This document shows, one piece after another, positions 1 to 25,816 of a DNA stretch of 25,816 nt. The notes under the pieces were generated by a model. That model ran no database searches and was not told the origin of the DNA. It worked only from the letters and a program-made list of their open reading frames with translations. Within the stretch, counting starts at the first letter, position 1, and each line of letters begins with the position of its first letter. The translations under genes were made by a program, and so were the position numbers. This DNA comes from a virus, in the IMG/VR virus record IMGVR_UViG_3300010885_054041, positions 1-25,816 of that record; one strand, given 5' to 3'.

Positions 1-1
1 A

Positions 2-643
2 AACGGAACTTCAAAGGCTTCACAATTTAGAGGAACTGCAATGAATAAAAGCCTTTGTATGATACCTGAACGATTTGCAATAGAAATGATTGATAGAGGC
101 TGGTGTTTGCGTAATCAAATTATCTGGCACAAACCAAACCAAATGCCATCAAGTGCAAAGGATAGGTTTACGGTTGATTTTGAAAAGGTATTTTTCTTTG
201 TGAAGCAACCTACTGACTATTACTTTGAGCAACAACTTGAACCATATTCCGAAAATTCAGATATGGAATACAGAACATCATTAAGGGTAGGGAAGTTTTA
301 TAGGGCTGGTAACGAAAACCCTTATAAAAAAAACACTCCATTAGCAGGTGATAGAGAAGCCAAATTTAACTCTGATGGCAGAAATATGAGAACAGTATGG
401 AGTATTAACACAGAGCCAAGCACCGAAGCACATTTTGCAACTTATCCGCAAAGATTAGTAGAACGAATGTTAAAAGCTGGATGCCCTGAAAATGGAATTG
501 TTTTGGACCCGTTCTTTGGAAGTGGAACAACTGGAGTTTATGCAAGAAAGGTAAACCGAAACTTTGTAGGAATAGAACTTAATCCCGAATATGTGAAGAT
601 TGCAGAAAATAGATTGTTGAAAGAAATCGGAATGTTCTTATGA
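2..643 (+). CDS. DNA methyltransferase (N4-cytosine/N6-adenine type), 5' partial
   Basis: This is the C-terminal part of a SAM-dependent DNA methyltransferase that modifies the exocyclic amino group of A or C. The frame is open to the left edge, so the true start and the catalytic DPPY-type motif lie outside the window; the first ATG at 41 is internal. Visible family signatures are IIWHKPNQMPSSAKDRF, a segment typical of beta-class enzymes, and near the C-terminus DPFFGSGTTG, the SAM-binding motif I, followed by GIELNPEYVKIAENRL. In this class the catalytic motif precedes the SAM motif, which fits the missing left end. Phage copies usually act alone to protect DNA from host restriction; no restriction gene is visible. 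The stop overlaps the next start as ATGA. The family is certain; the target base and site are not. Confidence 0.92.
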   Translation, partial: NGTSKASQFRGTAMNKSLCMIPERFAIEMIDRGWCLRNQIIWHKPNQMPSSAKDRFTVDFEKVFFFVKQPTDYYFEQQLEPYSENSDMEYRTSLRVGKFYRAGNENPYKKNTPLAGDREAKFNSDGRNMRTVWSINTEPSTEAHFATYPQRLVERMLKAGCPENGIVLDPFFGSGTTGVYARKVNRNFVGIELNPEYVKIAENRLLKEIGMFL

Positions 644-786
644 TTTTATTTAAAAAATGTGCGGTGGCTTTTTTCTTTTTGTTTTTCCTTCACAGAACTT
701 CAATTGGAAACGGTCAGCAAGGCATTTCATATAACTCATATATTCACGCAATTAATTTCGCCTATTTAATTATAGAGAAAAATTAA
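640..786 (+). CDS. Small secreted or membrane protein (48 aa), unknown function
   Basis: A short ORF starts in an ATGA overlap with the methyltransferase stop, a typical arrangement for translational coupling. Its N-terminus has basic residues (MILFKK), then a long hydrophobic run rich in Phe and Leu (about residues 8-17), then a polar part, which looks like a signal peptide or single membrane anchor. It ends 10 bases before the winged-helix gene, so it fills an otherwise unexplained gap. I do not recognise a family. Support comes only from coupling, gap-filling and hydrophobic pattern, so it could still be chance. Confidence 0.45.
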   Translation: MILFKKCAVAFFFLFFLHRTSIGNGQQGISYNSYIHAINFAYLIIEKN

Positions 787-796
787 AATCAAAATA

Positions 797-1180
797 ATGA
801 CAATAATAGACAATTTAGTTAGAACAATTAAGGCCTCTGGTAAAGACACTTTTAGCCAAAATGAAATTTTAGAAATACTTATTCCGCAGGAAAGATTAGC
901 ATTAACAGAAGGAAATATTACTATAGATCCAAAAACATATACCATAATTGTTGATGGGAAATCGCAAAAAGTAGCAAGAAAAATATTTGAATTAAGTTAT
1001 TATTTTCTTGAAAATAAGAATATAGCTATTAAAAAAAGCAAAATCCTTTACGATGTTTGGGGAAATAATGTAATCGTGGACCACAGAACAGTAGATGTGC
1101 ATGTTCGGGCAATTAGAAAAATATTAGGAAATGGCATTAAAACCTTTAAGGGCAATGGGTACGGATGGATGGATAATTAG
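797..1180 (+). CDS. Orphan OmpR/PhoB-type winged-helix DNA-binding protein
   Basis: This 127-aa protein is predicted to bind DNA and regulate transcription. Residues of about 28-127 follow the C-terminal effector domain of OmpR/PhoB response regulators: a beta-rich start (NITIDPKTYTIIVDG), a helix with FELSYYFLENKNIAIKKSKIL, then VWGNNVIVDHRTVDVHVRAIRKIL, where the VWG, RTVDVH and R.IRK.L residues are the family hallmark, and finally a wing with FKGNGYGW. There is no receiver domain and no phosphoacceptor Asp; only about 28 extra residues precede the domain, so it is not controlled like a normal two-component regulator. It sits among small accessory phage genes. Its targets, phage or host, are unknown. 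Confidence 0.82.
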   Translation: MTIIDNLVRTIKASGKDTFSQNEILEILIPQERLALTEGNITIDPKTYTIIVDGKSQKVARKIFELSYYFLENKNIAIKKSKILYDVWGNNVIVDHRTVDVHVRAIRKILGNGIKTFKGNGYGWMDN

Positions 1181-1197
1181 TAAAAAATAAAAATCAA

Positions 1198-1440
1198 ATG
1201 AATAAAACAGCAATTGAAATGGCTATTGATGATCTGAATGGTTATCTTAATTTTAAGAAAACTATTGACATTAAATTTGTCAACGCGTTATTAAGCTCAT
1301 ATATGCTTAAAGAAAAAGAGCAAATGATTGATTGTGTTGCTTATGGAAACACTTTTGCGGCATATAAAACAAATATTGATGAAATAGGAGAAACCTATTA
1401 TAAACACACATTTAAAAAAATAAATTATGAAAACGTTTAA
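1198..1440 (+). CDS. Hypothetical phage protein (80 aa)
   Basis: A short, charged, mostly helical soluble protein with no signal peptide. The stretch MLKEKEQMIDCVAYG followed later by GETYYKHTF resembles, from memory, a widespread class of short Bacteroidota phage proteins with an E-K-x-Q helix and a C-terminal YY.xTF motif. I know no function for that class. It starts 17 bases after the winged-helix gene, with an A-rich leader, and its last 14 bases overlap the start of the next small gene, which supports a co-transcribed cluster. Confidence 0.65.
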   Translation: MNKTAIEMAIDDLNGYLNFKKTIDIKFVNALLSSYMLKEKEQMIDCVAYGNTFAAYKTNIDEIGETYYKHTFKKINYENV

Positions 1441-1597
1441 ATGGTACAGAAGGCTACTTGGCGGAGTTTGGTATCTTAATTTAATATCCATTGGCGGTTT
1501 TTATTTTTTTATTTGGAGCAGAAAGAAAAAATACAACAAGTTAGGCGATTCTCTTGCTATTAAAAAAGTAACATACATTAAAACAAATAAAACATGA
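1427..1597 (+). CDS. Small single-pass membrane protein (56 aa)
   Basis: This ORF begins inside the end of the 80-aa gene and ends in an ATGA overlap with the following lipoprotein ORF. The protein has a basic, aromatic start (MKTFKWYRR), one hydrophobic segment of about residues 10-31 (LLGGVWYLNLISIGGFYFFI), and a basic tail (SRKKKYNK). The charge pattern predicts one membrane span, but flanking positive charges leave orientation unclear. Overlaps at both ends make it more credible than a random short ORF. No family is recognised. Confidence 0.55.
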   Translation: MKTFKWYRRLLGGVWYLNLISIGGFYFFIWSRKKKYNKLGDSLAIKKVTYIKTNKT

Positions 1598-1814
1598 AAA
1601 AAACAATTCTATTATTATTGGTAATTGCAGCGCTTACATCCTGCAAAAAAGAAAAGGGATGGGTGTAGTGGTGGGCGTAGGGGATATAAATTGCTCCGGC
1701 ACAAGTTGCACTTATACCCTTCCGGTGCATTTTGATGATGGACACTGGGCAAATGTATCAGTAGATGAATACACATGGATTCACACGCTTGAGGGAGAAA
1801 GAATTTGCTTCTAA
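1594..1814 (+). CDS. Small lipoprotein split by a frameshift
   Basis: The first frame gives a clear lipoprotein signal: MKKTILLLLVIAALTSC, with lipobox LTSC, then KKEKGWV and a stop at 1666-1668. The -1 frame, which has its own ATG at 1659, continues as a compact domain ending at 1814, with residues such as GDINCSGTSCTYTLPVHF and TWIHTLEGERICF. Together they would make one normal small lipoprotein of about 72 aa. The frames meet in CAAAAAAGAAAAGGGATGGG, so a lost base, a sequencing error or programmed -1 slippage are all possible. The second half alone lacks any signal peptide. It probably belongs to the host-envelope accessory cluster; function unknown. Confidence 0.55.
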
Positions 1815-1840
1815 TTATTAATCACCACAAAAACAAAATT

Positions 1841-2392
1841 ATGAAAAAATTATCATTCGTTTTATTATTTAGCTTAATTACATTTTTTGGATTTTCACAA
1901 GAATTTTATGGAGTTGAGATAGGGGGAACTAGGCAACAGTTGGTTTCTAAATATGTTGCCAAAGGCTTTGTAATTGATGGCAACCCAACCGATATTGGGA
2001 CATTTTTAAAGGGCATGGTTAATGGAAGAAAATTAGAACTTGTGGTAATAAATACCCCTATTTCTAAATTAGTGTGGAAAGTAACCGTTTATTTTCCAGA
2101 AGAAAATAGATGGTACAGTTTAAAGGATTCTTATTTAAATTGCTTAGACGTTTTGAAAGAAAAATACGGAAAACCGAACGTAAGCTATTCTAGCTTTTAT
2201 TCCCCATATTATGAAGGGGATGGGTATGAAATGTCTGCTGTATCCTTAGATAAATCAAATTTTTGTGCTTTTTGGGGAAACATGTCCGTTCAAATTAGCA
2301 AATTTAAACAAGTCGCTGTTATATATCAAAATAATGAAAACGCTGACATTTTTGAATTAGAAAACAAAAAAATAAACTCGCAAATATATTAA
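1841..2392 (+). CDS. Secreted protein of unknown function (183 aa)
   Basis: The protein has a textbook Bacteroidota signal peptide: MKKLSF, a hydrophobic core, then FGFSQ before the mature EFYG. An in-frame ATG 36 bases upstream would place a charged segment before the signal, so the later ATG is chosen; it has an A-rich leader. The mature part, about 165 aa, is predicted beta-rich with WKVTVYFPEENRWYSLKDSY and LKEKYGKP, a pattern I associate with uncharacterised Bacteroidota periplasmic proteins. No enzymatic motif is visible. In a phage, an exported protein of this kind could act as a lysogenic or early accessory factor; that is inference. Confidence 0.75.
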   Translation: MKKLSFVLLFSLITFFGFSQEFYGVEIGGTRQQLVSKYVAKGFVIDGNPTDIGTFLKGMVNGRKLELVVINTPISKLVWKVTVYFPEENRWYSLKDSYLNCLDVLKEKYGKPNVSYSSFYSPYYEGDGYEMSAVSLDKSNFCAFWGNMSVQISKFKQVAVIYQNNENADIFELENKKINSQIY

Positions 2393-2443
2393 AATAGTAA
2401 ATTTTATTTTTAGTGTCAAAGCGATTTTTAAATAAAACCCATA

Positions 2444-2791
2444 ATGAGAAAAAAAGAAACATTTTCAGATAATACATTTTCATTGGCAAAGGGATTGCAC
2501 CATATAAATATGGCTAAAATGTATTTTGAGGATATTAAAATAGATTCAATGCAATCAGTTAAGGCTCTTTTTAATCAGTATATCCAAAAGTGCGATTGGA
2601 TATTGACGACAATGAAAGGAAAATTAAATGCAGAAAACAAAATTGCTCTTGAAAATGAGCTATTGGATTCTATTTCATTTGAAGCTATTAGCGATAAGCT
2701 AATACGCCTTGATTCATCGCAAAGGGCGTTTCTTGAAAACATTATAGATGCAATGATTAAAGGGGAACAAATAAATATAATTGATAAATAA
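2444..2791 (+). CDS. Hypothetical protein (115 aa)
   Basis: A helical soluble protein with alternating charged and hydrophobic residues. It starts MRKKETFSDNTFSLAKGLHH and ends EQINIIDK. It resembles small phage cytoplasmic proteins but matches no family I can name. The 51-base gap before it is AT-rich and shows no clear promoter of the Bacteroidota type. The next gene follows 7 bases later, which suggests co-transcription. Confidence 0.6.
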   Translation: MRKKETFSDNTFSLAKGLHHINMAKMYFEDIKIDSMQSVKALFNQYIQKCDWILTTMKGKLNAENKIALENELLDSISFEAISDKLIRLDSSQRAFLENIIDAMIKGEQINIIDK

Positions 2792-2798
2792 AAAACAA

Positions 2799-3023
2799 AT
2801 GTTCTCTTTTGGAAAATACCCAAAAACAAAATACCAACTTTTTATTAATAAAATTCTTTCGTATTCTTTTGTTACTACAATAAGAAACGAAGATGATAGC
2901 GTAAGGGCTTTAAAGGAAATAGCAATGCGATCCGTAGGGAAATACACGAGATCGTATCAAATAACTAAAACAGTTGACGAAAAGACAACAATCCTTTTGA
3001 AAGGATCAATAAAGGGATTATAA
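2799..3023 (+). CDS. Hypothetical protein (74 aa)
   Basis: The frame extends 18 bases upstream to a TTG, but the ATG at 2799, preceded by an A-rich stretch, is the better start, giving MFSFGKYPKTKYQLFINK. The product is basic, with no signal peptide or membrane span, and no family is recognised. Its last 59 bases are overlapped on the other strand by a possible tiny membrane-protein ORF; the two cannot both be judged real from sequence alone. It ends the left plus-strand cluster. Confidence 0.5.
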   Translation: MFSFGKYPKTKYQLFINKILSYSFVTTIRNEDDSVRALKEIAMRSVGKYTRSYQITKTVDEKTTILLKGSIKGL

Positions 3024-3093
3024 CTACCCAGTAAAACAAAAGAAAGCTAAATAAAACTATTGAGTATATGGCTATTTTTATTTTATCTTCCAT
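2965..3093 (-). CDS. Possible tiny membrane protein (42 aa)
   Basis: The ORF starts MEDKIKIAIYS and continues with a hydrophobic stretch of about residues 8-33 (SIVLFSFLLFYWVVIIPLLIL), then a short basic tail. It starts 5 bases after the stop of another tiny membrane ORF in the same direction, as a last gene of the minus-strand operon would. Against it, its 3' end overlaps the convergent plus-strand gene by 59 bases and it is very short. The family is unknown. Confidence 0.35.
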   Translation of the reverse strand: MEDKIKIAIYSIVLFSFLLFYWVVIIPLLILSKGLLSFRQLF

Positions 3094-3098
3094 GTTAA

Positions 3099-3212
3099 TT
3101 ATACAATTCTATTAATGATTAAAAAAAATAAAGCAATAGAAAAAATAATCATTAATATGATTGCAAATCGGCTTGCTTTTATTCTTTCTTCATCTTCTGG
3201 ACAATCGTTCAT
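3099..3212 (-). CDS. Possible tiny membrane protein (37 aa)
   Basis: This ORF starts 10 bases after the NinG stop, in the same direction. It encodes an acidic start (MNDCPEDEERIKASR), a single hydrophobic segment (FAIIL to FFLII, about residues 16-33) and a short NRIV tail. Acidic N-terminus, Arg/Lys before the span and operon-like spacing make it believable as a one-span peptide. It is the only coding content in the 200-base gap between the plus-strand cluster and NinG apart from the ORF that follows it. No function can be assigned. Confidence 0.45.
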   Translation of the reverse strand: MNDCPEDEERIKASRFAIILMIIFSIALFFLIINRIV

Positions 3213-3222
3213 AATTTAATTA

Positions 3223-3816
3223 TTAGTTATTAAACTTGGTTTCTATTATTTTTAATTTAGCCCTAATGCTTATTAGCATTTCTTTTAGCTCCTGCCTAGA
3301 CCATTTGTTTGGCACTCTTGCTTCTTCCAAAAGAGCGTCAACCATTCCGGGCGTTTCTTCTTCTAATTTCTTAGAAAATAACTCTTGTTTTCCGTATTCA
3401 AATTGATTACACTTCTTACACTGGGGGCGTAAATTCCTTAAATCCCACCTTAATGCCATTGCACTTCTCGGAATATAATGGCCGCAGTCAACTTTTTTCC
3501 AATCTCCACGCCACCCACAAGTATAACACTCAACTATACCAGACGATAAGGCGTACTTTTTTCTAACTAACTGGCTTGTTGCAATATCAAGGTCTGATAT
3601 TAAATAAGACCGTTCTGCATCGGCTACGCTATCGGTTTCTTTTTGAAATTTATGAATTTTTCTTGACAATGCAGATGTTTTTGACTTAGAAATTTGCGCC
3701 ATTGCCTTTTGGGATGCCCTACATTTTAGGCAAAATAGCGCTTTGCCAACCTTAATACATTCGGTATTTATGGCATCGCATTCACTACAATTTCCAAATT
3801 TTGTCCTTTGTATCAT
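3223..3816 (-). CDS. ninG: NinG-like recombination protein (Rap family)
   Basis: NinG (Rap) of lambdoid phages is a structure-specific nuclease that helps Holliday-junction and branched-DNA processing in phage recombination. This 197-aa protein has an N-terminal zinc-ribbon-like part (C10, C13, C29, C32), a basic helical linker of about residues 35-70, and the family core: CYTCGWRGDWKKVDCGHYIPRS, then ALRWDLRNLRPQC, CKKCN and FEYGKQELF. The CGH...RW...N..PQC..CN pattern is diagnostic and resembles a zinc-bound HNH-like fold. Its length is close to lambda NinG. It overlaps the upstream 65-aa gene by 4 bases (ATGA) and lies downstream of the primase-helicase, so it is part of the replication-recombination operon. 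Confidence 0.88.
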   Translation of the reverse strand: MIQRTKFGNCSECDAINTECIKVGKALFCLKCRASQKAMAQISKSKTSALSRKIHKFQKETDSVADAERSYLISDLDIATSQLVRKKYALSSGIVECYTCGWRGDWKKVDCGHYIPRSAMALRWDLRNLRPQCKKCNQFEYGKQELFSKKLEEETPGMVDALLEEARVPNKWSRQELKEMLISIRAKLKIIETKFNN

Positions 3817-4010
3817 ATTTCCGTATCGTTTTCAATGTGTTCTGTTGGCATTATAATAACATTGTCAAAAATGCCGCGAGCAATCGCCACCTTAATTAAA
3901 CTTGTGCCTTTTTCATATAAATCATCATCGTTCATGCAAGCATGAGTAAGTTCGCCAATAAACATAACCCTTTCCGCAGCGGTTAAATCTGAAAATTTCT
4001 TACAAATCAT
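3813..4010 (-). CDS. Hypothetical protein (65 aa)
   Basis: A small, acidic, helical protein (MICKKFSDLTAAERVMFIGE... ending HIENDTEI). It lies 17 bases after the primase-helicase and overlaps NinG by ATGA, so it is translated within the replication operon. No motif is visible apart from a regular helix pattern. It could be an accessory to replication or recombination, a guess from position only. Confidence 0.65.
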   Translation of the reverse strand: MICKKFSDLTAAERVMFIGELTHACMNDDDLYEKGTSLIKVAIARGIFDNVIIMPTEHIENDTEI

Positions 4011-4027
4011 AATCTAATTTTTATAAG

Positions 4028-6091
4028 TTAAAAAGTAAAGTCAGCTCCATTAGAGTTTATTTTCTTCCATTCAGAAGAATTGCCTTCTGTCTTGGCACTT
4101 ATCTCTTTTTGTACAAACTCGTTTTTTAAGTGCCATGAATTTACTGCATCTACCGGATTCCCTCCTTCCTCAAGTCTTTCTAAAAACCCACATCCGCTTC
4201 TATACATTTCAAACTTTACTGGTGTATCTAAAGAGGTCGGCCTGCCGCCAGTTTCGGTATCTTTTATTTTCCTTACATGGACCTCGGTTATCATCCAGTC
4301 GGTTGGATGCTGGGTAATACGATGTATAGTTAAAAAATCATCAGTCTTATTTGCAACCTTTTGCCCACCTTCTGTGTCTGCCTTGTTTGGGGCGGCTTGG
4401 TATTTTTTATCTCCATCCTTAGTTCTAGCAGCAGCGGTTACTGCGTGATGGTTTACAAACCAACCAAAATTATTCTTCTGCCCAAACGCCTTTATTTCAC
4501 TTAGCGCTTCATAGTGATATTCATGTGTGCTTAATTTGCTAAATCCGCTTAAATCTATTTTTAAAGAGTTGTATGGATCAATCATTCCATAATTATACTT
4601 CTTAACTTTAAGCGTTTTTTTAACCATGTTTATAATATCCTTATAATTGTATAAATCTTCCTGCGCCTTAATCAATGAAAAATGATCCTCAACAAACCTC
4701 TTTGCTATCTGATATTCAGTTTCATTCATAGCAAACTTTCCGGTTAATGGCTTGCCCCAATAAAATTGTATCATCTTTCTCATAAAAGCCCCAAGGGTAT
4801 TTTCACTTGAAAAAATAATACCTTTCCAGCCATGATACATAGCCGCAAGTAAACATAGATACCAAGTAAAAACAGATTTACCGGTATTATCTATACCATT
4901 GGTCATTACCAAGTTCCCTTCCTTAAATAAAAAATGCTCGTCCAAGGAAGGGCATCCTGTAGTTAACCCCATTTTTAAAGTCCCATCTCTAACTGATTGC
5001 AGGTAATCATCGTAATCTTCTGGTTTTGCTAAAAAAGAATAATCATTATCTTCCACATCCACGCGAGATGTAATTACCCTTGTGCTTGGTTGTTCTTTTT
5101 TAACTTCTTCTCTATCCCCATATCCCATTTCGTAAAGCTTCTTGCTAGCTAAAGAAAAATCTTTATTGCACTCAAGAACAGCAAATACCGCGTATGGCAT
5201 ATACGCTTTCTCCGGCTCAAATTCACTACTGGTCGTAAATACACTAAACCACTTTTTAGCTTCATCGTAATTGCCAGAGCTTTGCGAAGATGCCTGTCCT
5301 GGCCTTAAAAAAATAACCTTATTTCCATGTCTTTTTATAAACTTCCAGCCATTGGATTGCAATAACCCTACAACATCTCCTCTGTTATTGTAATCCTCAA
5401 ATGGAGATAATCCTTTTAATTTTTTAGGAGCTTTAAAAGCCGGAACGTATTCCTCTACAGTTTCATTAAATTGCCTAGCTATTCCAATAAGAGTATCTCT
5501 TTCTTCTGGTGTTATTTCTGTTATGCTATATAGATCGCCATAAATAAACTCATATCCAAGCGATGGATAACATACTATCTGTCCACCCAGCCCCCTGGTT
5601 TCTATCAAAACCCTAACTTTGTCGTTCATCTTTGATTTCTGAGCTATTTTTTTAGCTTCAGAATCATCCTTCCCTTTTAGTACCTCCGCCTCGTATGTTT
5701 TTTGAAAAGTATCTTGTCTCTCATCCTCTGTAGTTGACCTATTAGCAAGCTTTGCATTTCCGCCAATGGTGGAGCTTCTATAAATAAAATGGTATCCGCC
5801 ATTTTTTGTTTTCTGAACTACAATCTTACTTAAAAGTTCATTATCAATTTCGTGAATCAATCTTTTATAATTATCAAAAAGCTTCCCATCTAAACTATAT
5901 TTTTGATCAATATCAATAACCTCTACATTACCGGATGGCTTTCCGCAAACCAATCCAACCGCAATACAATTGCTTAAATCATATTTTTGCGTAGAGTTTT
6001 GCCAATCTTTTACAAGCGGCTGTTTCATTGCATTTACCGGAATAAATTGCAATCCTTCTATTTCGTGTAATTCTTCACAATTCATAGCCAT
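4028..6091 (-). CDS. Primase-helicase (prim-pol domain fused to RecA-like helicase)
   Basis: This 687-aa protein probably unwinds the phage replication fork and makes primers. The N-terminal half matches bifunctional primase/polymerase (archaeo-eukaryotic type): VEVIDID at 57-62 supplies the metal-binding Asp pair, GGYHFIY around 98-104 the conserved His, and ETRGLGGQIVCYPS around 164-177 the third motif. The C-terminal half matches DnaB/RepA-like RecA ATPases: Walker A GIDNTGKS at about 399-406, a Walker B-like YGMIDPY, and FVNHHAVT in place of the sensor strand. Central residues 230-330 are a linker or zinc-less helical region. The start at 6091 overlaps the preceding gene by 17 bases; a second ATG lies two codons in. 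Phage origin-dependent loading may use the upstream winged-helix protein. Confidence 0.88.
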   Translation of the reverse strand: MAMNCEELHEIEGLQFIPVNAMKQPLVKDWQNSTQKYDLSNCIAVGLVCGKPSGNVEVIDIDQKYSLDGKLFDNYKRLIHEIDNELLSKIVVQKTKNGGYHFIYRSSTIGGNAKLANRSTTEDERQDTFQKTYEAEVLKGKDDSEAKKIAQKSKMNDKVRVLIETRGLGGQIVCYPSLGYEFIYGDLYSITEITPEERDTLIGIARQFNETVEEYVPAFKAPKKLKGLSPFEDYNNRGDVVGLLQSNGWKFIKRHGNKVIFLRPGQASSQSSGNYDEAKKWFSVFTTSSEFEPEKAYMPYAVFAVLECNKDFSLASKKLYEMGYGDREEVKKEQPSTRVITSRVDVEDNDYSFLAKPEDYDDYLQSVRDGTLKMGLTTGCPSLDEHFLFKEGNLVMTNGIDNTGKSVFTWYLCLLAAMYHGWKGIIFSSENTLGAFMRKMIQFYWGKPLTGKFAMNETEYQIAKRFVEDHFSLIKAQEDLYNYKDIINMVKKTLKVKKYNYGMIDPYNSLKIDLSGFSKLSTHEYHYEALSEIKAFGQKNNFGWFVNHHAVTAAARTKDGDKKYQAAPNKADTEGGQKVANKTDDFLTIHRITQHPTDWMITEVHVRKIKDTETGGRPTSLDTPVKFEMYRSGCGFLERLEEGGNPVDAVNSWHLKNEFVQKEISAKTEGNSSEWKKINSNGADFTF

Positions 6092-6539
6092 CTATTTTAT
6101 TTTTAATTTTACTTTCAAAAATTTTACGAATCTCAGAATATGCAAAAAGTACCTTTGCGATATAATCAACATTTAAACAAACTCCGCTAAAATAAATTGG
6201 ATCTCTTGTGTTAGAATTTAATCTGAAGGCTAATATAATTTCCTCGGCTGTATATCCTCCATACCCAAAATTTAAAATATATCTTTCTATTTCATCCGCA
6301 ATATACCTGGCAAAAAATTCTGTATTGGGCAAAGCGCATCCGCATATACTTGCGATTCTAAGCACTATTTCATCCATCAGCACCTCTCTATCCTCCAAAC
6401 AGATATCCTCAAAGGAAGGGGCGTTTGCTCTTGCGTCAGCTACCATCCTCTCTGCCTGCGTTAGCTTGATTCCTTCTAAAACTTCGGTTAGCAAATAATT
6501 CCTCCCCTTGTGCTTTAAAATTTCCGCTGAATTTTTCAT
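6075..6539 (-). CDS. Conserved phage replication-module protein, unknown function (154 aa)
   Basis: An acidic, helical soluble protein with a recognisable segment NFGYGGYTAEEIILAFRLN, which I associate with genes found next to primase-helicases in Bacteroidota phages and prophages; the role is unknown to me, though helicase loading is a reasonable guess from position. With this start the gene overlaps the upstream gene by 104 bases. An internal Met at 6446 (MVADARANAP) would cut the overlap to 11 bases, but the first 31 residues look like genuine protein (helical, balanced), so the longer form is kept. It overlaps the primase-helicase start by 17 bases. Confidence 0.65.
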   Translation of the reverse strand: MKNSAEILKHKGRNYLLTEVLEGIKLTQAERMVADARANAPSFEDICLEDREVLMDEIVLRIASICGCALPNTEFFARYIADEIERYILNFGYGGYTAEEIILAFRLNSNTRDPIYFSGVCLNVDYIAKVLFAYSEIRKIFESKIKNKIDGYEL

Positions 6540-6960
6540 GGCTTTCTTTTTTTAGTTTAACAATATCCTTATCCTTATCCTTACTTTTATCCTTAATGAT
6601 TAAGTAATCATTACCAAATGATTTTGGAATCATTGATATAAGATTGTGTTTTTCTAACTCTTTAATTACTGAAATTATAACCGGCCTGTTGCTATTCAAT
6701 GAAGTATATTGAAACTTTAAAAACTTAGGAATAAACCAATTATTATCCTTGCAAATAACCCTTCCATCCATTGATTCTATTAAATCCTGCTCGGTTATTA
6801 CCGTATTGCACATTAAATTAAGAAGCCTTATACTTCTTTTGCATATTCCGGCATGATTACAATTATCCAGTAACCATTGCCAAATGGTTTTATAATCATT
6901 ACTTAATGATATATACCAATCGTCATTCCACTTTTCAGTGTCGGTAAGCCTTTTAGCCAT
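6436..6960 (-). CDS. Winged-helix replication initiator-like protein
   Basis: The N-terminal 110 residues (MAKRLTDTEKWNDDWYISLS, then TIWQWLLDNCNHAGI, FIPKFLKFQY, RPVIISVIKELEKHNLI) follow the pattern of phage DnaD/replication-protein-O-like winged-helix domains that bind the origin and recruit the helicase. After this comes a KSKDKDKDIVKLKK linker, encoded by a hexamer repeat, then a tail with no clear fold that is read inside the next gene. The tail is therefore suspect and may be a product of stop loss or slippage. The start overlaps the preceding gene by one base (TAATG-type). Family assignment is from pattern memory; placement upstream of the primase-helicase supports it. Confidence 0.68.
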   Translation of the reverse strand: MAKRLTDTEKWNDDWYISLSNDYKTIWQWLLDNCNHAGICKRSIRLLNLMCNTVITEQDLIESMDGRVICKDNNWFIPKFLKFQYTSLNSNRPVIISVIKELEKHNLISMIPKSFGNDYLIIKDKSKDKDKDIVKLKKESHEKFSGNFKAQGEELFANRSFRRNQANAGREDGS

Positions 6961-7151
6961 TATAATTCAAATTTATAATTTAACCTTTCTTCTATTTTTT
7001 GCAAATCTTCTTGGGTAAACTCGTTTAACCCATTCATCTTCTTAGACAAATCTCCTTCCGGAATTCTTATCTCAAAAGATAACCACCGCTGTGTACGACC
7101 ATCTAGCGCTATGGTAACCTGCTCCGGTACTGTTACTTTAATTTTTTCCAT
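6960..7151 (-). CDS. Small hypothetical protein (63 aa), first gene of replication operon
   Basis: The first gene after the operon promoter. An upstream TTG at 7175 lies inside the -7 promoter element, so the ATG at 7151 is the only plausible start; it gives a leader of about 15 bases. The product starts MEKIKVTVPEQVTIALDGRT and ends EERLNYKFEL: a beta-strand segment, then an acidic helix. No family is recognised. Being first in the operon suggests strong early expression. Confidence 0.65.
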   Translation of the reverse strand: MEKIKVTVPEQVTIALDGRTQRWLSFEIRIPEGDLSKKMNGLNEFTQEDLQKIEERLNYKFEL

Positions 7152-7172
7152 TTTTAATTTTTTGATATTTAG

Positions 7173-7203
7173 CAAATATATAAACTTTATTCAAGAAAAC
7201 AAA
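7173..7203 (-). promoter_or_regulatory. Bacteroidota-type promoter for the replication operon
   Basis: On the minus strand the sequence reads TTTG (7203-7200), 19 bases, then TATATTTG (7180-7173). This is an exact match to the Bacteroidota primary-sigma consensus TTTG / TAnnTTTG with its usual 19-21 base spacing. The start site would be near 7166, about 15 bases before the first codon of the replication operon. Confidence 0.75.
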
Positions 7204-7224
7204 TAAAATATTTTTTTAAATAAA

Positions 7225-7256
7225 TTTGGTAAATTAAAAAAACTATTTTATTTTTA
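7225..7256 (+). promoter_or_regulatory. Probable promoter for the 7294-8380 gene group
   Basis: The plus strand has TTTG at 7225-7228 and, 20 bases on, TATTTTTA at 7249-7256, which is one base off TAnnTTTG. Transcription would start near 7263, about 30 bases before the secreted-protein gene. It is divergent from the replication promoter, and the two overlap no functional element, giving a simple two-way control region. Confidence 0.5.
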
Positions 7257-7293
7257 CATTGTAATTAAATTATTAACCATAAAAATTAAAATC

Positions 7294-7686
7294 ATGAAAA
7301 ATTTAAAAATTGCATTATGCTTTTTGTTTGCAACGATAGTTTCAAGCAATGTGTTTTCTCAAGATTTTGAAATTAAATCAACTTGTTATGCTATTGGTAT
7401 TTATGATGAGACAGCAGACGGGTATCGTATGAAACCTAAATATATTGACTATATAACAATCGTTTTTACAAAAGACAAGATCAGTATGAATGATGTCTTT
7501 AATTCTTCTTTTGAAATACAAAAAATCACCACAAGTAAGACAGATAATAAAACATTTAATATTTATGATTGTAAAGATAACAAAGGTTTATTATGCTCTA
7601 TTATAGTCGGCGAAGAAGAAGATGATCATACTAAAATGTGTTTAGTATATTCTAATTTGGCTTATTTTTATTACACAAAAAACTAA
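7294..7686 (+). CDS. Secreted protein of unknown function (130 aa)
   Basis: The N-terminus MKNLKIALCFLFATIVSSNVFSQ is a standard signal peptide with cleavage expected after FSQ, leaving a mature protein of about 107 aa starting DFEIKSTCYAIG. The mature part is acidic and beta-rich, contains three or four Cys that could form disulfides in the periplasm, and has no catalytic motif I can name. It is the first gene of a divergent group opposite the replication operon and so is likely expressed early. Exclusion of other phages or altering the host envelope are possible roles, by inference only. Confidence 0.72.
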   Translation: MKNLKIALCFLFATIVSSNVFSQDFEIKSTCYAIGIYDETADGYRMKPKYIDYITIVFTKDKISMNDVFNSSFEIQKITTSKTDNKTFNIYDCKDNKGLLCSIIVGEEEDDHTKMCLVYSNLAYFYYTKN

Positions 7687-7689
7687 ACA

Positions 7690-7983
7690 ATGAATCTTCC
7701 AGAAACATCTCACGAAGCTTACAAAATGATGAATAAAGAATTGCTTTCAGATCATCATAAGAAAATAATAAATGCTTTAAAAGTATTAAGAATAGCTACA
7801 GCTGAAGAAATAGCTATTTTTTTAAATTGGGACGATAAAAACAGGGCATCAAGAAGAATGTCTGAACTTGAAAGGGATCAGATAATTTACAAGCCAGGCG
7901 AAAAAAGAAAAACAAAATATGGAAGAAATGCTTTTGTTTATACTTTAGTTAATAAAAATCCGATTCCATTATCTTTATTTTAG
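7690..7983 (+). CDS. Winged-helix DNA-binding protein (97 aa)
   Basis: The core SDHHKKIINALKVLRIATAEEIAIFLNW is split as helix 1 then the helix-turn-helix (TAEEIAIFL, then KNRASRRMSELERD as the recognition helix), followed by a two-stranded wing (IIYKPGEKRKTKYGRNAFVYTL). This matches small MarR-like winged-helix proteins common in Bacteroidota phages. It lacks any ligand or dimerisation domain. It starts 3 bases after the secreted-protein stop, so it is co-transcribed. It may regulate early phage genes or act in replication; targets are unknown. Confidence 0.75.
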   Translation: MNLPETSHEAYKMMNKELLSDHHKKIINALKVLRIATAEEIAIFLNWDDKNRASRRMSELERDQIIYKPGEKRKTKYGRNAFVYTLVNKNPIPLSLF

Positions 7984-8136
7984 ATGAAAAAAAAGAAAAA
8001 CGAAATCGTTTTTGAAAGTAATGTAGTAAATAATTTTGCCAGGATTTATATACACCAAAGAAATTGGAAGTTATTAATGCCAATACCGTATTCGTGGAAA
8101 ATTGACATAAAAAAAATAAACGAATTAAAAAAGTAA
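7984..8136 (+). CDS. Small basic protein (50 aa)
   Basis: The ATG directly follows the stop of the winged-helix gene with no gap. The product begins MKKKKNEIVFES, contains RIYIHQRNWKLLMPIPYSW and ends with Lys-rich KKINELKK. High Lys content and aromatic residues suggest a nucleic-acid or protein partner, but no family is known to me. Zero-base spacing and a following conserved gene 16 bases later support a real gene. Confidence 0.5.
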   Translation: MKKKKNEIVFESNVVNNFARIYIHQRNWKLLMPIPYSWKIDIKKINELKK

Positions 8137-8152
8137 AAGTTATTTTTATGTA

Positions 8153-8380
8153 ATGGAATTAATGGTATCTGGATGTAAAGATTGTCCGCTTTGTAATATA
8201 GATTTTGGAATAAGTTATTTTTGTAATTATCCAAATTATGATGAAGAAGCGCTTATGATAGATATAGATGAAAACGAAGATCCAATAACGCCAGAGAAAT
8301 GTCCACTTAATACTTACCCAATTATAATAAAAAACAAAGAATGGCAAAAGCTTGAAATGTTTTGGAATAAAAGAAATTAA
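8153..8380 (+). CDS. Small Cys-rich, probably zinc-binding phage protein (75 aa)
   Basis: The sequence shows VSGCKDCPLCN near the start, then FCNYPN, and later ITPEKCPLN: five or six cysteines arranged as CxxCPxC...C...CPL. This spacing is typical of a short zinc-stabilised phage protein seen in many genomes, often next to replication genes; its role is not known. A second ATG lies three codons in (MVSGC) and could be the true start. It is the last gene before the terminator. Confidence 0.68.
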   Translation: MELMVSGCKDCPLCNIDFGISYFCNYPNYDEEALMIDIDENEDPITPEKCPLNTYPIIIKNKEWQKLEMFWNKRN

Positions 8381-8382
8381 AA

Positions 8383-8403
8383 AACCCACCTAATGGGTGG
8401 GTT
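8383..8403. terminator. Bidirectional intrinsic terminator
   Basis: An 8-bp perfect stem (AACCCACC / GGTGGGTT) with a 5-base loop lies between the convergent Cys-rich gene and the minus-strand gene. The minus-strand side continues into a run of T (TTTTTTAATTTC), a good U-tract; the plus-strand side has TTCTTAATTTTATT, a weaker one. It separates two opposing transcription units. Confidence 0.75.
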
Positions 8404-8424
8404 CTTAATTTTATTAGCGCCTAA

Positions 8425-8664
8425 TTAAAGGGCAATAATTTCCGCAACAGTCTTAACGCTGTAATAAACAGGTTGGATTGGAGAAGGCGCGGTTGGTAAT
8501 AATTGGATTTGAGATTTACAAGTAACACCAGAGTAAGCTACATTTGGTGATAAATCTCGTAAAACAACCTGCGTTGGAGAGAATCCCATAGATACTCCCA
8601 TTGCATTTTTCCAATCATTTTGATTTGCTCCGTAAATTGATACGGCAAACATTGCTTGTGCCAT
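8425..8664 (-). CDS. Lone minus-strand hypothetical protein (79 aa)
   Basis: A single minus-strand gene between the left (early) and the right (late) plus-strand blocks. The product has MAQAMFAVSIYGANQNDWKNAMGV, VVLRDLSPNVAYSGVTCKSQIQLLP and PIQPVYYSVKTVAEI: beta-rich, one Cys, no signal peptide or span. I recognise no family. It has its own terminator and needs its own promoter in the 72 bases upstream, where I cannot find a clean TTTG / TAnnTTTG pair. Isolated placement suggests independent control. Confidence 0.62.
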   Translation of the reverse strand: MAQAMFAVSIYGANQNDWKNAMGVSMGFSPTQVVLRDLSPNVAYSGVTCKSQIQLLPTAPSPIQPVYYSVKTVAEIIAL

Positions 8665-8736
8665 TTTTCTTTTTTTAGAATGAATGAATGATTTTAACTT
8701 GGTGAAATTAAATGTTTTTTGTAATAAAAATAAAAT

Positions 8737-9552
8737 ATGGGGAAAAATATATTAATAAAACACAGTTATAATGCCGGGGATTTGATTGTCTTAATGTCTG
8801 GGCTGCAAGAATTATATAAAAAACACAACAAAAAAGTAATAATTTACCAAGTTTTAGATTTTCCTGCATTTTATTATAATGGCGCTATTAGTCCAATAAT
8901 TAATAATGATGGGCAGCAAGTTTGTATGAATGAGGAGATGTATAAAAGGTTAAAACCATTAATTGAATATCAAGATTACATTGAATCTTTTGAAATTTAT
9001 AAAGGAGAAAAAGTAGATTTTGATGTTGATTTAACGAGAGACAGTAGAATGATTCCTATGCCTGCTGGATTAATACACCATTATGCTTTTTCTGTTTTCC
9101 CAGAAATGAGCTGCGATCTATCTGTAAAATGGATAAAAACACCAGATTACAATACCAATCCAATTGAAAAAATAATCATAAACAGAACACAGAGATACAC
9201 TAACGCATATATTGATTATTATTTCTTAAAAGACATTCAAGACAAATTTGTTTTTTTGGGAGCTAAATCCGAGCTTGAAGCAATCAATAAGCAGTTTAAT
9301 TTAAGCTTACAGTATTTAGATAGCATTGATTTTTTGCATTTGGCAACAATGATGAAATCTTATACAGGCGGAATATACAATCAAAGTTTTTTGTGGCATT
9401 TGGCTGATGCGATGAAGCTGCCGAGAATACTTGAATTATGCAATCAGTTTCCTAATACATTCCCTACCGGAGCTAATGGGTACGCTTTTTACAATCAAAA
9501 AGCACTTGAATATTATACAAACACAATGTTAAAAAATGATACACGAATTTAA
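8737..9552 (+). CDS. GT9-like glycosyltransferase (heptosyltransferase-type fold)
   Basis: A 271-aa protein with the GT-B opening of ADP-heptose:LPS heptosyltransferase-like enzymes: NILIKHSYNAGDLIVLMSGLQELY, where the N/G-x-GD-x-hhh loop follows the first strand, then KKVIIYQVLDFPAFYY. Later HLATMMKSYTGGIYNQSFLWHLADAMKLPRILEL corresponds to the sugar-nucleotide-binding end, but the usual DSGPLH motif is replaced by YNQSFLWHLA. It is shorter than typical GT9 (about 330 aa). It is the first gene of an overlapping sugar cassette. The donor and acceptor are unknown, and loss of activity cannot be ruled out given the altered motif. Confidence 0.68.
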   Translation: MGKNILIKHSYNAGDLIVLMSGLQELYKKHNKKVIIYQVLDFPAFYYNGAISPIINNDGQQVCMNEEMYKRLKPLIEYQDYIESFEIYKGEKVDFDVDLTRDSRMIPMPAGLIHHYAFSVFPEMSCDLSVKWIKTPDYNTNPIEKIIINRTQRYTNAYIDYYFLKDIQDKFVFLGAKSELEAINKQFNLSLQYLDSIDFLHLATMMKSYTGGIYNQSFLWHLADAMKLPRILELCNQFPNTFPTGANGYAFYNQKALEYYTNTMLKNDTRI

Positions 9553-9748
9553 TTACCCAGTGCCATGCACTACTCCTTTGGGGGATGGATATATTTGGTA
9601 TGTAAAACCAAACGGTTTTTTAGAAAATGACGAAGTAACAGTAATTCTGTGTGATGGCGGAAATATAAAACATTTTACAACCGACCAAATTAAAATATGG
9701 CACAACGGAACGTATAAAATAAAAAAAATAAAAAATGATAAGCATTAA
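9536..9748 (+). CDS. Small SH3-like phage protein (70 aa)
   Basis: The gene overlaps both neighbours (17 and 14 bases), so it is translated with the cassette. The product, beginning MIHEFNYPVPCTTPLGDGY and continuing DEVTVILCDGGNIKHFTTDQI, has five or six short beta strands like an SH3-type barrel. I recall similar small proteins with P.PCTTPLGDGY in other Bacteroidota phages, but not their function. It may bind a partner enzyme of the cassette; that is inference. Confidence 0.62.
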   Translation: MIHEFNYPVPCTTPLGDGYIWYVKPNGFLENDEVTVILCDGGNIKHFTTDQIKIWHNGTYKIKKIKNDKH

Positions 9749-11168
9749 AAACGTAGAGCTTTGTTTAATTGATTGTTATAATTATGGGGCAGCAGCTGCT
9801 TCTTTGCAAAAAAGCATGAAGCAATGCAAGTTTGGCAAAGTAAAGTTTTTTACCGATATAGATATAGATATAGAGGGGGTAGAGGTAATACAAATAGATT
9901 CATTAAAATCTAAGGATGATTATTCTAACTTTGTAATTAAAGAACTATATAAGCATATAGAATTAGATTATGTTCTTATAACCCAGCATGATGCTTGGGT
10001 ATTAGACGCAGGCGCTTGGAGTGAAGAATTTTTAAATTATGATTACATAGGAAGCCCTTGGTTATATACAGATGGGCGAAATGTTGGGAATGGAGGATTT
10101 TCTTTGCGATCAAAATTATTGCAAAATATTTTAGGGCATGATTTAGAAATAGAAATAACATCTCCGGAAGATGAAATTATTGGCAGATTATACAGAACCT
10201 ATTTAGAGAAAAAATACGGAATGAAATTTCCATCAGATAGCGTGGCTGATACTTTTTCTTTTGAGTTGCGAGAGCCAAAAAACAATACGTTTGGATTTCA
10301 TTCTTATTTCCATAAACCATATAACCCCACAGTTATAATTAAAAGGACAGCCGCCTTAGGGGACGTATTGCTTACCGAACCGGTAGCTAAATATTATTTT
10401 AATAAGGGGTATAATGTGGTATTAGATATACCGAGCGATATGTACGAAATGTTTAGTAATCATTATTTCCCAATTAAGCATATATCACAATTTGATTTTG
10501 GAAGAATTACGCCAAAAAAAATAGTCAACCTAGATTTAGCTTATGAAGCAAAGCCTAAGCAAAACAGATTGAAAAGTTATTTTGAGTTTTCCGGTATAAA
10601 AGATTATGAACTTACGCGCCCAATTTTGTTTCCTTTGGTGGATGAAAAGACAAAGCTTTTTAAAAAATATGCAGTTATTCATATAGATCAAAAAAACATA
10701 CCACACAGAAATATATATGGAGTAAATTGGAAGGCAATTAAAAAGCATTTGGAAGCTTATGGATATGTTGTTATCCAAATAGGAAAAGAGTTTCATGAAT
10801 CAATAGGAATTGAAATGAATACACCTTCAATTGGTTTTCTTAAATTTGTAATTGCTGGATGCGATTTATTTTTAGGCATTGATAGTGGGCCATTAAATAT
10901 TGCTATGGCTTATAATAAACCATGTGTTGGTTTTTTTGGAAGCGTAAATCCGGAATATGTTTATCCGAATACAAAAGGATTAGAAGTTATTCAACAACCA
11001 TGCATATATCAGCATTGCTATCATTCTGAATTTTCTGTAACGGGGGTTTCGTGTGTATTTAACGCTGATGTACCCCCCTGTTGCATAGCAGAAACAGAGC
11101 AAGTGATAGATGCAATTAATAATTTGCACATAAATATAAATAAGGAAAATGGCAGTAGAATCGCATAA
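9735..11168 (+). CDS. Bifunctional glycosyltransferase: DUF5672 domain fused to GT9 domain
   Basis: Two sugar-transfer domains share one 477-aa chain. Residues about 5-190 resemble DUF5672: DYVLITQHDAWVLD, EEFLNYDYIGSPW, NVGNGGFSLRS. Residues about 198-460 are a GT9 domain: VIIKRTAALGDVLLTEPVAKYY (loop with GD), NRLKSYFEFSGI, and DSGPLNIAMAYNKPCVGFFGS (residues 383-403), the nucleotide-sugar site. A Cys-rich end (C423, C428, C440, C449, C450) may bind zinc or form a stable lid. It overlaps the genes on both sides. It could add two sugars in sequence. Substrates are unknown. Confidence 0.82.
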   Translation: MISIKNVELCLIDCYNYGAAAASLQKSMKQCKFGKVKFFTDIDIDIEGVEVIQIDSLKSKDDYSNFVIKELYKHIELDYVLITQHDAWVLDAGAWSEEFLNYDYIGSPWLYTDGRNVGNGGFSLRSKLLQNILGHDLEIEITSPEDEIIGRLYRTYLEKKYGMKFPSDSVADTFSFELREPKNNTFGFHSYFHKPYNPTVIIKRTAALGDVLLTEPVAKYYFNKGYNVVLDIPSDMYEMFSNHYFPIKHISQFDFGRITPKKIVNLDLAYEAKPKQNRLKSYFEFSGIKDYELTRPILFPLVDEKTKLFKKYAVIHIDQKNIPHRNIYGVNWKAIKKHLEAYGYVVIQIGKEFHESIGIEMNTPSIGFLKFVIAGCDLFLGIDSGPLNIAMAYNKPCVGFFGSVNPEYVYPNTKGLEVIQQPCIYQHCYHSEFSVTGVSCVFNADVPPCCIAETEQVIDAINNLHININKENGSRIA

Positions 11169-11670
11169 GATACTTGAAAAAATAAATAAATATTTAAACG
11201 GAAGTGTTATTGAAATTGGATGCGGAGATGCAACAATTATAGATGGCGCTTTTGGAATTGATGGAAGAAGCTTTCCATGTGTAAATTACTTAACAAGCAA
11301 TTTATATGATTTACCAAAGCAAATTCCAGATAAAATAAATTCGTTTGATTGTTGTTTTAGTTCTCATGTTTTAGAGCATTTGCCAGATGCCTATAAGGCA
11401 ATAGACGAATGGTCAATGTTTTTAAAGCAAAACGGATACCTTATACTTTATTTGCCAGATGGAGAACATTATGACAATTACGAAAATAGAGAACACTTTC
11501 ACGATACCACGCATAAGCAATTTGTCTTTTGGTTTAAAAGGGCGTTTTGTGGAGAAGCGTTGAATTTTAAAGGAGAGCAATATCAACAACCAAAATTTAA
11601 TTTAATAGAAAGCGGGCTAGACATTGGAGATAATAGATATTCTTTTTATTTAGTTGCGCAAAAAATATAA
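11149..11670 (+). CDS. Class I SAM-dependent methyltransferase
   Basis: A 173-aa protein with the SAM-binding motif I VIEIGCGDATI at about residues 20-30, an acidic strand-end region, and FDCCFSSHVLEHLPDAYKAIDEW, the post-motif II pattern of Methyltransf_11-like enzymes, followed by NGYLILYLPDGE. The short length leaves no room for a DNA-recognition domain, so a small molecule or sugar acceptor is more likely. It starts 20 bases inside the fused glycosyltransferase and ends 3 bases before the next glycosyltransferase. It probably methylates a sugar or lipid made by the cassette. Confidence 0.8.
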   Translation: MAVESHKILEKINKYLNGSVIEIGCGDATIIDGAFGIDGRSFPCVNYLTSNLYDLPKQIPDKINSFDCCFSSHVLEHLPDAYKAIDEWSMFLKQNGYLILYLPDGEHYDNYENREHFHDTTHKQFVFWFKRAFCGEALNFKGEQYQQPKFNLIESGLDIGDNRYSFYLVAQKI

Positions 11671-11673
11671 ACA

Positions 11674-12444
11674 ATGAGCAATACGTTAGGCGGCAGCATT
11701 TTTGTAAGAAACGGAGTAAAATATGATTATTGTTTTAAGGAAAGCATTTTATCGTTACTTGAATTTTGCGATAAAGTAAGCTGTGTGGTTGTTGAAGGTG
11801 AAGATGAGACAGAAGAAATAGTTAGGCAACTTGAGTCCGAAAACAAAAGATTAATGGTAACTTATTTGCCAAAATCAGAATGGGAAAACCAGCAAGGCAA
11901 AGCCCAAAGCAAGCTTTGTTATTTTACAGACATAGCCATTTCTAAGCTAGATACCGACTATAATTTTTATCAACAAGCGGATGAAATAATGCACGAAAAA
12001 TGCTATAGCAAAATAAGGGAGGTAATTAAAACGGCAGAACCTGCGTATTTTTGCAGCAGAATTAATTTATGGAAAAGCCCTTATTTGCAATTAGATGTTC
12101 CGCAAAACAGGAAGCCATGCTCATCTGAAATAATAAGGTTAGCTAAAACGGAATATAGGTCTTATGGGGATGCAGAAAGTTTAGCTGTGCCTACTGCTGA
12201 TTATTCTTGCGTTAATGATATTCGTATGTATCACATGGGTTTTGTTAGAAAAAGAGAGGTAATGAAGGCAAAAGTTATAAACATGCAAGAGGGCGTTTTT
12301 GAAATGGCAAATCATGATATTAAATTAGATGGCAGTGATATTTTTCAACCAGAGCTGTGGTTTGATGATAATGATTTGAAATTAATAGATGAGCCATTGC
12401 CATTGCTTATCCAAGATTGGGCAAAAAAAAGAATTTATAAATAA
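11674..12444 (+). CDS. GT2-like glycosyltransferase
   Basis: A 256-aa protein with features of GT-A family 2-like enzymes seen in phages: an N-terminal strand region with GGSIFVRNGVKYDYCFKESILSLLEFCDKVSCVVVEGEDET, and FYQQADEIMHEKCYSKI, where QADE takes the place of the metal- and donor-binding DxD. The end has TADYSCVNDIRMYHMGFVRKREVM, with a His in the usual acceptor/base zone. Last gene of the sugar cassette; spacing of 3 bases to the methyltransferase. Donor unknown. Family assignment is from motif pattern. Confidence 0.72.
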   Translation: MSNTLGGSIFVRNGVKYDYCFKESILSLLEFCDKVSCVVVEGEDETEEIVRQLESENKRLMVTYLPKSEWENQQGKAQSKLCYFTDIAISKLDTDYNFYQQADEIMHEKCYSKIREVIKTAEPAYFCSRINLWKSPYLQLDVPQNRKPCSSEIIRLAKTEYRSYGDAESLAVPTADYSCVNDIRMYHMGFVRKREVMKAKVINMQEGVFEMANHDIKLDGSDIFQPELWFDDNDLKLIDEPLPLLIQDWAKKRIYK

Positions 12445-12454
12445 ACACAAAAAC

Positions 12455-13258
12455 ATGAACAAAAAACATTTTGTATTAATTGAAGATCAAAAAGTCAGTA
12501 AAAAAGATATTGAACTTATTGAAAAAGAAAGACAAGCTAAATTAAAAGCTCATTCAAAAAGGATATTAGCCCTAAATAAAGAAAAGCTAAAAAAGCCGGT
12601 TTACATAAAGCATCCAGAAGGTAGGGTAGTAATATCAATAGACTTAGAAGCGAAAAATTCTCATACATTTAGCAGTGGAGAAAAGATATATATTGGCAGG
12701 CAGTTTAATAACCTTAACCGCAGGGAAACAGAACCAGTTAATGCTTATGTGATATCTGCTAGCGATATACCTTACGGATCGGAAATATTAATACATCCAA
12801 ATGCGATAAACGATTCCAATAAAATATTTAATTTTAACGAAAACATCTCCGATGTTAAATATTATTCTATACCAGAAAATCAATGTTACTTTTGGAAAAC
12901 AGCAGACGATTGGCAGCCATTGAAGGGATTTGTAACTGGGCTGCGCGTGTTTGAAGAATACAGGGGGGCGCTAGTTGGTGTAAATCATACGCAAATAAAA
13001 AATGTTTTGTATATTACATCCGGCCATCTAAGAGGAAAAGTAGTACACACTCTTAAAGCTTGTGATTACGAAATGATATTTATGGGTAGCAACGGAGTAG
13101 AGCAAAGGGTTATACGGTGCAGGCATTTTGAAAATGAAATAAATGAAAGAGAGGAAATAATAGCCGTTGATGAATATTTGACCAAAAGAATAGTTGGGGA
13201 AGATTTATTGGTTGGGATTTCTTCTTCTGATGCAAAAAGTATTATTTTTACATTATAA
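12455..13258 (+). CDS. Conserved phage protein, possibly GroES-like (267 aa)
   Basis: The frame extends upstream into the glycosyltransferase, but ATG at 12455 with an A-rich leader gives a natural start MNKKHFVLIEDQKVSKKDIE. Residues 1-50 are a charged helical region; then comes a beta-rich domain with GEKIYIGRQFNNLNRRETEP and SDIPYGSEILIHPNAIND, which loosely resembles a GroES-like barrel; and an end with VLYITSGHLRGKVVHTLKACDYEMIF. In related phages similar proteins lie just before the packaging genes. A co-chaperonin role in capsid folding is possible but unproved. Confidence 0.62.
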   Translation: MNKKHFVLIEDQKVSKKDIELIEKERQAKLKAHSKRILALNKEKLKKPVYIKHPEGRVVISIDLEAKNSHTFSSGEKIYIGRQFNNLNRRETEPVNAYVISASDIPYGSEILIHPNAINDSNKIFNFNENISDVKYYSIPENQCYFWKTADDWQPLKGFVTGLRVFEEYRGALVGVNHTQIKNVLYITSGHLRGKVVHTLKACDYEMIFMGSNGVEQRVIRCRHFENEINEREEIIAVDEYLTKRIVGEDLLVGISSSDAKSIIFTL

Positions 13259-13277
13259 ACAATTTAAAATTAAATAA

Positions 13278-13955
13278 ATGTCAAAAGCAAAAAGGACAAT
13301 AGTAGATGCTAAGCAATCTAAATTACAACCGATTCCAAATTCTGGAAAAGACATCTCAACAAACAGTACAAAAACAAGTGTAGAACCAAGACCCGTACCG
13401 CCAGGAGAAGATTTATCTGGCTATTGGGGAAGAAGCGCTGGGGACACAGTGGAAGGGAAGCACGCTCAATTAAGAGCGCTGGGATTTAATGACAGAAATT
13501 CATTTATGAATCAATCTGTTGCTGAACCATTAAACGAATCGGCGTTTTCAAAACAGGCAGCAGAGAAAAAAAAGGGAAGTCCATTAAATGTAGAAGCATC
13601 AACCGGATGGTCGGAATCTGCAAAGCTTCAGACTTTGTCAATGCTTGACGATATGTATAGATCAGCAGATAAGATGGGATACAAGACTGCGGATCAATTT
13701 AGAACAGCATACGAAAACCTAAAAAATTCTAGCCCAAGAACAAAAGCGCTAAGCACCGATCCAAAATGGATTGCTGCAACACAAAGCGGAGGCGCGGATT
13801 TGAAAAACGTAGCAGCTGAACACTTTGCCAGATTAGTTAGAGGGAGAGACGAGGAACGTGCTAAAGCAGCTCCAGCAGCAGCTCCAGCAGCAGCTCCAGC
13901 AGCAGCTTCGGCAACGCCAGCGTCAAAAGTAATGCTAAAGGTTAATAAAGCTTAG
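13278..13955 (+). CDS. Hypothetical virion- or packaging-associated protein (225 aa)
   Basis: A basic, disordered N-terminal part (Ser, Lys, Pro-rich up to about residue 45), a helical middle (GWSESAKLQTLSMLDDMYRS, YKTADQFRTAYENLK), and an Ala-Pro tail of PAAA units (about residues 197-212) before a short basic end. No known family. Position before the terminase genes suggests a role in packaging or the capsid interior. The Ala-Pro tail is encoded by a 12-base tandem repeat and is probably a flexible linker that varies among relatives. Confidence 0.58.
   Translation: MSKAKRTIVDAKQSKLQPIPNSGKDISTNSTKTSVEPRPVPPGEDLSGYWGRSAGDTVEGKHAQLRALGFNDRNSFMNQSVAEPLNESAFSKQAAEKKKGSPLNVEASTGWSESAKLQTLSMLDDMYRSADKMGYKTADQFRTAYENLKNSSPRTKALSTDPKWIAATQSGGADLKNVAAEHFARLVRGRDEERAKAAPAAAPAAAPAAASATPASKVMLKVNKA
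13866..13907 (+). repeat. 12-base tandem repeat (3.5 copies)
   Basis: The unit GCAGCTCCAGCA is repeated three times without error, followed by a partial fourth. It encodes AAPA units inside the preceding gene's product and is prone to change in copy number by slippage. Confidence 0.9.
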
Positions 13956-13967
13956 ATAGTAGCAAAT

Positions 13968-14312
13968 ATGATTCAAAATATAGACGACCTCAATAAGAGG
14001 TTGGACCTTTATGAACAAAACGGTCCAGCCAAACTATACTATTCCCTTAATAGAAAAGCCAATGAAATGGCTGATTTATTAAATAGCAAAAGCTTAAACA
14101 GCTTAGATTTGGGAGATCCAAAAGATAAAACATTTGAAAGAATGAAAATCATTTGGAATGACGCATCAAGCATTACAACAGCTATAACTGGGTTGGCGAT
14201 GGCAATAGGCATTACTGGAGATGAGGATAAGGACGTTAAGAGGAATCAGATAATTACCACCCCGGAAAGCATAGCGAATCAATTAGGAGACAATAAAGCA
14301 CAAGATGTATAA
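13968..14312 (+). CDS. Possible small terminase subunit or packaging accessory (114 aa)
   Basis: The product is helical (DLNKRLDLYEQNGPAKLYYSLNRKANEMADLLN), has a hydrophobic helix TTAITGLAMAIGIT, and ends in a polar tail. It overlaps the large terminase start by 8 bases, the usual site of a small terminase. There is no clear helix-turn-helix, so the terminase role is only positional. Confidence 0.5.
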   Translation: MIQNIDDLNKRLDLYEQNGPAKLYYSLNRKANEMADLLNSKSLNSLDLGDPKDKTFERMKIIWNDASSITTAITGLAMAIGITGDEDKDVKRNQIITTPESIANQLGDNKAQDV

Positions 14313-16380
14313 TTTAATAGAAGGGTGTACTCCCATAGACATTCAAGGATTAGTATGTAACATACCCAAAGAAGGGTATGTTTTTAATTTAGCGACTAAA
14401 AAAACTGAATACAGGGGCATTCATAAAAGATCAAGTGATCCCAAGGAGCAATATTGGGAAAGGACACCGTTGCCCGGATGGTACAAGGATGTTATAAAAA
14501 AAGAGGACGCGTATGAGAAAAAAAGAAAAGAAGATGATGCCGCTTTTTATGACGATCAATTAGAAAAATATAAGCAACAAGAATGGGATAGAAGGTTGAA
14601 TGGTTTTTGGTTTATGAACAATGGAAAACCAACGTACATAACCGGATCTCATTACATGTACATGCAATGGTTTCAGATTGACATTGGGTATCCAAGATTT
14701 CGTCAGCCAGATTTAGAATATTTTTATTTTTTAAAGTATGTGGAGGAAGATCCAGATTGTATGGGAATGTTGGAGATTACAAAGCGCCGATTTGGTAAAA
14801 CATACCGAGGCGGATTGTTTTTGTATGATTATATAACCAGAACAAGAATGACAAACGGGGGTATCCAGTCTAAGACAGGCGCGGATGCTAAAAAAGTTTT
14901 TGCAAAAGCGGTAATATCTCCATTTAAAAAACTGCCTAGATTTTTTAGACCGGAATACGATATGAGCTTAGGGGTTACTCCTAAATCGGAAATTAGATTC
15001 CAGCAAACAAACGTAAGGGGGAAGAAGGCAGAAGATAATATAGATAAAGAGGAGCTTGGCTCAATGATTGATTTTCAAAGTGCCGACACCATTGCTTATG
15101 ATGGACAAAAGATACACAGATATTTTTCTGATGAGTGGGCGAAAACAACAGAGGTAAATATATATGATAGGCACGAGGTTATTCGTTATTGCCTATTAGA
15201 TGATGAAGGCAAAATTATTGGAAAGGCGCTATATAGTAGTACGGTTGAGAAGCTTGATACCGAGCGAGATGGAATTCAAGATTCCGCAAAAAGCCTTTGG
15301 AATGATAGCGACCAGTTAAATAGACAAGCAAACGGAAGAACTGCAAGTGGGTTATATAGATTTTTCATGACCGCAGACAGGGCAAAGAATTTTGATTTGC
15401 ATGGATTTCCAGACGTAGAAAAAACGATAAAAGAAATACTTGCAGATAGGGACACAGTCAAGCACAATACGAGGTCGCTATCTAAAAGGATTAAAAAAGA
15501 AGCCCGGACAATTGAAGAAGCATTTAGTGATGATGGGGATGATTGCATTTTTAACTCTCAAAATATAAATGCGCAATTAGCATATCTTAGGCAGACACCA
15601 GTTTCAAGATTTAGACACCTTCATTTTTATAGAGACATAGATACGCAGAAAGTTAAATGGAGAGATGTTGATCCAAACAAAACAGATTTGTACTGGAAGG
15701 TTATTGTCCTTCCGCCTAATGGAGAAGATAATAAATATAAAATGGTAGCCAATGTGAGGCAGCCAACAAGGGCGGGGATTGGGGTTATCGGCGTAGATGG
15801 ATATTCAAATACACAGGGCGGAAAAGAGTATGGATCAAAGCTTTCTGGATGGTATTTTATAAAGTACGATATAACAGATCCAGAAAATACAGGCGTTTTT
15901 GGTGGACATATTTATGGCAGACCAAATGAAAAAGACGATATGTATAACCAAATATTGCTTTGTTCAGAATATATGAGCTTCCCAACTTATTTTGAATTTG
16001 TATCAGATGATTATTATACTTATTTTAAAAACAGGGGAAGGGTTGGTTATTTAGGGAGATTTCCTAAAAACTCAATAGATCCAATAAGACTTAAAAAAGA
16101 CAAAGTAGATAGGCATTTTGGATTCCCAACAACCGAATTTGCTTTGACAAAACAAAACGATATAATGACAACGTATATTGAGCATCACTGCGAAAAAATA
16201 TATTATGAGGAGTTGCTTGAGGATCTTTTAAAATTTCGGCCATACAAAAGAACGCCATCGGATAGAACGGTAAGCGCGATGATCACACTTGTTTCCGGAT
16301 TAGAGCCAATTCCTGTTCATCAAACACCCCGAACGCCATTGATAAAAGTATTTCAAAATAGTAAATCTATAATAATGTAG
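14305..16380 (+). CDS. terL: Terminase large subunit
   Basis: This motor-nuclease packages DNA into the capsid. The 691-aa protein has an N-terminal adaptor region, then the ATPase: a Walker A of TerL type, TKRRFGKT (about residues 159-166), a Walker B IHRYFSDEW with Asp276-Glu277, and a coupling motif KALYSSTVEK. The C-terminal part has the RNase H-like nuclease, with GVIGVDGYS (Asp499) as the first metal ligand and further Asp residues around EFVSDDYY and SDRTVSAM. Insertions make it larger than the typical 450-600 aa, as in large-TerL podoviruses. The stop is followed by a 160-base gap containing a hairpin before the portal gene. Confidence 0.93.
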   Translation: MYNLIEGCTPIDIQGLVCNIPKEGYVFNLATKKTEYRGIHKRSSDPKEQYWERTPLPGWYKDVIKKEDAYEKKRKEDDAAFYDDQLEKYKQQEWDRRLNGFWFMNNGKPTYITGSHYMYMQWFQIDIGYPRFRQPDLEYFYFLKYVEEDPDCMGMLEITKRRFGKTYRGGLFLYDYITRTRMTNGGIQSKTGADAKKVFAKAVISPFKKLPRFFRPEYDMSLGVTPKSEIRFQQTNVRGKKAEDNIDKEELGSMIDFQSADTIAYDGQKIHRYFSDEWAKTTEVNIYDRHEVIRYCLLDDEGKIIGKALYSSTVEKLDTERDGIQDSAKSLWNDSDQLNRQANGRTASGLYRFFMTADRAKNFDLHGFPDVEKTIKEILADRDTVKHNTRSLSKRIKKEARTIEEAFSDDGDDCIFNSQNINAQLAYLRQTPVSRFRHLHFYRDIDTQKVKWRDVDPNKTDLYWKVIVLPPNGEDNKYKMVANVRQPTRAGIGVIGVDGYSNTQGGKEYGSKLSGWYFIKYDITDPENTGVFGGHIYGRPNEKDDMYNQILLCSEYMSFPTYFEFVSDDYYTYFKNRGRVGYLGRFPKNSIDPIRLKKDKVDRHFGFPTTEFALTKQNDIMTTYIEHHCEKIYYEELLEDLLKFRPYKRTPSDRTVSAMITLVSGLEPIPVHQTPRTPLIKVFQNSKSIIM

Positions 16381-16423
16381 ATAAACAAATAATGAAAAAA
16401 ATATTTTTTTATAAAAAAAATGA

Positions 16424-16431
16424 TATATTTG
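16424..16431 (+). promoter_or_regulatory. Candidate -7 element upstream of the portal gene
   Basis: TATATTTG is an exact match to the Bacteroidota -7 element TAnnTTTG. No clean TTTG is present 19-21 bases upstream, only T-rich sequence. If used, transcription would start near 16438, within the TerL-portal gap and before the terminator-like hairpin. Confidence 0.35.
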
Positions 16432-16505
16432 GCGAAGAATATTTTAAAGTTTAACTCCAATGAAAATCGTGCATTGTGAAAACAAATAAAATTAAAAAAT
16501 AAAAA

Positions 16506-16540
16506 CCATTACTTGCATTAGCAATTAATGGCTTTTTTTA
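16506..16540 (+). terminator. Terminator-like hairpin just before the portal gene
   Basis: CCATTA, a one-base mismatch, and TTGC pair with GCAA and TAATGG around an ATTA loop, followed directly by C and seven T. This is a standard intrinsic terminator shape. It ends about two bases before the portal start codon region at 16543, so the hairpin and U-tract occupy the portal leader. It may end the TerL transcript or act as an attenuator. Confidence 0.6.
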
Positions 16541-16542
16541 TT

Positions 16543-18975
16543 ATGGAAAATACTGGAACGATATTAAAAGAATTTCAACTGAACGATCTTTCTATAAAGG
16601 AAAAATCGGACAAAGCATATGGATTAAAAGTTTCTCAATATATTGATTCTACTATAGGTGGAGGGATTAGTTCATATTATTGGACGAGAAATAATAGATA
16701 TAAACTAAACAGAAATTCTGCCAATGGAAGAATTAATATGGGCAAGTTTCAAGACCTTCTTGATTTCAATGGCAAGGTAAATTATGCCAACATAAATTGG
16801 CAATCAATAAGAATAGTTAACAGAATAATATCCGGATTGGTAGGTCGCTGGATGCAACGTAATGAAAAAATCCAAGTCCAAGCAGTTGATAATTTATCCC
16901 AAAAAGAAAAGTTAGACGAATACAAGGAGCTTGAATTTTTAATATCCAACAGGGCTTATCTTAAAAGTCTTGAAGAAGCGTCTGGATTAAAGGTAGCTCC
17001 AGATAAGGAAATTCCCGAAACTAAAGATGATCTTAATTTGTGGGTTACGCAATTCCAAAGATTACCAGAAGAAATACTATACGAATTGGCTTGTAATGAT
17101 ATTTTACAAGCTGGCGGCTGGTTTGATGTTTTAAAAGAGAAAATGCTTCACGATAGCGCCGAAGTAGGATTTGTAGGCACTTACACTTGGATGGATGAGC
17201 AGGGAATTATTCATGTTGATTACGTTAAGCCGGAAAATGCTATTTATTCTTATAGCGAATACCCGGACTTAAGAGATACATCTTGGAGAGGACAGGTTAA
17301 GTCAATGAAAATTAGTGAGCTTCGCAGAAAGTATGGCAAAGAATTTGGCGGCAGTTTAACCGAACAGGAGTTATGGGATATTGCTGCTTCAGCAAAAGAT
17401 TTTCAATACAATGATAAATTAAGATGGGATGTCAATTGGAATATTACATTTTTCAGACCTTATGATGAATGGAATGTGGACGTTCTTGATTTTGAAATAA
17501 AAACAATAGATACCGATTCTTATACTGCCATTACTACAAAGAAAAACAAAAGCACCTTATTAAAAAAGGGTAGAGATGAGAAGCAATCAGAAAACGAGGA
17601 AGTTATAGACGATACTAAGTGGAATATATATAGGGGCGTAATGGTCCGAGTAAAACAAATAATGTTAGAGTGGGGACTTAAAAGAAACATGGTTCGCCCG
17701 CAAGATCCAAAGGAATCTGGAAACGCAGAGTTTTCGTATTCTTTCTACATGTATCAAAATTACACTCTTACCAACCTTGCTATCCCAGAAAAAATTGAAG
17801 AACCGGCAGATCAAATGATTTTAGCCCGTTTAAAAATGCAACAATTAGTTGCAAAAATGAGACCAACAGGGGCTTTGATTAATTGGGATGCCCTTCAATC
17901 TATTGATTATGGATTAGGAGACACAAACAAAACAATAGACGTAATGAAGCTATACGACCAAACGGGTACGCTTTATTATAGAGGTAAAGATGATGAAGGG
18001 AATCAAATACCAGTTCCTATTACGGAGCTTGCGAATGCAGGGTTTTTACCGCAAATGCAAGGTCTTATTCAGCTTTATAATTTTCATTATTCAGTTCTTA
18101 AAGATGAATTGGGCGAAGATCCAAATCTTGCCAACCAAGCGCTACAACCAAGAGTTACAACAGGCAATATTGATACCGCGCAACAGGTAGCTGCAAATGC
18201 AACCGACTATATGTATAATGCTTATGTTGAGTGCATGAAGCAAACGGCTAGGAAGATTTCGTGCCTTTTAAATAAATCAGTAACATTCGGCGCACAGGCA
18301 TATAGGCATATCTTGGAGGACGCAGATGTTAAAACAAGGATATTTAATACAGACGTTAGGTTATTGCCAACTGGTCAAGAGATAATGATGCTTGATCAAA
18401 AAATGAATCAAGCAATTGCATCAAATCCGCAATTTGCTATGTTCGTTGACACCTTTAAAATAATAAGAATTGCAAAAGAAGATGTCAAGTTAGCTGAAGA
18501 ATATTACAGGATTTCCATGAAAAAAATGATGGAAAGTCAACAGCAACAAGCAATGCAAAATCAGCAAATGACAATACAAGGTCAAATGCAATCCGCTCAA
18601 TTAGCCGAAGAAGAAAGAAGGAAATCGTTGGAAATGGAGCTTGCCATTAAAAAACAAATAAGCGATGCCGAAACAACCAACGAGTTAAAGAAGTCAATGG
18701 TAGCCGGATTGTTTGGAATTTATCAAAAGGGGCTACCAGTTCCAAGTGAATTAAAAGCGCTTGAAACTGAAATTTTACAAAATATTGCATTACCATTGTT
18801 TGCGGAAAATATAGCAAATGAAGGAGCTATGATTCAGCAAGCGCAACAAATGCAAGGGCAACAACAAGAAGAAGGGGCGCAACAAGAAGCGCAACAATCT
18901 CCTGCACAAGAACAGGCAGAGCCAGAAGTACAAGAAGATGAAATGGAGCAACAAATGCAACAACAAGCAATGTAA
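16543..18975 (+). CDS. Portal protein
   Basis: The portal is the dodecameric channel at one capsid vertex through which TerL drives DNA. The 810-aa protein is located just after TerL, begins MENTGTILKEFQLNDLSIKE and has a portal-like stem region (INWQSIRIVNRIISGLVGRWMQRNEKIQV) and a wing with HVDYVKPENAIYSYSEYPDLRD. The C-terminal 150 residues are Gln, Met and Glu-rich helical coiled coil, consistent with a long portal barrel or crown. ATG at 16528 also lies in frame, but it is inside the terminator stem, so 16543 is preferred. The length is near portals of P22-like and crAss-like phages. Assignment rests on order, size and pattern, not on a catalytic motif. Confidence 0.82.
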   Translation: MENTGTILKEFQLNDLSIKEKSDKAYGLKVSQYIDSTIGGGISSYYWTRNNRYKLNRNSANGRINMGKFQDLLDFNGKVNYANINWQSIRIVNRIISGLVGRWMQRNEKIQVQAVDNLSQKEKLDEYKELEFLISNRAYLKSLEEASGLKVAPDKEIPETKDDLNLWVTQFQRLPEEILYELACNDILQAGGWFDVLKEKMLHDSAEVGFVGTYTWMDEQGIIHVDYVKPENAIYSYSEYPDLRDTSWRGQVKSMKISELRRKYGKEFGGSLTEQELWDIAASAKDFQYNDKLRWDVNWNITFFRPYDEWNVDVLDFEIKTIDTDSYTAITTKKNKSTLLKKGRDEKQSENEEVIDDTKWNIYRGVMVRVKQIMLEWGLKRNMVRPQDPKESGNAEFSYSFYMYQNYTLTNLAIPEKIEEPADQMILARLKMQQLVAKMRPTGALINWDALQSIDYGLGDTNKTIDVMKLYDQTGTLYYRGKDDEGNQIPVPITELANAGFLPQMQGLIQLYNFHYSVLKDELGEDPNLANQALQPRVTTGNIDTAQQVAANATDYMYNAYVECMKQTARKISCLLNKSVTFGAQAYRHILEDADVKTRIFNTDVRLLPTGQEIMMLDQKMNQAIASNPQFAMFVDTFKIIRIAKEDVKLAEEYYRISMKKMMESQQQQAMQNQQMTIQGQMQSAQLAEEERRKSLEMELAIKKQISDAETTNELKKSMVAGLFGIYQKGLPVPSELKALETEILQNIALPLFAENIANEGAMIQQAQQMQGQQQEEGAQQEAQQSPAQEQAEPEVQEDEMEQQMQQQAM

Positions 18976-18986
18976 AAATTAATTTT

Positions 18987-19343
18987 ATGCCAGATAAAGA
19001 AAAATCAGAAGATAAGAAACCAAAAATAAAAGGATTTGGGCAGGGCTTTGCTGGAGGATATTTAGTTGGCGCAAATTCAGAAATGCCTGTTGCTAAAAAT
19101 ACCAAATTGACTTTAGGGTATAGCAAGATGGTTGGAAATGAAACGCCGAATGGAGATAAATCAATAAATTTGTCTAAGGAAACAAAAAAGGGCGGAGAAG
19201 TTTCTTTGGGTTATTCTTCAAATAAAGAAGCAAGCGCATCTTATACTACACCGAAAGGGAATAGCTTTTCGGCAAAATATAGCCCAATGGGCGGCGCATT
19301 AGTTTCGGCAAGAATTAATTTAGGGAAAAGAAAAAAGAAATAA
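18987..19343 (+). CDS. Hypothetical Gly/Ser-rich virion-region protein (118 aa)
   Basis: A basic protein with a charged start (MPDKEKSEDKKPKIKGFGQG) and repeated short amphipathic strands with alternating Gly, Ser and Tyr (TKLTLGYSKMVG, GEVSLGYSSN, NSFSAKYSPMGG), ending in a basic RKKK tail. The strand pattern looks like a beta-meander; no signal peptide, so not an outer-membrane protein by itself. Eleven bases after the portal, and two bases before the next gene. No family known. Confidence 0.58.
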   Translation: MPDKEKSEDKKPKIKGFGQGFAGGYLVGANSEMPVAKNTKLTLGYSKMVGNETPNGDKSINLSKETKKGGEVSLGYSSNKEASASYTTPKGNSFSAKYSPMGGALVSARINLGKRKKK

Positions 19344-19344
19344 T

Positions 19345-19503
19345 ATGCCTTATAAATCAGAAGCACAAAGAAAATATTTTAATGTTAATAAGCAAGAATT
19401 AGAAAAAGAAGGCGTTAATGTGGGGGAATGGAATAAAGAAAGTAAGGGCATGAAATTACCAAACAAAATAGTTCAAGCAAAACTAAAAAAGAAAAAGAAA
19501 TGA
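19345..19503 (+). CDS. Small conserved phage protein (52 aa), virion region
   Basis: The product begins MPYKSEAQRKYFNVNKQELEK and continues EGVNVGEWNKESKGMKLP. This K-S-x-A-Q-R-x-F...GV.V.EW...S.G.KLP pattern is shared by short proteins near the portal and capsid genes of many phages; the role is unknown. The basic tail (KLKKKKK) may bind DNA. It overlaps the next gene as ATGA. Confidence 0.72.
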   Translation: MPYKSEAQRKYFNVNKQELEKEGVNVGEWNKESKGMKLPNKIVQAKLKKKKK

Positions 19504-19649
19504 AACAAATGATTAAAAGAGCAGATAGCTCTACATCTTAAAGAGGACTTTATGATAATATTAGAGCTGCAAAAGGCTCTGGTAAAAAACCTACTACCGA
19601 AATGCTTAAACAAGAAAAGAAAATAAAATTAAAAAATAAAAACAAATAA
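19500..19649 (+). pseudogene. Small conserved phage gene with an in-frame TAA stop
   Basis: The frame begins MKQMIKRADSSTS and stops at TAA (19539-19541), then continues without break as RGLYDNIRAAKGSGKKPTTE and MLKQEKKIK to 19649. That second part matches, from memory, a common short phage protein with SKRGLWDNIRAAKGSGKKPTKEMLKQE; in those the residue before RGL is usually Lys. One A-to-T change (AAA to TAA) would explain the stop. TAA ends most genes here, so recoding is unlikely. A recent nonsense mutation, a sequencing error or readthrough remain possible. Confidence 0.7.
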
Positions 19650-19651
19650 TT

Positions 19652-19918
19652 ATGGCAACTTTTATAAATGACAGAACAGCACAAGCCCTTCGTGGCGAAT
19701 CGGTGATAGTTACAGTTCCATCTTCAGATTGGGCCACTGTATCTTCTTCATTAGCTATTGGAGACGAAATTCTTATACCCGAATCGGGCAATCTGGGTAC
19801 AGTAGGTTCAATAGATAGCTTTGGATTAACTTTTGAGGTTGTTCCTTTTCAGCCAGACTTTAGATTTGATGGAGCAAATCCCGGCCTTTTAACGGCTGGA
19901 GAAACAATAAGCTATTAA
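19652..19918 (+). CDS. Small beta-rich virion-region protein (88 aa)
   Basis: The product (MATFINDRTAQALRGESVIVTVPSSDW... ending GETISY) has several predicted strands and no signal peptide. GDEILIPESGNLGTVGSID looks like a beta-turn-rich binding or decoration module. Located between small conserved genes and a paralog pair, it may be a capsid-associated protein. No family recognised. Confidence 0.6.
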   Translation: MATFINDRTAQALRGESVIVTVPSSDWATVSSSLAIGDEILIPESGNLGTVGSIDSFGLTFEVVPFQPDFRFDGANPGLLTAGETISY

Positions 19919-19938
19919 TAAAATAAAATAAAATAAAA
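19919..19938 (+). repeat. TAAAA tandem repeat in the leader of the paralog pair
   Basis: Four copies of the pentamer TAAAA run directly into the ATG of the next gene. It serves as an A-rich, unstructured leader, the Bacteroidota alternative to a Shine-Dalgarno sequence, and can vary by slippage. Confidence 0.75.
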
Positions 19939-20288
19939 TGTTAGCACAATATTTAGATTTAACCGACCAGTTTAATAGTAATCCAGATTACGAAGTAGTA
20001 ATTGATGTAAGCAATTATGACTATTGTTTAATTCAGCCAATCGGAGAAGATGTTAATCTTTTTTCAACAATAGATAGCGGAGCAGTGCAAGGCGTTACAG
20101 ATGGAAATGCAACAACTGCTACTAATTTTGTATCGGTTGCAGCACTGGAATTAGCGAATGGTACTAGCTACGGTGCAAGTGTAACAGATGGCACAATAAG
20201 TAGACTAGCTGTAGTGGGGCGCTATGTTAAAATAAAAAAAGGAAGTCCGATTACAAAACTATTAGTAATGTTAACTAAAATATCATAA
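19938..20288 (+). CDS. Virion-associated protein, first of a tandem paralog pair (116 aa)
   Basis: The product starts MLAQYLDLTDQFNSN and ends LLVMLTKIS; middle strands DYEVVIDVSNYDYCLIQP and STIDSGAVQGVTDGNA suggest a compact beta-fold like a capsid decoration or head-fibre subunit. It is 3 bases before a paralog with the same start, middle motif and end. The 29 first and 28 last bases of the two genes are identical. Role is inferred only from location before the scaffold and capsid genes. Confidence 0.68.
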   Translation: MLAQYLDLTDQFNSNPDYEVVIDVSNYDYCLIQPIGEDVNLFSTIDSGAVQGVTDGNATTATNFVSVAALELANGTSYGASVTDGTISRLAVVGRYVKIKKGSPITKLLVMLTKIS

Positions 20289-20291
20289 ACA

Positions 20292-20666
20292 ATGTTAGCA
20301 CAATATTTAGATTTAACCGAAGAATTTGCAAATAGCTTTGATGGAAGTGTCTATAAAGTACAATTTGAAGTGAGCAATTATGATTATGCATTAGTTCAAT
20401 TTGTGGATTTTTTATCAGAAGTAAATTTTAAGTCAACAATAGATAGCGGGGCTGTACAAGGAGTTACAGATGGGAATGCTTTGACATCTACTAATTATAC
20501 TACAGTATATGCTACATATTTATTGGACAATACTAAAGTAACAGTTAGTCCAAGCAATGGGACTTATAGATTTGATGTAGTGGGAAGATATATCAAGCTA
20601 ACAAATGCAAGCGGTATTAATCTTACAACTGGAAAATTATTAGTAATGTTAACTAAAATATCATAA
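20292..20666 (+). CDS. Virion-associated protein, second of a tandem paralog pair (124 aa)
   Basis: The paralog of the gene before it: same MLAQYLDLT start, FEVSNYDYALVQF, STIDSGAVQGVTDGNA and LLVMLTKIS end, with the intervening loops changed and a few residues longer. The pattern points to duplication followed by divergence of surface loops. Both may assemble together, or replace each other at equivalent sites. The next gene begins one base after its stop. Confidence 0.68.
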   Translation: MLAQYLDLTEEFANSFDGSVYKVQFEVSNYDYALVQFVDFLSEVNFKSTIDSGAVQGVTDGNALTSTNYTTVYATYLLDNTKVTVSPSNGTYRFDVVGRYIKLTNASGINLTTGKLLVMLTKIS

Positions 20667-20667
20667 G

Positions 20668-21045
20668 ATGGCGCTTACACCAGAGTTAATAAAAGGCAAA
20701 CTTTTTTCTTTTCAAAATGGAGCGCATAGCTTGCATCTTGATACAAGATCGTATGCCGAACATAAGGCACTTCAAAAACTTTACGAAGGTGTTGATGGGT
20801 TAAAAGATTCTATTCTTGAAATTCTTATGGGTTACCAAAATGGAAAAAGAATAGGAAAAGCAAAGCTTGATGAATTTCCGGCATACAGCCAAGAAGCTGT
20901 TACTGCTTTAATTAAGGAAGGGTTGTCATTTGCTTATGAACTTGAAATGTGGGCAGAAGATAAGAAGTATTGCGATATTTCAAATAAGGCTCAAGACCTA
21001 AGTGGTTTATTTGCGCAAATACAATACCTGCTTACGCTTAGTTAA
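20668..21045 (+). CDS. DUF5856-like helical protein (125 aa)
   Basis: An all-helical protein: LIKGKLFSFQNGAHSLHLDTRSYAEHKALQKLYEGVDGLKDSILEILMGYQNG. The H-x-LHL-x-TRSYAEHKAL-x-x-xYE pattern resembles DUF5856, a phage family with a ferritin/Dps-like four-helix bundle, with His and Glu residues placed as possible metal ligands. I am confident of the helical class, less of the family number. It lies in the head gene block, one base after the second paralog. Confidence 0.68.
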   Translation: MALTPELIKGKLFSFQNGAHSLHLDTRSYAEHKALQKLYEGVDGLKDSILEILMGYQNGKRIGKAKLDEFPAYSQEAVTALIKEGLSFAYELEMWAEDKKYCDISNKAQDLSGLFAQIQYLLTLS

Positions 21046-21062
21046 AAAAAACAAACAGATAT

Positions 21063-22217
21063 ATGTCAGAACAAACAAACAACGATCAAAGCTCCGCAAT
21101 TGAACAAGGAAACATTGTCAATCCTTTCTCAGAAGAAAGTTGGGTAGATTCATCCGTAAACGCAAATGAGCAATCGCAAGAACCAACACAATCTCAACCA
21201 GAACCTAGTCCTCAACAAGCGCAAGAAGAAATTCATGATGCCAATGAGTATTTAAAAGAAAAACTAGGATTTGATAGCTGGGATTCTGCAGCAAGTCAAA
21301 TTGATGATCTTCGCAAAAAGCCGGGGATAGAATTTGAAAACGAAGAAAGCAGAAAGTTTTATGAGTATGCAAAAGAAAATAAAGAGGACGAGCTTATTAG
21401 CTTTTTGGAAGAAAAAAGAAAAATAGATAGACTTTCTAATGCAGAAATAAAAGATGCTAATACGGCATCCGAAATAATCAAATTAAGCATGAACCAGAAA
21501 AATAAAGACCTGGATCAAAGCGAAATTGATTTTTTATTTAATGAGCGATTTCAAAAGCCATCAAAGCCAGACCAAAAGTTTGATGAATTGGATTCCGAAT
21601 ATGAAGAAAGGGTTTCTGCTTGGGAAACTAAGGTAAACGAAATTGACAGAAAACTTGTCATTGAAGCTAAACTTGCAAAACCCGAGCTAGAAAAGATAAA
21701 AAGTAATTTAATATTACCAGACATATTTTCCAAACCATCTGAATCAGCGCCTACGCAAGAAGAATTGCAAGCGCAAAGCAGGTACATGGATAACTATTAC
21801 GGAAATGTTGATGAGGCCGTTAATTCATTTGAAGGTTTTACTGCAACAGTAAAGGACGAAGGAGCTGATTTTAGTGTTGCCTATATTCCATCAATAGAAG
21901 AAAAACAGGCAGTTTCAGAGCAATTGAAGTATTTTGCTGAAAACAATTTAGATGCTAACATGATATTTGCCGACAGATGGGTAAATGATGATAACACTAT
22001 CAATGTAAAGCAAATGACAAAAGATTTGTTTTTACTACAGAACGAAGGCAAAATAACTCAAAAGTATGTAAACGATGCCGCAAATAAAAGATTGACTATG
22101 CATTTAAAAAAGCAAAGTAACATTCATTTAAGCGGAACTGAAAACAGCGGTACATTTAATGCTGACAATAGTCAATCCGAAATGGATAGACTTGCAGCGG
22201 TTATGTTCGCTAAATAA
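21063..22217 (+). CDS. Probable capsid scaffold protein
   Basis: A 384-aa, acidic, Glu/Gln-rich protein directly before the major capsid gene, the normal place for a scaffold. It has a disordered, Gln/Pro-rich first 60 residues, then long helices with heptad character (ENEESRKFYEYAKENKEDELISFLEEKRKIDR, and NEIDRKLVIEAKLAKPELEK), and a short polar C-terminus (SEMDRLAAVMFAK), where scaffold-capsid contacts are usually made. No protease active site is visible. Scaffolds guide capsid assembly and leave before DNA enters. Confidence 0.74.
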   Translation: MSEQTNNDQSSAIEQGNIVNPFSEESWVDSSVNANEQSQEPTQSQPEPSPQQAQEEIHDANEYLKEKLGFDSWDSAASQIDDLRKKPGIEFENEESRKFYEYAKENKEDELISFLEEKRKIDRLSNAEIKDANTASEIIKLSMNQKNKDLDQSEIDFLFNERFQKPSKPDQKFDELDSEYEERVSAWETKVNEIDRKLVIEAKLAKPELEKIKSNLILPDIFSKPSESAPTQEELQAQSRYMDNYYGNVDEAVNSFEGFTATVKDEGADFSVAYIPSIEEKQAVSEQLKYFAENNLDANMIFADRWVNDDNTINVKQMTKDLFLLQNEGKITQKYVNDAANKRLTMHLKKQSNIHLSGTENSGTFNADNSQSEMDRLAAVMFAK

Positions 22218-22245
22218 AATATTTTAAACCTAAAAAAATTAAAAA

Positions 22246-23679
22246 ATGGCTGGAATTCCTACGTCCAACATTTTGCAACCCGGTGCGATTAGCGCCCAGT
22301 ATGCAAACCGGCAGTTAATATCTGATCTTCAGTTATTAACTCCACAATACTACAAGCAATATGTAGAAAAATACGGTAACGAAGATTTTACTTGGTGGCT
22401 TGCTACTTATGGTGGAATGGAAGAAGTTAAAAACAGAAACTTCTTTTGGTTTGAAAACAGAGGCAAATTAATGGTTGGTATCCAAGCCGCAGCTAATGTA
22501 AGCGCTGCTACTCCAGGTGGTACTATTACAGTAACACTTGCTTCTGGAGACCACTTTAATAGCGGAACTGAATCTCCAGTGCGTGCAGGTGAAACAATCA
22601 GAATTGCATCTACTAACGTAGAAGGCGAAATTTTGGCAATCACCGGTACTACTGCTTATGCATTCACTTTCACTGTGCGTCCAAAAATATCTACTCAAAC
22701 TTTAGCATCTTCTGGATCAACTAGCTTGTTGGCTACTGATGTAATGCTTTTGGGTGGAGATATGGATGCTGGAGAAGCCTCTATAAGTATCAATCCTCTT
22801 ATCCATTTGGATCAAAAGTATGATAACAACATCACCGAAATGAGAGAAAGCTGGTCAGCTTCAGATTTAGCTGAAATGACTGAAGTTTTCTATAACAGCG
22901 GTGTTTCTGGATCAGAAATGGCAGGTGGCGCACAAGCTGGTACTTCTTACTTTACTTACAAAGGATTAGTAAAAAGCAACCAACGCTTCATCAACAACGT
23001 AGAGTTCAAACTTATGCGTGGTAATGTCGTTAACAACACAGGTTTAAACACATCATCATCTGTTGGATCTCAAGGTATCATACCTAAGGTTCTTACTGAT
23101 GGCGAAACAGTTGGTTATACTCCTGGTACTCTTGATATTGCAAAAATGCATGAAATCACTCGTATTATGGATGTTAATGGCTGTGCTAACGACAACATGT
23201 GGTTGCAAGATATTTATCAGCGCCAAAACTTCAGTGATGGATTATTTAAAGAATATCCTGCTGGAGCTTACGTTTGGGGTAAAAACGAAAAATCCGAAGA
23301 TGCTGCAATCAACTATGGTGTAGATACACTTAGAATTGATGGCTACATGTTTAAGGTTAAGAAGTATAAGCAATTCAATACCGAAATGACCACTGGTCTT
23401 ACTCCGGTTAATGATTACTTCCGCAATTTTGGTATGATCTGTCCACAAGGTGAAACTCGTGATGCAAAAGATGTAACCAAATCATACAAGAACATTACTG
23501 TTATGTATCAAGCTCCACCTAAGGGCGGATCTACCGGTAATGCTATCAGAGTATGGCAGTGGGGTGGTGCTTCTATGAACCCAACAAGTGGAACAATGAC
23601 AGATAACATTGAGACTATCACTTATCGTGGTACTCGTGTGGTAGCTGCCAATCAGTTCATCATCGTTCAAGCAAGCTAA
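22246..23679 (+). CDS. Major capsid protein
   Basis: The shell protein of 477 aa, right after the scaffold. It starts MAGIPTSNILQPGAISAQYA, has an aromatic N-terminal region (NEDFTWWLATYGGMEEVKNRNFFWFENRG), a beta-rich inserted domain with Gly/Thr/Ser strands (about residues 80-175), and a long core with LIHLDQKYDNNITEMRESWS and a C-terminal strand end (VVAANQFIIVQAS). HK97-type fold is expected but not shown by the sequence alone. Codon choice differs from its neighbours: 11 of 17 Arg codons are CGN, mostly CGT, and AAC/TTC/ATC are common, as in highly expressed genes. A strong hairpin follows. Position, size and codon bias make this call solid. Confidence 0.85.
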   Translation: MAGIPTSNILQPGAISAQYANRQLISDLQLLTPQYYKQYVEKYGNEDFTWWLATYGGMEEVKNRNFFWFENRGKLMVGIQAAANVSAATPGGTITVTLASGDHFNSGTESPVRAGETIRIASTNVEGEILAITGTTAYAFTFTVRPKISTQTLASSGSTSLLATDVMLLGGDMDAGEASISINPLIHLDQKYDNNITEMRESWSASDLAEMTEVFYNSGVSGSEMAGGAQAGTSYFTYKGLVKSNQRFINNVEFKLMRGNVVNNTGLNTSSSVGSQGIIPKVLTDGETVGYTPGTLDIAKMHEITRIMDVNGCANDNMWLQDIYQRQNFSDGLFKEYPAGAYVWGKNEKSEDAAINYGVDTLRIDGYMFKVKKYKQFNTEMTTGLTPVNDYFRNFGMICPQGETRDAKDVTKSYKNITVMYQAPPKGGSTGNAIRVWQWGGASMNPTSGTMTDNIETITYRGTRVVAANQFIIVQAS

Positions 23680-23696
23680 TCAGCTAAAAAACAAAC

Positions 23697-23722
23697 GCCA
23701 CGAGGAGTAAAATCCTCGTGGC
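23697..23722 (+). terminator. Strong hairpin after the capsid gene
   Basis: A perfect 10-bp stem (GCCACGAGGA / TCCTCGTGGC) around GTAAAA, 18 bases after the capsid stop, followed by TATTTTAAAAAAA. It is the strongest hairpin in the window. It may end or protect the capsid transcript; the weak T-run suggests partial readthrough into the connector genes. Confidence 0.78.
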
Positions 23723-23769
23723 TATTTTAAAAAAACATCCCATGTATGTGGGAGGATAAAACCTTAAAA

Positions 23770-24672
23770 ATGGCAAAAATAAAAGATGTGCAATTCTCTC
23801 TAATCGGAGAAACACAAATATCTCCAAGCGAGGTACACCAAATGGAAGTTTCGCAATATGCGGTTAATAACCAAACAGTTTCAAACGAGATTAAATACCA
23901 TATTTTTAAATTGGTAGATACAAAGAAAAAAGGCGGAACATACATCCCTAATATAGACGATGTTATTAATCCAGAAACAGGAAGGGAAGAAAGGGCAAGA
24001 TTATTGGTTGGCGTTGATTCAATTTGGATTAAAGATCAAAAACACTTAGATCCAGATTACATCAAACAAAACGGTAAAAGCTTAAACTTTCCAAGAGGCT
24101 CAAAATGTTTAAGAATCCCAGATTGGGATAAAACAGCATTGCAATTTGCTAGGTCTTGCCGACATAATATAGGAAGTCCTAATCGCAAAACAGGCAGCAA
24201 GTTTGAGTTTTTTGAATACGATCCACAAAAGCAAGCAAAAGAAGCCCTAGACCGCGAAAGTTTAGAAATTGATATGGCTATCATTGCGCGCGAATTGGAT
24301 GAGAGTACACTAAAAAAGTACGTTAGTTTTTTAAAAATTCCAATGAATGACGAACTTGGCGAATTAAAAACATTAGATTTGCTAAGAAAAGAACTAATGT
24401 TGTATGCTAAAAGAAATGTTTATCAATTTCAAGATTTAGTAAACAACAAATCAAAAGAAGTAGAAGTGAATTATTTAGTTAAAAAAGGAGTTCTATCGGC
24501 TAAAATAGATATTGGAAGTCAGCCAGGAAGGGCATTTTGGGCTAATGGTGGCGGACTAATCGGAATCATTCCAATCAATAGACAACCAGTAGAATATTTG
24601 ACTGAACTCGCTTTAACTAATACAGAAGAAGGAAGGACATTCCAAAAACAGTTAAATGAAACAATGAAATGA
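23770..24672 (+). CDS. Virion or head-tail protein of unknown function (300 aa)
   Basis: ATG at 23746 is in frame, but it sits in a small hairpin after the capsid terminator and adds MWEDKTLK; ATG at 23770 (MAKIKDVQFSLIGETQ) is preferred. The N-terminal half is beta-rich (KYHIFKLVDTKKKGGTYIPNIDDVINPETGRE), with C118-type Cys and RSCRHNIG; the second half is helical (DESTLKKYVSFLKIPMNDELGELKTLDLLRKELMLYAKRNVYQ). It ends in an ATGA overlap with the connector gene. It could be a head-closure or capsid-associated protein, judged by place. Confidence 0.68.
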   Translation: MAKIKDVQFSLIGETQISPSEVHQMEVSQYAVNNQTVSNEIKYHIFKLVDTKKKGGTYIPNIDDVINPETGREERARLLVGVDSIWIKDQKHLDPDYIKQNGKSLNFPRGSKCLRIPDWDKTALQFARSCRHNIGSPNRKTGSKFEFFEYDPQKQAKEALDRESLEIDMAIIARELDESTLKKYVSFLKIPMNDELGELKTLDLLRKELMLYAKRNVYQFQDLVNNKSKEVEVNYLVKKGVLSAKIDIGSQPGRAFWANGGGLIGIIPINRQPVEYLTELALTNTEEGRTFQKQLNETMK

Positions 24673-25583
24673 CAATAGATGAGGTTTACCAATTAGTGCT
24701 TTACGCAACGGCTAAAAATTCTTCTCAAGGATATGTAAGCCCTGCTGATTTTAATCTTACGATTAATCAAGCTCAAAAAAGCTATGTATCGTATCTACTT
24801 GGTTCATTTCAACAATACGTTCCGGGCAGACCAGTGGCCAGGGTAGAATTTGGGCAAAATACAACAATTAGAACCAGGTTAGCACCAATAATAAAATGGG
24901 CTGATTTGACAAGTATTCCAACTACAGGCGTTAATGCTGGATATAAAGCTTATCCAAGCGATTATCTACAAGCAGACGCAATGGTTACTGCTACGGGTTA
25001 TAATAGAATTAGAGCGGTCCAGCAGGATTCGCTCTATTCTTTTTATAATTCTACTATTGATCCTATTGCCACTAATCCTATTTACATATTAGAAGAAGCT
25101 GGATTTAGATTTTTCCCAAATACAATTGGATCTGCTAAATTAAGTTATGTAGCAAATCCTCCCGATATGGTTTGGGCGTATGCATTAAATCAAAACAATG
25201 TGCCAATATACACTACAGGCATACAGGGCGTAAATGTTATTTTTGGCGGCAGCGGATATATTTTTGCTACCGTAACATTTTCAGCGCCAGCTGCAGGCGG
25301 AGTAACAGCTACAGGGACAGTTACAATATCTAGTGGCGTTATTACTGGAATTGTAATGACAAATTACGGCAGCGGATATGGAGGAACAGCTCCAACTATG
25401 ACACTTACTAACGTGGGTGGTATTGGGGCTTCTTTTGGTAGCCCAATAATATCCGTAAATCCAGTATGGGATGATGCAACAATGTTAGAAGTTATTGTTA
25501 GGGCATTAGCTATTATTGGTGTAAATTTACAGCTGAACACAGTTGAACAATATTCAATGGCAATTAAAAACCAAGGTCAATAA
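24669..25583 (+). CDS. Head-tail connector-like protein with an inserted GSGY beta domain
   Basis: The first 170 residues (MTIDEVYQLVLYATAKNSSQGYVSPADFNLTINQAQKSY, then YPSDYLQADAMV, ILEEAGFRFFPNTIGSAKLSYVANPP) and last 40 (DDATMLEVIVRALAIIGVNLQLNTVEQYSMAIK) read as one helical connector or adaptor domain. Between them, at about residues 184-262, lies a Gly/Thr-rich beta segment with two GSGY motifs and repeated strands (TFSAPAAGGVTATGTVTI, TNYGSGYGGTAPTMTL), like small domains in phage tail proteins. It overlaps both neighbours by a few bases. The connector role is inferred from place and pattern. Confidence 0.68.
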   Translation: MTIDEVYQLVLYATAKNSSQGYVSPADFNLTINQAQKSYVSYLLGSFQQYVPGRPVARVEFGQNTTIRTRLAPIIKWADLTSIPTTGVNAGYKAYPSDYLQADAMVTATGYNRIRAVQQDSLYSFYNSTIDPIATNPIYILEEAGFRFFPNTIGSAKLSYVANPPDMVWAYALNQNNVPIYTTGIQGVNVIFGGSGYIFATVTFSAPAAGGVTATGTVTISSGVITGIVMTNYGSGYGGTAPTMTLTNVGGIGASFGSPIISVNPVWDDATMLEVIVRALAIIGVNLQLNTVEQYSMAIKNQGQ

Positions 25584-25816
25584 TGACACGCCAGCAATTA
25601 ATAGAGCAAATAACAAGAGAAGTCTATGGCACACAGCCAAATGATGATGCTTCTATTACTCCTAACCTAATTAATCAAATGATTAACCAAGGAGTTGGAT
25701 TGGTAGTAAAACAAAACTATAAAGAAGCTGTACAATTAGACGGAGTTGGGTATGTAAATAATAGCTTTTATTCTACATTTAAGGGAATTGCTGTAGTAGC
25801 TGATGATAATTCTTTA
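25583..25816 (+). CDS. Connector or tail-region protein, 3' partial
   Basis: The start ATG shares one base with the preceding stop (TAATG). The 78 visible residues (MTRQQLIEQITREVYGTQPNDDASITPNLINQMINQG...) are helical at first and then beta, and the frame is open at the right edge. The start resembles the connector gene before it in plan (short N-terminal helix, then a polar loop and a second helix), so it may be another head-tail or tail adaptor. No family can be named from this part. Confidence 0.7.
   Translation, partial: MTRQQLIEQITREVYGTQPNDDASITPNLINQMINQGVGLVVKQNYKEAVQLDGVGYVNNSFYSTFKGIAVVADDNSL

Follow-up and report, generated by a model that had tools for sequence, protein, structure and literature searches.

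What do five co-oriented genes lying just ahead of the packaging genes of a phage make, and to what is their product attached? A sequence-only reading of the window, that is, the whole stretch of 25,816 nucleotides analysed here, had proposed that these genes (8737-12444) form a sugar cassette able to build and cap a short sugar chain, and had favoured the virion over host envelope glycans or phage DNA as the target. The phage probably has a Flavobacteria-like host. The features discussed below, with gene labels A to F, are as follows.

8383-8406, minus strand: terminator-like hairpin of the intrinsic type, between the upstream genes and m79 (fold z = -3.55)
8425-8664, minus strand: m79, a conserved small gene of 79 aa, divergent from the cassette
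8665-8736, no strand: spacer between the divergent m79 and A, where the cassette/late transcription unit probably starts
8737-9552, plus strand: A, glycosyltransferase-like protein with a predicted GT9 fold (GT-B), 271 aa
9536-9748, plus strand: B, small protein of 70 aa without family match, probably a passenger
9735-11168, plus strand: C, two-domain enzyme (DUF5672 + GT9), from profile matches and conservation
11149-11670, plus strand: D, class I SAM methyltransferase that here occupies a variable slot
11674-12444, plus strand: E, GT2/GT-A family glycosyltransferase, 256 aa
12455-13258, plus strand: F, first gene 3' of the cassette, probably a GroES-like co-chaperonin for head assembly
13278-16380, plus strand: two small genes and TerL (phrog_6681, 5e-69), contiguous with the cassette

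Rechecking the open reading frames returned the same coordinates and strands for the five genes, with overlaps of 17, 14 and 20 bases and a 3-base gap. From F through TerL, all genes lie on the strand of the cassette and no intergenic gap exceeds 19 nt, the spacings from F to the two small genes and on to TerL being 19, 12 and -8 nt. In the window, the cassette is thus predicted to form the 5' part of a terminase/capsid (packaging/head) transcription unit. The terminator-like hairpin marks the left boundary of this unit; a G+C-rich hairpin was present at the equivalent place in 19 out of 19 relatives examined, with differing sequence. The divergent intergenic region was 47-108 nt long in most relatives and 237 nt in two. 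We claim no promoter, because consensus sigma-70 promoters were at chance level (46 found against 46.1 expected) and the single match to the Bacteroidetes-type promoter motif in positions 8000-10000 fell within a gene. In at least 20 contigs, m79 was a direct neighbour of A or C, and it travelled with A; its window protein had no match in Pfam or PHROG. The window also has a DNA methyltransferase gene, at its left end.

On the 3' side, the true start of F is probably 12455 rather than 12389, judging from its homologues: the start at 12389, which would overlap E, was dropped since the F proteins of relatives begin near M23 (12455). F aligned with the gene preceding TerL in elemo, Panino and ctfjg026 (hhalign probability 81, P = 1.2e-5), a gene annotated as co-chaperonin GroES in two of the three, and in one relative (L020) GroEL and GroES sit between E and F. 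F is thus a probable GroES-like co-chaperonin for head assembly, outside the glycan pathway.

The count of four glycosyltransferase-like domains and one methyltransferase proved correct, through profiles for C and D and through fold or family for A and E. Both domains of the DUF5672-GT9 fusion in C scored above the Pfam cut-off: DUF5672 (PF18922) at 2.6e-19 over aa 51-189, nt 9885-10301 (69.9 bits, cut-off 24.4), and Glyco_transf_9 at 1.9e-7 over about nt 10326-11129 (31.1 bits, cut-off 22). The second half of C combines this Pfam match with the D-[ST]-G motif of GT9 enzymes, as GIDSG at aa 381-385, of which GIDS was invariant in 9 relatives and GIDSG kept in 8 of the 9; C also matched 1psw in a PDB sequence search (E = 0.008). 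D matched Methyltransf_11 at 3.3e-9 (37.7 bits, gathering score 21.2) and bears an EIGCGD motif, which bears out its call as a SAM methyltransferase.

For A, the GT9-like call was upheld by fold. The window protein had no significant match in Pfam or PHROG, and 0 of 26 family members matched any Pfam profile, Glyco_transf_9 included, so we name A GT9-like and do not file it as GT9. Its AlphaFold model (pLDDT 92.8) had 3tov, 1psw, WaaC and TibC as top Foldseek matches in the PDB, WaaF being matched as well, and A is predicted from this model to adopt a GT9-type GT-B fold. The N-terminal Gly14-Asp15 was invariant among the 26 members. The GT9 donor-site motif D-[ST]-G-x-x-H was not kept: the D-[ST]-G position reads N215-Q-S, and Q216 and E233 are invariant in its place. 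Because of this N-Q-S, the sugar donor or activity of A must be regarded as uncertain. A viral-contig search with the single A sequence returned no relatives; an alignment-based search recovered them. The E window protein by itself had no significant family profile match. Among its 52 family members, 30 matched PF00535 (Glycos_transf_2) and 30 matched PF13704, and D44 and D103, a DxD-type acidic motif, were invariant; the model of E (pLDDT 66 overall) matched GT-A enzymes, mainly through its N-terminal half, in agreement with the GT2-like assignment. Searches of PDB sequences with A and with E gave nothing useful. Donor motifs were thus kept in C and E; in A the motif is altered. No membrane segment was predicted in the cassette proteins (highest 19-residue hydropathy mean 1.62, in C), and neither a GtrA flippase nor membrane-anchored glycosyltransferases of the Gtr serotype-conversion type were found among them. 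PADLOC returned no defence-system match for A, C and E and a weak partial match for D.

At least 26 contigs of related phages carry the set. Among 27 contigs carrying C, E lay alongside in 26 and A in 23. With C and E together in all but one of the 27, the set is more than a chance assembly: it is real and selected, and it recurs as a co-oriented block. Two of its five genes fared otherwise. B matched no family in Pfam or PHROG, its description as SH3-like was unsupported by any search run, and distant relatives carry it elsewhere (L016, L017, L028, L029, L031 and L032), often beside a NinG-like gene, or may lack it near the cassette. We rejected B as a pathway member, since it is not linked to the other cassette genes in distant relatives. 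D, taken earlier for a fixed part, is instead one of many occupants of a variable slot: the gap between C and E was filled in 24 of 27 contigs by differing methyltransferases and/or glycosyltransferases, including GT17, GT2, Methyltransf_24/23 or CmcI-like genes, and genes related to D were seen in L080 and L088. The cassette proposal therefore stands for a co-oriented, glycan-building set that recurs as a block, without B as a member and without D as a constant.

Unrelated high-GC siphovirus contigs suggested how the slot relates to its neighbours. In L058, a single GT2-GT9-Methyltransf_11 protein directly precedes E, and in L054 a GT2-GT9 protein does. Because of these arrangements, C, D and E are predicted to act in one pathway, and DUF5672 appears to hold a glycosyltransferase position. 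Elsewhere, DUF5672 was fused to GT41 (Nostoc) and to Methyltransf_24, and bacterial DUF5672 genes lay in part near GT2, CTP_transf_3, Wzy_C and epimerase genes. DUF5672 thereby gains a likely function, from its fusions to GT9, GT41 and a methyltransferase and from the GT2-GT9 proteins that replace DUF5672-GT9 in other phages.

As for location, packaging genes followed the block on its 3' side in 23 of the 27 contigs, among them a lineage whose TerL and portal are 22-24% identical. In the unrelated siphovirus contigs (L054, L058 and L061) the block comes directly after tape measure/tail genes. Such comparisons indicate that the block moved between phage lineages with terminases only 22-24% identical; between some lineages, C and E were better conserved than portal and terminase.

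Our best explanation, with a probability of about 0.6, is a glycan-assembly cassette forming the 5' part of the packaging/head unit, whose most likely acceptor is one or more virion proteins. The link to the virion rests on the shared strand, the gaps of at most 19 nt up to TerL and the terminator at the left boundary, and on the recurrent position ahead of packaging genes or by tail genes. Soluble enzymes in the host cytoplasm would use nucleotide sugars presumably supplied by the host; A, both halves of C, then E would transfer sugars successively, perhaps in that order; and the slot enzyme or enzymes, here D, would cap or branch the chain. With at least one phage virion protein as the probable acceptor, particles would leave the cell bearing a short methyl-capped glycan. 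Recombination would refill the slot, such that the caps would differ among related phages while the core stays similar.

Virion decoration was thus favoured by position, which is circumstantial evidence, by the soluble enzymes and by the Corndog precedent (see below); however, three relatives have the block elsewhere than next to packaging genes. In L019 and L026 it lies amid genes without any recognised virion gene, and in L033 it precedes a primase-helicase. We counted these placements against the virion reading, together with the terminator-like hairpin that splits C-E from A-TerL in L016/L017 and with the cultured Flavobacteriia phages with related terminases, which have no block beside TerL, so that virions of this sort can generally do without it. 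Also counted were the altered donor motif of A, the lack of donor-synthesis genes (Epimerase, NTP_transferase) in 20 records, and the fact that LPS at the inner membrane face is another possible substrate for GT9 and GT2 enzymes.

This last point leads to another possibility, namely that the target is a glycan of the host surface, remodelled late in infection: at the inner membrane face, the soluble enzymes would add sugars and a methyl cap to the LPS/LOS core or to some other lipid-linked glycan, which would keep progeny off debris or exclude superinfecting phages. WaaC and WaaF, among the matched structures, act on LPS, part of the bacterial DUF5672 genes lie near polysaccharide genes, and the block does not always adjoin virion genes. 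Yet Gtr-type serotype conversion relies on membrane proteins, and the cassette lacks a flippase, acyltransferase or membrane glycosyltransferase; with its late placement alongside packaging genes, and tail or head genes adjoining it in unrelated lineages, we hold this remodelling to be unlikely. That the enzymes glycosylate a host protein during infection, such as adhesins or defence proteins, seems very improbable: TibC, a GT9 match of A, glycosylates an autotransporter, and Nostoc has a DUF5672-GT41 fusion, but the position with packaging genes speaks against it and nothing specific speaks for it.

We give equally little credit to glycosylation of phage DNA, with hypermodified bases as an anti-restriction shield. 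Virus-encoded DNA glycosyltransferases exist and are diverse, as cited in PMC12619734, and the window does carry a DNA methyltransferase gene. Against this, no thymidylate synthase/hydroxymethylase-type gene was found in 22 relatives, 8 of them >60 kb, in a search whose controls were positive in 9 genomes; the block mostly sits with the packaging genes and not with those for replication, and the folds are of the sugar-on-glycan/protein type. Finally, the genes could be cargo (morons) gathered in a permissive insertion site without a common pathway, as the variable slot, the mobility of the block and the unlinked B might suggest. The linkage of C and E in 26 of 27 contigs, the same domain set fused in unrelated phages and the stronger conservation of C and E relative to portal and terminase between some lineages make this a far-fetched explanation.

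A bolder form of the virion reading, which we offer tentatively, is a modular locus wherein the conserved core A, C and E is exchanged as a block among distant phage lineages, the hypervariable methyltransferase/glycosyltransferase slot changes the cap in the manner of antigenic or receptor-mask variation, DUF5672 is an unrecognised glycosyltransferase domain, and m79, moving with A, may be an acceptor or partner. To our knowledge, glycosylated virions have been documented for only a small number of phages, mostly those of mycobacteria. If our reading is true, glycan-coated virions would be common in another, uncultured phage group, and the diversity of slot occupants in nature would make selection on the cap testable (adsorption, protists, host defence).

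How does the locus compare with known systems? A and the second half of C share the fold of the GT9 heptosyltransferases WaaC, WaaF and TibC, with GIDSG in C and Gly-Asp in A; they differ in being phage-encoded and in the N-Q-S of A at the D-[ST]-G place. In chlorovirus PBCV-1, A064R (GT-GT-methyltransferase) and A061L cap the glycan of the major capsid protein (PMC9614988). There too, virus-encoded glycosyltransferase domains are joined with methyltransferases, but the virus is eukaryotic, the glycan N-linked, the glycosyltransferase families are others and the genes do not lie in a head operon. The closer parallel is with the Corndog group (cluster O; Corndog gp35-gp38), compared here through Firecracker, Catdawg and Dylan in place of Corndog. 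These phages carry an O-methyltransferase and three glycosyltransferases between portal and capsid protease, for which capsid modification was proposed in 2015 (PMC4351075); later literature reports glycosylated virion proteins for Corndog, Che8 and Myrna (PMC12363180). The Catdawg glycosyltransferases had no clear homology to A, C or E (in a profile comparison among four sequences, no E-value was better than 0.06), the families here being GT9, DUF5672 and GT2. The present cassette also differs in lying before TerL and in its variable C-E slot. Both loci consist of overlapping contiguous genes, with three glycosyltransferases and a SAM methyltransferase within a packaging/capsid unit. Like the Corndog kind of locus, the present one has several glycosyltransferases and a methyltransferase contiguous with virion genes. 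By this analogy, and without homology between the glycosyltransferases, the anatomy of the cassette matches that of the Corndog virion-operon cassette.

The window, a 25,816-base IMG/VR fragment of a tailed phage, encodes a terminase that shares 25-29% identity with its counterparts in Flavobacterium and Maribacter phages, from which we infer a Bacteroidota host. The layout described by the sequence-only reading, five genes (A to E) with overlaps of 17, 14 and 20 bases and a 3-base gap, was exact. From A (8737) to the terminase gene TerL (14305), neighbouring plus-strand genes were separated by at most 19 nt, taking the start of F, the first gene 3' of the cassette, at 12455, its probable position.

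The unit and its left boundary (domains from Pfam profile search)
8383-8406, terminator hairpin (fold z = -3.55), left boundary
8425-8664, minus strand, divergent 79-aa gene m79, left boundary
8737-9552, plus strand, gene A
9536-9748, plus strand, gene B
9735-11168, plus strand, gene C, DUF5672 (2.6e-19) then GT9 (1.9e-7)
11149-11670, plus strand, gene D, Methyltransf_11 (3.3e-9)
11674-12444, plus strand, gene E
12389-13258, plus strand, ORF F

A G+C-rich hairpin, differing in sequence, occupied the matching place in 19/19 relatives examined. The product of m79, whose own terminator is the 8383-8406 hairpin, is 15% Ser+Thr and matched no known family; in at least 20 contigs its gene is a neighbour of A or C, and it travels with A. 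Elsewhere, the window carries a partial DNA methyltransferase gene (2-643; phrog_67, 1.3e-44; type II by PADLOC models) and encodes a 127-aa protein whose DNA-binding domain is of the response-regulator type, unusual for a phage (797-1180; Trans_reg_C 3.6e-13).

Relatives were gathered by searching viral contigs with C, E, an A alignment and an E alignment, followed by profile mapping. The block recurred: among 27 contigs carrying C, the window counted, E was present in 26 (absent from L088) and A in 23 (missing from L018, L021, L023 and L025). The usual order was A-(B)-C-slot-E-F-TerL, the slot being the variably filled gap between C and E; A and m79 followed E in L016, L017, L028, L029, L031, L032 and L087, and B was located elsewhere in the first six of these. 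At least one methyltransferase or glycosyltransferase (GT) filled the slot in 24 of the 27. We consider, with a probability of about 0.93, that the cassette is a real, conserved and exchangeable unit for glycan assembly.

Fillings of the slot
D-like genes: window, L080, L088
Methyltransferase-like family of about 170-200 aa, without Pfam match: many contigs
Methyltransf_24 or O-methyltransferase genes: group L028, L029, L031, L032
GT17 fused to Methyltransf_24: L003
GT17 + CmcI-like + GT2: L019, L020, L026, L027, L086
Empty: L016, L017, L033

A matched no Pfam family, either alone or via its 26 family members. The best PDB matches of its predicted model (pLDDT 92.8) were the GT9 enzymes 3tov, WaaF, WaaC and TibC (E 3e-7 and worse), and Gly14-Asp15 was kept in all 26 members. 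Because N-Q-S stands in place of the D-[ST]-G motif, its GT activity is uncertain. In the E family, Glycos_transf_2 was matched by 30 of 52 members, and D44 and D103 were invariant. The E model was of moderate quality (pLDDT 66, N-terminal half good) and matched GT-A enzymes, e.g. SunS/ThuS, LARGE1 and heparosan synthase. Family searches gave no match for B.

Two high-GC siphovirus contigs carried fused versions: in L058, a single 725-aa GT2-GT9-Methyltransf_11 protein, with E directly next, and in L054, a GT2-GT9 protein, then E. The GT9 part in L058 matched C (7.7e-20) and its methyltransferase part D (2.8e-14), in the same order, and in both proteins GT2 stands in the place of DUF5672, which is elsewhere fused to GT41 (Nostoc) or Methyltransf_24 (phage L006). 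These fusions link C, D and E within a single pathway, and they make DUF5672 a likely GT domain. In 80 bacterial loci it was chiefly the DUF5672 half that was matched, and no adjoining GT9 half was found.

Compared with L020/L027, C and E of the window were 48-51% identical, TerL and portal merely 22-24%, and TerL/portal order was reversed. Identity to L010 was 91% for E, 74% for C, 34% for A and 33% for TerL. Among close relatives (TerL 83-86% identical), E was 57-58% identical in L002 and L015 and 82-89% in L003, L004 and L005. Such contrasts indicate that the cassette core has been exchanged, both whole and in part.

Other modules also varied. TerL of L010, L018, L023 and L088 was 33-38% identical to that of the window, yet portal reached 50-62%, pointing to terminase replacement inside this group. 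The close relatives L002 and L015 have their primase-helicase module on the plus strand, whereas that of the window (4028-6091) is on the minus strand: the replication module is inverted. Between portal and scaffold (19938-20666) lies a tandem pair of paralogous small proteins, which differ among relatives in sequence and copy number (two in L005, one in L002). G003, the 58,702-base contig behind L005, has terminal 20 bases that are exact reverse complements, either an inverted terminal repeat or an assembly artefact, and also codes for a 3655-aa protein.

As to what is modified, virion decoration, favoured by the sequence-only reading, is the most likely role, and we hold it with moderate confidence. 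Packaging genes lay downstream of the block in 23 of the 27 contigs (L030 is cut; L019, L026 and L033 show none). F resembles the GroES-like gene preceding TerL in cultured Flavobacteriia phages, and in L020 the stretch from E to the portal gene contains GroEL, GroES and F. Counterparts of C-E come after a tail module with a tape measure protein in three unrelated contigs, L054, L058 and L061. The cassette enzymes also look soluble. Phage DNA would be another target, but a thymidylate synthase-type gene was found in 0/22 relatives. Host LPS, modified at the inner membrane face, is a possible target. No Epimerase or NTP_transferase family gene for own donor synthesis was found in 20 records.

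Phages of the Corndog group likewise carry a GT/methyltransferase set of this kind, in the virion operon, and Corndog virions were reported to be glycosylated (PMC12363180). Their GTs show no clear homology to those of the window; the two cassettes are alike in anatomy, not by descent. What is new relative to the Corndog cassette is the enzyme set, the phage group and the variable slot.
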